Of a stretch of DNA of 64,000 bases, positions 1 through 64,000 are shown piece after piece. The stretch covers positions 2,108,001 through 2,172,000 of the forward strand of contig NZ_CP147917.1 of NCBI RefSeq assembly GCF_039645965.1, given 5' to 3'. A program made the position numbers and the translations under genes. Numbering within the stretch: position 1 is the first letter of the stretch; each line of letters starts with the position of its first letter. Source of the stretch: Sulfurimonas sp. HSL3-2. GTDB taxonomy: Bacteria; Campylobacterota; Campylobacteria; Campylobacterales; Sulfurimonadaceae. Under the pieces are notes generated by a model that was not told where the DNA came from, ran no database searches, and was given only the letters and a program-made list of their open reading frames with translations.

Positions 1-581
1 TCCGCCATCATCTCATAACCTTTTTCGTTGGGATGGACATAGTCGCTTTTTAGTTCTCTGTGAAGTTCTATCTGACTGAGTATCTTGCCCTCATACATCA
101 CTCCCGTCTCTTTTGCAACCTCTTTGTAAAGTCCGAGTGTCTTAAAACCCAGTACATGAAAATCGGGTACACCGACAAGCAAGACTTTTGCACCGCTTCG
201 CTTTATAAGGTTGACCATCTTGATGAGATTATTTTTCAGCTGTTCATGCGAACGTTTACGCAGGATGTCGTTACCGCCGTGGCACAAGATGACAAGAGCA
301 GGTCTTTGTTTTAAAAACTGCGGAAGGCGTTTGAGCCCTTCGGCTGATTCTTCACCTGGGATGCCGGCATTTATGATGTGGTATCCTGTCTTCTTTTCAA
401 ATTCGGCAGGGTAACTGTAGTCTATGGGAGCTCCGTAACCGTACGTAAGGCTGTCGCCGAATGCAAGGATGACCCTATCTTTTTTGAGCGGTTCATTAGG
501 CACGCCTCTGCTCTCCTTTATATAGGTCAAGACTCCAAAGACAAGAAATAGTAATAAAGCACCTAAAGTAGTTTTATTCAT
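1..581 (-). CDS. GDSL-type arylesterase/lysophospholipase (TesA-like), 3' end cut off
   Basis: The reading frame runs leftward from ATG at 581 and leaves the window before a stop, giving about 193 visible residues. One N-terminal hydrophobic segment (residues 4-20) acts as membrane anchor or signal, so the enzyme probably works in the periplasm. GDSL/SGNH hydrolase blocks are visible: GDSLTYGYGA with the likely nucleophile Ser44, the oxyanion asparagine in HGGND, and HPNEKGY near the visible end carrying the catalytic His. The family hydrolyses esters and thioesters such as lysophospholipids; the substrate here is unknown. It lies 34 bases after the ycaO-like gene in the same direction and is probably the last gene of that operon. 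Confidence 0.85.
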   Translation of the reverse strand, partial: MNKTTLGALLLFLVFGVLTYIKESRGVPNEPLKKDRVILAFGDSLTYGYGAPIDYSYPAEFEKKTGYHIINAGIPGEESAEGLKRLPQFLKQRPALVILCHGGNDILRKRSHEQLKNNLIKMVNLIKRSGAKVLLVGVPDFHVLGFKTLGLYKEVAKETGVMYEGKILSQIELHRELKSDYVHPNEKGYEMMA

Positions 582-615
582 ACAACAAGTATAACAAAAA
601 AAGAAAGCTTTATCC

Positions 616-2235
616 CTAATGGATCGCTTTTTTCTTCAGCTCCAGTCTGTCGTACATTGCTAACATGTTGTTATATTCCTCATGAAATGCTGTGTCAATA
701 AAAAGCTCTTCGCCTTTTATTACATGTAAGGCTTTTTGTACGCTCTCTTTTGAAAACACATCACTAAGAGCCTGCGCATACTCTTCGTAACCGTGTCCCT
801 CTTCATCCATCTTTATAAGTTCTATGATGATGCGGGATACCTTTTTGTCACTGTACTCCAAGATATCCAAAGCATCCTCTGTGTTTCCAAGAAGAAGGTG
901 CATCTGCGCTTTGAACTCCGCCATCGTAAACGGGGTCTTAAAGATAACGCCTATGTATTTTTCTACATTAAGCGAATCATCAAGCGGCTCGATAGCATCG
1001 AGGATATCCTCCGCATCATAATCCTGCATGTTCAGCACCATGTCTCTTATGAGCTTCGCACTGTTTTTGTTGTTATAGATAAGGTCGTCTATCGGGTAGA
1101 CCTCGGAGATGCCAGGTACGATAAGCTGGCATGAGTAAAACCCGAGATAGTCATACTCTCTTACATAAAGTTCCTTGTCCATCTGAAACAAAATGTTTAA
1201 AAGATAATTGTATTCATCTTCACACCCTTCTCCACTGTAGTTCCAAGGAGTATGTTCAAAACTCTTTTGCGAACTCAAAAATCCAAATCCCATCTTGCCG
1301 TTTGAATCCACGAAGTGAGACTCAAGGTTAAAACTGTTTGAGACAAGACTCATATCGAAAGTCGGGACTTCAAAGCTTTCGAGATTATCCAGTCCGCGTC
1401 CCTGCATAAGCTCCGTCATCGTCCTTTGAAGTGAGACCTCAAGTATGGGATGCGCTCCGAAAGAGACAAAAAGCGATGATGTCACAGGGTTGATAAGAGA
1501 GATGGCAGTGACGGGAAACTTTCCGCCCAAAGATGCGTCCAACACTTCGACTATGAAACCTTTTTCACGCAGTGCGCTTACATCTTCATACAGCTGTGTA
1601 AAAGACTCTACCAACTCATCTGGAAACTTCGGAAGAGCGTAGCCGTTTTTGATGATCTCTATCTTTGCATAACGCTCAAAGATCTCGCTGAGTGCCTGTA
1701 CCTGTGCCTCTTTTGGCGTATTACCCGTTGCAAGACCGTTACTTACATAAAGATTGCTCAGGATATTTTGCGGAATATAGACGATCTCTTTTGAAGAATT
1801 TTTCACAAACGGCAGTGAAACTATTTTGTCCTCGTAGTCGCTGTTGTAATCTACAAGATCTTCTCCGCTTAACTCTCCGTTTGGATCATACACTTTTGAC
1901 AACTCTTCGCTTAGATAGTCATCCATAAAATCAAAAACCACCTCATCAGGATAATACTTTCTGTTTGGAAGGTAAAAGTCTATAAAGAAATTGTTTGTCT
2001 GAAGTCTCTCGATATATTCGCCCAATGCACTGGCAACAGAAGCGTCAGAAAGAACACCTTTGCCGTTTGAGTAGATATGACGCGGTGCCTCTTTGGAAGC
2101 CAGATTGACCGAATAGCAGTGAGAAAGAGGATGTTTCTCCTCTTTAAACACGACCTCGCATCCCACATCCGCCAAGACAGACTTCATATTGGTTATGGAT
2201 TCCTCTAGCGGAGCGTTTTTGGATAATAGATTCAA
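616..2235 (-). CDS. ycaO: YcaO-domain protein (E. coli YcaO type)
   Basis: The 539-residue length is close to E. coli YcaO. The ATP-binding YcaO core is recognisable in the SALGEYIERL region (about residues 69-78) and in ALSEIFERY with the following KIEIIKNGYALP stretch (about 182-204). The C-terminal 90 residues are helical, as in the TPR-like tail of the E. coli protein. YcaO enzymes activate amide carbonyls with ATP; E. coli YcaO supports beta-methylthiolation of ribosomal protein S12 together with RimO. No peptide precursor gene or dehydrogenase sits next to it, so a RiPP cluster is unlikely. The start is TTG, overlapping the stop of the upstream MFS gene as TTGA, with AAGG seven bases before it, which implies translational coupling. 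Confidence 0.85.
   Translation of the reverse strand: MNLLSKNAPLEESITNMKSVLADVGCEVVFKEEKHPLSHCYSVNLASKEAPRHIYSNGKGVLSDASVASALGEYIERLQTNNFFIDFYLPNRKYYPDEVVFDFMDDYLSEELSKVYDPNGELSGEDLVDYNSDYEDKIVSLPFVKNSSKEIVYIPQNILSNLYVSNGLATGNTPKEAQVQALSEIFERYAKIEIIKNGYALPKFPDELVESFTQLYEDVSALREKGFIVEVLDASLGGKFPVTAISLINPVTSSLFVSFGAHPILEVSLQRTMTELMQGRGLDNLESFEVPTFDMSLVSNSFNLESHFVDSNGKMGFGFLSSQKSFEHTPWNYSGEGCEDEYNYLLNILFQMDKELYVREYDYLGFYSCQLIVPGISEVYPIDDLIYNNKNSAKLIRDMVLNMQDYDAEDILDAIEPLDDSLNVEKYIGVIFKTPFTMAEFKAQMHLLLGNTEDALDILEYSDKKVSRIIIELIKMDEEGHGYEEYAQALSDVFSKESVQKALHVIKGEELFIDTAFHEEYNNMLAMYDRLELKKKAIH
720..729. repeat. TTACATGTAA palindrome (first of at least 23 TACATGTA copies)
   Basis: This is the first copy of an over-represented palindrome. 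Copies with core TACATGTA that I located start near 720, 7058, 16787, 16800, 18900, 19157, 20929, 20969, 23390, 26702, 30345, 32583, 32603, 35987, 41102, 41120, 44042, 44566, 50563, 54542, 56171, 56189 and 63598. Some lie in intergenic inverted pairs, others inside genes in different frames (for example Leu-His-Val at 26702 and Thr-Cys at 30345). A rough estimate from base composition predicts only two or three copies of this 8-mer in 64 kb. Its role is unknown. Confidence 0.8.
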
Positions 2236-3383
2236 TTCTTGCCTTTTTTTAGTTTACTGTATGACCCGGCCACAAGGACTATCGAACCCAGAGATATGCC
2301 TGTGACTACGAAAAAGTGCTGTACTCCGAAGTAGCTCACGACAGGATGAAAGACGATAGGAGAGAAAAACTGTCCTAAAAAGAGCGAGCTTGTCAGATAA
2401 CCCGACGACTTGACGCGTTTTGTATGATGCACTTTGCTCAGCATCCAAGCCGAGACATTTGTCATCAGTATTCCTCCGCCAAATCCCATAATAGGCGATG
2501 TGAAAAAGAAAAGGTCCACATTACGTACTAGACCGATAAGTATGAAGCCGATACTTATGATCGCCATCCCTATGATATAGATGGTCGCGAACGAGAAATA
2601 CTTTTTGAGCTTTGCAAAAGTCAGAGCGCCCAGACCGTTGGAGACGAATGCAAGTGCGATGATAGCACCCGTCAATGTTCCGCTTGCTCCAAAATGGTTG
2701 ATGATCAAAAATGGCATCTGTGTCGGCAGAATATAAAAGATAAGCATCAAGATAAATGCCAAAAGATATATCATGAAGATATTTGTATTAAGGTCTATAT
2801 CTTCATCCTCATCCTGACCTGTAGCTTTTTCTTCCAAAAACTTCATCGCAAACGGAAGCAGCAAAAGACCGACAAGATAGATACCAAACGGGTATCTCCA
2901 GTCGATATCTGAAAGGTATCCGCCGCCGATAACAAAGAAAACACCGCCGAATGAGATGAAAAGACTTTGTATCCCCATATATTTGTGACGCGCTTCGCCT
3001 TTAAAATAATCACCTATCAAAGAGGTGGTGACGATCATCAAAACACCTATGGCGATCCCAAGCAGAAACCTTGAAAACAAAAGCTCTTCTATGGTCTGCA
3101 GATAAAGCCCCGCACTTCCCGCTGCGCTAAAGAGCAGCAATCCCGCTATGGCAGAGACATACTTGCCTATTTTATGTATAAAATGTCCTATGAAAGGAGC
3201 TAAAAACGCTATTGCAAGAGATGGAAGTGTGATCATCATACGCGACAGAAATTCTATGTTCTCGACATCTGCAAAATGGTTTTTCAGATGCGGTAACATC
3301 GTTACGATAGCGACATTTGACATCATTGTAGTCATCGAAAGAAGGAGGAGGGTAAGCTTTGTGTATCTACCTATTTTGTGCAC
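2232..3383 (-). CDS. MFS transporter, 12-TM drug/metabolite exporter type
   Basis: This is a hydrophobic protein of about 383 residues with roughly 12 membrane helices and a charged central loop (EEKATGQDEDEDID) between the two halves, as in the major facilitator superfamily. The SRFLLGIAIG stretch in the first half fits the motif region of the DHA1 exporter group. I chose GTG at 3383 because AAGAG lies seven bases upstream and the protein then begins just before TM1. An ATG at 3437 would add 18 residues but has no ribosome site. It overlaps the following ycaO-like gene by four bases (TTGA). The substrate cannot be told from sequence. Confidence 0.8.
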   Translation of the reverse strand: MHKIGRYTKLTLLLLSMTTMMSNVAIVTMLPHLKNHFADVENIEFLSRMMITLPSLAIAFLAPFIGHFIHKIGKYVSAIAGLLLFSAAGSAGLYLQTIEELLFSRFLLGIAIGVLMIVTTSLIGDYFKGEARHKYMGIQSLFISFGGVFFVIGGGYLSDIDWRYPFGIYLVGLLLLPFAMKFLEEKATGQDEDEDIDLNTNIFMIYLLAFILMLIFYILPTQMPFLIINHFGASGTLTGAIIALAFVSNGLGALTFAKLKKYFSFATIYIIGMAIISIGFILIGLVRNVDLFFFTSPIMGFGGGILMTNVSAWMLSKVHHTKRVKSSGYLTSSLFLGQFFSPIVFHPVVSYFGVQHFFVVTGISLGSIVLVAGSYSKLKKGKN

Positions 3384-3431
3384 TTTTGAACTCTTTTTAT
3401 GTAAGTATACTATTAAATAACAAAAAATTGT

Positions 3432-3460
3432 TTGCATTGTTCAAAATAAAATGATACAAT
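3432..3460 (+). promoter_or_regulatory. Promoter of the cold-shock gene
   Basis: An extended -10 TG-A-TACAAT (TACAAT at 3455-3460) follows a partial -35 TTGCAT at 3432-3437 with a 17-base spacer. A start near 3467 would give an untranslated leader of about 140 bases. A second possible -10, TATAAT, lies at 3510-3515. Confidence 0.55.
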
Positions 3461-3606
3461 GTGTTTGATGAAAGATGAGGTTCGAATTCATCTTTAGTGT
3501 GTTACGTTATATAATCTGCTAAAAGAATAGACTTTCCTCGACTTTGACTCCGTTTCATATTAGGTATTACTACTATGAATTGTATTTTCCCTACTAGAGG
3601 TATTTT
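3461..3606 (+). other. Long 5' leader of the cold-shock gene
   Basis: About 140 bases lie between the predicted start site and the csp start codon. An 8-bp stem pairs 3471-3478 with 3488-3495 around a nine-base loop. Long structured leaders are typical of cspA-type mRNAs, where they fold differently in the cold and control translation; that this one does so is inference. Confidence 0.45.
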
Positions 3607-3825
3607 ATGGCAGAATTGCTACATGGAACTGTTAAATGGTTCAACGAAGAAAAAGGTTATGGATTTATCCAACAAAACAATGGCGGTAACGATTTATTTG
3701 TTCACTTCCGTCAAGTAAACAGAACAGGTCCTGGACGTGTTTCTCTAGCTGAAGGTCAAGCGGTGACTTTCGAAGTTGGTGAAGGTCAAAAAGGTCCTCA
3801 AGCGGAAAACGTTACACCAATGTAA
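3607..3825 (+). CDS. Cold-shock protein, CspA family
   Basis: The 72-residue single cold-shock domain begins [15 protein letters not shown], containing the RNP1 motif KGYGFI, and is followed by RNP2 DLFVHF. These aromatic surfaces bind single-stranded RNA and DNA, and the protein acts as an RNA chaperone in the cytoplasm. The loop after RNP2 ([15 protein letters not shown]) is slightly longer than in E. coli CspA. The start follows AGAGG six bases upstream. It stands alone behind its own promoter and long leader and ends in a perfect hairpin shared with the convergent neighbour. Confidence 0.95.
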
Positions 3826-3830
3826 TTTCT

Positions 3831-3854
3831 ATGTATAGACTTCGGTCTATACAT
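3831..3854. terminator. Hairpin between convergent genes (UUCG loop)
   Basis: A perfect 10-bp stem (3831-3840 with 3845-3854) is closed by a TTCG tetraloop. It starts five bases after the csp stop and overlaps the stop codon of the minus-strand gene ending at 3847, so it can serve both. There is no T-run on either side, so it may act as an RNA-stabilising end rather than a classical intrinsic terminator. Confidence 0.6.
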
Positions 3855-4200
3855 CTTCATCCCACAAAACACTTATCCCGTATTCTCTATCCAATATCAC
3901 CCATTTAAAGTACTCTTTTTTTGCATTTGCACTGTAAAGTCTGACTTTTACCTGTTCCTCTTTTAAAAGCGTTCTTATCTCATTTTCCCCTATCGCTTTT
4001 TTATTCCAGCGTCGCAACTGATTTTGAAATATCCTAAAACTGCATGTCGAATCCGGTGTAAGTTCTGCAAAATCACTCTCATAATGCCAGTGAGCATTTG
4101 AGCATGCATATAATTTTAAAGGTTTTCCTTCCACCTGTATCGCTCTGACCTCGATCTTTCCATCTTCACAATATGGACATTTTCCCAATAATTTAGACAA
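3847..4200 (-). CDS. Small zinc-ribbon protein of unknown function
   Basis: This 117-residue protein has an N-terminal zinc-ribbon-like pair CPYC at residues 8-11 and a Cys-Ser-Asn-Ala-His segment near residue 33, resembling the half-ribbons at topoisomerase I C-termini. The remainder is charged and mostly alpha/beta, with no other motif that I recognise. The start is TTG at 4200, with AAAGGA about six bases upstream. It stands alone, divergent from leuC and convergent with the csp gene. A nucleic-acid or protein binding role is only a guess from the zinc-ribbon. Confidence 0.65.
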   Translation of the reverse strand: MSKLLGKCPYCEDGKIEVRAIQVEGKPLKLYACSNAHWHYESDFAELTPDSTCSFRIFQNQLRRWNKKAIGENEIRTLLKEEQVKVRLYSANAKKEYFKWVILDREYGISVLWDEDV

Positions 4201-4278
4201 AATAATCCTTTTTTTCCAATATTAACATCAAAAATTTTAAATTTATAAAAATATTTCAAAATGTCATCAACTCTAAAT

Positions 4279-4286
4279 GGTATAAT
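4279..4286 (+). promoter_or_regulatory. Extended -10 promoter of leuC
   Basis: TG-TATAAT with one base between (TATAAT at 4281-4286), with no convincing -35, as expected for Campylobacterota sigma-70 promoters. It leaves a leader of about 145 bases before leuC that contains the structured element at 4310-4412. Confidence 0.55.
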
Positions 4287-4309
4287 TCGCAAAACAAAAT
4301 GAAAAACTC

Positions 4310-4412
4310 TGACACTATTGTGTCAAACTTTAGTAGCCTCAGCGGCTCGAGCGAAGAATAAGGGACTTTTGTTCCTTATTCGGACTAATAAAATGGGGTT
4401 CCTTCATTTTAT
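4310..4412 (+). repeat. Structured CTTTAG element, copy A, in the leuC leader
   Basis: In order: a 6-bp hairpin (4310-4315 with 4320-4325, loop TATT), CTTTAG (4328-4333), a 4-bp hairpin AGCC/GGCT with loop TCAGC (4335-4347), and an 11-bp hairpin with one G-U pair and a TTTT loop (4356-4381). A further 8 to 11-bp hairpin follows at 4388-4412. The same architecture occurs at 23580-23640 and 50617-50684. A 20-codon serine-rich frame (ATG 4299 to TAA 4361) overlaps it; it starts very close to the -10 box and has no ribosome site, so I do not call it a gene. Confidence 0.65.
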
Positions 4413-4435
4413 AGAATAAAATTAAGGATTATATT

Positions 4436-5704
4436 ATGGGCCAAACCATTACTGAAAAGATATTTTCCGGTCATGTCGGACACGAAGTCTATGCGGGTGA
4501 GATCATCCGTTCTAACATCGACATGGTCATAGGAAATGACATAACTACTCCTATCTCTATCAAAGCGTTTGAGGACAGCGGAGCAACAAAACTTGCAAAT
4601 CCGGACGGGTTTTCTATCGTACTTGACCACTTTATCCCGGCAAAAGATATTGCAAGTGCCAACCAAGCAAGAATAAGCCGTGATTTTGCAAAAAAACACA
4701 ATCTTAAAAACTTTTTTGATGAAAAAGATATGGGGATCGAGCACGCGCTTCTTCCGGAAAAAGGTCTTGTCGTTCCCGGTGACGTTATCATCGGTGCAGA
4801 CAGCCACACTTGTACACACGGTGCATTAGGTGCTTTTTCTACAGGTATGGGTTCTACGGACTTGGCGTTTGCTATGATCACGGGAGGCAACTGGTTTAAA
4901 GTCCCTGAGTCTATCAAAGTCGTTCTTAGCGGAAAACCTGGTAAATTCACGACAGGTAAAGACATCATCCTTGAGATCATCCGTATGATCGGAGTCGACG
5001 GTGCACTTTACAGAACGTTAGAGTTCACTGGAAGCACGATACCTTACCTTACTATGGATGACAGATTCTCTATGTGTAACATGGCTATCGAAGCTGGTGC
5101 AAAAAGCGGAATAGTCGCGTATGACGATGTGACAAAAGAGTTTCTTGCTGACAAACCTTTAGCACGCGAACCGAAAATATACCACTCTGATCCTGACGCA
5201 AAATATGTGCAGGTCCTAGAGATAGACGTTGCAGCACTGGAGCCTGTTATCGCTTATCCGTTCCTGCCGTCTAACGGTCATTCTGTAACTCAAGCCGTTG
5301 CAGACCACATCAAGATCGATCAAGCGTTTATCGGTAGTTGTACAAACGGAAGACTAAGTGACCTTAAAGTCGCTGCTGAGATACTTGATGGAAAAAGAGT
5401 CCACCCTGACGTTCGTCTTATCATCACTCCGGGTACTCAAAAGATCTTAAGAGAAGCTACGAAACTCGGTTACATAGACATCCTAGTCGATGCAGGCGGA
5501 GTCGTGAGTAATCCTACTTGTGGAGCTTGTCTAGGCGGATATATGGGAATACTTGGTGACAACGAAGTAGCCGTTTCTACGACAAACCGTAACTTTGTCG
5601 GCCGTATGGGGAGTAGAAGCTCTAAAGTCTACTTAGCAAACTCAGCGGTTGCTGCTGCATCTGCTATTACAGGATATATCACCGACCCTAACCATATGGA
5701 CTAA
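4436..5704 (+). CDS. leuC: 3-isopropylmalate dehydratase large subunit
   Basis: LeuC isomerises 2-isopropylmalate to 3-isopropylmalate in leucine synthesis, together with the small subunit LeuD. The 422-residue length is the short archaeal/homoaconitase-like LeuC type used by many Campylobacterota; a citramalate or 2-methylmalate activity is possible in this group. The [4Fe-4S] ligands are visible as Cys302 (SCTNGR), Cys362 and Cys365 (TCGACLGG). The substrate loop GADSHTCTHG lies at about 120-129. LeuD and LeuB are not adjacent; the next genes are an OmpA-like gene and mobA, so the leucine genes are scattered. It is transcribed from the promoter at 4279 through a structured leader. Confidence 0.95.
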   Translation: MGQTITEKIFSGHVGHEVYAGEIIRSNIDMVIGNDITTPISIKAFEDSGATKLANPDGFSIVLDHFIPAKDIASANQARISRDFAKKHNLKNFFDEKDMGIEHALLPEKGLVVPGDVIIGADSHTCTHGALGAFSTGMGSTDLAFAMITGGNWFKVPESIKVVLSGKPGKFTTGKDIILEIIRMIGVDGALYRTLEFTGSTIPYLTMDDRFSMCNMAIEAGAKSGIVAYDDVTKEFLADKPLAREPKIYHSDPDAKYVQVLEIDVAALEPVIAYPFLPSNGHSVTQAVADHIKIDQAFIGSCTNGRLSDLKVAAEILDGKRVHPDVRLIITPGTQKILREATKLGYIDILVDAGGVVSNPTCGACLGGYMGILGDNEVAVSTTNRNFVGRMGSRSSKVYLANSAVAAASAITGYITDPNHMD

Positions 5705-5714
5705 AAGGTTAAAG

Positions 5715-6803
5715 ATGAAAAAGCTATCTGTTATTACGGCATTTTTACTGTCATCCCTGCTTTTTGCACGGCAGTATGATTATGAGATAACTCCTCTTGC
5801 CGGTTATAACATAGCCGAAGGTAATCTAAACCTTAAAAACCAGTCGCTTGCGGGCGCCGAATTTCAGATAAACAATATCGGGATGCCTGTAAGCTCGGAA
5901 CTTTCCATCCTCTATTCAAACGCGGACCTTGATCCTAGCGGCAACGGCAGTACAAATATCTACCGCGTCGCTTTAAACGGTGTTTATGAATATGACAAAG
6001 TCTCTTTGATGACCCCCTTTGTAAAAGCGGGACTTGGTTATGAGACTATGAGCAACCGCGCTACTGCTATAACAGGAAACGAAGACTCTCCTTTTGCCGA
6101 TGTCGGTGCAGGTATAAAAGTACCCTTTACAAACAATATCGCTCTAAAGCTTGAAGCTGTTTATATGCTAAAGATAAATGGTGAAAGATGGGATAATAAT
6201 TTGGCACTTCTTGCCGGGATAAACATCGCATTCGGTGACTCAAGAGCAAAACAGCTGCATAAAGATATCTATGTGGACAACAGTGCAGAAGAAGCACGTC
6301 AAGCAGCAGAAAAAACAGCCAGAGAGAAAGCCGAAGCAGAGCGAAAAGCAGCTGAAGCAGCAGCTTTAGAAAATGCAGATGATGACGGTGACGGTGTCAA
6401 AAATGCTTTTGATAAATGTCCAAACACTAAAAAAGAGGTCACTGCAGTCGATGCCGAGGGTTGTATGAAAGAGGTAAACCTGCAGATCAACTTTGAGAAT
6501 GCCTCTTACAGTGTCGATGAAGAATCAAAAAAGAACATCCAGATATTAGCAGAGTTCTTAAAAGCTATTCCGATCTATAAAACTGAAATTATCGGCTATA
6601 CGGACAATGTCGGTAAAGCATCAAACAATCTAAAGCTTTCACAAAAAAGAGCTGAGGCTGTAAAGACCCTGCTGGAAAAAGAGGGTGTCTCTGCTGAGAG
6701 GATCAAAGCCATCGGTATGGGTGAAGAAGCACCTATCGCTGATAACGCTACTGCAGAAGGACGTTCAAAAAACCGTCGTATTGAAGCGAGACTTATCAAA
6801 TAA
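5715..6803 (+). CDS. OmpA-family outer membrane protein with calcium-binding linker
   Basis: I place the start at ATG 5715, preceded by AAAGG, which gives 362 residues beginning with a signal peptide (MKKLSVITAFLLSSLLFA). Residues to about 180 resemble an eight-stranded beta barrel. A helical alanine/glutamate-rich segment follows, then a thrombospondin type-3-like calcium motif (DDDGDGVKNAFDKCPNT). The C-terminal OmpA domain has the peptidoglycan-binding GYTDNVGKASNN and LSQKRAEAVK motifs. It should anchor the outer membrane to the cell wall. It lies ten bases after leuC and overlaps mobA by one base (TAATG), so the three genes probably form one transcript despite unrelated roles. Confidence 0.9.
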   Translation: MKKLSVITAFLLSSLLFARQYDYEITPLAGYNIAEGNLNLKNQSLAGAEFQINNIGMPVSSELSILYSNADLDPSGNGSTNIYRVALNGVYEYDKVSLMTPFVKAGLGYETMSNRATAITGNEDSPFADVGAGIKVPFTNNIALKLEAVYMLKINGERWDNNLALLAGINIAFGDSRAKQLHKDIYVDNSAEEARQAAEKTAREKAEAERKAAEAAALENADDDGDGVKNAFDKCPNTKKEVTAVDAEGCMKEVNLQINFENASYSVDEESKKNIQILAEFLKAIPIYKTEIIGYTDNVGKASNNLKLSQKRAEAVKTLLEKEGVSAERIKAIGMGEEAPIADNATAEGRSKNRRIEARLIK

Positions 6804-7381
6804 TGATAGATACACCATGCATTATCTTTGCCGGAGGGAAAAGCTCCCGTATGGGTGAAGATAAAGCTTTACTGCCTTTTGGAGGCAAGCCTACTCTTAT
6901 AGAATTCCAATATGAACGTCTGAAAAAAATATTTAAAAATCTTTATATCTCTTGCAAATCATCCAAAAAATTCGATTTTGAAGCAGACTTTATCGAGGAT
7001 GCAGATACTGGAGATATTTATGCTCCGACTACAGGCTTTGTGACGATCTTTGACACCTTACATGTAGAGCAGATATTTGTTTTAAGCGTCGATACGCCTT
7101 TTGTAGGCGAAGCGGAAATAAAAAAGATCTTACAACACAAAGACGAAGGCTATGATGCAGTCATAGCAAAGACTCCAGAGGGTACACATCCGATGTGCGG
7201 ACTCTACAGTAAAAACCTGCATGCAGATTTTAAAGATATGCTAAAAAACGATGAGCATAAACTCGGAAAACTTCTAAAAGAATCAAATACACTCTATATA
7301 GATTTCAGTGATGAACACCCTTTTTTAAACTTAAATTATCCTCACGAATATAAAGCTGCCCTACTACACTCGATCCATTAA
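6803..7381 (+). CDS. mobA: Molybdenum cofactor guanylyltransferase
   Basis: The 192-residue nucleotidyltransferase has the glycine-rich GTP-binding motif FAGGKSSRMGEDKALLPF at residues 9-26 and the metal-binding SVDTPF in the middle. MobA joins GMP to molybdopterin to make the bis-MGD cofactor used by DMSO-reductase-family enzymes such as nitrate and polysulfide reductases. SoxC, encoded further on, belongs to the sulfite oxidase family and does not need the dinucleotide form. Translation is coupled to the OmpA-like gene through TAATG. Moco gene moaC follows in its own unit. Confidence 0.93.
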   Translation: MIDTPCIIFAGGKSSRMGEDKALLPFGGKPTLIEFQYERLKKIFKNLYISCKSSKKFDFEADFIEDADTGDIYAPTTGFVTIFDTLHVEQIFVLSVDTPFVGEAEIKKILQHKDEGYDAVIAKTPEGTHPMCGLYSKNLHADFKDMLKNDEHKLGKLLKESNTLYIDFSDEHPFLNLNYPHEYKAALLHSIH

Positions 7382-7400
7382 CAAAAAAATATCTTTACTT

Positions 7401-7409
7401 TGGTATAAT
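7401..7409 (+). promoter_or_regulatory. Extended -10 promoter of moaC
   Basis: TG-G-TATAAT (TATAAT at 7404-7409) lies 33 bases before the moaC start. No clear -35 is seen. Its form matches the leuC promoter. Confidence 0.55.
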
Positions 7410-7441
7410 CAACCTATAACATTTAAATAAAGAAACGAATT

Positions 7442-7912
7442 ATGAATTTAACACACTTGGATGAAAAAGACAGACCGAAGATGGTCGACGTATCTGAAAA
7501 GAACCAGACCACAAGGATTGCCGTAGCAAGCGGGATCATACAGATGAGCCAAGATGCTTATGATGCTATCGTCAACGAAAAAGCAAAAAAAGGCCCTGTA
7601 CTTCAGACTGCCGTGATCGCTGCCATCATGGGAACGAAAAAGACAAGCGAACTTATCCCTATGTGCCATCCGTTAAATCTTAGCGGGATCAACTGTGACG
7701 TAGAGGAACTGCCGGAACTACCCGGGTTTAAACTTGAACTGACTGCAAAACTGACAGGTCAGACTGGAGTGGAGATGGAAGCACTCACAGGTGTAAGCAT
7801 CGGGCTTTTAACGATCTACGATATGGTAAAAGCAATAGACAAAGGGATGGTTATTAAAAACGTCCAGCTTGAATCAAAAGAGGGAGGCAAAAGTGGAAAT
7901 TATAAACGATAG
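7442..7912 (+). CDS. moaC: Cyclic pyranopterin monophosphate synthase
   Basis: MoaC converts the MoaA product 3',8-cyclo-GTP to cyclic pyranopterin monophosphate, an early step of molybdenum cofactor synthesis. The 156 residues carry the conserved LIPMCHPL motif (about residue 76) and the C-terminal [11 protein letters not shown] and KEGGKSG motifs. The length is standard. The gene overlaps the following DUF493 gene by 20 bases, so these two are co-translated. The neighbouring mobA and the Moco enzyme SoxC downstream fit the context. Confidence 0.96.
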
Positions 7913-8162
7913 TCAAGAGAAACTCGTACTAGAATACCCTTGCAGTTGGTGTTATAAAGTCATAGGACATCACGAACATGAGATCCATACTGCAGTCAAA
8001 GAGATCATACTTGAAAAACCTCATACGCTTAAACTTTCAAATGCGAGCAAAACGGGTAAATATGTAAGTATGAACCTTGATCTGATAATAGCGAACGAAG
8101 ATGAGAGAACATTTATATATGAAGCGCTTAAAAACCATCAGCTTATAAAAATGGTCTTATAA
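7893..8162 (+). CDS. DUF493 (YbeD-like) protein
   Basis: I choose GTG at 7893, preceded by a strong GAGGGAGG site inside the end of moaC, giving an 89-residue ACT-like alpha/beta protein. The signature [12 protein letters not shown] and the ending HQLIKMVL match the YbeD/DUF493 family, whose role is unknown although an allosteric regulatory function has been suggested from its ACT-like fold. An in-frame ATG further upstream at 7869 would add eight residues but lacks a good ribosome site. Overlap with moaC implies coupled expression. Confidence 0.8.
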
Positions 8163-8183
8163 CATATCCTAAAAGGAAATAAA

Positions 8184-9242
8184 ATGAATATCGAACAGTT
8201 TGAAAGAGACATCAAGACAAGTTATAAAAGCATTGAGAGCGTATCGCTTCAAGAACGCATTAAAAAGCTTTTAGAGCATATTGGGCAAGAGTGGAATATC
8301 GACACAAAAAAGCTCACGCTGCATGAACTGAAGATCATCGCTTCAACTGTCATCGATGCCGAGACACTAAGTCTTCACGACGAAGTCGAGGAGCTGCTTG
8401 CAAAACAGGAGCAGATCCAAAGACAGATCGATAAAAAATCCCATGAACTACAAACTTCTAAATATGATCTGTTCAATAGTATAGAAGAAGCGCTAAGCGA
8501 TGCTCCAAAACAAACTATTTCCAAACTTCATCAGATAAAACTTCAGTCGATCGATCTTTTTGATATGTTAAATGAAATGGTTGAGTCGGCTATTCTGACA
8601 GCTTTGGAAAAAAATGATAACGATACCGAAGAAACTATAGAAGAGATCATTAAAGACATCACATACGAAACTATCAACGAGGGTCCTCTAAACAGCATTA
8701 GGATCAGAAAAATACTTTCCAGTATTATCCAAACAGCCGTGGATGTAGCAGAAGCTACGCCGAACCAAGCGAACAGCATACTTAAATCGACTCTTAAAGG
8801 GACGAAGACAGGTCTTATAAAATCGATCTATAGATTCAAACAACAGCTGCTTTATATGCCTGATGAAGTAAAAGCGATACTTGTCAGCGACTATGACAAC
8901 ACTTTTGACGAACTGATGCATACCGATGCCGTGTTCACACAGGTCATAAGCAGCATCTCGCTTTCTAACTCCGCACAAACGAAAAAGATACTTGAAGAGA
9001 TAGCCAATAATATGAAGTATGATTTAGAAGAACTGGTCCATATCTCTAAAGAGACTGTAGAAGTCATGAAAGACAAATTTAGCGCCATTAAAAAAGATGC
9101 TATGCTAAGAGGCTCAAAAGTCTTGAAGTCTGAAAAAGCACAAGAAGCAAAACGAATGGGTATCCAAGCATGGGGAGTTGCAAGGTCTGCTCTTGAAAAT
9201 GCCATCAAGTCAGCTAAAAATGCGATTGATAAAAAAGATTAA
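8184..9242 (+). CDS. Unknown helical/coiled-coil protein
   Basis: I do not recognise this 352-residue protein with certainty. It is almost entirely alpha-helical, with a coiled-coil stretch around residues 70-95 (EELLAKQEQIQRQIDKKSHEL). It is rich in Glu, Lys and Ile, and ends in a basic, Ala-rich amphipathic tail (SALENAIKSAKNAIDKKD). There is no signal peptide or membrane helix. The composition recalls apolipoprotein or phasin-like proteins that coat lipid or polymer surfaces, but that is only a resemblance. It follows the DUF493 gene by 21 bases with an AAAGGA site and may belong to that operon. Confidence 0.6.
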   Translation: MNIEQFERDIKTSYKSIESVSLQERIKKLLEHIGQEWNIDTKKLTLHELKIIASTVIDAETLSLHDEVEELLAKQEQIQRQIDKKSHELQTSKYDLFNSIEEALSDAPKQTISKLHQIKLQSIDLFDMLNEMVESAILTALEKNDNDTEETIEEIIKDITYETINEGPLNSIRIRKILSSIIQTAVDVAEATPNQANSILKSTLKGTKTGLIKSIYRFKQQLLYMPDEVKAILVSDYDNTFDELMHTDAVFTQVISSISLSNSAQTKKILEEIANNMKYDLEELVHISKETVEVMKDKFSAIKKDAMLRGSKVLKSEKAQEAKRMGIQAWGVARSALENAIKSAKNAIDKKD

Positions 9243-9276
9243 CAATAAGATTAAGTTATCTCATATCTTTTTTCCA

Positions 9277-9282
9277 TATAAT
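9277..9282 (+). promoter_or_regulatory. Predicted -10 box for the DUF2231 gene
   Basis: TATAAT lies 39 bases before the start codon in a 78-base gap, with no -35 that I can support. The ribosome site TAGGAG lies just before ATG 9321. Confidence 0.4.
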
Positions 9283-9320
9283 ACCCCGCAACTTAAAACA
9301 AAACGATATAGGAGTTATCT

Positions 9321-9908
9321 ATGATGTTACACCCGGCAACAGTTCACTTTGCAATGGTTCTACCAGTCGTCGCTTCAGTATTTGGAGTCATCTATCTTGC
9401 TAAAAGATCAGAAGGTATGGGCAAAATATCTGCACGTGCGACTTTGATCGCTGCTTTAGCAGTAATAGGCGTTTGGTATACAGGAACCCAAGCAGGACCT
9501 CTAATATATCACTTTTTAAGTCCTGATGGACAAAAAGAGCTTTTAGCGCATAAAGCACTTGGAGGATATCTGGCGATCGCGATGGGTATTATCGCAGTAT
9601 TACAATTTCTTGGATGTAAATTGAAAAAAGTTGCTCTTGAAGCATTAGCGATTATCTTATTATTAGGTGCGACAGGAACTATCTTCCTTCAAGGCAAAGA
9701 CGGTGGAGAGATCGTATATGAGCATGGACAGCCGTTTGAGATGTATCAGCTTACAGACTATCTAAACAACAGTGACGAGCTTGAGATGGCAGATGATGTA
9801 GACGCTGCTGTAGGTATGGTCAAAAAGAAGATAGACACTATCTCTAAAGTAACACCTGCAAAGATCCAAAACCTAAAAACAGTCGAAAAAGAAGATGATG
9901 AGGATTAA
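9321..9908 (+). CDS. DUF2231-like inner membrane protein
   Basis: This 195-residue protein has four membrane helices between residues 5 and 125. The conserved N-terminal HPATVHFAMVLP with two histidines and the later HKALGGY are typical of the DUF2231 family, in which such histidines have suggested metal or heme binding. The last 60 residues form an acidic, soluble tail ending in EKEDDED. Its function is unknown; quinone-linked or heme-linked redox roles have been guessed for such proteins. It stands as its own unit before the toxin-antitoxin pair. Confidence 0.65.
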   Translation: MMLHPATVHFAMVLPVVASVFGVIYLAKRSEGMGKISARATLIAALAVIGVWYTGTQAGPLIYHFLSPDGQKELLAHKALGGYLAIAMGIIAVLQFLGCKLKKVALEALAIILLLGATGTIFLQGKDGGEIVYEHGQPFEMYQLTDYLNNSDELEMADDVDAAVGMVKKKIDTISKVTPAKIQNLKTVEKEDDED

Positions 9909-9934
9909 TCCTCTCATCTTTAAAGAGCAATCTA

Positions 9935-10102
9935 ATGGATAGAAAAGAAGACAACATTTCACAAACAGAACCATCTCCTCAGATCAAAGAAGAGCTACAA
10001 AAACAACTTCAGGACTACACAGACAATCCATCGAACTTCACTTCATATTTAGAAACGATGAAGAAGATAGATCAATGGTTGAACTCTGGAGAAAAAAAAT
10101 GA
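9935..10102 (+). CDS. Small antitoxin of a type II toxin-antitoxin pair
   Basis: This 55-residue, highly charged protein (begins MDRKEDNISQ) has no recognisable DNA-binding fold. Its stop overlaps the start of the next gene as ATGA, the usual layout of antitoxin before toxin. There is no standard Shine-Dalgarno beyond AGAG in AAAGAGCAA upstream. The call rests mainly on size, order and the identity of the neighbour; antitoxins of this size normally wrap their toxin through a C-terminal helix such as SYLETMKKIDQWLN. Confidence 0.6.
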   Translation: MDRKEDNISQTEPSPQIKEELQKQLQDYTDNPSNFTSYLETMKKIDQWLNSGEKK

Positions 10103-10383
10103 AGATCGTCAGTTCACCTCTTTATGAAGAGCAGTTAAAATCGGTTTTAGGCTCATTTTTCGGTGATGATATCAAAGGTGCAAAAAGTTTTAAACTTTAC
10201 CTCGATACTATTATATTGAATATGCCGACTAAAGTGAAGAAGTATAAAAAGTCTATCTTTTTTGATAATGAGAATATCAAAGATATTGAACATCAAGGGT
10301 TTACAATACCATTTTTTGTTGATGATATAAATAATACTTATGTCGTGCTTGGAATTATAAGTAATATAAATCATAATTCATGA
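10099..10383 (+). CDS. RelE/ParE-family toxin
   Basis: Starting at ATG 10099, which overlaps the antitoxin stop, it gives 94 residues with the fold pattern of RelE/ParE toxins: two helices up to about residue 50, then basic strands (KKYKKSIFFD, GFTIPFFVDD, NTYVVLGIIS). Family members cut mRNA on the ribosome or poison gyrase; which applies here cannot be told. An in-frame ATG at 10075 lies inside the antitoxin gene and is less likely. The base composition is more AT-rich than the neighbours, which fits a mobile module. Confidence 0.7.
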   Translation: MKIVSSPLYEEQLKSVLGSFFGDDIKGAKSFKLYLDTIILNMPTKVKKYKKSIFFDNENIKDIEHQGFTIPFFVDDINNTYVVLGIISNINHNS

Positions 10384-10389
10384 AAAAAA

Positions 10390-10413
10390 TTGATTATTAA
10401 TGTAATTAATCAA
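10390..10413 (+). terminator. Hairpin after the toxin gene
   Basis: A 7-bp AT stem TTGATTA/TAATCAA (10390-10396 with 10407-10413) lies seven bases after the toxin stop. It is preceded by an A-run and followed by A-rich sequence, so it might function in either direction; termination strength is doubtful. Confidence 0.4.
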
Positions 10414-10434
10414 AAATAAGTTTTACAAATGTGT

Positions 10435-10456
10435 GGTTTTGTAACAAAAGAAAACC
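10435..10456. other. Dyad in the toxin-sox intergenic region
   Basis: GGTTTT (10435-10440) and AAAACC (10451-10456) form a 6-bp inverted repeat around a second small dyad TTTTG/CAAAA. The 261-base gap from 10384 to 10644 otherwise holds the toxin hairpin, this dyad and the sox promoter. It may be a regulator site or a weak terminator. Confidence 0.3.
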
Positions 10457-10492
10457 AATTCTATAAAAATAATCGTATAAACATTCAAATTA

Positions 10493-10527
10493 TTGTATCA
10501 TTACGATGTGATATAATTGTGATACAA
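10493..10527 (+). promoter_or_regulatory. sox operon promoter within a perfect inverted repeat
   Basis: An extended -10 (TG-A-TATAAT, TATAAT at 10512-10517) is flanked by a perfect 8-bp inverted repeat: TTGTATCA at 10493-10500 and TGATACAA at 10520-10527. The repeat covers the spacer and the start site, the usual position of a repressor operator. A leader of about 120 bases follows before soxC. Confidence 0.55.
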
Positions 10528-10644
10528 ACAAATAAAGTTACATAAATCTGCAACTGGATTGCGTTTTAGTTCGTGACTTGACTAGTTTTTTACTATCACT
10601 TTTAACTAAATGGGTTATATCTATAAGCTTATAAAGGAAAAAAA

Positions 10645-11973
10645 ATGAATGATAAGAATTCTCAAAAAAATCTAGAATCTTCATCTAATGATATAGAATA
10701 TAAATTAGATAGAAGAGATTTTTTTAGAAAATCAGCAGCGCTATCTGCTACTGCTCTTGCTGGGACAAGCATATTTGCAGGTACAAAAGCAATGGCTGAT
10801 GATCCGGCTATTATGAATGATGTGCCTTGGGGTATAAAATTCGGTGATCCGGTTACAAAAAACCGTTATGGGATGCCGTCAGAGTATGAACATAACAATA
10901 TAAGAAGAAATACAAAACTATTATCTTCAGGTAACTGGTATGCGTCGATCGCGATGTGTCCGATCCATGAATCAGAAGGTATCATCACTCCAAACGGCCT
11001 ATTCTTCAGTAGATGTCACGGTGGTGTAGCTCAGGTTGATCCGAATGAGTACCGTTTAATGATCCACGGTCTTGTAGAAAAGCCTATAGTACTAACTCTT
11101 GATCAACTTAAACGCTATCCAAGTGTTAGCCGTATTCACTTTATCGAATGTCCGGCAAACGGTGGACCTGAGTGGAAAGGACCACAATTCAACTCTATCC
11201 AATTCGCTAGAGGTATGATGAGTTCTGCACAATGGACTGGTGTATACATCAAAACTATTCTTGAAGATCTTGGTCTTAAACCAGAAGCATTATGGATGCT
11301 AGCTGAAGGTTCAGACAACTCAGAAATGGGAAGAACTGTTCCAATAGATAAAGTACTTGACGATGCAATGATCGTTTGGGGACAAAACGGTGAAGCACTT
11401 CGCCCAGAGCAAGGTTATCCTGTACGTCTTTTACTTCCGGGCTGGGAAGGTAACTTATGTGTTAAATGGTTAAAACGTTTAGAGTTCTCTAACGAGCCTT
11501 TCTACGCAAAAGAAGAAACAGCAAAATATACTGCTCTTAAACCAGATGGAAAAGCAGTACAACATTTCTATGCAAATGAAGTTAACTCAGTTATCACTTC
11601 ACCATGTCCTGAAAAACCATGGACTGACCTTAAAAAAGGTGATCTAGTAGAGATCGAAGGTCTTGCATGGAGTGGATACGGCACTATTACTGGTGTTGAT
11701 ATCACATTTGACGGTGGTAAAAGCTGGACAGAAGCAAACCTAAAAGGTCTTGTTCTTCCTAAATCATGGACAAGATTTAGTTTCATGTACAAATATGAAG
11801 GTAAACCTCTAGTTCTTGGAAGCCGTGCTATGGATGATGCAGGTCGTATGCAGCCTACTATTGCTCAAGAAGTCGCAGTAATGGGTGTTGAATCTGTATA
11901 TCATAGAAATGCAATCACTACATGGGAAGTAACAGCAAACGGGGAGGTAAATAATGTTCAAGTTAGATCGTAA
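10645..11973 (+). CDS. soxC: SoxC, molybdenum subunit of sulfane dehydrogenase
   Basis: SoxC(D) oxidises the sulfane sulfur held on the SoxY carrier in the periplasm, releasing six electrons to cytochrome c. The 442-residue protein has a Tat signal (RRDFFRK at 23-29, then a hydrophobic stretch to about 50), consistent with export of a folded Moco enzyme. The sulfite-oxidase Moco domain has its ligand Cys169 in FIECPANGG, followed by the dimerisation domain from about residue 310. It leads the soxC-soxD-soxY-soxZ cluster and overlaps soxD by 20 bases. The soxXAB genes are not in the window, matching the split sox layout known in Sulfurimonas. Confidence 0.95.
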   Translation: MNDKNSQKNLESSSNDIEYKLDRRDFFRKSAALSATALAGTSIFAGTKAMADDPAIMNDVPWGIKFGDPVTKNRYGMPSEYEHNNIRRNTKLLSSGNWYASIAMCPIHESEGIITPNGLFFSRCHGGVAQVDPNEYRLMIHGLVEKPIVLTLDQLKRYPSVSRIHFIECPANGGPEWKGPQFNSIQFARGMMSSAQWTGVYIKTILEDLGLKPEALWMLAEGSDNSEMGRTVPIDKVLDDAMIVWGQNGEALRPEQGYPVRLLLPGWEGNLCVKWLKRLEFSNEPFYAKEETAKYTALKPDGKAVQHFYANEVNSVITSPCPEKPWTDLKKGDLVEIEGLAWSGYGTITGVDITFDGGKSWTEANLKGLVLPKSWTRFSFMYKYEGKPLVLGSRAMDDAGRMQPTIAQEVAVMGVESVYHRNAITTWEVTANGEVNNVQVRS

Positions 11974-13126
11974 ATCGTTAGTATCAATCTCACTTATTGC
12001 TGCTGTATCAATCGGGTTAACAGCTTGTCTAGGTCAAGCAGCTCCAGGTTCAACAAGCTTTTCAAACGGCACTGTATCTCATACATATGCTAACGGTAAA
12101 GCTGTAATCGACGGTGGTGTGACTTATCCGATAGTTAACAACGAAACATCTGTGTATCATGTAAATACTGATACTCTTAAAGGCGGTTATACTTATGGCC
12201 GTACTCCGACTAAAAATGAATTAGAAGCATGGGCTACATCTGTAACTCCATACGCTCCACCACCACCGGGTGAAGGTTCAGTATCTGACGGTAGTGATAT
12301 CTATGATGCAAAATGTGTTATGTGTCACGGAGATTTTGGTTCAGGCGGAGGCGGATATCCTTCACTTGCTAAGGGTAACGCTTATACAGGACAAAAACAT
12401 CTGCCACTTGAAATGCGTAAAGCGAGCGGTGAAGGTCCTGCACGTGTATTCGGTACATACTGGCCACAAGCTAGTACACTATGGTGGTACATCAAAGAGG
12501 GTATGCCTCATCCGGCTCCAAAAAGCTTGACTGATGATGAAGTTTATGCACTTGTTGCATATATGTTAAACATCAATGAGATGAAAATAGACGGTCAACT
12601 AGTTGATGACGACTATGTGTTAGATCAAGAGAAATTCTTGAAAATAGAAATGCCTAATAAAGATGGTTTCGTGCCTAAAATCGATGGACCTCAAGGTACT
12701 GACAATGCACGTGCATACTTTAACGATCCTAAAAACATCGGTGCTCAAACTGTTGATGCTCGTTGTATGAAAGATTGTATTAAAGGTGATGTTCAACTAA
12801 CTCGTATTAAAATAGAAACGAAAGATTTCTTACCGCCAATGTCAGTTGCAAGAGATTTACCTAAAGCTGAAGGTAACGGTAATACTAATGCTGCTGCTAT
12901 GAAGCATTATGAAGATTCTTGTAAAATGTGTCACGGTGCTGACGGCATGGGTGCTCCAGTATTTGGTAACAAAAAACAATGGGCTCCATTCTTGGCAAAA
13001 GGCATAAAAGAAGTGTATAATAACGGTATCAATGGTATAAACGGAATGCCTCCAAAAGGTGGATCAAGTTTATCAGATGCAGAATTTAAAGCTGTTGTTG
13101 ACTATATGGTTAACGCAAGTAAATAA
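11954..13126 (+). CDS. soxD: SoxD, diheme cytochrome c subunit of sulfane dehydrogenase
   Basis: SoxD takes electrons from SoxC. The 390 residues contain two heme-binding motifs, CVMCH at 121-125 and CKMCH at 323-327, each with the downstream helical pattern of class I cytochromes c. The N-terminus ends in a lipobox-like LTAC (Cys25) after a hydrophobic segment, so the mature protein may be lipid-anchored rather than freely periplasmic. The start is ATG 11954 inside the end of soxC, with GGAGG seven bases before it. It lies between soxC and soxY in one transcript. Confidence 0.92.
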   Translation: MFKLDRKSLVSISLIAAVSIGLTACLGQAAPGSTSFSNGTVSHTYANGKAVIDGGVTYPIVNNETSVYHVNTDTLKGGYTYGRTPTKNELEAWATSVTPYAPPPPGEGSVSDGSDIYDAKCVMCHGDFGSGGGGYPSLAKGNAYTGQKHLPLEMRKASGEGPARVFGTYWPQASTLWWYIKEGMPHPAPKSLTDDEVYALVAYMLNINEMKIDGQLVDDDYVLDQEKFLKIEMPNKDGFVPKIDGPQGTDNARAYFNDPKNIGAQTVDARCMKDCIKGDVQLTRIKIETKDFLPPMSVARDLPKAEGNGNTNAAAMKHYEDSCKMCHGADGMGAPVFGNKKQWAPFLAKGIKEVYNNGINGINGMPPKGGSSLSDAEFKAVVDYMVNASK

Positions 13127-13145
13127 ATCAAACAAAGGAAAAAGA

Positions 13146-13598
13146 ATGCAAAGAAGAAAATTTTTAAGTTTAGGTGCTTTAGCAGCTGCTGCTGCTGTTG
13201 TACCAGCAAGTCTAAGTGCTGAGGATTTCAGAAAGTCAAAACCAGCTGTATGGACAGCTAAAACTGTTGATGATGCAATCGCAAAAATGTATGGTAAAAC
13301 TGCAACTAGCAGTGATGCAATCACACTAACTGCTCCAGAAGTAGCAAGTAACGGTGGTCAAATTCCTGTAGGTTTTAAAACTGATATCCCTGCTAAAACT
13401 GTTGCAGTATTTCAAGATGCTAACCCTGAAAGTGCTGTAGTTGCATATACTGTTTACCCAGAAAGCGTAATTGATTACTCAATCAAAATGAAAATGAAAG
13501 CAAGTGGAACTATTACTGTAGTTGTTGAAGGTCAAGATGGAAAACTTTACTCAGCTAGCAAAAAAATAAGTGTTGCTCTTGGTGGTTGTGAAGGCTAA
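13146..13598 (+). CDS. soxY: SoxY, covalent sulfur carrier subunit
   Basis: The start at ATG 13146 (AAAGGAAAAAGA upstream) gives 150 residues with a Tat-type signal (QRRKFLSLGALAAAAAVVPASLSA). The immunoglobulin-like body ends in GGCEG, where the cysteine is the arm that carries polysulfide or thiosulfonate intermediates. The usual SoxY ending is GGCGG, so the fourth position is Glu here; the cysteine itself is kept three residues from the end. SoxY works as a heterodimer with SoxZ, encoded next. This is probably the second SoxY of the genome, dedicated to the soxCD locus. Confidence 0.92.
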   Translation: MQRRKFLSLGALAAAAAVVPASLSAEDFRKSKPAVWTAKTVDDAIAKMYGKTATSSDAITLTAPEVASNGGQIPVGFKTDIPAKTVAVFQDANPESAVVAYTVYPESVIDYSIKMKMKASGTITVVVEGQDGKLYSASKKISVALGGCEG

Positions 13599-13645
13599 TT
13601 TGCCTTTGCAATATAAATAAAAACAAATAATATAAAGGAAAATTT

Positions 13646-13948
13646 ATGAAAATTAAAGCAAAACTAAAAGGTGATGTTGTTGATGTTAAAGTTATGGCTA
13701 AACATGAAATGATGACATACGATGTAGCAGAGAAAAAAACTGGAAGCAGAGATAATGCTAACTTCATTACTTATATCACTGGTAAAGTAAACGGTAAAGT
13801 TGTATTCGAAGCTTCTACTAGCCAATTCCTATCTAAAAACCCGATCATCACATTCGCTTTCAAAGGCGCTAAAAAAGGTGACGAGTTAACTATGACTTGG
13901 GTTGATCTTAAAGGTAATACTGTAACTGATACAGCACCAATTAAATAA
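13646..13948 (+). CDS. soxZ: SoxZ, partner of the sulfur carrier
   Basis: This 100-residue cytoplasm-made protein has no signal peptide and is expected to be carried out by the Tat system with SoxY. It begins MKIKAKLKGDVVDVKVMAKHEM, cut here to the SoxZ-typical opening strands and H-M pair, and ends in an Ig-like strand pattern (KGDELTMTWVDLKG). It follows soxY by 47 bases and is followed by a strong hairpin. The length and order match SoxZ in other split sox loci. Confidence 0.93.
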   Translation: MKIKAKLKGDVVDVKVMAKHEMMTYDVAEKKTGSRDNANFITYITGKVNGKVVFEASTSQFLSKNPIITFAFKGAKKGDELTMTWVDLKGNTVTDTAPIK

Positions 13949-13953
13949 TTCTG

Positions 13954-13974
13954 TGAGGGTTATCGCGACCCTCA
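13954..13974 (+). terminator. Hairpin after soxZ
   Basis: A 7-bp stem TGAGGGT/ACCCTCA (13954-13960 with 13968-13974) with a seven-base loop lies five bases after the soxZ stop and is followed by TTT. The downstream gene starts only 26 bases later without a clear promoter, so partial read-through or transcript stabilisation is likely. Confidence 0.55.
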
Positions 13975-13999
13975 TTTGAGTGAGAGAAAGGATAGTTAT

Positions 14000-14479
14000 A
14001 TGAAAATAATTAATTTTTTCTTTCTCCTCTTCCTTCTGCCGACTTTATTATTGTCTAGAGAGATAAATATTGATAAGCTCATAGATAAAGCTACAAAAGA
14101 ACATAAACACCTTTTTATTTTTTTACATTGGACGGATTGTGTGTACTGTCAAGAGATGATCATGTTTACACTTGAAAGTGAAAAAATACAAAAGATAGTA
14201 AAAAAAGATTTTGTTTATGAGCATATTAATACGGCCTATAAAGATACCGTAAAATATAAAGATTTCAACGGCACGGCAAAAGAGTTTGTCAAATATATAG
14301 GATTTGGGTATCCAACATCGGTCTTTTATGATCAGAACAAGAGCATCGCTGAGTTGTTTCCGGGTGTATACAATGAAGATGAGTTTGCAGTTGTACTCAA
14401 ATATATAAGCAGTGAGTCATATAAAAAGATGGAATATGACGACTATGCAAAAAAAATGGGAATAAAAGAGAAAGAATAG
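14000..14479 (+). CDS. Periplasmic thioredoxin-like protein (SoxW-like)
   Basis: I take ATG 14000, with AAAGGA seven bases upstream, over an earlier GTG or TTG. The 159 residues start with a signal peptide (to about residue 19), followed by a thioredoxin fold with active site Cys47-Val-Tyr-Cys50 in HWTDCVYCQEM and the conserved cis-proline in GYPTSVFYD. In sox clusters such proteins (SoxW, SoxS) keep the SoxY cysteine reduced or clear blocked forms; that role is inferred from position. The next gene begins directly after the stop. Confidence 0.82.
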   Translation: MKIINFFFLLFLLPTLLLSREINIDKLIDKATKEHKHLFIFLHWTDCVYCQEMIMFTLESEKIQKIVKKDFVYEHINTAYKDTVKYKDFNGTAKEFVKYIGFGYPTSVFYDQNKSIAELFPGVYNEDEFAVVLKYISSESYKKMEYDDYAKKMGIKEKE

Positions 14480-14917
14480 ATGCCTAAAAAGATATTAGCA
14501 AATGTTGTAGAACTTTATGTCACGGCATCTTCGGATGAGCCAAGAGTAATTAAAGATGAATTGCAACTGGAAAACGAAGGTGTTGTCGGAGATAAGTTTT
14601 ACGGCAAAGATATGAATCGTTTAATATTGATTACCTCTTTAGACGCATATGAAATGGTCAAAGAGAAAGATATCGATATAGAACACGGATCACTTGGTGA
14701 GAACATCCTGGTTAACGGATCGATCAAAGAACTCAATCTTGGTGACAGGTTTAATGTCGGAGATGTAACGTTAGAGATCACACAAAACTGTACATTGTGT
14801 AACGGTCTTTCAAAAATAAACTCTAAGCTGCCGAAACTTTTAAAAGACGATAGAGGTATTTTTGCTAAAGCAGTAACTTGCGGAACGATCAAAAAAGGTG
14901 ATATAGTTTATATCTAA
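14480..14917 (+). CDS. MOSC-domain protein
   Basis: This 145-residue single-domain MOSC protein carries the pattern of the molybdenum cofactor sulfurase C-terminal domain: GVVGDKFYGKD, the SLGENILV motif and the conserved cysteine in NCTLCNGL (about residue 110). MOSC proteins bind molybdopterin and move sulfur or deliver cofactor. It starts immediately after the thioredoxin-like gene. Its place beside the Moco enzyme SoxC suggests a role in cofactor handling or sulfur transfer there, although SoxC-type cofactors do not need the terminal sulfido ligand. Confidence 0.85.
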   Translation: MPKKILANVVELYVTASSDEPRVIKDELQLENEGVVGDKFYGKDMNRLILITSLDAYEMVKEKDIDIEHGSLGENILVNGSIKELNLGDRFNVGDVTLEITQNCTLCNGLSKINSKLPKLLKDDRGIFAKAVTCGTIKKGDIVYI

Positions 14918-14981
14918 TTTATTAGTAAATGAAATAATAAACTATAATTTTTACTAATTTTACTTTACAAGAAGGGTGAAC

Positions 14982-15950
14982 ATGAAAAAAATATATGCGA
15001 TCTTGGTAACCGCACTAATAACTTTTGGATTTACTGCATGTACCGGTGCGGCTCCTGATGTTGCTGAACTCAATAAAGGACAGGATATCCAAATATATAC
15101 TGCTCCTAACAGTGACGGTAAGATAACAGCTAAGAGTATTGAAGCAGCTTTTGCTTCTGCCGGGTTTATGGTTGACTTTAACAATAACATGAATACAGTC
15201 TTTGACAAAAGATTTGGCGGTCACTGGTATAAGACATATCATCTATTTGGTGTTCACAGCAAATATGCGGCTAAATTAGCTCAAAAATACCCTAGTATCG
15301 GTCTAATCACTCCGCTTAGTACATCTATCTATTCAAATGATAAAGAACATACGATGAACATCTCATCTTTGAGTTTAAAAGGTATGTCGAGAGTGACACA
15401 GATACCGATGGATAATCCTGATTTGATCGCTTATCACAAAGAACTAAACGATGCGATAAAAAAAGCACTGACAAACGGGCATTTCAATGTATTGCACTAC
15501 AAACTTTCAAATCCTAACGATCAGTTAGCCGTTACTTTCAGCTCTAAATTAGAAGTAGAAGATGGTGACATCATTACTGCAAAAGAAGACTTACAAGCTG
15601 AATTTGAAGGGGAACTTGAACCTATCGGTTTTCTTTTCCCAAGTTTCTTAGAGTTTAGTGCCGAGATCAAAAACAGCGGTTTTAAAGGCTATGATTTTTA
15701 TGACACATACTCTATATGTAAACTGGATGTTATCTATCCGATATCAAAAACTCATCCGGAAGTCGGTGCATTTGCTCCATGTTCATTCTATATGTATAAG
15801 AAAAAAGGCGATCCAAAAGTCTATATGGGATTCCCAGGTGTTCAAAACTGGATCAGTGCCGCAGAGATCAGAGATCAAGAATCTTTAAAACCTCTACAAG
15901 AAGCACATAAGCTGCTTGAAGACAAAGTAAATGAACTGCGTGCTCAATAG
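14982..15950 (+). CDS. DUF302 lipoprotein of the sox locus
   Basis: Starting at ATG 14982 (GAAGGG five bases before), it gives 322 residues with a lipoprotein signal and lipobox FTAC near residue 20. The second half has the DUF302 pattern, including VGAFAPCSFYMYKKKG and a preceding YSICKLDV. A paralogue with the same two cysteine motifs (VFAPCSMYMY and YSLCHFSF) is encoded at 46839-47861. DUF302 function is unknown. A possible -10 (TATAAT at 14943-14948) lies inside an 8-bp dyad upstream, so it may have its own promoter. Confidence 0.75.
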   Translation: MKKIYAILVTALITFGFTACTGAAPDVAELNKGQDIQIYTAPNSDGKITAKSIEAAFASAGFMVDFNNNMNTVFDKRFGGHWYKTYHLFGVHSKYAAKLAQKYPSIGLITPLSTSIYSNDKEHTMNISSLSLKGMSRVTQIPMDNPDLIAYHKELNDAIKKALTNGHFNVLHYKLSNPNDQLAVTFSSKLEVEDGDIITAKEDLQAEFEGELEPIGFLFPSFLEFSAEIKNSGFKGYDFYDTYSICKLDVIYPISKTHPEVGAFAPCSFYMYKKKGDPKVYMGFPGVQNWISAAEIRDQESLKPLQEAHKLLEDKVNELRAQ

Positions 15951-15975
15951 CAGACAGTAAAAAAAAAGGATATAT

Positions 15976-16710
15976 TTGAACTTAAAAAGTTTTTTATGGG
16001 AATACGGAGAAAAAGTCCCCGGGTATGATGTCACAGTTATCAATGAAAGAGAAGCAAGAGCCGCAGCAGGAATACTTGGAATCCTGGGAACGATCATTAT
16101 CTTTGTCGGTATAGGATTCAACCATATCATAGCAGCAAGAGTCTATCTGGCCTTTTTATGGGTTGATTTTACACTAAGAATGATAAGTCCTAAGTACGTT
16201 CCTTCTTTGCTCTTAGGAAGGTTTATCGTTCAAAATCAAAAACCTGAGTATGTTGGCGGATTACAGAAGCGTTTCGCATGGACTATAGGATGGTTTATCT
16301 CTTTACCGATGGTTTACTGGTTCGTTTTAAACTGGGATATAACTTTTTACAAAGTCTTGATCTGTGTACTGTGTGCTTCATTAATGTTTTTAGAAAGTGC
16401 TTTTTCCATATGTGTAGGCTGTATGATATACAAAGCTATCACAAGAAAGGATGCACAGTATTGTCCGGGGGGAGTATGTGAAGTACGCATAAAAGAACCT
16501 ATACAAACCTTCAATCCGCTGCAAAAAGTAATTGTTGCCTTAGCTATGACCGGGCTTATTGCGGGAACTTACCTCTTTTTGGCTTATGAAGAACCTAAAA
16601 CATTTTTCGGGGAGTTTCTTCATGAAGCAGTTTTAACAAAAGCGCAACTTCAAAAAGAGAAAGATGCAGCGTATCAACAACAGCTGGACAATGAGTTCGG
16701 AGATGATTGA
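15976..16710 (+). CDS. DUF4395 membrane protein
   Basis: The start is TTG 15976 after AAAAAGGA. The 244 residues contain about four membrane helices. The DUF4395 signature FIVQNQKPEYVGGLQKRFAW lies near residue 82. A cysteine-rich stretch CVGCMIYKAI then CPGGVC follows the third helix pair, which could bind metal or take part in thiol chemistry. DUF4395 proteins are often found near sulfur, thioredoxin or rhodanese genes; a role with the sox products is inferred from this. It is the last gene of the locus and is followed by two hairpins. Confidence 0.75.
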   Translation: MNLKSFLWEYGEKVPGYDVTVINEREARAAAGILGILGTIIIFVGIGFNHIIAARVYLAFLWVDFTLRMISPKYVPSLLLGRFIVQNQKPEYVGGLQKRFAWTIGWFISLPMVYWFVLNWDITFYKVLICVLCASLMFLESAFSICVGCMIYKAITRKDAQYCPGGVCEVRIKEPIQTFNPLQKVIVALAMTGLIAGTYLFLAYEEPKTFFGEFLHEAVLTKAQLQKEKDAAYQQQLDNEFGDD

Positions 16711-16713
16711 TCT

Positions 16714-16734
16714 CTAAGCTCACAAAAAGCTTAG
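16714..16734 (+). terminator. First hairpin after the DUF4395 gene
   Basis: CTAAGCT (16714-16720) pairs with AGCTTAG (16728-16734) around a seven-base loop, four bases after the stop codon. No T-run follows. Confidence 0.4.
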
Positions 16735-16782
16735 ACAGAAGAAGAGTTCCAAACAAGAACCCTTTGAGCAAGCAGATACAGA

Positions 16783-16813
16783 TTCTTTACATGTAACGCT
16801 TACATGTAAAGAA
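16783..16813. terminator. TTACATGTAA inverted pair between convergent genes
   Basis: A 14-bp perfect stem (16783-16796 with 16800-16813) with a three-base loop is made of two TTACATGTAA words in head-to-head order. It lies 13 bases from the end of the minus-strand DUF420 gene and after the sox locus, so it can end transcripts from both sides. The right arm is followed by AAAA, which reads as a T-run before the minus-strand stem only in reverse. Confidence 0.6.
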
Positions 16814-16826
16814 AAACTTCATATTC

Positions 16827-17291
16827 CTAGTATATAAATAACATATAATAAATAGCGACACCCATAAAAGAACTTATAGTCATCCCTAAAAATACAAATC
16901 TGCCGACTTTACCGTGTGACTTAGACACACCCTTTGCTTCAAGTATATAGCTTCTTACAGCTCCATACAGAAGTGCAGACCAAAGAACGACGCTGACCAG
17001 TGCGATGGTTACGTGTACAATTAAAAAAGTTATCATAAACCAGTATGGGATATTTGCAGTCTTCATAAACTCGACGATCCCGCCTGATATCCTCACTCCG
17101 ACCTCAAAGATCACAACGACTACCAAAGTAACGGCAAATAAAGCCAATTGCGATATAAAGTGCGCGTTATATTTCTTTTTTACAACAAATGAGATCGATG
17201 CAAACATCAAAAATGGCAGTATTGCGAAATAGATAGTGATCATATCTAAATAAAAAGGCGCAGAAGTCCCTAAAAAACCTGAACTAAACAT
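16827..17291 (-). CDS. DUF420-like membrane protein
   Basis: This 154-residue protein has four membrane helices. Conserved DUF420-like histidines are seen in the HFISQLALF, IVHVTIAL and SHGKVGRFVF segments, and the ending GVAIYYMLFIY matches the family. Members are found with cytochrome oxidase assembly genes and may bind heme or copper, but no activity is established. It stands alone, convergent with the sox locus, just downstream of the tRNA gene on the same strand. Confidence 0.6.
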   Translation of the reverse strand: MFSSGFLGTSAPFYLDMITIYFAILPFLMFASISFVVKKKYNAHFISQLALFAVTLVVVVIFEVGVRISGGIVEFMKTANIPYWFMITFLIVHVTIALVSVVLWSALLYGAVRSYILEAKGVSKSHGKVGRFVFLGMTISSFMGVAIYYMLFIY

Positions 17292-17321
17292 ATTGTATCC
17301 CGTGATTTTATTTTATGAAAG

Positions 17322-17397
17322 TGGTGCTCACAACTGGACTCGAACCAGTGACTTTTACCTTGTCGAGGTAACACTCTACCAACTGAGTTATGCGAGC
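17322..17397 (-). tRNA. tRNA-Val (anticodon GAC) with C33
   Basis: The minus strand folds into a full cloverleaf of 76 bases with encoded CCA. The acceptor stem GCTCGCA/TGTGAGC has one G-U, the D arm is ACTC/GAGT with GG in the loop, the anticodon stem is TTACC/GGTAA, and the T arm is ACTGG/CCAGT with loop TTCGAGT. The anticodon loop is TCGACAA, giving GAC at 34-36. The base before the anticodon is C, whereas nearly all tRNAs have U33. Confidence 0.93.
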
Positions 17398-17478
17398 ACT
17401 CTATAAGAAGACTGAAATAATATTATGTTCCTACTTAAATTAAGCAAAAACGAACGTGCATTTCTGTAAAATTTTCTT

Positions 17479-17946
17479 ATGTCACATTTACCAAACACTT
17501 TAAACTCTTATTGGTTATGGCGGGAAGTCCGCGAAAAGCTTCAAGTTTCCAATCCCGTATACAAATACTGGAAAGACACTCCAAGCATCAAACTCAACAA
17601 TAAGTACGTGTTTGTGCAGAAAAACTCTCTTCCAAAGAAATATGAACATGTAGAACCGATACTCACAGACCTTTCTGGATATCTTCCTATCAAGTATGCT
17701 TCAGACCAACTGCATATCAACGAACATGTCTTCAGCTATGAGAAGATGAGGCTTTATAAAGAGTTTGAGTATAAGTATGTCCAGGATATAAAGTTTGTAA
17801 ATATAAGAAAATTTTTTATAGAGTACGGGATAAGGGTAGATAAAGACTCTCTGCTTCATCTGGGTCGTATAAAAGATCTGGAGATCACTGCGAACTCCAC
17901 CTTTTACAACCTCAAAGATGACTACGGATTAGTCGTGTATCACTAG
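17479..17946 (+). CDS. Hypothetical protein, 155 residues
   Basis: I recognise no family. The protein is basic and rich in Tyr, Lys and Leu, without a signal peptide or membrane helix. Strand-helix alternation is suggested by KYVFVQKNSL, KFVNIRKFFIEYGI and ITANSTFYNLKDDYG. It overlaps the convergent gene at 17943 by four bases at the 3' ends. The start codon lacks a strong ribosome site. Codon use resembles the neighbours, so I think it is real. Confidence 0.55.
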   Translation: MSHLPNTLNSYWLWREVREKLQVSNPVYKYWKDTPSIKLNNKYVFVQKNSLPKKYEHVEPILTDLSGYLPIKYASDQLHINEHVFSYEKMRLYKEFEYKYVQDIKFVNIRKFFIEYGIRVDKDSLLHLGRIKDLEITANSTFYNLKDDYGLVVYH

Positions 17947-18428
17947 TCTTTTAACACTGCCTTGATAAAGTTCACATAACAGAAAAAGATCGTCACAAAG
18001 AGAGGGTTTAACTCTGCTGATGATTCACCTATCTCATTAAATACTTTAAACTCCACACCGTTTACATGATTTGCGATCTTTAATTTAAATACTATCGGTG
18101 AAAGTGTTCTGATAAGATTAATGACCGTTTTATTTTTTTTATCGTCCGCATCGAATCTGATCATATACTGGTTTTCATCTCTGTTTGTCTTAATAAGCTT
18201 TTCCAGTAGAGTCACTTTGTCTAAGAAGATCACTTTGTCCCACGATATCTCGTTTCTGTCTAAAACAATCGTAGAGTTACGGCTAGATAGAGGATGAGGC
18301 TTTGTCGCTCTTAATTTTTCTATCATCTTTAGAAAAAAGTTTAACCCGCCCATCATCTCTATAATGCTTTGGATCTGCTGTTTTAGTTCATCTTTTTGCG
18401 TCTGAGTCAAACTTTCGTAATTGCACAT
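17943..18428 (-). CDS. Hypothetical protein, 161 residues
   Basis: I recognise no family. The first 40 residues are helical (QTQKDELKQQIQSIIEMMGG), the middle is a charged alpha/beta stretch (NSTIVLDRNEISWDKVIFLD), and the end is hydrophobic (NPLFVTIFFCYVNFIKAVL), perhaps a buried helix or a single membrane segment. AAGG lies nine bases before ATG 18428. It is convergent with the preceding gene and divergent from nifS. Confidence 0.55.
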   Translation of the reverse strand: MCNYESLTQTQKDELKQQIQSIIEMMGGLNFFLKMIEKLRATKPHPLSSRNSTIVLDRNEISWDKVIFLDKVTLLEKLIKTNRDENQYMIRFDADDKKNKTVINLIRTLSPIVFKLKIANHVNGVEFKVFNEIGESSAELNPLFVTIFFCYVNFIKAVLKD

Positions 18429-18506
18429 ATAACTTGCCTTTTTTGAAATTATACCTTAAACTATCACAAAGCTTAATATCACTTAAGCTTATTTAAATGA
18501 GTAAGG

Positions 18507-18512
18507 TATTAT
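18507..18512 (+). promoter_or_regulatory. Possible -10 box of nifS
   Basis: TATTAT preceded by AAGG lies 68 bases upstream of nifS, similar in form to the tig promoter. No -35 is seen. The leader holds AT-rich inverted words but no strong hairpin. Confidence 0.35.
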
Positions 18513-18552
18513 CATCACATTATTAAAAGAGGACAAATTTACTCTTCTTTAA

Positions 18553-19803
<1,251 letters not shown>

Positions 19804-19825
19804 TATATAAATTAAGGAAATTATA

Positions 19826-20800
19826 ATGGCAAAAAATGATTTAATCGGCGAATCTTTATGGGATGCATATTCAGATAAAGTTACACGTCTTATGAACAAC
19901 CCTCAACACCAAGGTGAGATCAGTGAAGAGGAAGCAGCAGAACACGGTAACAAACTTATCGTTGCTGATTTCGGAGCTGAGAGCTGTGGAGATGCAGTTC
20001 GTCTTTACTGGGAAGTCGATCCAAAAACTGACAAAATCGTAAACTCTAAATTTAGAAGTTTCGGTTGTGGTACAGCGATCGCAAGTAGTGATGTTATGAC
20101 GGAACTTTGTATCGGTAAAACAGTACAAGAAGCGGTCAAGATCACAAATATTGACGTAGAGTTCGCACTTCGCGATACGCCTGACGTTCCGGCAGTTCCG
20201 CCTCAAAAGATGCACTGTTCTGTTATGGCTTACGATGTTATCAAAAAAGCGGCAGGACTTTACCTTGGCGTCGATGCAGAAAGTTTTGAAGAGGAGATCA
20301 TTGTGTGTGAATGTGCACGTGTATCTCTTAAAACTCTAAAAGAGGTCATCAAGCTAAACGATCTTCAGAGTGTAGAACAGATCACAGACTATACGAAAGC
20401 CGGCGGTTTTTGTAAAAGCTGTATCAAGCCTGGCGGTCACGAAGAGCGCGAATGGTACCTTGTAGACATCCTAAAAGACACTCGTCGTGAGATGGATGAA
20501 GAGAAGATGAAAGCTGCTGCTGAAGCGGGAACTCAAGGTGATTTCGCATCTATGACTCTTGTTCAAAAGATAAAAGCGATCGACAGTGTAATTGACGAGA
20601 ACGTACGTCAGTTTCTGATCATGGACGGCGGAAATATGGAAGTTATCGATATCAAAGATGCCGGTGACAACATCGATGTCTATATCAGATATATCGGTGC
20701 TTGTAACGGATGTGCAAGTTCTACGACAGGAACACTATACGCGATCGAAAGCACTCTAAAAGAGAAACTTTCAGACAAGATCCGTGTTCTTCCAATCTAA
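19826..20800 (+). CDS. nifU: Fe-S cluster scaffold protein NifU
   Basis: The 324-residue protein has the full three-domain NifU layout. An IscU-like N-domain carries Cys54, Cys81 and Cys131. A central BFD-like [2Fe-2S] domain has Cys161 and Cys163 (CECARV) plus Cys196 and Cys199 (CKSC). A C-terminal Nfu domain has Cys293-x-x-Cys296. It receives sulfur from NifS and passes clusters to apoproteins in the cytoplasm. The gene follows nifS closely with an AAGGAAAT site. Its stop codon is inside the stem of a terminator-like hairpin. Confidence 0.95.
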   Translation: MAKNDLIGESLWDAYSDKVTRLMNNPQHQGEISEEEAAEHGNKLIVADFGAESCGDAVRLYWEVDPKTDKIVNSKFRSFGCGTAIASSDVMTELCIGKTVQEAVKITNIDVEFALRDTPDVPAVPPQKMHCSVMAYDVIKKAAGLYLGVDAESFEEEIIVCECARVSLKTLKEVIKLNDLQSVEQITDYTKAGGFCKSCIKPGGHEEREWYLVDILKDTRREMDEEKMKAAAEAGTQGDFASMTLVQKIKAIDSVIDENVRQFLIMDGGNMEVIDIKDAGDNIDVYIRYIGACNGCASSTTGTLYAIESTLKEKLSDKIRVLPI

Positions 20801-20819
20801 AAGAGTTTCTCTCTTTTAG
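20797..20819 (+). terminator. Hairpin at the end of nifU
   Basis: A 9-bp stem CTAAAAGAG/CTCTTTTAG (20797-20805 with 20811-20819) has a TTTCT loop and includes the nifU stop codon. A T-run occurs 13 bases later. It also lies close to the end of the convergent cyclase gene. Confidence 0.55.
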
Positions 20820-20840
20820 ATCACTCAAGCTCTTTTTTTA

Positions 20841-22208
20841 TCAACTCTTTTTTTCATAGACTTCTACTCTATTTCTTCCGTTTGTCTTTGCTTCATAAAG
20901 TGCCGTATCTGCACACTCTATAATGTTCTTACATGTAAGCAGCAGGCTGTTGTTGCTTATACCGAAACTACATGTAAGATTTTTTACCGGAGAAAAGTCT
21001 GTAGATTCTACCAGTTTACGGAGTTTTTCCGCTATTTTCAGAGCTTCTTCTCTTGATGTCTTTTCAAGTACGATCGCAAACTCTTCTCCGCCGTATCTAG
21101 CCAGAGTATCACCTGCTCGAAGCCCGTTTTTGATAACCTCTACAACTTTTATCAAGACCTCGTCGCCGACCATATGTCCGTATGTGTCATTGACGGATTT
21201 AAAGTGATCGATGTCAAACATGATATACGTAAACTCTTTTTTTGCTTCACAGAGATTGTTGAGTAATATATCTAGATAAGACCTTGAAAAACATGGAGTA
21301 AGAACATCCATATCTGCACGTCTTGCGTATGATTCTTTCTGTTTTTCAAGTTTTTTCGTATACTCCAGCTCTTTTGTCACATCTTGAATAATAACCAGAT
21401 ACTGATCAAGTTCCTCTAGATAACTCATAGATATCGATACATCCATACTGATACCTGATCTGTTTTTAAAGTGATGCGGGAGTCTTTGAATGTTTTGTTC
21501 GGTTTTTACGATCTTTAAAAGTGTAGGAAATGATTCACTGTCGCTAAAAAGCGGTTTTAGACCCAGCTGCTGCAGATAACTTTCGTTGTAATCTAGCATA
21601 GTCTGCAGTGATTTATTGGTATAGGTAGCTTCACCCTCTCCGTTTAGTATCGCAATGCCGTTGATGGCCATGTCGAATGTCTTTTTAAAATTTACTTCTT
21701 GCTCTTTTAATGACTTTTTCAGGTGCTCCAGCTCTTTTTCCAGCTCTGTAAACTTTAACTTTTGCTCTTCATAACAGGAAATATCTTGAAGCTCATAAAG
21801 GGTATATGAACCTATTTTTGTATAACTCAGCTCATAAGGTCTCACTTTTGCATTCGGCTCGGTTATATTGATCGAAAGCCTGCTTTCGTCTTTCTTGTAG
21901 CTGAGATTTCTGAACTTTGCTTTTTCCTCATTCGGTGCTATCTCTTCATACCAGACTTTTTGCAGCATCTCTTCTTCTTTCTCTCCAAGTATCTGCAGCA
22001 TAGAAAGATTTATATACACTATCTTATCATTCGCATCGGCGACAAAAGAAGCTCTTACAGAAGCATGAAGGATCGAACGCAGATAGGTATTATAGTCGGA
22101 AAGTTCGCTGTTTCGTTTATATAAAACAACCAGAAATACTAGAGAAAAAAGAAATAAAACGAATAATATAAATAACATCAGATTATCTTGCAATGGAGCA
22201 TACCTCAT
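20841..22208 (-). CDS. Membrane-bound PAS-GGDEF diguanylate cyclase
   Basis: The 455-residue protein begins with one membrane helix (about residues 11-30), followed by two PAS-like segments (about 45-145 and 170-285) joined by a coiled coil (FTELEKELEHLKKSLKEQE). The C-terminal GGDEF domain has the active motif YGGEEF and an RAGD inhibitory site just before it, so it should make cyclic di-GMP and feel product inhibition. The signal seen by the PAS domains is unknown. The ATG start has only a weak ribosome site. It is monocistronic, convergent with nifU. Confidence 0.9.
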   Translation of the reverse strand: MRYAPLQDNLMLFILFVLFLFSLVFLVVLYKRNSELSDYNTYLRSILHASVRASFVADANDKIVYINLSMLQILGEKEEEMLQKVWYEEIAPNEEKAKFRNLSYKKDESRLSINITEPNAKVRPYELSYTKIGSYTLYELQDISCYEEQKLKFTELEKELEHLKKSLKEQEVNFKKTFDMAINGIAILNGEGEATYTNKSLQTMLDYNESYLQQLGLKPLFSDSESFPTLLKIVKTEQNIQRLPHHFKNRSGISMDVSISMSYLEELDQYLVIIQDVTKELEYTKKLEKQKESYARRADMDVLTPCFSRSYLDILLNNLCEAKKEFTYIMFDIDHFKSVNDTYGHMVGDEVLIKVVEVIKNGLRAGDTLARYGGEEFAIVLEKTSREEALKIAEKLRKLVESTDFSPVKNLTCSFGISNNSLLLTCKNIIECADTALYEAKTNGRNRVEVYEKKS

Positions 22209-22291
22209 TTCATTTGAATTGATTATATCATACTTCTCAACAAATTGTCATATTTCTGTGATTCTTTCTCAGGATTGTGTAAACTGCTGCT

Positions 22292-23563
22292 ATGAAAATA
22301 CATATTGATCTAGATTGTTTTTTTGTCTCTGCCGAGCGTACCATAGACAGCTCACTTTTACATAAGCCTGTCGCTATCGGCGGACGCAGTGACACGCATA
22401 TATTTTCCCATAAAAAAAGAGATCAGAATGTCAACCTTACAAACTCCGGTTCATTTGTTTCTACTTTTTATCAGGAGTATGACAAAAGAGACGACGACCT
22501 GCAAAATTTTATCGATAAAGACGGGCGCATACGCGGTATTCTCACAACTGCAAGCTATGAAGCAAGAAAATTTAAAATAAAAACTGCGATGAGTATAAAC
22601 GAAGCACTCCAGCTCTGTCCGCATCTTATCATTAAGGCACCGAACATGTCTTTATATCAAAGACTTTCTCACGAACTGCATATTTTTTTGCAGGAGAGGA
22701 TACCTTTAGTAGAACAAGCCAGTATAGACGAATTTTACGGAGATGTGACAGGATGGGTAAAAGACGAGGATGTACCGGAGTTTATAGATAACCTTCGTCA
22801 TGAGATAAACAGAGCTTTAAACCTTCCTGTATCCATAGGAGCAGCACACACAAGGTATATCGCCAAACTAGCTACAGGTGAGGCCAAACCGTTTGGATGT
22901 AAGACCATATATCCGTGGGATTTTGATGCCTTTGTAGATCCTATTCACGTCTCCAAGTTTTCAGGCATCGGCAAATCAATGATGGCGAAACTAGCAGATG
23001 CTCAAATATTCACGCTCGGGGAGCTCAGACAAAGACGCGGTACGGTAGAGTCTTGGGGACCTTACGCAAAAGAGCTTTACAAAAAGGTGAACGGTGAGAT
23101 CGACGCACCCATCAACTCTAAGACGACAAGAAAATCGATCGGAATATCAAGGACTTTTGATCCTGTATTTGACAGAACGGAGCTTCGCAGACGAATAGTG
23201 ATCCTCTCACGCCATCTCATCTTTGCCATACAAAAACTGCAAGTGATTCCGACGACATTCTCACTCTCGATCAGATATGAGTTAAGACAAAAGTCACATA
23301 TAAGCGTGACAAGGAGAAAAGAGTTCAGTGAGAAAGAGTTTAAAGATCTGTGTTTGGAACTGTTTCATGAAGCCGACAACCAGAAACGTTTACATGTAGT
23401 ACATCTGTCCATCAACTCTTCAGAGTTCACCCATATCAGCAGACGCGAACTCTCGCTTTTAGAGATGGATGATGATACGAAACAAAAAGAGCTGACGAAA
23501 CAGGCATATAAAGTAAGAGAGAAGTATGGACTTGGCTCTTTGAGATGGGGAAGCGAGATATGA
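22292..23563 (+). CDS. Y-family DNA polymerase (DinB-like) with inserted segment
   Basis: The 423-residue protein has the Y-family palm motifs MKIHIDLDCFFVSAE (first Asp) and ASIDEFYGDV (catalytic Asp-Glu), then the helix-hairpin-helix thumb (SKFSGIGKSMMAKLADAQI) and a little-finger domain. Between the VAIGGR segment and TTASYEARKF, where DinB normally has only a short loop, there is an extra charged stretch of about 50 residues (33-82). It would do translesion synthesis. No LexA-like box is evident upstream. It is a single gene, divergent from the cyclase. Confidence 0.88.
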   Translation: MKIHIDLDCFFVSAERTIDSSLLHKPVAIGGRSDTHIFSHKKRDQNVNLTNSGSFVSTFYQEYDKRDDDLQNFIDKDGRIRGILTTASYEARKFKIKTAMSINEALQLCPHLIIKAPNMSLYQRLSHELHIFLQERIPLVEQASIDEFYGDVTGWVKDEDVPEFIDNLRHEINRALNLPVSIGAAHTRYIAKLATGEAKPFGCKTIYPWDFDAFVDPIHVSKFSGIGKSMMAKLADAQIFTLGELRQRRGTVESWGPYAKELYKKVNGEIDAPINSKTTRKSIGISRTFDPVFDRTELRRRIVILSRHLIFAIQKLQVIPTTFSLSIRYELRQKSHISVTRRKEFSEKEFKDLCLELFHEADNQKRLHVVHLSINSSEFTHISRRELSLLEMDDDTKQKELTKQAYKVREKYGLGSLRWGSEI

Positions 23564-23579
23564 TTTTTTATTCTCAAAA

Positions 23580-23640
23580 GTTGGACAAAGTCCAACTTTA
23601 GCTCCTAAGCGGAGTGCTCTCGCGACTAGTCGCTCTTGAG
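23580..23640. repeat. Structured CTTTAG element, copy C
   Basis: GTTGGAC/GTCCAAC hairpin with an AAA loop (23580-23596), CTTTAG at 23596-23601, a CTCC/GGAG hairpin with loop TAAGC (23602-23614), and a GCGAC/GTCGC dyad (23622-23633) flanked by CTC and GAG. It fills the 93-base gap between two convergent genes and could act as their terminator. It is homologous in layout to 4310-4381 and 50617-50684. Confidence 0.65.
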
Positions 23641-23656
23641 TAGAAGTGTATTTTAT

Positions 23657-24655
23657 TTATATAAGTACCGCTTTTTTAGAGCCGGCTTTTATCTCGCCGA
23701 TATGGTAGCTTCCTTCTGCTGCAGCTAAAACAGCATCTACGTTTTCAGGACGTACTACTAGTATCATCCCTACTCCCATATTAAACGCTCTGAACATCTC
23801 TTCGCGTGCGACATGCTCACCGATAAGATCAAAAATTGGAAGTACTCTTACACTGCTCTCTTTTACTTCAGCCATAAGATGATCCGGAAGTACACGAGGA
23901 AGGTTCTCGACGATCCCGCCGCCTGTGATGTGTGCAAGTGCCACGATCTTCTCTTTTAAAGCTTTAAAAGTCTTAACATAGATATTTGTCGGAGTCAAAA
24001 GAGTCTCGATCAACGGCTTTCCGTTAAAGTCAGCATTAAAATCAAGATTCATCTTTTCAAACAAGACTTTACGAGCAAGGGAGAAACCGTTTGAGTGAAG
24101 ACCAGAACTCGGAAGTGCGATCAATTGATCACCTTCTTGAACCATACTTACACGGTCCATCTCAGCTTTCTCTGCGACACCGACTGCAAAACCTGCAAGA
24201 TCGTAGTCGTCTTCACTGTACATCCCTGGCATCTCAGCAGTTTCACCGCCGATAAGTGCACACTCAGCTTCGATACATCCCGCAGCGATACCGCTTACGA
24301 CCGAAGTAGCTACTTCGACTTCAAGTTTGCCCGTCGCATAGTAATCTAGGAAGAACGACGGTGTACCGAAGTTACAGATAAGGTCGTTTACACACATAGC
24401 AACAAGGTCGATCCCGACAGTGTTGTGAATTCCTGAATCAATAGCAAGCTTTAGTTTTGTACCGACACCGTCAGTAGCCGCAAGCATTACGGGCTCATTG
24501 TAACCCTTTGGAAGTTCAAAAGCACCTGCAAACGAACCGATCCCGCCCATAACACCCGGTATCTTTGTAGACTTAACGAGCGGTTTTATATTTTCAACAA
24601 AACTGTTTCCTGCATCAATATCGACACCGGCATCTTTATAGCTTATTTGACTCAT
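23657..24655 (-). CDS. purM: Phosphoribosylformylglycinamidine cyclo-ligase
   Basis: PurM closes the imidazole ring to AIR in purine synthesis, using ATP. The 332-residue protein begins with the [13 protein letters not shown] motif and contains [12 protein letters not shown], the [11 protein letters not shown] motif and [17 protein letters not shown], all diagnostic. AGGA lies seven bases before ATG 24655. It follows a small DUF2892 gene on the same strand by 51 bases and ends facing the polymerase gene across the structured element. Confidence 0.97.
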
Positions 24656-24706
24656 AAATTTTCCTATGTAAAAAGTAACGTGATTATACCAAAGAGGTAT
24701 TTAGAT

Positions 24707-24889
24707 TTAGTTGATGTCGCACTTTTTAGTGATCAGACAAAGTGGACAAAAGTTTGCGATTCCTGCAATAAGAGGAAGAAGCCCTAAATAAAACCAATAA
24801 ATACCGGTATATGCACCGATTGCAATTAAAATAATCCCTATAAGAATACGGAATACTCTACAAAACTTTCTTACTTTATTTAAATCCAT
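24707..24889 (-). CDS. DUF2892 small membrane protein
   Basis: The 60-residue protein has two membrane helices (about 12-30 and 32-50) with a short turn and ends in CPLCLITKKCDIN. The pattern matches DUF2892, a domain often attached to rhodaneses (YgaP) or found alone beside sulfur genes. The two cysteines at CPLC could bind sulfur or metal. It lies upstream of purM on the same strand but has no metabolic link to it. Confidence 0.7.
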   Translation of the reverse strand: MDLNKVRKFCRVFRILIGIILIAIGAYTGIYWFYLGLLPLIAGIANFCPLCLITKKCDIN

Positions 24890-25008
24890 CTTTTTACCCT
24901 TGATTTTTAATTGATGAAATTATATCCATAATTTTTTTTAGTTATAATTAGATACAAAATTAATCGCTATTTATAAGAACAACTTTTTAATATTTTTTAA
25001 ATCTAATC

Positions 25009-25017
25009 TGATACAAT
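25009..25017 (+). promoter_or_regulatory. Extended -10 promoter of the speE-like/coaE/dapF unit
   Basis: TG-A-TACAAT (TACAAT at 25012-25017) lies 27 bases before the TTG start, identical in form to the cold-shock promoter. No -35 box is clear. Confidence 0.5.
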
Positions 25018-25044
25018 CGCGAAAACTTAAAACTAGGAAAAATT

Positions 25045-25590
25045 TTGAAAGATTTTATATATCCGGAAATGATGGTACATATACCGCTTTGTACACATAA
25101 AGAACCAAAAAATATACTCGTACTAAGCGACGACGCGATGAAACTCCAACTAGAGATCTCACGCCATAATGATATGAGTGCTACAACAGTTCCTGTATCA
25201 TTAGACAGTCTTAGAAATGCAAAAGACGCATCGTTTGAGGTAGTTATCTCAGAAGCTGCATGTGATGCGGCAAACATCGCTCATATCAGCAGAACATTGA
25301 CGGATGACGGTCTTTTAGTCACGACTCACCCTTCACTGGACAATATAGAAGAAAACAAGATCATTATGCAGGTGATGGCAAACTACTTTAAGATCATTAT
25401 GCCTTACCGTTTAGAAGACGGCACTACTCTTCTTTTAGCATCAAAAGCTTACCATCCGACAGCGGATGTGATCCTGCAGCGTGCAGATATGCTTGACGGA
25501 CTGAACTACTACAACAGCGACATCCATCCGGCGGCTTTTGCTATGGGGAACTATATCCGTAAAGAATATCTTGGAGTCATAAGAAACTAA
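25045..25590 (+). CDS. Short spermidine synthase-like protein
   Basis: The start is TTG 25045 with AGGA six bases before. The 181 residues align with the C-terminal two thirds of the Helicobacter-type SpeE as I recall it: MMVHIPLCTHKEPKNILVL with the SAM-fold strand, and the characteristic ending YYNSDIHPAAFAMGNYI. The N-terminal beta-strand domain used for tetramerisation is absent, and the upstream sequence holds no remnant of it. The aminopropyltransferase acidic motif is not obvious, so activity is doubtful. The stop overlaps the coaE start (TAATG). Confidence 0.75.
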   Translation: MKDFIYPEMMVHIPLCTHKEPKNILVLSDDAMKLQLEISRHNDMSATTVPVSLDSLRNAKDASFEVVISEAACDAANIAHISRTLTDDGLLVTTHPSLDNIEENKIIMQVMANYFKIIMPYRLEDGTTLLLASKAYHPTADVILQRADMLDGLNYYNSDIHPAAFAMGNYIRKEYLGVIRN

Positions 25591-26183
25591 TGGCGTTTAA
25601 GTATGCTATCGCATTAACAGGTTCGATCGCCACGGGCAAGAGTACCGTCGCTTCGCTGATGGCACTCAACGGCATGCGCGTCATAGATGCAGATAGCATA
25701 AGCCATGAGATCTTAGAGGCAAATGCACAGTGGGTAAAAGAGAACTTCGGTGAAGAGTTTGTCAAAAACGGCAAAGTAGACAGACCCGCTCTTGGAAAAC
25801 TGATATTTTCAAATAAGGATGCGAAAAAGAAACTCGAAGAGTTTTTACATCCGCTGATACGCCAAGAGATCGAGGCAAGGTCTGAGAAACAGGACAGTTT
25901 CAAATTTCCCTACCTCATAGACATCCCGCTGTTTTTTGAGAGTCAGGCATATCCGATCAAAGACAGTGTCGTCGTCTATACTCCTCCTGAACTTCAGCTT
26001 GAGCGTTTTATGAAAAGAAACGGCTACTCAAAAGAGGAGTCCTTAAAGCGTATCGCAAGCCAGATGCCTATCGATGAGAAGAAAGAACGTGCGACGTGGG
26101 TGATAGACAACTCTAAAGACCTGCCTCATCTTCAAGATGAAGTGGAAAAGTTTGTAAATACCATAAAGGAAAAATACCTATGA
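25590..26183 (+). CDS. coaE: Dephospho-CoA kinase
   Basis: CoaE phosphorylates the ribose 3' hydroxyl of dephospho-CoA, the last step of coenzyme A synthesis. The Walker A motif is TGSIATGKST (residues 10-19), followed by VIDADSISHEI and the LIDIPLFFE strand. The 197-residue length is standard. It overlaps the speE-like gene by one base and dapF by four, so the three genes are translationally coupled. Confidence 0.95.
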   Translation: MAFKYAIALTGSIATGKSTVASLMALNGMRVIDADSISHEILEANAQWVKENFGEEFVKNGKVDRPALGKLIFSNKDAKKKLEEFLHPLIRQEIEARSEKQDSFKFPYLIDIPLFFESQAYPIKDSVVVYTPPELQLERFMKRNGYSKEESLKRIASQMPIDEKKERATWVIDNSKDLPHLQDEVEKFVNTIKEKYL

Positions 26184-26923
26184 ATGTAACTAAATACAGT
26201 GCAAACGGAAATGATTTTGTTATTTTTCACACATTTTTAAAAAAAGACCGCTCTTCTTTGGCAAAAGAGATCTGCGATCGCCAACACGGTGTAGGTGCCG
26301 ACGGCCTTATCGTCTTGGTCCCTCATGATGAGTATGACTTTGAATGGGAGTTTTACAACTCTGACGGAAGCACAGCAGAGATGTGTGGAAACGGCAGCCG
26401 TGCATGTGCACACTACGCCTTTACAAATGCACTCGCTCCTGCAAAGATGAGCTTTTTGACACTTGCAGGCGTCATCGGTGCAGAAGTAAACGGCACTCTT
26501 GTAAAAAGCGAACTCACTCCTCCGAAGATCCTTGATAAAGAGATAGTAGAGGGTGGAAAATCGTGGTGGAAAGTAGATACCGGAGTACCTCATCTTATCA
26601 CTTTTGATGCGGATATAGAGAACTTTGACATCGCAGAAGCAAGAGAGCTGAGATACAAATACAACGCAAACGTGAATATCGCTGCTGTGAAAGAAAATGG
26701 CTTACATGTAAGGACGTATGAGCGCGGTGTAGAAGATGAGACTCTTGCTTGCGGAACAGGTATGGCATCTGCATTTTACAGAGCTTACCAAGAAGGCCGC
26801 GTAAAAGAGGAGACAAAAGTGTTTCCAAAAAGCGGAGACACTCTCTTTTTAGGTATCAAAGATGACACCATCACTTTTGCCGGAGATGTAAAAGCCGTAT
26901 TTACGACTGATTACAACTACTAA
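26180..26923 (+). CDS. dapF: Diaminopimelate epimerase
   Basis: DapF interconverts LL- and meso-diaminopimelate for lysine and peptidoglycan synthesis, without cofactor, using two cysteines. Both are visible: MCGNGSRA (about residue 73) and LACGTGMASA (about 189). The N-terminal KYSANGNDFV motif is present. At 247 residues it is slightly short for the family but complete. It overlaps coaE by four bases and is convergent with the Bax-like gene, overlapping it by four bases. Confidence 0.96.
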   Translation: MNVTKYSANGNDFVIFHTFLKKDRSSLAKEICDRQHGVGADGLIVLVPHDEYDFEWEFYNSDGSTAEMCGNGSRACAHYAFTNALAPAKMSFLTLAGVIGAEVNGTLVKSELTPPKILDKEIVEGGKSWWKVDTGVPHLITFDADIENFDIAEARELRYKYNANVNIAAVKENGLHVRTYERGVEDETLACGTGMASAFYRAYQEGRVKEETKVFPKSGDTLFLGIKDDTITFAGDVKAVFTTDYNY

Positions 26924-27597
26924 TCATCATACTTTGTCAGGTTATTATGATTAATGACCTGAGAAAGCTGTTTCGCGTATTTATCCCCGATCTCAGAATA
27001 TCTGTCAAGTGCTTTGACCAAAAGATGCGGATCATCTGTCTGTACTCTTGCAACCCTGAACTTTTCAAACGCTTTTGATATAGACATGATCCTGTAATAC
27101 GCTCTTACGGAATCATCGATGCTTTTGAACTTCGTCAGCCATACCGTTCTTTTCCCGTTTTTCTCACTCGCAGCGATCCTCGGTTCTTTTGAATCTACAC
27201 TATGTACTCCAAAGATGTTGTTTGCTTCGACAAAGAACCTTGACGTCCCCCATGAACTCTCCATCGCAGCTTGCGCAAGGACTATGCTTTGCGGATGCGG
27301 TTTTAAAGCCTGCAGCAGTGCTGCATCACTTTTGACCTGATAAAGAGCTTTTAGACGATTGACCTCTTTGAGCTCTTTACCCTCTTTTATGTCTTTGGCT
27401 ATCCTCTTATATCTTTTCATCAAATGGTTATGCACTTTTTCGACAGCCGGTGCGACAAGATAAAAAAATCTCTCTTTCTTCTCCTGTACCGTCATGTTCT
27501 TCGGTACTATATTTGCAACATATTTTGCTTTCTTGTGTTTATGAGTTTCTCCAAAAACAGAGATGCTCAGTAGTAATAATATATAAAGATATTTCAA
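26920..27597 (-). CDS. Bax-like glucosaminidase (GH73-type)
   Basis: The 225-residue protein starts at TTG with GGGGAAG upstream and has a signal peptide (to about residue 16). The glucosaminidase fold shows the catalytic glutamate in AQAAMESSWGTSRF and the FGVHS segment typical of Bax and FlgJ-like muramidases. It should cleave peptidoglycan glycan strands in the periplasm. The final AKQLSQVINHNNL helix matches Bax. It stands alone, downstream of the cation gene cluster. Confidence 0.85.
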   Translation of the reverse strand: MKYLYILLLLSISVFGETHKHKKAKYVANIVPKNMTVQEKKERFFYLVAPAVEKVHNHLMKRYKRIAKDIKEGKELKEVNRLKALYQVKSDAALLQALKPHPQSIVLAQAAMESSWGTSRFFVEANNIFGVHSVDSKEPRIAASEKNGKRTVWLTKFKSIDDSVRAYYRIMSISKAFEKFRVARVQTDDPHLLVKALDRYSEIGDKYAKQLSQVINHNNLTKYDD

Positions 27598-27645
27598 AAA
27601 AATCTTCCCCTTTTTTTTAAATATTTAAGCTCTTAATGAACTCCG

Positions 27646-28815
27646 TTAATAATAGATCGCGATAATGGTAAACGCAAAGAAAAACATCAGATGAGAGATC
27701 CCCTCAAAATAGTTAGTATGTCCTTCATCCGTCGTTTTCCAAGCCAATATGATCGTAAGTATCAATGCCCCTATCTCAAGAGGGTTGAAATCCAATGTCA
27801 GCCTGATATCGCTCAAATATGCCAAAAGGACCAAAACAGGTACTGTCAGCAGGATCGAAACAGTCGATGCTCCCATGGCGATATTTACGACACGCTGGAT
27901 CTCGTCATTTTTAGCGGCCTTGATGGCTGTTGCTATCTCAGGTGAAACTGAGACTATGGCGATGATAAGACCCGCTATACCGGATGAGACACCGTACTCT
28001 TTTGCAAGTTTGACCCCCTCTGTCGCAAACACTTCCGCACCAAGAGCAATAATGGCGATAAAAATAAAGATAGAACCGATCAAAGCGAGATTACTGAATT
28101 TCTCGAAGATATAGTCATCCTCTTGATCTTCGACATTCTCTTTGTTCTCTTTTGCCATCTTTCTTTTTAGCCTGAATATCCTGCTTTTTGCCGTCTGTTT
28201 GAAAAAATGCGAGTGCGTCCTTGTCTGAAAGACCAGAATAAACATATAAAAGACAAACAGAAGCATCGCGATCGCTTTAGATGCGTTTTCGATCGTAGTA
28301 ACCGAATGCGATACATGGTTTAACAGACCCGGTACAAGCAGCGCGATACCTGCAACAAGAAGAATGGTAGTGTAAGCACTTGATGTCTCTTTGTTATGTT
28401 TTTGTTCGGTAAATTTCAAACCACCCAAAAACACGGCAAGACCAAGCAAGACGTTCATATCGACTATCACAGCTGAGACGATACCGCCTTTGACCGTCTT
28501 GACGACATCCGGGTCACTATATGCCTGTAAAAGGACTATATATAAAAGTATTATCTCCACGACAACGGCACTAAGAGTTAAAATAAAACTCCCGTAGGGC
28601 TCTTGAAATCTTTCTGAAAGTATCTCTGCTATCTCGGAGACGCTTAGTGAAAGCGCACCTATTCCGATAGCGGCAAACAGTGTTGCCAAGACCTCCAAAC
28701 CGTTGTAATGAAAATAAAATGATATTGCAATAGATACAACTCCAACGAATATATCCCAATAATCATCAACTAAATACTTTAACCTACTGTCGCCTTCGCT
28801 ACTCGAAGATTCCAT
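27646..28815 (-). CDS. Calcium/proton antiporter of the CaCA superfamily
   Basis: The 389 residues contain about eleven membrane helices in two related halves separated by an acidic cytoplasmic loop (KENKENVEDQEDD). The alpha repeats are recognisable: VSEIAEILSERFQEP with following LSAVVVEI in the first half, and VSPEIATAIKAAKND with GASTVSILL in the second. This layout resembles ChaA/VCX-type H+/Ca2+ exchangers. ATG 28815 follows GGAGAAGGA directly. It lies eight bases after mgtE on the same strand, so the two form a divalent cation operon. Confidence 0.85.
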   Translation of the reverse strand: MESSSSEGDSRLKYLVDDYWDIFVGVVSIAISFYFHYNGLEVLATLFAAIGIGALSLSVSEIAEILSERFQEPYGSFILTLSAVVVEIILLYIVLLQAYSDPDVVKTVKGGIVSAVIVDMNVLLGLAVFLGGLKFTEQKHNKETSSAYTTILLVAGIALLVPGLLNHVSHSVTTIENASKAIAMLLFVFYMFILVFQTRTHSHFFKQTAKSRIFRLKRKMAKENKENVEDQEDDYIFEKFSNLALIGSIFIFIAIIALGAEVFATEGVKLAKEYGVSSGIAGLIIAIVSVSPEIATAIKAAKNDEIQRVVNIAMGASTVSILLTVPVLVLLAYLSDIRLTLDFNPLEIGALILTIILAWKTTDEGHTNYFEGISHLMFFFAFTIIAIYY

Positions 28816-28823
28816 TCCTTCTC

Positions 28824-30191
28824 CTATAATAAGATAACGCTTGCCAGCCCTAAAAAGCTGAAAAAGCCGACCACATCCGTGACCGTTGTCAATAACACCG
28901 TACTTCCGATAGCAGGGTCTATATCCGCCTTTCTAAGTAGTAAAGGGATAACACTGCCGAAAAATCCTGCACTAAGCAGGTTGATAATCATAGAGAGTGC
29001 AATTACCACTCCAAGAAGCGGTATATGAAACCAAAAATAGGCTACGACGCCTATGACAAAAGCAAACAATAACCCGTTTGCCAGCGAGACTATGATCTCT
29101 TTGGATATCGTCTTTCTGGCGTCTGAACCCTCGATCTCACCCAGTGCCATCTTACGGACGGTAACGGTAAGAGTCTGAGTCCCTGCATTGCCCCCCATCG
29201 AAGCGACTATCGGCATCAATACCGCAAGAGCGACGATCGACTGGATCGTCTGATCAAACAGACCGATAACAAGCGAAGCGGCTATGGCCGTGACAAGGTT
29301 TATGCCAAGCCAGATAGCCCTACTCTTACCGATCTCGTAGATATCCTCTTCCTGCTCGATCTCATCATTGACCCCGGCAAGATTAAATATCTGCTCGGTC
29401 GCGCTCTCTTCGATAATATCGTAGATATCATCTGAAGTGATCCTTCCGATCAGCTTGTCATGATCATCAACGACGGCGATGGCATTAAGGTTATAGTTAG
29501 TAACCATCTCGACCACATCTTGGATATCCGTCTTATGATGAACGCTAAATGTCGTATGTTTCTCTTTTGGGATATCGGAAAATTTCAGCTCATGCTCAAA
29601 TATGATCAGATCTTCCAAACTTACCGCACCGAGATATTTATGATTGTTATCAAGTAGATATGCCTGCCAGACGTTATCTATCTCGTTTTCCTCTTTAAGT
29701 CTCTTCAGCCTCTTTATAGCCGTACCGATGTTCTCGTTTATGTGTGCGCTGAAAAGCTCACTTTGCATATACGCACCCGCTTCATCTTCCTCATAAGAGA
29801 TAAGCTGCTGGATCAGTACCTGATCTTCATCGTTGAAGTTCTCAAGTATCTCCTGAGCCGTATCCTCATGCTCCTCTTGAATGTTTTGGATGAAGGTAGC
29901 GGCATCATCGGTATCCATATTGGATGCGATGTCCGCAAGCTTTTTAGTACTTAAAAGTTCAGCCACCTCTTCTTGTACATAATCGGGAAACTCCGAAAGG
30001 ATATCCGCGAAGAGTTCATGCGGTATGACCTTGATAAGAGCGATATATTCATCACTATTTATATCTCTTAGTTCAAGTAATTGCTCGGCAATGTCATAGG
30101 GATGGACAGTAGCATTGTTGTTTTTATATTCTTCTATCTCTAAAGTGATCGTATTTTTAAGAGCAACAAGCTCTTCGTTACTTACTTCCAT
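28824..30191 (-). CDS. mgtE: Magnesium transporter MgtE
   Basis: The protein of about 455 residues has the full MgtE order: an N-terminal helical superhelix domain (HPYDIAEQLLEL, DDAATFIQN), two CBS domains (about 140-265), a plug helix and five membrane helices. The diagnostic PIVASMGGNAGTQTLTV forms the pore entrance. MgtE is a Mg2+-gated channel that closes when cytoplasmic Mg2+ is high. I prefer ATG 30191 to the TTG codon directly before it. It is divergent from the mscS-like gene; a minus-strand TATAAT occurs in the shared 110-base gap. Confidence 0.95.
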   Translation of the reverse strand: MEVSNEELVALKNTITLEIEEYKNNNATVHPYDIAEQLLELRDINSDEYIALIKVIPHELFADILSEFPDYVQEEVAELLSTKKLADIASNMDTDDAATFIQNIQEEHEDTAQEILENFNDEDQVLIQQLISYEEDEAGAYMQSELFSAHINENIGTAIKRLKRLKEENEIDNVWQAYLLDNNHKYLGAVSLEDLIIFEHELKFSDIPKEKHTTFSVHHKTDIQDVVEMVTNYNLNAIAVVDDHDKLIGRITSDDIYDIIEESATEQIFNLAGVNDEIEQEEDIYEIGKSRAIWLGINLVTAIAASLVIGLFDQTIQSIVALAVLMPIVASMGGNAGTQTLTVTVRKMALGEIEGSDARKTISKEIIVSLANGLLFAFVIGVVAYFWFHIPLLGVVIALSMIINLLSAGFFGSVIPLLLRKADIDPAIGSTVLLTTVTDVVGFFSFLGLASVILL

Positions 30192-30304
30192 CAACTATTC
30201 CGTTTTTAAAATTAAATAAATATAATGTTTCATTAAAACTGTTATTTTATTTCGATATTATAACATTTATACAGGCATATCATTTTAAAGATTAAAGGAA
30301 AGAT

Positions 30305-31279
30305 ATGAGATTAATAATAATCAAGACAGCATCTGCTTTGCTGCTTACATGTAACTCCTTATTTGCCAATGATGCCAACGAATCATTTCTCAGTGTCGAG
30401 GCCAAAAACTTGGGATCCGCGTTCATAACGATCCTGACAAAACCTATCTTTTCGATAAACGAGATCGAGATCAGCGCTCTTAAGATATTTATCTCTCTAC
30501 TTGTTCTTGTTCTTGGATTTTTAATCGGCGGATACTACAAAGTCCATATCCAAAAGATATCTTACAAAAGACATGCTATCAGCTCCGCGACAAAGACTAT
30601 TTTTGCAAACCTCGGTTATTACACGATCCTGCTTATCTCTTTATTGATAGCGCTCAATATCATCGGAATCAATCTCTCATCTATCGCTTTAGTAGCCGGT
30701 GCGCTTTCCGTCGGTATAGGTTTCGGTCTGCAAAACATCGTCTCTAACTTCGTCTCGGGGATTATCTTGATGTTTGAAAGAAGTGTCAAAGTGGGAGATT
30801 ATGTCGAGCTCTCCGATACACTGCGGGGTCACATCATCGATATCCGTATGCGCTCTACCATTTTAAACACCAATGCGAACATAGATGTCATAGTCCCAAA
30901 CCAGAACTTTATACAAAACAGTGTGATCAACTGGACTATGAACGACAATATCAAACGCTTTGACATCCCCTTTGGTGTCGCCTACGGGACAAATCCTCAG
31001 CTTGTCATGGATGTGATCACAAAAGCAGTTGCCGATGCCGACTATGACGATGTCTATATCACTGATGACAGACAGACGAGAGTCATTATGACCGGTATGG
31101 GCAACAGCAGTGTGAACTTTGAACTGATGGTATGGATACAAGGAGAGAATATCTTTCGCCCAAGAAGGACAACATCAAGATTTCTAGTCCTGATATATGA
31201 CACACTGTATGAAAATAACATCCAGATCCCGTTCCCGCAGCTTGACCTGCATATAAAAAACGGTGAGAAGGAGATCTAA
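30305..31279 (+). CDS. MscS-family mechanosensitive channel
   Basis: The 324-residue protein has an N-terminal hydrophobic segment or signal, two further membrane helices and the pore-lining TM3 in ALSVGIGFGLQNIVSNFVSG, the hallmark of MscS. This is followed by the beta domain (FERSVKVGDYVEL) and the alpha/beta C-domain ending near IPFPQLDLHI. It opens under membrane tension to release solutes. AAAGGAAAG precedes the ATG. A strong hairpin follows the stop. It is the only plus-strand gene in the cation cluster. Confidence 0.92.
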   Translation: MRLIIIKTASALLLTCNSLFANDANESFLSVEAKNLGSAFITILTKPIFSINEIEISALKIFISLLVLVLGFLIGGYYKVHIQKISYKRHAISSATKTIFANLGYYTILLISLLIALNIIGINLSSIALVAGALSVGIGFGLQNIVSNFVSGIILMFERSVKVGDYVELSDTLRGHIIDIRMRSTILNTNANIDVIVPNQNFIQNSVINWTMNDNIKRFDIPFGVAYGTNPQLVMDVITKAVADADYDDVYITDDRQTRVIMTGMGNSSVNFELMVWIQGENIFRPRRTTSRFLVLIYDTLYENNIQIPFPQLDLHIKNGEKEI

Positions 31280-31285
31280 ATCTCA

Positions 31286-31318
31286 TTGATGAAAAGCTTT
31301 TCGATATCTTTTCATCAA
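31286..31318 (+). terminator. Hairpin after the mscS-like gene
   Basis: A perfect 11-bp stem pairs 31286-31296 with 31308-31318 around an eleven-base loop, six bases after the stop. The remaining 148 bases to 31466 are AT-rich and hold nothing I can name. Confidence 0.6.
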
Positions 31319-31466
31319 GCTTACAAAGTATAACACTTAGTGTGTCATTTAGATTTATAGTATTCATATATCTCCCAATAATTCGAACTAAAAAGCATAT
31401 TTTATACACGTTAGTCATGTTAGTATTTAATAACATAGTCATTTGGAGAGCAAAAAATTATTAGTT

Positions 31467-32519
31467 TTAAAACCATCTTCGCATTTTAAAATATGCAAGT
31501 AATGCGATAGGTACTATGACCATCAGTATATTTGAAAAATAGTAGGCGTTCTGCGATTCAAAGATCGTTTCGTACTTAAAGTTCATCCCGAAATATCCGG
31601 TTAAAAACGAAAGAGGGATGAAGATAGTAGCGATAATGGAGAGTGTTTTCATGATCTCGTTCATACGGTTGCTCAGTGTCGAAAGGTAGATATCTAAAAA
31701 GCCAGACACACTGTCTCTGTACCCCTCTATAATATCTATGATGTTTATAACATGGTCATAAGTGTCTTTAAAATAGATATGATGCTGCTGTTTCACACTG
31801 TCGGAGATCAGAAGTGTGTTTAACAGTTCACGCATCGGCCATACAGATTTTTTAAGTTCTACAAGAGTGCGTTTTAGATCATGAACATTTTGTATGCTCT
31901 GTTTTGTCGGATTATTGAGTATTTCATCTTCGATATCTTCTATTTTCTCGCCTATCTTTTCCAACACAATAAAATACTGGTCTACAAGATAATCTATAAG
32001 CGCGAAAAAGAGATACTCATTTCCCTCTCGTCTCATCCTAGAATCTTTTTTTGCGATCCTTTTTTTGATTATCTCAAATCTTTGGGGAGAGTCATCGGCA
32101 AAGGTTATTAAAAAACCGTCTTTTAAGACAAATGATATCTGAGAGAACTTCAGTTCATCCTCGACATACTCGATATACTTGAGGATCACGAATATATAGT
32201 TTTCAAACTCCTCGATCTTCGGTCTGTGTGCTACTGAGAGGATATCCTCTACGACCAGCGGATGGATATTAAAACTTCCGCATAATTTCGCAATGCTTTC
32301 CTGATCGCTTATAGGCTCGATATGTACCCAAGTCGGTATCTTTTTTTCAGATGAATTGAGAAGCGTTTCTATGCAGTCAAAACTGTCGCACTCCTGCGTA
32401 TTTACATCATCTAGATCATATTTTATTATCGTGATCTCCGGATTTTTAACCTCTACATCACCTGTGTAGATGGCAGTACCGGGAGAGAGTCCTACTTTTT
32501 CTGTCATTTTAATATCCAT
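31467..32519 (-). CDS. corA: CorA-type magnesium/cobalt channel
   Basis: The 350-residue protein has the cytoplasmic CorA funnel domain with the long stalk helix (EKIGEKIEDIEDEILNNPTKQ) and two C-terminal membrane helices. The signature GYFGMNF (YGMNF type) lies between them, and the tail is basic (FKMRRWF). It is a homopentameric Mg2+ channel of the inner membrane. ATG 32519 has a weak ribosome site; the in-frame ATG four codons later follows GGATATTAAA and may be the true start. It is separated from prfA by a TTACATGTAA hairpin. Confidence 0.93.
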   Translation of the reverse strand: MDIKMTEKVGLSPGTAIYTGDVEVKNPEITIIKYDLDDVNTQECDSFDCIETLLNSSEKKIPTWVHIEPISDQESIAKLCGSFNIHPLVVEDILSVAHRPKIEEFENYIFVILKYIEYVEDELKFSQISFVLKDGFLITFADDSPQRFEIIKKRIAKKDSRMRREGNEYLFFALIDYLVDQYFIVLEKIGEKIEDIEDEILNNPTKQSIQNVHDLKRTLVELKKSVWPMRELLNTLLISDSVKQQHHIYFKDTYDHVINIIDIIEGYRDSVSGFLDIYLSTLSNRMNEIMKTLSIIATIFIPLSFLTGYFGMNFKYETIFESQNAYYFSNILMVIVPIALLAYFKMRRWF

Positions 32520-32582
32520 ATTGTGTAGTTACGAATATTGTAGCGAAGATATTATTAATATTTATTGGAAGTTTTGAAGTGG

Positions 32583-32612
32583 TTACATGTAAGGATCAGA
32601 CCTTACATGTAA
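32583..32612 (-). terminator. TTACATGTAA inverted pair after prfA
   Basis: A perfect 12-bp stem (32583-32594 with 32601-32612) with a six-base loop is built of two TTACATGTAA words each extended by GG/CC. It lies just past the prfA stop on the minus strand. A smaller dyad AGGTC/GACCT at 32614-32628 overlaps the end of prfA. Confidence 0.6.
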
Positions 32613-32617
32613 AGGTC

Positions 32618-33685
32618 TTATAGACCTGCAGATTCTACGATTTTTGCTTGATGATCGGCAATTAGCGGGTCGATGACCTCATCTAAAAGACCACCTGTCA
32701 TGATCTCGTTTAGTCTGTAAAGAGTCAAAGTAATACGGTGATCAGAGATACGGTTTTGAGGATAGTTATATGTACGGATACGTCCGCTTCTATCTCCAGT
32801 ACCAACCTGCATCGCACGAGCTTGACTGTCTTTTGCTTGAAGTTCCTGCATCTGCATATCATATAGACGTGCTTTAAGGACTTTCATCGCTTTTTCTTTG
32901 TTCTTATGTTGAGACTTTTGGTCCTGATTCGTTACGACTATACCTGTCGGTATATGCGTGATACGTACAGCAGAGTCGGTAGTGTTGACACTCTGTCCGC
33001 CACATCCGCTTGAACGCATAACATCGATCTTAAGATCATTCTCATTGATCTGAACCTCGACGTCATCGACCTCAGCCATAACTGCAACAGTGATCGCAGA
33101 CGTATGAACACGTCCTTGAGACTCAGTTGCGGGAACACGTTGAACACGGTGAGTACCGCCTTCAAATTTCAATCTGCTATAGACCTGCTCACCCTTAATA
33201 AGAGCGATAACCTCTTTATACCCGCCCGATTCAGATGGTGAAGAACTCATAAGTTCCACTTTCCATCCGCGGTTTTCGGCATAACGAAGATACGCATCAA
33301 AAAGATCTCCGACAAAGATGGCAGCTTCATCACCGCCTGCTCCTGCACGAAGTTCTATGATGGTATTTCTATCATCATTCGGATCTTTCGGTAAAAGAAG
33401 AAGTTTTATCTCCTCTTCAAGCTCATCGACACGAGGCTCAAGTTCACGAAGTTCCTCTTTCGCCATATCAGACATCTCCGGATCGCTAAGCATCGCTTTT
33501 GCATCGCTTATCTGCGCAAGTACATCTTTATATTCATTTGCTTTTTCAACGATATCTGAAAGTGAAGATTGTTCTTTGGAGAGTTCTGTCATCCTTTTGA
33601 TGTCAGAGGTTATGTCAGGTGAACTAAGCAATCTGCCTAGTTCATTATAACGATTGATAAACGGATTTAGTTTATCTGATAGCAT
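32618..33685 (-). CDS. prfA: Peptide chain release factor 1
   Basis: RF1 reads UAA and UAG stop codons and triggers peptide release. The 355-residue protein has the catalytic GGQ in [16 protein letters not shown] and the codon-reading PxT motif as PAT in [11 protein letters not shown], which marks it as RF1 rather than RF2. AGGG lies six bases before ATG. It follows rpsT by 11 bases, a pairing I recall from Helicobacter, and ends in the TTACATGTAA hairpin. Confidence 0.97.
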
Positions 33686-33696
33686 TTAAACCCTAA

Positions 33697-33957
33697 TTAT
33701 ATAGCGTTTACAGCTCTATGTAGACGACTTACTTTTCTTGCAGCAGTCTCTTTTTTCAAGATACCTTTGCTTACGAATGTGTGAAGTTGTTTATTTGCAA
33801 CTTTGAAAGCAGCTTCTGCTTCTGTTTTATTTCCTGCATCGATTGCAGAACGAACATCTTTAACGATGTTTTTTAGACGTGTACGGTAGAAACGATTACG
33901 CTCAGTACGAACGATAGTTTGGCGGATACGTTTCAAAGATGACTTATGATTTGCCAT
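33697..33957 (-). CDS. rpsT: 30S ribosomal protein S20
   Basis: The start is ATG 33957, giving 86 residues that begin with the conserved [14 protein letters not shown]. An upstream in-frame ATG would add MRRTHY, which is not part of the family. The protein is basic and three-helical and binds 16S rRNA at the foot of the small subunit. It forms an operon with prfA and is divergent from glmM. Confidence 0.96.
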
Positions 33958-34056
33958 ATAATGAGTCCTTCTCATAAAATTTAGTGTCGAATACTACCTT
34001 AAATATATTTAAAATTAAGTTAAAGCTAAAGGAAACTACACTTTTTAATCTAATAT

Positions 34057-34065
34057 GCTAAAATA
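34057..34065 (+). promoter_or_regulatory. Extended -10 promoter of glmM
   Basis: TG-C-TAAAAT (TAAAAT at 34060-34065) predicts a transcript start near 34072. This lies after the upstream ATG at 34065 and therefore supports ATG 34092 as the real start of glmM. Confidence 0.5.
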
Positions 34066-34091
34066 TGGCACTAAAAACAGAGGATTATTAT

Positions 34092-35432
34092 ATGAGACTT
34101 TTTGGAACTGACGGTGTACGCGGACAAGCTGGGAGTTTTTTGACTGCTTCACTTGCTATGAGAGTGGCTCAAGCTGCCGGCGTTTACTTTAAAAAACAGG
34201 CTAGAACAAAACGCATACTTGTCGGAAAAGACACAAGAAGAAGCGGCTATATGATAGAAAATGCGATAGTCAGCGGTCTTACTTCAGTCGGTTACGACGT
34301 CATCCAAATCGGGCCTATGCCTACTCCTGCCATCGCATTTTTAACAGAAAATATGAGATGTGATGCGGGTATCATGATCAGTGCTTCACATAATCCTTAT
34401 GATGATAACGGTATAAAGTTTTTCGACAAACACGGAGATAAACTCTCTAAAGAGGTGGAACAAGAGATAGAAGCTATCTATTTTGACGACTCAAAAGTAG
34501 AAGAAGCTTGTGTCATCGGAAAGAACATCGGTCAGGCCAAACGTATAGACGACGTTATAGGCCGCTATATCATTCAACTCAAGAACTCTTTTCCTACCGA
34601 ACTGACACTACAGGATATGAGGATCGTACTAGACACTGCAAACGGAGCAGGATATAAAGTAGGTCCGACAGTACTCGAAGAACTCGGTGCAGAAGTGATA
34701 GTACTGCATGATAAACCGGATGGTTTTAACATCAACGAAGGATGTGGAGCACTGCATACAAAAGATCTGTGTGCAGCCGTGAAAAAGTATAGAGCAGACC
34801 TTGGGATCGCACTTGACGGTGATGCAGACAGAGTCGTGATCGTAGATGAGAACGGCGAAGTAGTCGACGGTGACCAGATTCTTGGAGCGTTAGGTCTTTA
34901 TCTACATCAACACAAAAGATTAAAAGGTGACGGGATCGTTGCAACTGTAATGAGCAACCAGGCACTTGAAGATGCTCTTAATCAAGAGGGACTTAAACTG
35001 TACAGAAGCGATGTCGGGGACAAGAACGTCTTAGATATCATGAACAAAAACGGGATAAATTTCGGAGGTGAACAAAGCGGGCATATTATCATCCATGATT
35101 ATGCAAAAACAGGTGACGGGCTTGTAAGTGCCCTGCAGGTCTTAGCACTTATCATCTCAAGAAAGGCTCCGGCTTCTGCGGTTTTACGTCCATTTGCACT
35201 TTATCCTCAGGAACTTGTAAACATCAATATAAAAAACAAAAAACCGCTTGAAGAGATAGAGGGACTTGCCGAACTGTTAAACGAAGTCGAAAAACAGCAT
35301 ATCCGTCATCTGATCAGATACTCTGGAACCGAAAACAAACTTCGCATCCTGCTTGAAGCAAAAGATGAGAAGAAGATGAACAGCGCTATGAAAAAGATAG
35401 TAGATCATTTAAGTTCAAAGCTCAATGCCTAA
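34092..35432 (+). CDS. glmM: Phosphoglucosamine mutase
   Basis: GlmM converts glucosamine-6-phosphate to glucosamine-1-phosphate for UDP-GlcNAc and hence peptidoglycan and lipid A. The start is ATG 34092 after GAGGA, giving 446 residues beginning with the conserved [11 protein letters not shown]. The phosphoserine loop is [15 protein letters not shown] (about 95-109), the metal loop ALDGDADRV (about 238-246), and the sugar and phosphate loops are FGGEQSGH and [10 protein letters not shown]. lspA overlaps its end by eight bases. Confidence 0.96.
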
Positions 35433-35928
35433 GCCGTTATATAAATTAGTATTGCCTCTTCTTCTTTCTATTATAGGTATATTTATGATCGATCAGGGGA
35501 TAAAAGAGTTCTTTATACTAAAAGCTATGGATATCTACGGGGTTCCACAGGACTATCTTTATACGCGTGCTATGGATATCTACCAGACAAGCTGTATAAA
35601 CATGCGTCTTGTGTTTAACTACGGCGTGGCTTTTTCTATGTTCTCGTTTTTAGAAAGCTCTTTAAAATGGATACAGCTTCTGCTTATCTCAGGAGCATTT
35701 GTCTATGTCATCAGTTTGAAAAAAAACTGTTACGCTCTGCCTGCGGGCATACTTATAGGTGCCGGTCTTTCAAACATATATGACAGATTTATTCACGGCG
35801 GAGTCGTTGATTATGTCTACTGGCACTGCGGTTTTAATTTTGCAATATTTAATTTTGCGGATGTGATGATAGATATCGCTGTAGCGTGGATACTACTACT
35901 TAACTTAAAACCTAGATTGTGTAAATAA
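35425..35928 (+). CDS. lspA: Lipoprotein signal peptidase
   Basis: LspA removes signal peptides from diacylated prolipoproteins. The 167 residues have four membrane helices and the two catalytic aspartates in [14 protein letters not shown] and FNFADVMID. The insertion [20 protein letters not shown] between TM1 and TM2 is long compared with E. coli but seems usual in this group. The glmM-lspA pair is also found in Helicobacter. Clients in this window include the SoxD-like and DUF302 lipoproteins. Confidence 0.94.
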
Positions 35929-35948
35929 TTTACGATAAAGCACTTTTT

Positions 35949-35957
35949 TGGTATTAT
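35949..35957 (+). promoter_or_regulatory. Extended -10 promoter of tig-clpP-def
   Basis: TG-G-TATTAT (TATTAT at 35952-35957) lies 55 bases before tig. A TTACATGTAG word occurs in the leader at 35987. No -35 box is clear. Confidence 0.45.
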
Positions 35958-36012
35958 TGCTCAAAATTATCACAATATAAAACCTATTACATGTAGGGAA
36001 CAAAGGAAATTG

Positions 36013-37314
36013 ATGGATATCAAAGCAAAAAAGATCGATGCGGCAAATGCTAGCATAGAAGCAACAATCTCAAACGAAGAGATTCAAGCTAATGTCGATA
36101 AAATCGCTAAACAACTTAGCAAGACAGCAAACGTACCTGGTTTTAGAAAAGGGAAAGTACCTGTAAGCGCTGTTAAACAACAGTATGGAGCTAAACTGGT
36201 AGAAGATGCTGAGACACAATCTCTACGTGATATGCTTGATGCCGGTCTAAAACAGATAGAGCTAACAGCTGAAAGCCTAATGGGTGAACCACAGATCACT
36301 AAGTTTGATAAAACTGCTGATAAGATCGAAGTAGAAGTTAAAGTTGCGATGCGTCCAGAGATCGAACTTGGAGAATATACATCATTAATCGAAGATTTTG
36401 AAAAACCGGAAGTAACAGATGAAGAAGTAATGGCTCGTATTAAAGAGCTTGCTGAGTCTCAATCTCCGCTAGTAGACAGCAAAAGTGCACGTAAGCTGAA
36501 AAAAGGCGATACTGTAAGTATTGACTTTGAAGGTTTCCTTGACGGTGTGGCATTTGAAGGCGGAAAAGCTGAAGCATTCTCACTTACACTTGGTTCTGGT
36601 CAATTCATCCCAGGATTCGAAGATCAAGTAATCGGAATGAAAAAAGGTGAAGAGCAAACTATCAAAGTTACTTTCCCGGCAGATTACGGCAGTGACAAAC
36701 TAGCAGGTAAAGAAGTAGAGTTTAAAGTAAAAGTAAACGCTCTTCAAGAAAGAGAAGAAGTCGCACTTGATGACGAACTTGCTAAAAAAATGCTTCCGGG
36801 TGAAGAAGATGTTACTTTTGACAAACTAAAAGAGCAAGTAAAGATCCAAATAGAAAATGAAAAACTTGGACAACTTTATAACTCTGAGCTAAAACCAAAA
36901 CTTTTAGAGACTTTCGTATCTAAGATCGAGTTTGCTCTTCCAGAGTTCGTGATCGATCAAGAGATGGATATGGCGATCAACAAAAAAGCTCAGACAATGA
37001 CTGAAGATGAATTAAAAGAGCTTCGCGAAAATGCCGATAAAGTAAAAGAGCTTCGCGAAACATTCCGTGATGATGCAAGAAACAGCGTAAAAGCTACATT
37101 TATCATTGATGCTTTAGCAAAAGCTGAAAACATCTCTGTAACTGAGCAGGAAGTAATGCAGACTATCTATTTTGAAGCTATGCAGATGGGACAAGATCCT
37201 CAACAAGCATACACTCACTATCAAAATTCAGGATACCTGCCGGCTATTCAAATGGCTATGGTCGAAGATAAAGTTCTTAGCAAACTTTTAAATTCAAAGA
37301 TAAAAGACGCATAA
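36013..37314 (+). CDS. tig: Trigger factor
   Basis: Trigger factor binds the ribosome exit tunnel and folds nascent chains. I prefer ATG 36013 over the TTG just before it; AAAGGAAA lies upstream. The 433 residues have the ribosome-binding signature GFRKGKVP (about residue 44), the FKBP-type prolyl isomerase domain (about 155-240, with [14 protein letters not shown]) and the helical C-terminal arms. It opens the tig-clpP-GGDEF-def-comM series. Confidence 0.97.
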
Positions 37315-37315
37315 T

Positions 37316-37909
37316 ATGAGTTATATCCCTTATGTAGTAGAGAAGTCAGGGCGCGGTGAGCGTTCGTACGATATCTACTCACGCCTTTTAAAAGATCGTA
37401 TCGTTATGCTTAGCGGTGAGGTTAATGATGCTGTTGCTTCGACTATCGTTGCACAGTTTCTGTTTTTAGAAGCGGAAGACCCTGAAAAAGATATCTATTT
37501 TTATATAAACTCTCCCGGTGGTGTTGTGACATCTGGAATGGCTATATTTGATACGATGAACTATATCCGTCCTGACGTTGCTACGATCTGTATAGGTCAA
37601 GCGGCATCAATGGGTTCATTTTTGCTAAGTTCAGGTGCAAAAGGCAAGCGTTATGCTCTGCCTCATGCTAGAATCATGATACACCAGCCTTTAGGCGGTG
37701 CACAAGGTCAAGCATCTGACATAGCGATACAGGCTCAAGAGATACTTAGAATGAAAGCTGAGTTAAATGAGATCCTTGCAAAAAATACAGGTCAGAATAT
37801 AAAAACACTTGAAAAAGATACCGATAGAGACAACTTTATGAGCGCTGCTGAAGCGAAGAAGTATGGTATAATCGATGAAGTTTTAGTGAAAAAAGAGAAA
37901 GAAGAGTAG
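37316..37909 (+). CDS. clpP: ATP-dependent Clp protease proteolytic subunit
   Basis: ClpP is the tetradecameric serine protease that works with ClpX or ClpA. The 197 residues show the catalytic Ser in [11 protein letters not shown], His in [10 protein letters not shown] and the Asp in the [10 protein letters not shown] region. It starts one base after the tig stop. The order tig-clpP is common in Campylobacterota. Confidence 0.97.
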
Positions 37910-37916
37910 GACTAAC

Positions 37917-38972
37917 ATGGCTAAATCATTGAGAAAAAGAAGAGATATCGAAGGCGTACATTCCGAAAGTGGTGAGACTGAAATTGATGCCGTCTCAACT
38001 AGTTTCAATGATCCAACCAATGATGTGGAGCTGTATTCAAAAGAGGTCTTAGAATCTCTTTTAAAAGACAACCTCCCTCCTACACCGAATAATTTCTCAC
38101 TCTATTTTGACAGATTATTGGAAAATAAAAGCGATAATCTTCGTAAACAGATCGTATCTATTCTTCAACTTGAAGAGACAAATAATGATGAAGCGACCAT
38201 AGAACTTGAAAGAACGTTAAAAAATGGATTTGTTTCAGTAAAAAGTATCCTTTCAGTCTCTGCAGGCTTATATAAAAATATGAGTTTGATGACTAAGATC
38301 CTGGCAAAAAGAAAAGAGGAGATATCAGAGAACAAAGACTCTAAAAATGTTCTCAGCGTCATCTCTTCTTTAGAAAACGATCTTGGTAAACTCGATGATA
38401 TTCTAAAAAAACAGATCACAAACCTCAAATCTCTATATGATCACACTGCATCAATAGTAAAAAATGTAGAAAACGAGACTATTTTTGATAATAAATACGG
38501 AATCTACAATAAAAGATATCTACTAAACAAAGTCGAGCAGGAGATATCTCTTATAAAAGAGTTCAAACATAAAAGTAGCATAATCATGATCGAGCTTTCT
38601 AATGAACTTATAAAAGAAGTAGAAAGTGAAAAAGCGATCATGCTTATGACAAGAACAGTCGCAAGACTCTTGATGAAGACTTCAAGAAGAAGCGATACTG
38701 TTGCCCATTACGGTAACGGCGTGTTCTCTATGCTTTTAAAACACACTGACATAGACAGTGCCATAAAAGCAGCACAAAGACTAAGTGAACTTGTTCAAAA
38801 CAGTAACTTTTTCCTTGCAGATAAAGAGATAGAGCTACAAGTCTCTATCGGGATAACTCCTGTCTTATCTACATCTACAACGGATGAGATCATAGTCAAT
38901 GCACTAAAAGCTATGGAACAGGCATATAAAGATCCTAACAATTCTTATGCACTTATACTTGATGACCAATAA
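37917..38972 (+). CDS. Degenerate GGDEF-domain protein
   Basis: The 351-residue protein has a helical, charged N-terminal half and a C-terminal GGDEF fold. The active motif GGDEF is replaced by GNGVF in HYGNGVFSML, so cyclase activity should be lost. An RRSD motif just before it matches the RxxD inhibitory site, so it could still bind cyclic di-GMP and act as a receptor. The N-terminal half, with ESLLKDNLPPTPNNFSLYFD, resembles proteins that pair an input helix bundle with a GGDEF output. It sits seven bases after clpP and 21 before def. Confidence 0.82.
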   Translation: MAKSLRKRRDIEGVHSESGETEIDAVSTSFNDPTNDVELYSKEVLESLLKDNLPPTPNNFSLYFDRLLENKSDNLRKQIVSILQLEETNNDEATIELERTLKNGFVSVKSILSVSAGLYKNMSLMTKILAKRKEEISENKDSKNVLSVISSLENDLGKLDDILKKQITNLKSLYDHTASIVKNVENETIFDNKYGIYNKRYLLNKVEQEISLIKEFKHKSSIIMIELSNELIKEVESEKAIMLMTRTVARLLMKTSRRSDTVAHYGNGVFSMLLKHTDIDSAIKAAQRLSELVQNSNFFLADKEIELQVSIGITPVLSTSTTDEIIVNALKAMEQAYKDPNNSYALILDDQ

Positions 38973-38993
38973 TAATGAGAGACCAAAAGATAT

Positions 38994-39512
38994 ATGAACC
39001 TTACAATTCTTACATATCCTGATAAAAGATTAAAACAGATATCAAAAGACGTTACAAAATTCGATGAAGAGATTCATAAACTGCTAGACGCCATGAATGA
39101 GATGATGCTCTTATCAAACGGCATAGGTCTGGCAGCGATTCAAGTCAACTATCCTCTAAATATACTTATTTTGAATATTCCAGACAGTGAAGGTGAACAG
39201 CATCCGGATAACCTTATGGAGATCATAAACCCAGTTATAATCAATAAAGAGGGCTTAACTACTTACCAAGAGGGATGTCTAAGCGTACCGGGCTTTTATG
39301 AAGATATAGAGCGTTATGAGACTGTTACTATAAACTATCAGGATAGACACGGCAACACAAAGAGTTTGGATGCCGATGGACTCTTAAGCATTGCTATCCA
39401 GCATGAGATGGATCACTTAGCCGGTAAACTTTTTATCGAGAAGCTTTCGTACGCTAGACGTAAAAAGTTTGAAAAAGAGTACAAAAGAGCTATAAAAGAG
39501 AAAAAAGCGTAA
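38994..39512 (+). CDS. def: Peptide deformylase
   Basis: Def removes the formyl group from nascent proteins using a metal ion. The three motifs are complete: GIGLAAIQV, EGCLSVPG with the metal Cys, and QHEMDHLAG with the two metal His and catalytic Glu. The length of 172 residues is standard. It follows the degenerate GGDEF gene in the same transcript; in Campylobacter I recall def directly beside clpP. Confidence 0.97.
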   Translation: MNLTILTYPDKRLKQISKDVTKFDEEIHKLLDAMNEMMLLSNGIGLAAIQVNYPLNILILNIPDSEGEQHPDNLMEIINPVIINKEGLTTYQEGCLSVPGFYEDIERYETVTINYQDRHGNTKSLDADGLLSIAIQHEMDHLAGKLFIEKLSYARRKKFEKEYKRAIKEKKA

Positions 39513-39595
39513 ATTTTCTCTTAAAATCTTTCAATCTGCAATAAAAAGAAAAAAAACTCTCAACTGCGTTATCCTTATATCAGTAAGGAATTAAC

Positions 39596-41101
39596 ATGAA
39601 AATGGTAAATTGCGCAACATATGAGGGTATAGAGGCCAAAGTAGTCCAGGTTGAATCAAGTCTGACAAAAGGGCTTCCCTCCTTCAGCATCGTAGGCATC
39701 GCTTCCACATCAATAAATGAATCCAAAGAGAGAGTCAAGTCTGCACTTCTAACAAACGGCTTTTCATTTCCGCCAAAAAGATTTGTTATCAACCTTTCAC
39801 CCAGCGATATAAAAAAGCAGGGAAGTCAGTTCGACTTGAGCGTAGCACTTTTACTACTTATGGACTCTGATGAGACTGATATATCTGATTGGTTTATCTT
39901 CGGTGAACTAGGACTTGACGGACAGGTCAAGGAAAATATCTTTTTGTACCCTCTGATATTATCTTTAGCAAATCAAAATCTCATTAAAAAAGCGATAGTT
40001 CCAAAAGAGAGTCTTAATAAACTCACAAAAATAGCCGGTGTAGCATTTTACGGTGTCTCACATATCAATGAAGCGTTAGATATCCTAAAAGACACCAATG
40101 AACAAATACTCCCCAGCAAATCAACGGCAATAGAACATAAACACATTATAAGCCATGAAAAACTCTACTACGCAGATGAATACAAATATGACTTCAAAGA
40201 TGTAAAAGGGCAGACGATCGCAAAGCGTGCCGCACTTATTGCAGCGGCAGGATTTCATAACATTCTTTTTGAAGGAAGTCCGGGATGCGGAAAGTCCATG
40301 ATAGCTCAAAGACTGCGATACATACTGCCGCCTCTCAGCGGATCTGAGATACTGGAGATCGCAAAGCTTCAAGCTCTTGACGGGTACGAACCGGACTTTA
40401 AACCCGTACGCCCATACCGTTCGCCGCATCACACCTCGACAACAGCCAGCATCTTCGGAGGCGGTTCACACAATGCAAAGATAGGTGAAGTTGGACTGAG
40501 TCACCAAGGGATCCTCTTCTTTGATGAACTGCCCCACTACTCAAAAAATATCCTCGAAGCACTCAGAGAGCCTCTGCAAGACGATAAGATACGCATCTCA
40601 AGAGTCAACTCTAAAGTAGAGTATCCCGCATCTTTTTTGTTCGTGTCCGCAATGAATCCATGTCCATGCGGCAACCTTTTGGATTCTACAAAAGTTTGCA
40701 GATGCAATGAACTTGAGATCAGAAAATATAAGAACAGACTCTCTGATCCTTTTTTAGACCGTATCGATATAAAGGTCACTATGCAAAACGTCACTATTAA
40801 CGATAAAAGCGATGTAAGTTCAAAAGAGCTGCATTACAGTGTACTAAAGACCATAGAGTTTATATCCAAACGGGGACAAAAAAATTTTAACGGAAAACTT
40901 AGTGACGAGGAGATTGAAAGGTTTTGTATCTTCGACGATGAAGCGAAGATAAGTCTGGAAAATGCCATACAAAGATTCTCACTCTCATTTAGAGCTATTA
41001 AAAAGGTACAGAAAATCGCACGTACGATCGCCGATCTGGAACAAAGTAAAATGATCAGAAAAAAAGATGTTTTAGAAGCTTTAAGTTATAGAAGAAGATA
41101 G
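39596..41101 (+). CDS. comM: ComM/YifB-type Mg-chelatase-like AAA+ helicase
   Basis: The 501 residues have the Lon-like N-terminal ChlI domain, then an AAA+ domain with Walker A EGSPGCGKSM (about 230), Walker B GILFFDELP and the conserved SAMNPCPCGN with CxCG zinc-like cysteines. A C-terminal helical domain follows. In Vibrio, ComM is a branch-migration helicase that helps integrate donor DNA in natural transformation. It ends at a TTACATGTAA inverted pair. Presence of comM fits a naturally competent organism but is not proof. Confidence 0.92.
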   Translation: MKMVNCATYEGIEAKVVQVESSLTKGLPSFSIVGIASTSINESKERVKSALLTNGFSFPPKRFVINLSPSDIKKQGSQFDLSVALLLLMDSDETDISDWFIFGELGLDGQVKENIFLYPLILSLANQNLIKKAIVPKESLNKLTKIAGVAFYGVSHINEALDILKDTNEQILPSKSTAIEHKHIISHEKLYYADEYKYDFKDVKGQTIAKRAALIAAAGFHNILFEGSPGCGKSMIAQRLRYILPPLSGSEILEIAKLQALDGYEPDFKPVRPYRSPHHTSTTASIFGGGSHNAKIGEVGLSHQGILFFDELPHYSKNILEALREPLQDDKIRISRVNSKVEYPASFLFVSAMNPCPCGNLLDSTKVCRCNELEIRKYKNRLSDPFLDRIDIKVTMQNVTINDKSDVSSKELHYSVLKTIEFISKRGQKNFNGKLSDEEIERFCIFDDEAKISLENAIQRFSLSFRAIKKVQKIARTIADLEQSKMIRKKDVLEALSYRRR

Positions 41102-41129
41102 TTACATGTAGAGAAAGCTCTACATGTAA
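41102..41129. terminator. TTACATGTAG inverted pair between convergent genes
   Basis: A perfect 12-bp stem (41102-41113 with 41118-41129) with loop AAAG begins directly after the comM stop and ends five bases before the yeiH-like stop on the other strand. It can serve both genes. Confidence 0.65.
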
Positions 41130-41133
41130 AAGA

Positions 41134-42234
41134 TTAGATGATTGTAACTATCAGTTTAGTTACTAGGAAACCACCTACTACCAGCCATACAAACATGCTT
41201 AGACCAGTATAAAGCGGAGCCATACCAAGACCTTTAAACTTCGCAAAACGAGTACCCATACCAAGAGCTGTCATCGCCATTGTAAGTAAAAAAGTATCTA
41301 CGACATTGATCTTGCCGATTATTGTATGAACTGTGTCAGCTATTGCAGCTCCACCGCCTTGAAGGTACATCTCGATCAGTGAATTGACTCCCGCCATACC
41401 GATGAAATAAACCGCGAACCAAGGGATAACAAGTTTCACTCCGCCTGCTACAGAACCAGTCTTCTTTGCTTGAAACGAAAGGTAAAGTCCAAGAACGATA
41501 AGCATAGGAGCTATCATGATAACACGCGTCATCTTAACGATAACCGCACTGTTTGACATATCCGCCGATGCACCCGGAATAGATGCAGGAACTGCAACAA
41601 CCTGTGCAACTTCATGGATAGTACCGCCGACATAGATACCGAACTGTTGTGGAGTCAGGTGTAAGAAACCTTGCGCCGGTTCGATGATCGCTGCATATAA
41701 AACAGGATATAAGAACATAGAGATAGTACCGAATAAAACGACCATACTGACCGCTACTGCAGCTTTATGCCCTTCTGCTTTTAGTACAGGCTCAGTCGCT
41801 AGAACTGCCGCTGCTCCACAAACTGATGCACCTGATGCTGTCAGCATAGATGTATCACGATCCATTTTAAAGAACTTTTGTCCTATCCATGTTCCAAGTA
41901 TAAAAGTCGTTGCAAGCATAGTAAGAGAAACTAAAAAGCCCTCAAGACCTACTGCCGCAATTTGTTGAAATGTAAGACGGAAACCATAAAAAACGATAGC
42001 AAAACGTAAAATTTTCTTTCCTGAAAAAACTATCCCTGTTTCCCAGCTGCTTGGAAAATGATTATGTAATGTGTTCGCATAAAATATACCGATTACGATA
42101 CCAACGACTAGCGGAGATATCCCTAAGTGTTTAATCGGTGCTAAATCTGCGATAAATGTAGCTGATGCAGCCACTAATGCGACAAAGATAATACCGCTGA
42201 TAGTACCTTTGCGATTCTCTTTAGAAAATGCCAT
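41134..42234 (-). CDS. YeiH/UPF0324 family membrane transporter
   Basis: The 366-residue protein has about ten membrane helices. The family patterns GISPLVVGIVIGIFYAN and SGASVCGAAAVLATEPVLKA are clear, as is GGTIHEVAQVVA in the middle. Members are annotated as putative sulfate exporters (PSE family), a role that would suit a cell making sulfate from reduced sulfur, but the substrate is not settled. AAGGGG precedes ATG. It is a single gene, convergent with comM. Confidence 0.85.
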   Translation of the reverse strand: MAFSKENRKGTISGIIFVALVAASATFIADLAPIKHLGISPLVVGIVIGIFYANTLHNHFPSSWETGIVFSGKKILRFAIVFYGFRLTFQQIAAVGLEGFLVSLTMLATTFILGTWIGQKFFKMDRDTSMLTASGASVCGAAAVLATEPVLKAEGHKAAVAVSMVVLFGTISMFLYPVLYAAIIEPAQGFLHLTPQQFGIYVGGTIHEVAQVVAVPASIPGASADMSNSAVIVKMTRVIMIAPMLIVLGLYLSFQAKKTGSVAGGVKLVIPWFAVYFIGMAGVNSLIEMYLQGGGAAIADTVHTIIGKINVVDTFLLTMAMTALGMGTRFAKFKGLGMAPLYTGLSMFVWLVVGGFLVTKLIVTII

Positions 42235-42317
42235 TTAAGCCCCTTAAATATAATTTGGAATTATATTGTATTTTTTTCGATAAGCCAAATAAAATATTTT
42301 TTACTATTTGTTCAAAA

Positions 42318-45300
42318 TTACTTAACATTGATATCAAGCTTCGTTTTGATCCACTTTTCATCCATTTTTACCTCTTTTATCTCTTTAAACTCTACTCTTT
42401 TACTATCTAGCTGATGATTGATAATCAAATAGTCAGAGATCATCTTAGCACGGTTGTTTGCAAGTGCTTTAAGTTCATCATCGTTTACCGTCATGAACAT
42501 GCTGTCTTCATCTATCAGTCTTGCAAGATATTTTTGTTTAAACTGCTCTTTGTCAGTATACTCTTCTTTAAGTTTATCTTTTATTACATCAAGTTTATCA
42601 TCTTTTGTGTATTCATCATAGATATCTTCGAGCATATCTATCGTCAGAGCATTCTTTTTCTCATCTTCATTGGTTATGCCGCTTTTCTTCACAACCAGAT
42701 CAACCAGCTTTTCTACCTGCAGAGCTTTTTTATCGGCAACATTGTCATATGTCCCCGTAACTACAAGATCAAGTTTTTGACGTTTGCTGAGTGCTTTAGC
42801 CAGATTATCAAGCTTCTCTCTTTCAGGCGGAAGTAAAACGGTTTTACCCGGTTCAAAGTCTATCGCTTCTAACCCCTCAGTATCTATTCCAAGTACCGAA
42901 CCAAGCAGCGCAAAAGGCGATGTCACCGCCTTCGTGATAAGACCGCCGATAGTCTTCCATACCAAAGCACCGTATTTAAAGTCCGGTTCATCCATATTCC
43001 CCTTAATAGGCAGGTTGATGTCTATTATGCCATCATTATCTTCTAGTAGTCCGATAACAAACCCCAAAGGAAGGACTGTGATGTTTTCATCATCTATCGT
43101 ATCGCCCAGTTTGATCTTCTTGATGATGACACTGTTTGAAGCATCGAGTTTTGAGTTGTCTATCTTATATCCAAGATCCAAAAACAGCTTTCCGTCATCT
43201 ATCTTATACCCGGCAAAGTTTGCCGAATATGGAGACAGATTACTCATATCGAGATTTCTAAACACGACACTCATATCCGTAAACAACTTAGGATTTGCCG
43301 AGTTGATAGAACCGACTATCTTAGCCGAACCGTACTCGTCGACTATCCCGTCAAGATTGATATAACTTGTCTCGACCGCCTGACTGGATATGCCGTATAT
43401 CTGTCCGTTTAAGTCGTGGATATTCGTCTGAAACTTCAGCGGTAACGAGAGGTCTGCAAATTTTGCGCTTCCGTTTTTTATAGTAATTTCCATTACTCTT
43501 ACAGGAAATGCATTTTCTTTTGTTGCGTTATCTTCACTTTTGACCGTTTTGTTCTCATCACTTGATTCTATCTTTGAAAGTTTCGCAAAGTTTATCGTCT
43601 TGTTCTCATCTATGACGGCATTGACATAAAACGAGTCCAGCACCGCTTTATCCACATAGAGTCTGTTTGGAGCATACTCGAAACTGTATGAAGGCAGATA
43701 GAGTCTGTTAAACGAAAACAGACTGCTGTTATCTCTAGTATCGTTAATAAAGAGTTCATCAATACTAAGCGAACCGTTTAAAGAGAGATCGGCTGATCTT
43801 TTCGACGGTGCATAACTCTCTTTTGCTTTGAAATTAAAATATCCGTCATCTAAGTTCATATATGTATACTCGTTGATGTACGGATTTAAAAAGTTCAATG
43901 AGAGCTTGTTTATACTGATGCTGCCTCTTTGTTTTAACGGCGTATGCTGTAGTCTTCCGCTTGCTTTGATCTTTCCGCTGTTGTTGATCTTTGCTGCAAG
44001 ATTATAGTTTAACCAGCTTCTTTTTTTAGAGTCGACATTGCTTACATGTAAATATATTTTATTGATACTTGTGCGTGCTGACGATGAAAGAAGTTTGTCT
44101 TTAAAACTTACGTCGGCATTTTTTATATCAAAATCATTTAACAGAACTCTCCAGCTGCTGTCTGTACTTTTACTCTTCTGTTTATTTTCTTTTGAGGATT
44201 TTGGCACAACGACATCACTGAGATTAATGGTTCCGTCTTTGTATCTTGCCATATAGATTTTTGGAGATATGATCGCCGACGAGCCGATATTTATACTGTT
44301 TTTGTTCGTATCCACCGAAATATCTTTTATATTAAACTCATTTAAAGAGAACAGTTGTTCACCTGTAGTTCTTTTTGATAAATCGAAAGAGTTTAGAGTA
44401 AAACTGCCATCCGTGACTTTTATATTGACTGATGAGTTTTCATCTTTTACACTCAGTTTCGAGTCAAAACCGACAACGGCACTGTCAAGTCTAAGATCAT
44501 ATTTTTTCAGAGCTTTTTTTGCCGTATCGTCTATATATGGTCTAAACTTCACCAGATTCAGACCGTTACATGTAAAGGATGAAGAAAGGTCCAGACTTTT
44601 AGTTGTCAAAGAACCGTCTGCCATACAGTCAAACCCTTTATTGATCTGCATATACAGCTTATATGTCAAAGGCGTAACACCCAGCGAAGTCAGATTCTTA
44701 ATATTGAGATTCAGACTGTCGAGAGTCGTTGTGACATTCGGTTTGATGTATCTGTCTTCCAGACTGACTTTAAAGTTTTGAATATCGATATCGTCTATGG
44801 TCAGATCAAACGGCTTTGAACTGTTTTGCTCCACTTGTTTGGTGCTTGTCACATTTTTATCGCTCTCGTATTTTAGATAATCCTGCCAGTCTATTTTAGT
44901 CTCACCTATCCTTTTAAACTTTGCATTTAGACCCGAGAGAGAGATGTTTGAGATATGAGCTTTTTGTTTTAACGGAGTTGCTGAGATATCACTTACTTTG
45001 AGACTCGCTATATTTAAAATATCAAAATTCTCATCTTTTGGTTTTACTCTGAGTTTGGATATTTCAATAGAACTATTAGAGATTTTCAGATCCTGCAATT
45101 TATCCAGATCTATATGATAATCTGCATACATACTGACCTTGCCGTCTGCTACTTCGATATTTAACTTGTCTCTTAAATATTTCCATTGTGTATATAACTG
45201 ACTTGATTGAAACTCAAAACTTCCGTCCACTACAAAAGGAGAGAGTGATTTGATACTGTTTGTCAGTTTGATGTAGCCTCCGTCATTGAGTACTGCTCTA

Positions 45301-45878
45301 AAAACGGATGTCGAGATATTTTTATTTGTAGTGTTCTTATCGCCTGTATCGATATCTTTTATGACAAATCCCAAATCTTCGACAGAAAGGTCGTAAGGCG
45401 TTTCGTTGGAATAGTCCTCATATCTAATCGCACCGTCTGTTATCGCTATCTTATCTAAGAGTATTCTAGGGATGCCCGACGATGATGAAGTCGAACTTTT
45501 TTTCTCAGAAGGTTTTGCAATACCGAGAAGATTGAGTTTTTTATCTTTTGAGTAGACGATATTTACCTTCGGGGCTTTAAGTTCTATGTCTCGAAAATGT
45601 ATATTGCCCATGAAGAGCGAGTAAAGCTCAAAATTAGCACTAAACTTTTCCAATGAAAAGATGGTCTTGTCTTGCTGGGAAGTAAGTTTTAGATCAGCTA
45701 TTTTAAGATTAAAGTTATAGGGATTAAACCTTACTGATTGTAACGTGATCTTCCCGTTTATCTGCTCATTTACTATCTCGACAACTTTTGTTTTTATAAG
45801 GTAGGGAACTAAAAAAAATCCGGCTAAAGTATATATGACTACCGCAGTATAAATAGTTCTTTTTAGAATAGTTTTCAT
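42318..45878 (-). CDS. Giant AsmA/DUF748-type envelope protein
   Basis: The 1186 residues begin with one membrane helix (about 8-28) followed by a very long beta-rich periplasmic body with repeated AsmA-like strands (for example ISNISLSGLNAKFKRIG and LDGIVDEYGSAKIVGSINS). The DUF748 region and a C-terminal part containing LPPEREKLDNLAKAL are present. Large AsmA-like proteins are thought to form bridges that move phospholipids between inner and outer membranes. GAGGAG lies six bases before ATG. It has its own unit, with an 83-base gap on the downstream side. Confidence 0.85.
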   Translation of the reverse strand: MKTILKRTIYTAVVIYTLAGFFLVPYLIKTKVVEIVNEQINGKITLQSVRFNPYNFNLKIADLKLTSQQDKTIFSLEKFSANFELYSLFMGNIHFRDIELKAPKVNIVYSKDKKLNLLGIAKPSEKKSSTSSSSGIPRILLDKIAITDGAIRYEDYSNETPYDLSVEDLGFVIKDIDTGDKNTTNKNISTSVFRAVLNDGGYIKLTNSIKSLSPFVVDGSFEFQSSQLYTQWKYLRDKLNIEVADGKVSMYADYHIDLDKLQDLKISNSSIEISKLRVKPKDENFDILNIASLKVSDISATPLKQKAHISNISLSGLNAKFKRIGETKIDWQDYLKYESDKNVTSTKQVEQNSSKPFDLTIDDIDIQNFKVSLEDRYIKPNVTTTLDSLNLNIKNLTSLGVTPLTYKLYMQINKGFDCMADGSLTTKSLDLSSSFTCNGLNLVKFRPYIDDTAKKALKKYDLRLDSAVVGFDSKLSVKDENSSVNIKVTDGSFTLNSFDLSKRTTGEQLFSLNEFNIKDISVDTNKNSINIGSSAIISPKIYMARYKDGTINLSDVVVPKSSKENKQKSKSTDSSWRVLLNDFDIKNADVSFKDKLLSSSARTSINKIYLHVSNVDSKKRSWLNYNLAAKINNSGKIKASGRLQHTPLKQRGSISINKLSLNFLNPYINEYTYMNLDDGYFNFKAKESYAPSKRSADLSLNGSLSIDELFINDTRDNSSLFSFNRLYLPSYSFEYAPNRLYVDKAVLDSFYVNAVIDENKTINFAKLSKIESSDENKTVKSEDNATKENAFPVRVMEITIKNGSAKFADLSLPLKFQTNIHDLNGQIYGISSQAVETSYINLDGIVDEYGSAKIVGSINSANPKLFTDMSVVFRNLDMSNLSPYSANFAGYKIDDGKLFLDLGYKIDNSKLDASNSVIIKKIKLGDTIDDENITVLPLGFVIGLLEDNDGIIDINLPIKGNMDEPDFKYGALVWKTIGGLITKAVTSPFALLGSVLGIDTEGLEAIDFEPGKTVLLPPEREKLDNLAKALSKRQKLDLVVTGTYDNVADKKALQVEKLVDLVVKKSGITNEDEKKNALTIDMLEDIYDEYTKDDKLDVIKDKLKEEYTDKEQFKQKYLARLIDEDSMFMTVNDDELKALANNRAKMISDYLIINHQLDSKRVEFKEIKEVKMDEKWIKTKLDINVK

Positions 45879-45975
45879 GAGAGCTCCTCAAGATATAGAA
45901 CTATTCTATCAAATTAAATATAATTTTTTATGAAAAAGAGAGTCTTTTTCCGCCGTTAAAGGCGAAAAAAATGTT

Positions 45976-46842
45976 TTAGTTAAAAGGTTTTTGTAGATCC
46001 GTTTCAATAGCACCGGGTACAGTTGCAATATGCATGAATTCACCCATTGTCAAAAGCGGATAACTGAGAGCGATATAGAATTTTCCATGTAAAACTTTTG
46101 CTTTATCACCCTCTATCAAGACCATATATGGAAGTACCAATCCATTCTGAAGGCCTATTTTTTTAGGGAACTTCGTTGTTTTTTTCTCAAGTTCCATTCC
46201 GACTAAAGTCGCATTGTCAGAGAGTTTCAGCTCAAATAAAAACTCCTTACTTGCTTTTGCTTTTGCGACAAGATCAGCATGCGAGCCTTCAGCGACTTCG
46301 ATCATATCCTCATAATAAGGCATACCCATCATGAAATGGTATCCTGAAAGATCATCAAAGTCCAGTTTGTCTACAGAAGCTTTTAGCTCACCAAAAGTAG
46401 ATGCTAAAGTCTGCAACTCTTTATAAAATACTGCATGGTTATAATCATCTTGCATGTACGCTTTACCAAAGTATACAGGGTTTGTGATCGTGATCTGTTT
46501 ATTTGTATCATCTACATAAAGACGCTCTACAGCCGCAAAACCGCGACCCTCTTTTGCACCTTCAGCTTTTAGGGCATCATCCGTAAAAAGAATAGTCGTA
46601 CCGTCTTTTAAAACTTTATACTCTCCGACGATCGTATAGCCTGCTTCTTGCAGTTTTGATTTTGCCGCTGCAGCATCGATGTAAGCACCGCGTAGGTATG
46701 CCGGTGCATCTTTACCTTCCGGTTTTTCCATGCTTGTAACATCAAAAGCTGCTGCTTCAGTGTTCTCGGCTGCCTGTGCTGCTGAGAGTCCGTAAAAAGC
46801 GGCTACCATCGCAGCTGCTAAAAGTGTCAGTATTTTTTTCAT
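45976..46842 (-). CDS. Secreted protein paired with a DUF302 lipoprotein
   Basis: I do not recognise a family. The 288 residues start with a Sec signal peptide ending near AAQAAENTEA. The body is mixed alpha/beta with no cysteine, so it is likely a soluble periplasmic protein. A segment YHFMMGMPYYEDMIEVAEG could be a ligand or protein contact. The start codon overlaps the stop of the DUF302 gene as ATGA, with AGGAGG nine bases upstream, so the two products are made together and probably act together. Confidence 0.6.
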   Translation of the reverse strand: MKKILTLLAAAMVAAFYGLSAAQAAENTEAAAFDVTSMEKPEGKDAPAYLRGAYIDAAAAKSKLQEAGYTIVGEYKVLKDGTTILFTDDALKAEGAKEGRGFAAVERLYVDDTNKQITITNPVYFGKAYMQDDYNHAVFYKELQTLASTFGELKASVDKLDFDDLSGYHFMMGMPYYEDMIEVAEGSHADLVAKAKASKEFLFELKLSDNATLVGMELEKKTTKFPKKIGLQNGLVLPYMVLIEGDKAKVLHGKFYIALSYPLLTMGEFMHIATVPGAIETDLQKPFN

Positions 46843-47861
46843 ATTTCATTTCCTCCTAGATTTTTCATAATCTCGACTATCTCTTTATCAAGATCTTCGA
46901 TAGCTTTTTGTTTTTTTGGATCTTTTATGCCCATGACTGCGATCCAGTTTTCTAAAGTCGGCATACCTATTTCTAATTTATCCCCGCCTTTTTCAATATA
47001 CATATACATTGAGCACGGGGCGAATACTCCGGCATCCGGACGCCCGTCTGCCGTTGCTTTATCATTACGGTTGAAGATACTTTCCGAAAATGAAAAATGA
47101 CAAAGCGAATACACGAAATATGCGTCATAACGATCAAAAGGGAGATCTAAATCGTTATAGATCTCTTTAAAATCTTTATATCCTGCGATAATGAACTCAT
47201 GATCTTCAAATGCCGTTTCAAATCTATCCTGAAAAGCTTCGATAATATCGGCCAGCTCTTTTTGGCGGTCTATCGGCACTTCAAATCTGATCATACGTTT
47301 TTTAGCAAGTTGAGAGAACTTTTGGTATTTGACCTCTCCGCCTATGCTTTTTTGTACTACTTCATCCAGCTTAGGAAACATAGCTTTAAAGCCCTTACGG
47401 ACCTCTTTATCTTTTGCTCCGACTATATCAAGCATCACTTCGGGATCGACATGACCGACATAAGTTCTATCTTCGTCTTTCAGTTTGTAAATAACTTCAT
47501 TAAAAGGTGAGAAACCACCGATACTTGGATCTTTTAAAAGTAATGGACGGAGCGCTTTATCATCAGTGATCGAGAAAAAACCCAGATTATCAAGGTTTGT
47601 TCCTCCGTATTTACCGGCATATGCATCGTTAATACGTTCATGAGGATCAGAAAGTTTAAATCCGGCTTGAGAAATTTTGTTTTTCATCATATCGTAATAT
47701 GCTTCTTCTTTATTTCCCGAAGCGACGTTAAACCTTACACCGTCTCTTAACTCTAAGCAAGACTCGGAGAGTTCTGGCTTAACAGCGGCATTTGAAAAAC
47801 TGCAGCCTGCCATACTGAATGTCAATACTGTCAAAGAAAACATTGTGAACATTCGTCTCAT
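46839..47861 (-). CDS. DUF302 lipoprotein (paralogue of the sox-locus gene)
   Basis: The 340-residue protein has a lipoprotein signal with lipobox SMAGC near residue 20. The second half carries the same two landmarks as the protein at 14982-15950: a tyrosine-rich stretch with YSLCHFSF and GVFAPCSMYMYIEKGG, and then GMPTLENWIAVMGIKD against GFPGVQNWISAAEIRD in the other. The shared paired cysteines suggest metal, heme or disulfide chemistry. AAAGGAG precedes ATG by five bases. It leads a two-gene operon. Confidence 0.75.
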   Translation of the reverse strand: MRRMFTMFSLTVLTFSMAGCSFSNAAVKPELSESCLELRDGVRFNVASGNKEEAYYDMMKNKISQAGFKLSDPHERINDAYAGKYGGTNLDNLGFFSITDDKALRPLLLKDPSIGGFSPFNEVIYKLKDEDRTYVGHVDPEVMLDIVGAKDKEVRKGFKAMFPKLDEVVQKSIGGEVKYQKFSQLAKKRMIRFEVPIDRQKELADIIEAFQDRFETAFEDHEFIIAGYKDFKEIYNDLDLPFDRYDAYFVYSLCHFSFSESIFNRNDKATADGRPDAGVFAPCSMYMYIEKGGDKLEIGMPTLENWIAVMGIKDPKKQKAIEDLDKEIVEIMKNLGGNEI

Positions 47862-48060
47862 CTCGTCTCCTTTCTTGATACTGAACTGTCTAAAACTCAG
47901 CCTATCCTTCTATTTACATTTGTTATATCACAAAAATATCGCGATGATTGTAACATAAATATAGTGATTAGTTTTCATAATAGAGAAAAACATAAGAAAG
48001 GGTGTTTAGCAAAGAAACATAAGGATAATCTATTTGAGAGAAAGTGGATTTACGAAGATC

Positions 48061-48088
48061 GCAGATCCAAATATAGTTTTGGACCTGC
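48061..48088 (-). terminator. Hairpin after infC
   Basis: An 11-pair stem with one A-C mismatch pairs 48061-48071 with 48078-48088 around a six-base loop, 17 bases past the infC stop on the minus strand. The rest of the 244-base gap (47862-48105) holds the upstream region of the DUF302 operon, AT-rich and without a promoter that I can support firmly. Confidence 0.45.
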
Positions 48089-48105
48089 ATCAATAAAGAT
48101 AATTT

Positions 48106-48624
48106 TTACTTATTCGGTACCAGATACATGTTGTAGTAACGACCTTCAAAAACAGGCGGTTTTTCCATTGTCGCGATATCTTCTAGCATTGGCCAGACAC
48201 GAAGTAAGACCTCTTTTGCAGCTTCTGGATGAGCCATCTCGCGACCGCGTAAGAAAACACGGAATTTTACATGTTTTCCTTGAGTCAAGAATTCTCTTGC
48301 ATGTTTGACTTTATAATTGATATCGTTTTCAGCGATCTTCACTGATAATTTAATCTCTTTAACGTCTATCTTTGTTTGATTTTTACGTTGCTCTTTGAGT
48401 TTTTTCTCTTCTTGGTATTTATACTTACCGTAGTCCATAATCTTCGCAACAGGCGGCTTTGCAGTCGGAGCGATCAGAACAAGGTCTAGTCCCAGTTCAT
48501 TTGCTTTTTCCATAGCTTCATCTGTTGATATGATACCTAATGACTCTCCACCATCTATATTACAGCGTACTTCAGGAACTCTGATATCGTCATTCATTAT
48601 GACACGGTCTTGTTTTTTACTCAA
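48106..48624 (-). CDS. infC: Translation initiation factor IF-3
   Basis: IF-3 keeps ribosomal subunits apart and proofs the start codon. The 172 residues have the N-domain opening [16 protein letters not shown], the central linker of Lys/Gln and the C-domain with [17 protein letters not shown]. The start is TTG at 48624, overlapping the thrS stop as TTGA, with GAGG upstream. Non-AUG starts of infC (AUU in E. coli) let IF-3 limit its own synthesis; the TTG here may serve the same purpose. The thrS-infC order is widespread. Confidence 0.96.
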
Positions 48625-50429
48625 AAATTTACCTCATTGATTTTAGTTTGTATAAGTGAAATAAATTCGCTTTCACTTAGATTATATTGTTCACGTGTTC
48701 TACGGTCTCTTATGGCGATAGTCTTATTTTCGACCTCTTCGTCACCTAAGACTATGATCATAGGAACACGAGCCTTTTCTGCTGTACGGATACGTTTGTT
48801 CAGACTCTCGTTTTTAGAATAGATCTCACTATCCGCTCCGATATCAAGCAATTTGTCTGATAACTCTTTTGCATATGCATTGTGAGTCTCGGCAATCGGG
48901 ACAATCGCAACCTGCGTAGGAGCGACAAACATCGGGAACTCTCCAGCATAGTGTTCCGTCAATATACCAACAAAACGCTCAAAAGAACCTAAAATTGCTC
49001 TATGGATCATTACCGGCTGAATCTTTTCATTACCTTCACCATTGTACTCTAACTCGAATCTACTTGGCAAGTTAAAGTCTAACTGGATCGTACCACACTG
49101 CCATTCACGTCCTATAGCATCGGTAATTTTGATATCTATTTTAGGCCCGTAGAATGCTCCACCGCCCTCATCTATCTCATATGCAAGGTTATGTTTATCC
49201 ATCGCATTCTTTAAAGCTTGTGTAGAGATTTCCCATACTTCATCGTCGCCAACTGCTTTTTCAGGTTTAGTAGAGATCATCATCTTATAGTCAAAATTAA
49301 ACGTCGTCATTATCTTATCGACAAAATCGACAACTTCTATAATCTGCTCTTCGATCTGAGAAGAGGTACAGAAGATATGCGCATCATCTTGAGTGAATTC
49401 ACGAACACGGAACAATCCATGAAGGGCACCTGTCATCTCGTGACGGTGAACAACACCGTATTCAAAATATTTGAGCGGAAGATCACGGTATGAGTGAAGA
49501 TCGTCTTCATATATTTTGATATGTCCGACACAGTTCATCGGTTTTACACCGAACTCGATCTCATCGATGTTTGTGAAGTACATGTTTTCGCCGTAGTTTT
49601 GGTAATGCCCTGATGTCATCCAAAGATCGCTTCTTAGCATCTCAGGACCACGAACCGGCTCATAACCGCGTTTACGGTGTGCTTTAAACAGTAGCTGTTC
49701 TAAACGTGAACGCATACGTGCACCTGCAGGAAGCCAGATAGGAAAACCAGCCCCGACCTCTTCACGGAAAGTGAAAAGTTTCATCTCAGCACCGATCTTT
49801 CTGTGGTCACGTTTTTCCGCTTCAGCCATCATCTCAAGATAGTCTTTCAGTGACTCTTTATCAGCGAATGCAATACCGTAAATACGTGTCAGTACCTCGT
49901 TTTTAGAGTCTCCGCCAAGATATGCACCGGCGATCTTCATAAGTTTAAAATATCTGATAAAACCGATGTTCGGCAAGTGAGGTCCGCGGCAAAGATCTTC
50001 AAAATCACCCTGCTTATAGATAGAGACCGTATTACTTGGAATATTTTTCATAACTGCTAATTTAAGATGATCATTTGCAAATTTTACTTTTGCTTCATCC
50101 ATAGAGATGTCATATTTTTCGATCTCTAACTTCTTTTTAGCAAGATTAAGCATCTCTTTTTCTATCTTTTTCAAGTCGCCTTCGCCGATAGTCTCAGATG
50201 TCTTAAAATCGTAATAAAAACCTTCTTTTACGACAGGTCCGACGTAAAACTCTGCATCGGGATATAGTGATTTGATTGCTTGAGCCATAAGGTGAGCGGT
50301 TGAATGGCGTAAAACTTCAAGAGAATCTTTCGAGTTGTCCAGTTCTATTGCTTGACCTTCAATACCAAGAGCTTTTGCAGTTTGCAAGTCAACAATTTCA
50401 TCATTGTACTTCAGTGCGATTGTATTCAA
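48621..50429 (-). CDS. thrS: Threonyl-tRNA synthetase
   Basis: ThrRS charges tRNA-Thr and edits serine. The 602 residues contain a short N-terminal TGS-like part, the editing domain with [12 protein letters not shown] (His pair), the class II catalytic core with zinc ligands in [24 protein letters not shown] and the C-terminal anticodon-binding domain. The start is TTG after AGGA. The leader toward aroC contains structured element copy B, but no obvious anticodon-like operator or T-box. Confidence 0.97.
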
Positions 50430-50616
50430 TATATATTATCCTAGGTGGTGTACTATTACAGCATAGCACACCATTTTTTAAAATGCTTGCATTATGCCTA
50501 AAAATTACTTTATATTGGATGAATTTTTATCATTAAGATGCATGGCTTTAGTTTCATGCATCTACATGTAAGAAAAAAAGAGTGGCTTATGCTCTTGTAA
50601 ATTTATGAGAGATGTC

Positions 50617-50684
50617 TGCCTCAAAAGAGGCAAGCTTTAGTGCCATAGCGGTCAGCGTAGTAAACTGGGTTTTACTCAGTTTAC
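50617..50684. repeat. Structured CTTTAG element, copy B, between aroC and thrS
   Basis: TGCCTC/GAGGCA hairpin with an AAAA loop (50617-50632), CTTTAG (50635-50640), a short GCC/GGT hairpin with loop ATAGC (50642-50652), and an 11-bp hairpin with one G-U and a TTT loop (50660-50670 with 50674-50684). The last hairpin lies four bases past the aroC stop on the minus strand and could end that transcript. The rest of the 258-base gap (50430-50687) holds one TACATGTAA word and nothing else that I can name. Confidence 0.7.
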
Positions 50685-50687
50685 ATT

Positions 50688-51761
50688 TTATAAATAGTAG
50701 TTTTTCACACCGTCGATGGTTCTACCCATATTGAGCAAAACCATGTCTGCAACGACGATCGCTGCCATCGCTTCACATACGATCGTTCCGCGGATAGCCA
50801 CACAAGGATCGTGACGGCCTTTTAGCGAAAAATCAACCTCATCATTGTCTTTTGTTACCGTATGCTGCTCTTGAAAAATAGAGGGTGTCGGTTTAAAATA
50901 AACATTCAAGATAATATCTTCTCCGTTTGTTATACCTCCGAGGATCCCGCCTGCATGATTTGACTCAAAGCCGTTAGCACGGATAGGGTCGTTGTTTTGT
51001 GAACCGCGAAGTGACGCACTGCTGATGCCGTCACCGATCTCTACGGCTTTTACCGCATTAATACCCATCATTGCATCTGCTAAGATAGAATCCATCTTGT
51101 AGTAAAGAGGTTCGCCAAGTCCGATAGGTGAACCCTTGATCACGACACGAGAGACTCCTCCGACTGAATCATGAGCCTCTTTTGCTCTCATCACGGCATC
51201 TTTTTGCGCCTCTTCTACCTTTGCGTCAAGAGCATAGATAATGCTTTCTTTCGCATGATCATAGTCAAAACTCTCTGCTTTTATGCCGTCGATCTCACAT
51301 ATTCCGCTGACTATCTCTATGTTTAGCTGTTGTAACATCAGTTTTGCGACAGCACCTGCTGCAACGCGTGCAGCCGTCTCTCTTGCAGATGAACGTCCGC
51401 CGCCACGATAGTCACGGATGCCATATTTATGAAAGTAAGTAAAATCAGCATGTCCCGGACGAAATACATCTTTGATGTTCGAGTAGTCTTTTGACTTTTG
51501 ATTTGTATTGTAGATTACCATAGCTATAGGCGTTCCTGTCGACATCCCTTCAAATACACCGCTAAGTATCTCGACTTTATCATCCTCTTGACGAGCTGTC
51601 TCGAACTTGCTTTTTCCCGGTTTTCTGCGGTCAAGTTCGCTTTGAATAAACTCCTCGTCTATCAAAAGTCCTGCAGGGACTCCATCGACTATACAACCGA
51701 GTGCTTTTCCGTGAGACTCGCCAAAAGTCGTAAAGCTAAATCTTTGTCCAAAACGGTTCAT
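50688..51761 (-). CDS. aroC: Chorismate synthase
   Basis: AroC makes chorismate from EPSP using reduced FMN. The 357 residues start [18 protein letters not shown] and contain [36 protein letters not shown] in sequence (residues about 104-139), the main FMN and substrate region. It overlaps the rnc stop by four bases (ATGA). The order rnhA-rnc-aroC is one I recall from Helicobacter. Confidence 0.97.
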
Positions 51762-52429
51762 GAAAGTTCCTTCTGTAAAATCTCTATGGCTATAAACGCT
51801 GCTTCCTGCTGTGCGACTTTTTTGCTTTTTCCTACAGCTTTTGCATACTCTTTGTTTTCGATTATAACCGCTACTTCGAACTCTTTTTTATGATCAGGGC
51901 CCTTGCTTCCGACTAAACGGTACTCCGGAGTCACGCCGAAATGAGCCTGCGTAAGTTCCTGCAACGTAGTCTTATAGTCACGAAAAAGTGAATCTAAAGA
52001 GATCTCTTCGTAGTTTTCTTCGATAAGATTGATCACTATCTTTTGAACTTTTACAAGTCCAGCTTCAAGGTAGATCGCTCCCATTACCGCTTCAAATGCG
52101 TTGGATAAAAGAGAGGGTTTAGTCCTTCCGTCATTATTCTCTTCGGCATTGGATAAAAATATATGATCACCCAGTTTCAGTACGTTTGCAAGTTTATTAA
52201 AACCCTCTTCGTTTACCAGCGATGCTCTTATCTTTGAAAGTTTCCCCTCATCCGATTTTGGAAATTTTTTAAAAAGATACTCTCCGACCACAAGGTCAAG
52301 GACTGCGTCTCCAAGAAATTCAAGACGCTCATTATCGTAGGGCTGCTTATAGCTTTTATGTGTCAGCGCTTCAATAAGGAGCTGTTTGTCTTTAAACTTG
52401 TAACCCAGTGTTTTCTCTAACGACTCCAT
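51758..52429 (-). CDS. rnc: Ribonuclease III
   Basis: RNase III cuts double-stranded RNA, including rRNA precursors. The 223 residues have the catalytic signature [15 protein letters not shown] (about 33-47), the second acidic site [14 protein letters not shown] and a C-terminal double-stranded RNA-binding domain (about 150-220). AGGAG lies just before ATG. It is between rnhA and aroC in one operon and is coupled to aroC by ATGA. Confidence 0.97.
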
Positions 52430-52443
52430 GTTACTCCTAAATT

Positions 52444-52875
52444 TTAATTTACCAGCCTTTTTTGTTTTTCGGCTTCCTCTTTAGCGATCTGATCGCACTT
52501 TTCGTTCTCATCATGCCCGTTATGCCCGCGGACCCATGTAGCTTGTATCTTATGAGGCTTTGAGACCTCGATATACTCTTTCCACAGATCGGGATTCTTT
52601 ACTTTTTTGAAGTCTCTTGCGATCCAGCCGCCAAGCCACTCGTTTATCCCTTTGACGACATAAGAGGAATCAGAGATTACCTCAACTTCACAAGACTCTT
52701 TTAAAGCCTTTAAGCCTTCGATCACCCCTTTGAGTTCCATACGGTTATTTGTCGTATGTGCCTCGCCGCCGCTTACGATCCGCTCACGGTCATTGTATCT
52801 AAGGATAGTGCCAAATCCGCCCGGTCCTGGATTGCCAAGAGCGCTTCCGTCACTGAAAAGAGTTATTTTTTTCAC
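52444..52875 (-). CDS. rnhA: Ribonuclease HI
   Basis: RNase HI cuts RNA in RNA-DNA hybrids. The 143 residues carry the D-E-D-D active site: Asp9 in [14 protein letters not shown], Glu in NRMELKG, Asp in [11 protein letters not shown] and Asp in [12 protein letters not shown]. The start is GTG 52875 with AAGGA just upstream, inside the end of the TPR gene (26-base overlap), so it is translated with it. Confidence 0.96.
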
Positions 52876-53893
52876 TATATTCCTTAGAGATCATCGGTTC
52901 GCTTAAAGCAGAGTCTATCGAATGACAGTTTGGACACCTGTGAAAAGCAAACGGATATATCTGCTTACAGTTTTTACAGATATACTCAAATGTCAGAGCA
53001 GCACCTTTATAACCGCTTTTTCTCAAGTTTATCAAAAGATCAAACTCAAATACGGTGCTGCTCTCTTCCATATTCACAAAACCTTTTGCACTAAAAAGCT
53101 CTCGTAAATATACATTTTGTGAAATTATATCAAAATCGATAGCTTCCTTCTCTAGATTCCACAACAGATCACTTACTTTTTGACATTGTGACTGATCTAG
53201 ATGCTGCCAAGCCGATTTTGGATCTTTTCTAAAAAGGTATTCGAAGATCAGATATGTCAATCTTTTATGGTCTTTGTAGATTGCTAAAAGTCTTTTGATC
53301 TTTTCATCTTCATCTATAGAAAAATCATTTAACAGCAAGATACACTCTAGATATATCTTATCGTTTTTGACATCTTCACCAAGCTCATCAAGAGGCTCCA
53401 AGACACCCAGTGCAGACTTATAGTCTTTAAGGTGTTCATATATAAGAAGCAGGTAACGCAAAGCCTGCGGTGTTCTCGGATTTGCTTTTAATATCTCTAA
53501 AAAGACATTTTTGCTTCTCTCTAAAAAGCCTGCTTTAAAATAGGTCTTTCCAAGTAAAAACATTATCTCTTTTTTATTTACGTCGTTCTCTTTATTGGCT
53601 AAAAGCTCATGATAGATCTCGATACTTTTTTCATATTCGCCGTTTTGCGAATAAAGATCCGCTAAAAGCAGCCATGATTTTGAGGATATATTTGACGACG
53701 AAATCAGCTCTTTTATCTCTGTCTGTGTAGGCGGTGTCTTAAACTGGCTTAAAAACCTGTCAAGATGACGGTGGTCGTCCTTTGCTTTAAAACGCCCCCA
53801 CCAATAGCTAAATAGAGCTACCACAAAAACTATGACAAAAAAAACGATAATCCCGAAAAGCGGGTCTCTATATTCTATAAACAGCGTATTCAT
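52850..53893 (-). CDS. Membrane-anchored TPR protein with C-terminal zinc ribbon (LapB-like)
   Basis: The 347 residues have one N-terminal membrane helix (about 11-31), TPR-like helical repeats (about 65-260) and a C-terminal rubredoxin-like zinc ribbon with CKNCKQ and CPNCHS. This order is that of LapB/YciM, which in E. coli controls LpxC turnover and so lipopolysaccharide supply. The helix ends in YWWGRFKAK, marking the cytoplasmic side. It precedes rnhA and overlaps it by 26 bases. Role by analogy only. Confidence 0.82.
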   Translation of the reverse strand: MNTLFIEYRDPLFGIIVFFVIVFVVALFSYWWGRFKAKDDHRHLDRFLSQFKTPPTQTEIKELISSSNISSKSWLLLADLYSQNGEYEKSIEIYHELLANKENDVNKKEIMFLLGKTYFKAGFLERSKNVFLEILKANPRTPQALRYLLLIYEHLKDYKSALGVLEPLDELGEDVKNDKIYLECILLLNDFSIDEDEKIKRLLAIYKDHKRLTYLIFEYLFRKDPKSAWQHLDQSQCQKVSDLLWNLEKEAIDFDIISQNVYLRELFSAKGFVNMEESSTVFEFDLLINLRKSGYKGAALTFEYICKNCKQIYPFAFHRCPNCHSIDSALSEPMISKEYSEKNNSFQ

Positions 53894-53973
53894 ACTGAGA
53901 TTATATCAAACAAAAGTACTAAGACAATATAAATTACAAAAATATCACATTGACGAATAAAATATTTTTCTTA

Positions 53974-54003
53974 TTGACTTTTTACGTCAAAATTATGTAC
54001 AAT
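53974..54003 (+). promoter_or_regulatory. Promoter of the recombinase-like regulator and ccoG
   Basis: TTGACT (53974-53979) and TACAAT (53998-54003) with an 18-base spacer make the clearest -35/-10 pair in the window. An inverted repeat TTGAC/GTCAA (53974-53978 with 53986-53990) overlaps the -35, a possible operator. The -10 overlaps the first upstream ATG, so translation must start later, at 54044. Confidence 0.6.
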
Positions 54004-54043
54004 GACGATGAAACTAAAAGTTGAGAGGGGTTTTACCGTTATT

Positions 54044-54688
54044 ATGGTTCACGCATATATTCGTTCCGATAAAAATTTTGAAGCTGCATATGAACAACTT
54101 AAGATGATAAATCTGTATGCCGAAAAAAAAGGGATCGTGATAGACGATGAATTTATAGATCAGAAATCTCAGAACAAACGCTTGCATGAAAGGGATGAAG
54201 TCGCTTCTTACTTTAAACATGGAGCAGGTGGAACTCTTTTGGTTTATGACACTTGGGTACTGAGTACAAATATGGAAGATGCGGTTCAGATGTTTAGCTG
54301 TCTGCTCAAAAATCGGTATGAAGTTCACTTTGTCAAACAATCTGTTATAATTAGCAATAAGAGCGATGTCATGCTGGTCTTAGGGCTTATAGACCAGCTT
54401 CGTCAAACTCTTCAGGAGAGTTCAAAGAGGTCTATAGGCAGACCGAAGGGGAGTCGTTCGTCATCCAAATTCGACAAATATCATAATGAGATAATATCGT
54501 ATATTAAATCAGATAAAAGTGTAAGTGAGATTGCTAGGTTATTACATGTAAGTCGTAGTTCTTTAAAGGACTATATAGAGTCTCGTGAACTTAAAGAGGT
54601 CGCTTCCGGCTCACTAGTTCACAATACGCCCGAAAATGCAGAAGAGACGGTGATCAATAAGATCACTTGTCCAGTCACAACAAAATAA
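54044..54688 (+). CDS. Recombinase-like helix-turn-helix regulator
   Basis: With ATG 54044 the product has 214 residues. The first 130 resemble the serine recombinase fold (HAYIRSDKNFEAAYEQL, then GTLLVYDTWVLS and a long helix), and the end is a resolvase-type helix-turn-helix (SVSEIARLLHVSRSSLKDYI) preceded by the hinge motif IGRPKGS. The expected YxRVS motif with the catalytic serine reads AYIRSD, so the nucleophile seems displaced or lost. It directly precedes ccoG by 11 bases and is probably a transcription factor derived from a recombinase, perhaps for the cbb3 oxidase genes. Confidence 0.75.
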   Translation: MVHAYIRSDKNFEAAYEQLKMINLYAEKKGIVIDDEFIDQKSQNKRLHERDEVASYFKHGAGGTLLVYDTWVLSTNMEDAVQMFSCLLKNRYEVHFVKQSVIISNKSDVMLVLGLIDQLRQTLQESSKRSIGRPKGSRSSSKFDKYHNEIISYIKSDKSVSEIARLLHVSRSSLKDYIESRELKEVASGSLVHNTPENAEETVINKITCPVTTK

Positions 54689-54699
54689 GGAGATATAAA

Positions 54700-56154
54700 A
54701 TGGCTACAGATTCACAGCCGACACCAAAAGACACAGGAATTCCATGGAGAAAGATGAGATATGTTGCGTATGCTCTTGCAACAATCTTAGCGCTTTCTAT
54801 ACCTTGGATCACAGTAGATGGAAATCATCTATTTTTACTTAGTTTTGACAAACTAAAACTTCATCTTGGATTTGTACAGTTTGATATGCAAGAGATGTAT
54901 CTTATGCCTTTCTTACTGATGATACTGTTTTTAGGCGTATTTGGTATGACAGTTATGGGGGGTCGTGTATTTTGTGGATGGGTATGTCCTCAGACAGTAT
55001 TCCGCGTGATCTACCGTGACCTTATTGAAACAACGATCCTTGGACTTCGCAAACGTATAAAGAACAAACAGCAAGAACCGGATATGAGTAAAGCCGAGAA
55101 CAAAGTCAAAAAAGCTATCGCAATAACTTTATGGATCGTTCTTGCGACTATTGCTGCGGCTGACTTTTTATGGTTTTTCATTCCGCCGGAAGATTTTTTC
55201 CAATACATAAAAAATCCTGCAGACCACATGGTTATGATGGGATTCTTGATCGGTGTAGTTGTCTTTTTGGTATATGATATCATCTTCTTAAAAGAGAACT
55301 TTTGTGTCTATGTCTGTCCATATTCTAGAATCCAATCTGTTTTATATGATGATGACACAGTCATGGCTATATACAACCCTCACCGCGGTGGAGAAGTATA
55401 TAATGAGAACAAAGAACTGGTATTTACAAAACAAAAAGATCTGCTTGAAGTCAATCCGACTGCAGAGTGTACGACATGTCTTAGCTGTGTGACTGTTTGT
55501 CCTACGCACATAGATATCCGTCAAGGTCTGCAGTTAGAGTGTATCAACTGTCTAGAGTGTGTCGATGCCTGTACGGATGTTATGGGTAAACTCGGTAAAG
55601 AGAGTCTGGTTGTATGGTCAAGTGAACGCGAAATCTTAGAACAAGCAGGAAAAACAAGATACTTCAGGCCGAAGATCATAGGTTATGCGGTTATATTAGT
55701 GATCCTTGCCGTTATCATAGGGCTTATGGGAAGCAAGAAAGAGCATATGCTGTTAAACATCAATAAAGAGACTCGTCTTTATGCGATCGAAAAACTTGCT
55801 GATGACAAGTATAATGTGAAAAACTCTTATATATTCCTGCTTCAAAATACACAGGATAAAGATTACAGATTCTACTTCGACATTATCCCGCCAAAAGGTA
55901 TGGAAGGCAAGATAAAAGTTGAACAGCCGACAAAACCGTTTACGGTAAAACCTGATGTCAAAAAGAAAAAGATAGTCACGCTTTATACTACAGACATGCT
56001 GGTAGACGATGCGAGTAAAGATACTGTTATCCCTATCACTATCAAGGCATACGCTTTAGATAAAGATGGAAAGATAATAGATAAGATAGTCGTTTTCAGA
56101 AAAGCAACATTTACTTTCCCTCGCGAAGATGTTTTAAAAAGAGAGACTGAATAG
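54700..56154 (+). CDS. ccoG: Cytochrome c oxidase accessory protein CcoG
   Basis: CcoG (RdxA/FixG) is a membrane ferredoxin-like protein that reduces copper for assembly of cbb3 oxidase. I use ATG 54700 after AAGGAGAT, giving 484 residues with about five membrane helices, a quinone-type WCPQT segment (GGRVFCGWVCPQ), and two [4Fe-4S] motifs (CTTCLSCVTVCP and CINCLECVDAC). The last 120 residues form an Ig-like periplasmic domain. The ccoNOQP genes are not in the window. A strong TTACATGTAA hairpin follows. Confidence 0.95.
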   Translation: MATDSQPTPKDTGIPWRKMRYVAYALATILALSIPWITVDGNHLFLLSFDKLKLHLGFVQFDMQEMYLMPFLLMILFLGVFGMTVMGGRVFCGWVCPQTVFRVIYRDLIETTILGLRKRIKNKQQEPDMSKAENKVKKAIAITLWIVLATIAAADFLWFFIPPEDFFQYIKNPADHMVMMGFLIGVVVFLVYDIIFLKENFCVYVCPYSRIQSVLYDDDTVMAIYNPHRGGEVYNENKELVFTKQKDLLEVNPTAECTTCLSCVTVCPTHIDIRQGLQLECINCLECVDACTDVMGKLGKESLVVWSSEREILEQAGKTRYFRPKIIGYAVILVILAVIIGLMGSKKEHMLLNINKETRLYAIEKLADDKYNVKNSYIFLLQNTQDKDYRFYFDIIPPKGMEGKIKVEQPTKPFTVKPDVKKKKIVTLYTTDMLVDDASKDTVIPITIKAYALDKDGKIIDKIVVFRKATFTFPREDVLKRETE

Positions 56155-56169
56155 TCTCTTCTTTCCAAG

Positions 56170-56199
56170 CTTACATGTAAGGATCACCTTACATGTAAG
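56170..56199. terminator. TTACATGTAA inverted pair after ccoG
   Basis: A perfect 13-bp stem (56170-56182 with 56187-56199) with loop ATCA lies between ccoG and the convergent ABC exporter gene. It is built of two TTACATGTAA words plus GG/CC, the same extended arm as at 32583. Confidence 0.65.
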
Positions 56200-56202
56200 A
56201 AC

Positions 56203-57912
56203 TTAAGCCTCTAATTTTCCCGCTAATTTTTTATATATATCCGAACTCTCAAGAAGTTCTTTATGAGTGCCGCTTCCCACTATCTTACCTGATTGAAAAA
56301 CAAGTATCTTATCGGCATCTTCTATCGTACTGAGTCTATGGGCGATCGTGATCGTTATCTTGTCTTTCGCATAGTTTTTAAGAGCGTTTTGAATACGTTT
56401 CTCACTCTCGTTGTCAAGCGCACTCGTCGCTTCGTCAAAAAGCAGAAGTGAAGCATGTTTATAGATAGCACGTGCGATCGCAATACGCTGACGCTGACCG
56501 CCTGAGAGATTAGCACCGAACTCTTCCATCATCGTATCTATGCCCTCTTCCAAGCCGCTGACAAACTCTGAAGCATCTGCAAGTCTTAAAGCTTCATTGA
56601 CACGCTCTCTGTCTATCTCCTGTCCATAAGCGACATTTGAAGCAAGTGTGTCCTGAAAAATATAAACACGCTGAGAGACAAGCGAGATATGGTGACGCAG
56701 TGATTTTTGCGTATAGGTTTTAATATCTTTTCCGTTTAGACGGATTTCACCGCTTGAGGTATCGTAAAAACGGAGGATCAGGTTTATAAGTGAACTTTTT
56801 CCACCGCCGCTGTCACCTACAAGTGCTATATTCTGTCCATCTTTCGCACTAAAACTGATATCTTTCAGAGCATGTTTATTTTGATATTTAAGCCCTACTT
56901 GTAAAAATTCTATCGATCTGATATCGTCTATCAGTTCTATCTCTCCGTCTTTAATCTCATTCGCCGTGTCCAGAATCTCAAATACCCTTTCACTTGCCGC
57001 GACTGCATCTTGGATCCTGCGATAGATGGAACTGATTCGGCGGATAGGCTGAAAAACAAGCCCGACTGCTGTTAAAAACGCAGTAAACTCACCGACACTC
57101 ATATTATTATTGTAGACCTCATGCCCTCCTACAAATATGACCGCTGCAAGTCCGGCTGCACCGATAACTTCCATAATAGGTGAGACCAGTTCGCCTACAT
57201 AAACGGACTTCATATTTATCTTAAAGAACTTCCAGTTCTCCTCCGAAAAGCGCTTCATCTCAAACTCTTCGGTCGCATTGGCTTTAATGATCTCGCTGTT
57301 GTTGAACACTTCCGTCAGTCTTGTCACGACATCCGCATTTTTTGCCTGAGAACGGTGTGAATATTTTTTGAGTTTTCTTGCGATCGCTATCAACGGATAG
57401 ATTATTAAAGGCACGAGGATCAACGAATAAAAAGCAAGCGTAGGATTCAAATAGATGACATACCCTATCAATGCTATGACAGTGATACTTTCACGCAAGA
57501 GTTCGGGCAGCATATTTGATACAAAGTACTCTATTCTCCCGATATCGTTTGTAACACGGGAGATCATCTCTCCGCTTCTGTTAAGGTATAAAAAGCTCAT
57601 ATCCAGTTTTATAATCTTATCTAGGAGCAGTTCTCTAAAACGTGTGACTATGTGTTGACCGATATAACTCATATAAACGGATTGAATATAGCGGCCGAGT
57701 GATTTTAAAAAATAGATACCGATAAGTCCTATCGGGATAAGATAGAGCATCGTTTCATCGCGTTTTATAAACATATCGTCCATTAAAGGCTGCATGATCT
57801 GTGCAGTTGCAGTAGTTGCGGCGACTGTCAGAATAATACCTATCAGGACAATAAAATATTGAAACTTATACTCTTTTATATAAGGCAGATAGCGCTTTAA
57901 TACTTTTTTCAA
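56203..57912 (-). CDS. MsbA-type ABC exporter (fused permease and ATPase)
   Basis: The 569 residues comprise six membrane helices (to about 310) and an ABC ATPase with Walker A GDSGGGKSS, signature LSGGQ, Walker B LLLFDEATSALD and the His switch AHRLST. This is the half-transporter form of MsbA, which flips lipid A core or other lipids across the inner membrane. The start is TTG with AAAGGG five bases upstream. It lies 13 bases after the LtaS-like gene on the same strand, so the two are co-transcribed and probably share an envelope role. Confidence 0.88.
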   Translation of the reverse strand: MKKVLKRYLPYIKEYKFQYFIVLIGIILTVAATTATAQIMQPLMDDMFIKRDETMLYLIPIGLIGIYFLKSLGRYIQSVYMSYIGQHIVTRFRELLLDKIIKLDMSFLYLNRSGEMISRVTNDIGRIEYFVSNMLPELLRESITVIALIGYVIYLNPTLAFYSLILVPLIIYPLIAIARKLKKYSHRSQAKNADVVTRLTEVFNNSEIIKANATEEFEMKRFSEENWKFFKINMKSVYVGELVSPIMEVIGAAGLAAVIFVGGHEVYNNNMSVGEFTAFLTAVGLVFQPIRRISSIYRRIQDAVAASERVFEILDTANEIKDGEIELIDDIRSIEFLQVGLKYQNKHALKDISFSAKDGQNIALVGDSGGGKSSLINLILRFYDTSSGEIRLNGKDIKTYTQKSLRHHISLVSQRVYIFQDTLASNVAYGQEIDRERVNEALRLADASEFVSGLEEGIDTMMEEFGANLSGGQRQRIAIARAIYKHASLLLFDEATSALDNESEKRIQNALKNYAKDKITITIAHRLSTIEDADKILVFQSGKIVGSGTHKELLESSDIYKKLAGKLEA

Positions 57913-57925
57913 TGATACCCTTTTT

Positions 57926-59914
57926 TTATTTTTGTGATTTTATCAGATACTCGGTCACTGCTAAAGATGCTTTATAATAACGATCACACTCTTTTTGCAA
58001 CTCCGTATTTGGATGTCCGGCTTTAAAACCGCCGTCATTGGCGATCAATACACCCGCTTCGTTAAATCCACAATGCAATCTCTCTTTATCAAGCAGATTT
58101 GTGCCTATCGCCGTATATGGAACATCGGATAACGTCAAATTATAAAGCGTCGGAAAAATATCTTTATCAGAACCCGCCAGTTTCGTATCTATACCCTCGA
58201 CTTTATAACGCAAAGCAGACGGAAGATAGATATAAAAAGGAATACGCTTCGTCTGGGTGTAATAATCGTCATAATGCATAATCCCCTCTACCGTGTTATT
58301 GTCTCCTGTAATTGCGACTACGGTATTGTCTTTGAGTGAAGATGTCTTTACACTCTCTAGAAAATTACCGACCATATCCAGAGCATACTGATAGTCCTGA
58401 AATCTTTGATGATCCAGATCAAGATCGCCCACAAGATGTTTTTTCAGCTCATCAGAAAAATGCAGCTCTTTACTATCGTAAGTCTCATCCAGTTTATAAG
58501 GCGGATGATTGTTTGTCGTCATGACCACGATCAACAGAGGCTTTTTCGCTTCTTTAAGTGTCTGCAGGACAAACTCATGCAGATATTTGTCGTACACTCC
58601 CCAGTCATGAGAGACTTTATTTTCATCAAGATGCAGTTTTTCGATGATCGCCGCTTTGCCATACACATGATCAAAGCCTTGACGAGAAAAGAACGCTCCA
58701 ACATTTCTCCAAGAGAGATCGCCGCCATATACGAACATAGTTTCGTATCCCGCTTTTTGATAAACCCTCGCACTTGCTTGGGAAAATGATGTATTGAGAT
58801 AATTACTTTGTCCAAACGGTGTTGATTTCGGACGAGCCGTTATGTTAAGCATCAACGGTTCGAGGTCTTCGATGGTCCCGTTTGAAGCCGATATGAAATT
58901 TGTAAAAAGAATATCGCTATAAAAATTCTTTTTAAGTGAACGCATAATATCAAACTCTTCACTTTGATAATCCAGTATCGGCATTCCAAAACTTTCAACG
59001 ACATCTAAGACCACGTTCGGCGGATTTTTTTCTAAAAAGAGATCTTTTTTTGTTTTGTATGTGATATTTGATAAAAGATCCGTTTCATTTATATCTTTCT
59101 TGCCTGTATGCAGCTTAAAGGCTTCGACTATCTTCCCCTGATATCCGCTCATCTTAATAAGGTCATAGTCGCCTCTTTTACTTTTTTCATACTGATCTTC
59201 CGCCTTTATCATGGCATGAACCGCGTTTTGAGGAAGTTTGTTTATCATAGGATCGCTCGAAACGTCAGGAATATAAACTGCCAGCGGAAAAAGTCCTACA
59301 GAACCGCGTACAGCCAAGAAGACAACAATAAAAAGTGCTAAGAAAAAACCGCTTTGTTTAAAATAGCTCCAATCTTTATGTTCTATATCCCTCTTATTTT
59401 TTATAAGTTTTGAGACTATGTAATATCCGCTGATTACATACACAAACCCTACAAGTCCGTAAAACCAAAGATTATAGTTTTTGCGGGCTATCTCAAAAAG
59501 AGCTTTCGTATCATCATCGAATATTCCAAAGACCATCAGTGTCATATGATCGCCAAAAAATGAAAAGTACCCGATATCCGTGACTATAAGTGCAGAAAGG
59601 ATCAAAAAGATAATAAAAAAGTAGATCTTAAAAAACTGATTTACGATAGCATTTAAAAATCTGGCTCTAAATATCCACATTAAAAAGAGCACTAATACCG
59701 GAGATATAAACGTATAAGCTAATGCACTGATATCGAGTCTGAAACCTATCCAAAATGCATATGCGAGTTCTGATAACGAATATGTCGCCCCTTTCGCATA
59801 GTTTACAAAGAGGTAGATACGAACCAGGCTCATCAACAGCAAAAAGAAGAGTTCCACTTTGAAAAATAACTTCAATTGCTGTAGTAAAAATGAAAAATGC
59901 TGTGTTTTATTCAT
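57926..59914 (-). CDS. LtaS-like membrane phosphotransferase (sulfatase fold)
   Basis: The 662 residues have five N-terminal membrane helices (to about 205) and a large periplasmic sulfatase-type domain. The likely nucleophile threonine is in SASNGTIEDL, and metal-binding patterns are TTNNHPPYK and ITGDNNTVEG. The fold is that of lipoteichoic acid synthase and related phosphoglycerol or phosphoethanolamine transferases. In a Gram-negative such enzymes modify lipopolysaccharide or glucans. It is upstream of the MsbA-type exporter in one operon and divergent from the sugar operon. Confidence 0.82.
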   Translation of the reverse strand: MNKTQHFSFLLQQLKLFFKVELFFLLLMSLVRIYLFVNYAKGATYSLSELAYAFWIGFRLDISALAYTFISPVLVLFLMWIFRARFLNAIVNQFFKIYFFIIFLILSALIVTDIGYFSFFGDHMTLMVFGIFDDDTKALFEIARKNYNLWFYGLVGFVYVISGYYIVSKLIKNKRDIEHKDWSYFKQSGFFLALFIVVFLAVRGSVGLFPLAVYIPDVSSDPMINKLPQNAVHAMIKAEDQYEKSKRGDYDLIKMSGYQGKIVEAFKLHTGKKDINETDLLSNITYKTKKDLFLEKNPPNVVLDVVESFGMPILDYQSEEFDIMRSLKKNFYSDILFTNFISASNGTIEDLEPLMLNITARPKSTPFGQSNYLNTSFSQASARVYQKAGYETMFVYGGDLSWRNVGAFFSRQGFDHVYGKAAIIEKLHLDENKVSHDWGVYDKYLHEFVLQTLKEAKKPLLIVVMTTNNHPPYKLDETYDSKELHFSDELKKHLVGDLDLDHQRFQDYQYALDMVGNFLESVKTSSLKDNTVVAITGDNNTVEGIMHYDDYYTQTKRIPFYIYLPSALRYKVEGIDTKLAGSDKDIFPTLYNLTLSDVPYTAIGTNLLDKERLHCGFNEAGVLIANDGGFKAGHPNTELQKECDRYYKASLAVTEYLIKSQK

Positions 59915-60020
59915 ATGAAATTATATCCTAGTATGTTGTTTATCTAAAAAAGCGAATTAATTAGTAATTTTATCTTAATTAGGTAAAATTACCGAACTTA
60001 GACACTATATAGGATTTATT

Positions 60021-60887
60021 TTGAAAAAAAGAGTACTAGTAACAGGCGGAGCCGGATTTGTAGGAAGCAATCTTTGTGAAAGGTTAGCACAAGATGAAAA
60101 CAATGAAGTATACTCTCTTGACAACTACTTTACGGGGAGTAAAGACAATCATGTACCTAACGTGACCTACATAGAAGGTCTGACTGCCGATATAGATCAA
60201 CTTATAGATTTTGAACCTCATACCATCTATCATCTTGGAGAGTACTCAAGAGTCGAACAAAGCTTTGACGATATAGAAAAAGTCTGGAGATACAACAAAG
60301 ACGGGATCTTTGCAGTTCTGCAGTTTGCTCGTAAGACAGGGGCAAAAATAGTCTATGCGGGAAGCAGCACAAAATTCGGCGACGGTGGACTTGGGCGCAG
60401 TCAGTCCCCGTATGCTTGGAGTAAAGCGACAAATACTGAGCTGGTAGAAAACTACGGAAACTGGTTCAATGTCCCGTATGCAATAGTCTACTTTTACAAT
60501 GTTTACGGAAAACGTGAGATCCAGACAGGAAAATATGCTACTTTGATCGCTCTGTTTAAAGAGAAAATGAGAAAAGGCGAACCTCTAACAATCGTCAGTC
60601 CTGGAACACAAAAAAGAAACTTCACACATGTCGATGACATCATCAACGGTCTTGTGCTTGTGGGAGAGAACGGATACGGAGACGAGTTTGGAATCGGTAG
60701 TCCGGAAGCGTACAGCATCAAAGAGATCGCTGAGATGTTCGGCGGTAAAATAGAGATGCTTCCTGAAAGAAAAGGAAACAGAATGACTGCAGATGTAGTC
60801 ACAGCAAAAACTGAAGCGCTAGGCTGGAAGCCTACCCGCACAATAGAAGAATATATCAAAGAGATGAGAGCAAATGATTGGAACTAA
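60021..60887 (+). CDS. NAD-dependent nucleotide-sugar epimerase/dehydratase
   Basis: The start is TTG 60021 after AGGA. The 288 residues form an extended short-chain dehydrogenase: the NAD motif VLVTGGAGFVGSNL at 5-18, the catalytic Tyr and Lys in SPYAWSKATN (about 135) and substrate-side NFTHVDDI. Its nearest relatives are UDP-glucose 4-epimerases and similar enzymes; the exact sugar cannot be told. The usual catalytic Ser/Thr lies in AGSSTKFGD. It is the first gene before rmlA, 18 bases apart, so it takes part in the same polysaccharide pathway. Confidence 0.85.
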   Translation: MKKRVLVTGGAGFVGSNLCERLAQDENNEVYSLDNYFTGSKDNHVPNVTYIEGLTADIDQLIDFEPHTIYHLGEYSRVEQSFDDIEKVWRYNKDGIFAVLQFARKTGAKIVYAGSSTKFGDGGLGRSQSPYAWSKATNTELVENYGNWFNVPYAIVYFYNVYGKREIQTGKYATLIALFKEKMRKGEPLTIVSPGTQKRNFTHVDDIINGLVLVGENGYGDEFGIGSPEAYSIKEIAEMFGGKIEMLPERKGNRMTADVVTAKTEALGWKPTRTIEEYIKEMRANDWN

Positions 60888-60905
60888 AAAAGGAGATATG
60901 AACAT

Positions 60906-61796
60906 ATGAAAGGCATAATCCTAGCCGGTGGAAGCGGGACAAGACTTTATCCGATCACAAAAGGCGTGAGCAAACAGCTTGTACCTATCTATGATAAACC
61001 AATGATCTACTATCCTCTTTCAGTTTTAATGCTTGCAGGAATCACTGAGGTCCTGATCATCTCGACTCCGCATGATCTTCCAAGGTTTGAAGAGCTTTTA
61101 GGTAATGGAAGCGATATAGGTATGAAGTTCTCGTATGTTGAACAGCCCTCACCTGACGGATTGGCTCAAGCATTTCTTTTAGGCGAAAAGTTTATCGGTG
61201 ATGACGATGTATGTCTGATCCTCGGTGACAATATCTTTTACGGGCACGGTTTGACAAAACTTTTAGCTCAAAGTGTAAAGCATGCACAAGAGGAAGATAA
61301 GGCAACTGTTTTTGGGTATTATGTCAGAGATCCTGAACGTTACGGTGTTGCAGAATTTGATGCGAACGGTAATGTGACAAGTATAGAAGAAAAGCCTAAA
61401 GAGCCAAAAAGCAACTATGCTGTGGTGGGTCTTTACTTCTATCCAAATGATGTTGTAAAAAAAGCAAAACTTGTGAAGCCAAGTGCCAGAGGCGAGTTAG
61501 AGATAACGACACTTAATCAAGATTATTTAAATGAACAAAGACTTAAGGTAGAGTTAATGGGCAGAGGATATGCTTGGCTCGATACCGGGACGCATGAATC
61601 TCTTCTTGAAGCCAGCCAGTTTATCCAGACGATTGAAAACCGTCAGGCGTTAAAAGTTGCCTGTATAGAGGAGATAGCTTACGAGATGGGATATATCTCT
61701 AAAGAAAAGCTCCTTGAACTTGCACAGCCACTAAGCAAGAACCAATATGGCGAGTATCTTATAAGAAGAGCTTCTCAACCAAGAGGTATTAGATAG
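60906..61796 (+). CDS. rmlA: Glucose-1-phosphate thymidylyltransferase
   Basis: RmlA (RfbA) couples dTTP and glucose-1-phosphate to dTDP-glucose, first step of dTDP-L-rhamnose synthesis. The 296 residues show the nucleotide motif [20 protein letters not shown] at residues 6-25 and the LGDNIFYG metal motif near 112. GGAGAT lies upstream of ATG. The next gene begins right after its stop. Confidence 0.96.
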
Positions 61797-62375
61797 ATGA
61801 CATTTAATAGAACAGCTATCCCCGATGTAATTATCTGCGAACCTAAAGTCCACGGTGATAATCGAGGATACTTTGTAGAAACATTTCGAGCCGATAAATT
61901 AGAAGAGTTCTTGGGATACAAGATAAACTTCTGTCAAGACAATGAAAGTAAAAGTTCACGCGGCGTATTGCGCGGTCTTCACTATCAACTCCCTCCTCAT
62001 GCACAGACAAAACTTGTTCGTGTTATCCAAGGCCGTGTTTTAGATGTGGCAGTTGACATACGAGAGGGTTCTGCAACATTTGGACAGCATGTCGCAGTCG
62101 AACTAAGTGGCGAAAACAAAAGACAACTTTTAGTACCTCGCGGTTTTGCACACGGATTTGTCGTGCTTGAAGATGAAACCGTATTTGCATATAAAGTAGA
62201 CAGTTATTACAGTCCTGAATGTGACCGAGGCATAGCTTTTGATGATAAGGATCTCAATATTGACTGGCAGATACCGCATAATGAACTCAATCTATCGGCA
62301 AAAGACAAAGTACAGCCTCTGCTAAAAGAGACAAAAGACCTGTTTAGATTTGGAGTAAACTATTATCATGCTTAA
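61797..62375 (+). CDS. rmlC: dTDP-4-dehydrorhamnose 3,5-epimerase
   Basis: RmlC epimerises dTDP-4-keto-6-deoxyglucose at C3 and C5. The 192 residues form a double-stranded beta helix with the catalytic His in GVLRGLHYQLPP and Asp in VAVDIREGS, followed by LVPRGFAHGFVVLED. The start directly follows the rmlA stop, and the end overlaps rmlD by eight bases. Confidence 0.96.
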   Translation: MTFNRTAIPDVIICEPKVHGDNRGYFVETFRADKLEEFLGYKINFCQDNESKSSRGVLRGLHYQLPPHAQTKLVRVIQGRVLDVAVDIREGSATFGQHVAVELSGENKRQLLVPRGFAHGFVVLEDETVFAYKVDSYYSPECDRGIAFDDKDLNIDWQIPHNELNLSAKDKVQPLLKETKDLFRFGVNYYHA

Positions 62376-63234
62376 TATTTTAGTAACCGGTTCAAACGGT
62401 CAAGTCGGCAGCGAGATAAAAGCTCTACACGGTGATTATCCCTATAACTTTTTTTTCACTGATAAAGATGCTTTAGATATAACTGCCTATGAAGATGTAG
62501 AACAGTTTTGCCAAGAGAAGAACATCCAAACGATTATAAACTGCGCAGCCTATACGGCGGTAGATAAGGCCGAAACTGATAAAGAAAGTGCGGACAGTAT
62601 CAACCACTTAGCAGTCAAAAACCTCACAGAGATCTCAAAAAAGCACGATATACAGCTTATCCATATCTCTACAGACTATGTTTTTGACGGTAAAAACTAT
62701 AAACCGTATAGTGAAGATGACACACCAAATCCAAATGGTATCTACGGAAGAACAAAGCTTGAAGGTGAAAAAGCGATGCTGCAGATCAACCCTAAAGACT
62801 CAGTCATCATTAGAACATCGTGGGTGTACAGCTCTTATGGTGCTAACTTCGTCAAAACGATGCTTCGTCTAGGCAAAGAGAAAGAGGTTCTCGGCGTTAT
62901 ATTTGACCAAGTCGGAACTCCGACTTACGCCAGAGATCTGGCAAGAACGATACTCGAGATATTGCCGAATATCAAAAACGAAAAAGTAGAAATATACAAC
63001 TACTCGAACGAAGGAGTTCTTAGCTGGTATGACTTTGCAAAAGAGATCATGCGTATGGCAAAACTCGATTGCAAGATCAATCCGATTGAAACAAAAGACT
63101 ACCCGACTCCGGCTGAACGTCCGCATTATTCTTTGCTTAACAAATCAAAGATAAAAAACGAATTCGGCATCACGATACCTTTTTGGAAAGACAGTTTGGA
63201 TAAATGTTTAAAAATGATGGGAGAGAGAAAATAA
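62368..63234 (+). CDS. rmlD: dTDP-4-dehydrorhamnose reductase
   Basis: RmlD reduces the epimerised intermediate to dTDP-L-rhamnose with NAD(P)H. The 288 residues have the nucleotide motif VTGSNGQVGSEI at 6-17, a STDYVFDG motif and the catalytic YGRTKLEGE. It overlaps rmlC by eight bases and rmlB by one base (TAATG), so the rml genes are coupled. Confidence 0.96.
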   Translation: MLNILVTGSNGQVGSEIKALHGDYPYNFFFTDKDALDITAYEDVEQFCQEKNIQTIINCAAYTAVDKAETDKESADSINHLAVKNLTEISKKHDIQLIHISTDYVFDGKNYKPYSEDDTPNPNGIYGRTKLEGEKAMLQINPKDSVIIRTSWVYSSYGANFVKTMLRLGKEKEVLGVIFDQVGTPTYARDLARTILEILPNIKNEKVEIYNYSNEGVLSWYDFAKEIMRMAKLDCKINPIETKDYPTPAERPHYSLLNKSKIKNEFGITIPFWKDSLDKCLKMMGERK

Positions 63235-64000
63235 TGAAATCGATTTTATTAACAGGAACAGCAGGATTTATTGGAAGTAACTTTGTACCCTATTTTTTAG
63301 AGAAATACCCAGAGTACCATTTAGTCAACTTGGACCTCTTAACATATGCAGGAAACCTTGAAAATCTCAAAGAGTGTGAAAACGATCCAAGATATAAATT
63401 TATCAAGGGAGATATCTGCAACCGTGAGCTAGTCGAATTCATCTTTAATGAATACGATATCCAAGGTGTTATCCATTTTGCAGCAGAATCACATGTCGAT
63501 AACTCCATAAAAAATCCCGGTATCTTTGTACAGACAAATGTAAACGGAACTTTTACACTGCTTGATGTCGCTTACAAATACTGGATGGATAAACCCTTTA
63601 CATGTAAAGAAAAATACAAAGACGCAAGATTCCATCACATATCGACAGATGAAGTCTATGGAACACTTGGCGAGACTGGACTATTTACAGAGACTACTCC
63701 TTATGCTCCGAACTCTCCTTACTCGGCAAGTAAAGCAGGCAGTGATATGATAGTGCGCAGCTATCAGGAGACTTACGGGCTCAACTCGGTCATCACGAAC
63801 TGCTCGAATAACTACGGTCCTAAACAACATGATGAAAAACTGATCCCGACCATCATTAGACGTGCACTGGCAAATGAACCTATCCCGATCTACGGTGACG
63901 GTAAGAATATCCGCGACTGGCTTTATGTACTTGATCACTGTAAAGGGATCGATCTTGTCTATCATACGGGCAAAACAGGTGAGGTCTATAACATAGGCGG
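63234..64000 (+). CDS. rmlB: dTDP-glucose 4,6-dehydratase, 3' end cut off
   Basis: RmlB makes dTDP-4-keto-6-deoxyglucose from dTDP-glucose, using bound NAD. The frame runs from ATG 63234 to the window edge, about 255 residues. The NAD motif LLTGTAGFIGSNF, the STDEVYGTLGE motif with catalytic Asp-Glu, and the YSASKAGSD motif with Tyr and Lys are all present. It completes the rmlA-C-D-B set. A TTACATGTAA word lies in the gene at 63598. Confidence 0.95.
   Translation, partial: MKSILLTGTAGFIGSNFVPYFLEKYPEYHLVNLDLLTYAGNLENLKECENDPRYKFIKGDICNRELVEFIFNEYDIQGVIHFAAESHVDNSIKNPGIFVQTNVNGTFTLLDVAYKYWMDKPFTCKEKYKDARFHHISTDEVYGTLGETGLFTETTPYAPNSPYSASKAGSDMIVRSYQETYGLNSVITNCSNNYGPKQHDEKLIPTIIRRALANEPIPIYGDGKNIRDWLYVLDHCKGIDLVYHTGKTGEVYNIG

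Follow-up and report, generated by a model that had tools for sequence, protein, structure and literature searches.

The described systems closest to the element reported here are the GTAG REPs, with their BIME and REPIN arrangements, and their associated TnpA_REP (RAYT) proteins. PMC3733652 describes GTAG REPs as carrying the tag together with stems of 6-13 bp that include G-T pairs, as forming dimers and clusters, and as occupying gaps of the convergent and unidirectional kinds, within less than 20 bp of 3' ends. The same paper records degenerate GYAG and GYRG tags among REPs; its lists include Sulfurovum sp. NBC37-1, with repeats of both the GTAG and the CGTC type, and the epsilon division, with GTAG repeats. 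TnpA_REP recognises REPs as single strand and in a strand-specific manner (PMC8266576).

The element that we describe from Sulfurimonas sp. HSL3-2 resembles these systems in being extragenic and present in many copies, in having G-T pairs and a hairpin whose 5' foot bears a GTAG-like tag, in its position near 3' ends in convergent and unidirectional gaps, in its inverted pairs and tandem clusters, and probably in the recognition of one strand. It differs from GTAG REPs in its length and form (~74 nt with three hairpins, compared with a single hairpin of 20-40 bp), in its extra CTTTAG and NNAGC motifs, in its degenerate tag (GNAG/GNAA), in occurring mostly as single copies, in having no RAYT gene beside its copies, and in spanning several families of one order. 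We regard the element as working like a REP but do not claim membership of the GTAG REPs, because both a RAYT association and the short single-hairpin form were tested for and not found. CGTC-tagged REPs are, like the element, dispersed palindromes without a recognised transposase, but PMC3733652 gives them a CGTC tag, a single hairpin of 8-9 bp and a CCA-type tail.

The ends of IS200/IS605 elements, which use a Y1 transposase, have on one strand, like the element, subterminal hairpins with guide bases left unpaired, and the preference for the lagging-strand template that we observe is also reported for them in PMC6006769. Unlike them, the element neither carries nor is flanked by a Y1 gene and has no pair of left and right ends. 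Intergenic repeats of the BOX/ERIC type are modular and structured and occur in both orientations, and the element is like them by this general description alone. No earlier description of the element was found in the literature searched; judging from the PMC3733652 entries mentioned above, its third hairpin (H3) may be partly listed there already. With the element, a group in which few REP-like families have been described gains a large one, for which there is a clear consensus and a covariance model that works.

Copies of the element in the window

The window, by which we mean the whole stretch of 64,000 nucleotides that was analysed, has three gaps in which a preliminary description had seen a common ordered layout. 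All three read as described, and the core pattern CTTTAGN{2,3}CCNNAGCGG has three matches in the window against 0.01 expected in shuffles. Across the genome of the same organism the pattern has eight matches and its reversed control none. One of these eight (L001), which sits inside a signal-peptidase-like coding sequence, was rejected as a chance match. CTTTAG by itself is not over-represented (51 occurrences against 46 expected), so the signal lies in the ordered layout. The features of the three copies, scored where indicated by running the covariance model R1 with cmsearch, are given in Table 1.

Table 1. Positions of the three copies in the window and of the parts of copy 3
Feature	Position	Strand	Evidence
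Copy 3, full element, matching model R1 positions 1-71	50617..50687	+	cmsearch 85.2 bits, E 1.1e-16
Copy 3, H1, TGCCTC-AAAA-GAGGCA	50617..50632	+	sequence; H1 pairs covary in family
Copy 3, CTTTAG, unpaired conserved motif	50635..50640	+	
Copy 3, H2, small hairpin GCC-ATAGC-GGT, loop NNAGC	50642..50652	+	
Copy 3, CAGCGTA, the conserved NAGCGNA motif, 5' foot of H3	50653..50659	+	alignment A1
Copy 3, H3, GTAAACTGGGT-TTT-ACTCAGTTTAC, 11 bp, G-T at pair 9	50660..50684	+	sequence
Copy 1, upstream of leuC-like gene	4310..4384	+	53.3 bits, E 7.9e-10
Copy 2, degenerate relative next to 3' end of minus-strand purM	23580..23640	+	pattern match

In copy 3, CAGCGTA and the G that follows it together read GTAG, the REP tag. 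The stems of copy 1 are TGACAC/GTGTCA in H1 and GAATAAGGGAC/GTTCCTTATTC in H3, and copies 1 and 3 agree, as had been claimed, in an H3 of 11 bp with G-T at the ninth pair and a T-only loop. The further claim that the stems differ almost fully was overstated for H1, where TGACAC and TGCCTC are both of a common TGNCNC type, and held for GTTGGAC, which is a real outlier. Under model R1, positions 23583-23631 of copy 2 score only 12.7 bits (E 0.42), and this copy has no AGCGNA-H3 part. It is probably a decayed relative of the element, because the same purM gap in the congener G002 holds a recognisable copy; G007 has no counterpart in this gap.

Two other repeats were seen in the same DNA. A second dispersed repeat, CCTTCATTTTATAnAATAAAATTAAGGA, lies at window positions 4401-4428 and reaches to the ribosome-binding region immediately ahead of the leuC-like start, where it ends; pieces similar to it occur at several places in the genus, and also beside elements at loci L043 and L118. 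The palindrome TTACATGTAA occurs at 14 places in the window against 0.11 expected, including 720, 16787, 16800, 32583, 32603, 56171 and 56189, with some occurrences paired 13-20 bp apart, and the same word was found again in gaps of relatives and of genomes of family f10.

Fold, covariation and folded strand

The element is ~74 nt long and its single DNA strand folds into three hairpins, in the order H1, CTTTAG, H2 with its NNAGC loop, AGCGNA, H3 and then usually GTT. A consensus built from loci of the Sulfurimonas sp. HSL3-2 genome, its relatives and named genomes reads (H1, 5-6 bp, loop 3-4) AG CTTTAG T GCC-NNAGC-GGC NAGCGNA (H3, 9-11 bp) GTT, usually preceded by TC. H1 is of two types, the short stem of 5-6 bp and a stem of 10-11 bp around a GAAA-like loop. 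The first base of H3 is usually G, which gives GTAG at the foot; this tag is the commonest, with GCAG, GAAG, GAAA and GTAA also occurring. CTTTAG does not vary among the 30 seed sequences, themselves selected by a pattern that contains it, and variants (CTTCAG and others) are present among the model matches. In the head-to-head partner copy of the grpE-dnaK gap (L004), which the model scores, the H2 stem is inverted, reading GGC/GCC in place of GCC/GGC.

The stems covary both in the seed set and in a wider set of 91 distinct model matches, of which the wider carries more weight because the seed set was pre-filtered for stems. The share of paired cells is 97.2% for the seed set of 30 compared with 75.5% after shuffling, and double changes are seen in 13 of 18 pairs. 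In the wider set, whose alignment was fitted to the model and so leans towards it, 96.1% pair compared with 71.6% when shuffled and double changes occur in 16 of 18 pairs; none of 500 shuffles scored as high and slid controls fell far below. Eight of the nine modelled pairs of H3 change on both sides within the family. A compensated change can also be read at the orthologous leuC gap, where H1 is TGACAC/GTGTCA in the Sulfurimonas sp. HSL3-2 genome and TGATAC/GTATCA in G002. These alignments point to strong covariation in three helices, and bear out the earlier proposal of selection on a single-strand fold. An Rfam scan of the window returned tRNA only and a scan of copies 1 and 3 gave matches at chance level only, in agreement with the preliminary description, which had recognised no named RNA family.

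To determine which strand is folded we compared G·T with A·C pairs in H3, with the stems chosen by Watson-Crick pairs only. Departures in pairs 1-8 are G·T in 37 cases and A·C in six, and at pair 9 there are 56 copies with G·T and none with A·C. Since the opposite strand would carry C·A, this excess of G·T indicates that the plus strand is the folded one. Pair 9 is still G·T in 19 of the 28 copies that are antisense to both neighbours, which makes single-stranded DNA, or else a transcript that the element itself gives rise to, a better candidate than host mRNA. The ratio of G·T to A·C in pairs 1-8 is 24:0 for copies with a sense upstream gene and 7:4 for antisense copies (Fisher p 0.006, from copies that are not independent), and this weaker polarity could hint at some RNA-level effect on the element.

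Of 150 copies on eight chromosomes, 97 have their plus strand on the lagging-strand template (p 4e-4, a value inflated by the non-independence of orthologous copies), and the fraction is 0.60-0.75 in every one of the eight genomes. In these chromosomes the first contig begins at or beside a dnaA-like gene, which was taken as the origin, with mid-chromosome as the terminus; in G000 and G007 the motif used did not match and dnaA was assigned by protein-start resemblance. From the G·T/A·C polarity and the lagging-strand bias, we infer that one strand is recognised as folded single-stranded DNA.

Distribution, placement and turnover of copies

The covariance-model search that the preliminary description had proposed returned further copies, with 12 matches each in the Sulfurimonas sp. 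HSL3-2 genome and in G007; four copy-rich relatives have 46, 53, 43 and 41, and two family f10 genomes have 39 and 34. In a sample of the phylum, Campylobacterota, with counts per genome limited to 16, 38 of 298 genomes match, and these fall in four families of the order (f1, f10, f11 and f4). Copy number ranges from 0 to more than 30 within one family. The hosts are sulfur-oxidising Campylobacterota and relatives of these, and those identified by name include Sulfurimonas, Sulfuricurvum and Sulfurospirillum. Every g39 genome among those listed has at least eight matches, and g39 is presumably Sulfurospirillum, loci of which, by name, carry the element. In unrelated phyla the short pattern is matched without the remainder of the element, apparently by chance. 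The element was not found in the plasmid and phage collections searched, and to the extent of these searches it is chromosomal only. Two IMG/VR contigs (L358 and L359) contain the exact core pattern.

Around ~109 distinct copies, the neighbouring genes are oriented +/+ in 37 cases, -/- in 28, convergently in 19 and divergently in 10, as judged by simple ORF calling. A recount of sense to antisense copies gave 38:28 (binomial p 0.27), and the element shows no orientation bias to genes. The median distance is 11 nt to a facing stop codon and 26 nt to a facing start codon, and some copies seem to provide the stop codon themselves, for example that of rnhA in G250. At four loci (L016, L019, L020 and L152) the element is found in the P12 loop of the RNase P RNA gene (rnpB), as a tandem pair in L016 and an inverted pair in L020, which indicates that a folded insert is tolerated there; inverted pairs also occur in the grpE-dnaK gap. 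The element is worth masking or annotating in RNA predictions of such genomes, in rnpB, tRNA-side spacers and operon gaps. Inverted copies 2 kb apart (L223) were considered as the ends of an autonomous version; by eye, the interval is a DEAD-box-helicase-like gene, an ordinary neighbour.

Orthologous gaps differ in whether they hold a copy. The copy at 50617 is absent from the same aroC-side gap in the five congeners G002, G004, G005, G006 and G007, and that at 4310 is present in G002 (with an insert in the H2 loop), reduced to a remnant in G007, and absent from G004, G005 and G006. At the rnhA-rnc site the element is in G250 only and is missing from six relatives, in one of which, G389, the two genes overlap. 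Presence and absence also distinguish relatives in a gap beside tRNA genes, and further orthologous sites compared between G250, G389 and other relatives show presence/absence or partial deletion. A gain rather than a loss is clear only at the rnhA-rnc site. A same-scoring copy, G250:2683412, was tested as the source of this insertion and is not the donor. No target-site duplication was visible at the compared orthologous sites without the element and the consensus has no terminal inverted repeats; the insert ends are not sharp but vary, and flanking bases come along. Of the REP/MITE-like mobility originally suggested, the mobile REP-like part is supported, and a strict MITE is contradicted by the absence of terminal inverted repeats and target duplication. 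Tandem arrays have periods from 74 nt (six copies in G031, read directly) to ~129 nt. At one orthologous site with ~93% identical flanks (L271/L272), H3 is swapped as a block, which suggests that copies of the family convert one another. Near relatives alternate in having or lacking a copy and genomes hold many copies, which makes it possible to test how REPs without a flanking transposase spread.

Interpretation and search for a mobiliser

With moderate confidence, we interpret the element as a non-autonomous REP-like mobile repeat whose recognised form is one defined DNA strand, single-stranded and folded. The plus strand would be exposed during lagging-strand replication, and a trans-acting single-stranded DNA enzyme, for which a Y1 HUH protein of the TnpA_REP/IS200 type is the most plausible candidate, would recognise the hairpins together with CTTTAG and GNAG. 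This enzyme would then copy or join the element at a new intergenic site, and insertions elsewhere would be purged by selection, which would explain why copies stay close behind stop codons. In the RNA of host genes and operons, the element would probably be a tolerated hairpin, comparable to that in the P12 loop of RNase P RNA.

The preliminary description had also offered a 3'-end stabiliser or a regulatory RNA. Copies near stop codons and within apparent operons, the small number of divergent gaps, the frequent G-U pairs, the covarying stems and the absence of A·C from sense copies but not antisense ones would all suit a cis-acting structured RNA under RNA-level selection that stabilises mRNA 3' ends or serves as a processing site between operon genes. 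We nevertheless consider this unlikely, and neither function is upheld as the main role, because the element lies in both orientations to genes, with antisense copies nearly as many as sense (37 sense-sense to 28 antisense-antisense); antisense copies, whose transcript would carry C·A, retain the fixed G·T pair; and orthologous copies come and go between close species. The tandem and inverted clusters and the intergenic, chromosomal position (within the collections searched) would also fit a BIME-type site for a chromosomal protein such as gyrase, IHF or HU, the site being spread by recombination and maintained for its role in the nucleoid. A double-stranded binding site would not, however, be expected to show strand polarity or single-strand covariation, and the range in copy number from 0 to more than 30 inside one family also speaks against this possibility, which we regard as improbable. 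We give almost no credence to a folded single-strand recombination site of the integron attC type: it would share one-strand recognition of a fold and conserved unpaired bases, but is largely refuted by the missing core sites, as the consensus has no R''/R' pair (RYYYAAC ... GTTRRRY) and ends, by eye, in TCTGCC (5') and CGTT, and copies are single between housekeeping genes instead of forming cassette arrays.

Other observations weigh against the REP-like reading itself. The insert ends are blurred, the tag is GNA(G/A) and not strict GTAG, and the element is longer than a REP, with its three hairpins. No copy lies near any of 61 Y1_Tnp loci, and the presence of PF01797, matched in 105 of 200 genomes of the family, is not associated with copy number (Mann-Whitney p 0.15); several copy-rich genomes have no PF01797 match at all. 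The RAYT hypothesis is thus without support from flanking genes or copy-number association, and the enzyme that would move the element was not found among the Y1 genes examined. A tentative alternative to the REP-like repeat that we favour is a mobile single-stranded DNA element found in four families of the order, with its own three-hairpin architecture, whose transposase or nuclease would belong to neither the Y1 nor the RAYT family.

The Sulfurimonas sp. HSL3-2 genome has one PF01797 (Y1_Tnp) gene (L042 1450-2233), which is split over two overlapping frames and looks broken; its homologue in L190 has an open frame of ~270 aa. A 459-aa Y1_Tnp-like protein with a degenerate HUH motif (HYFEF, NYFEF) is encoded at L305 487-1866 and L313 1474-2853, adjoining a conserved 150-aa gene in two copy-rich genomes, and is possibly domesticated.
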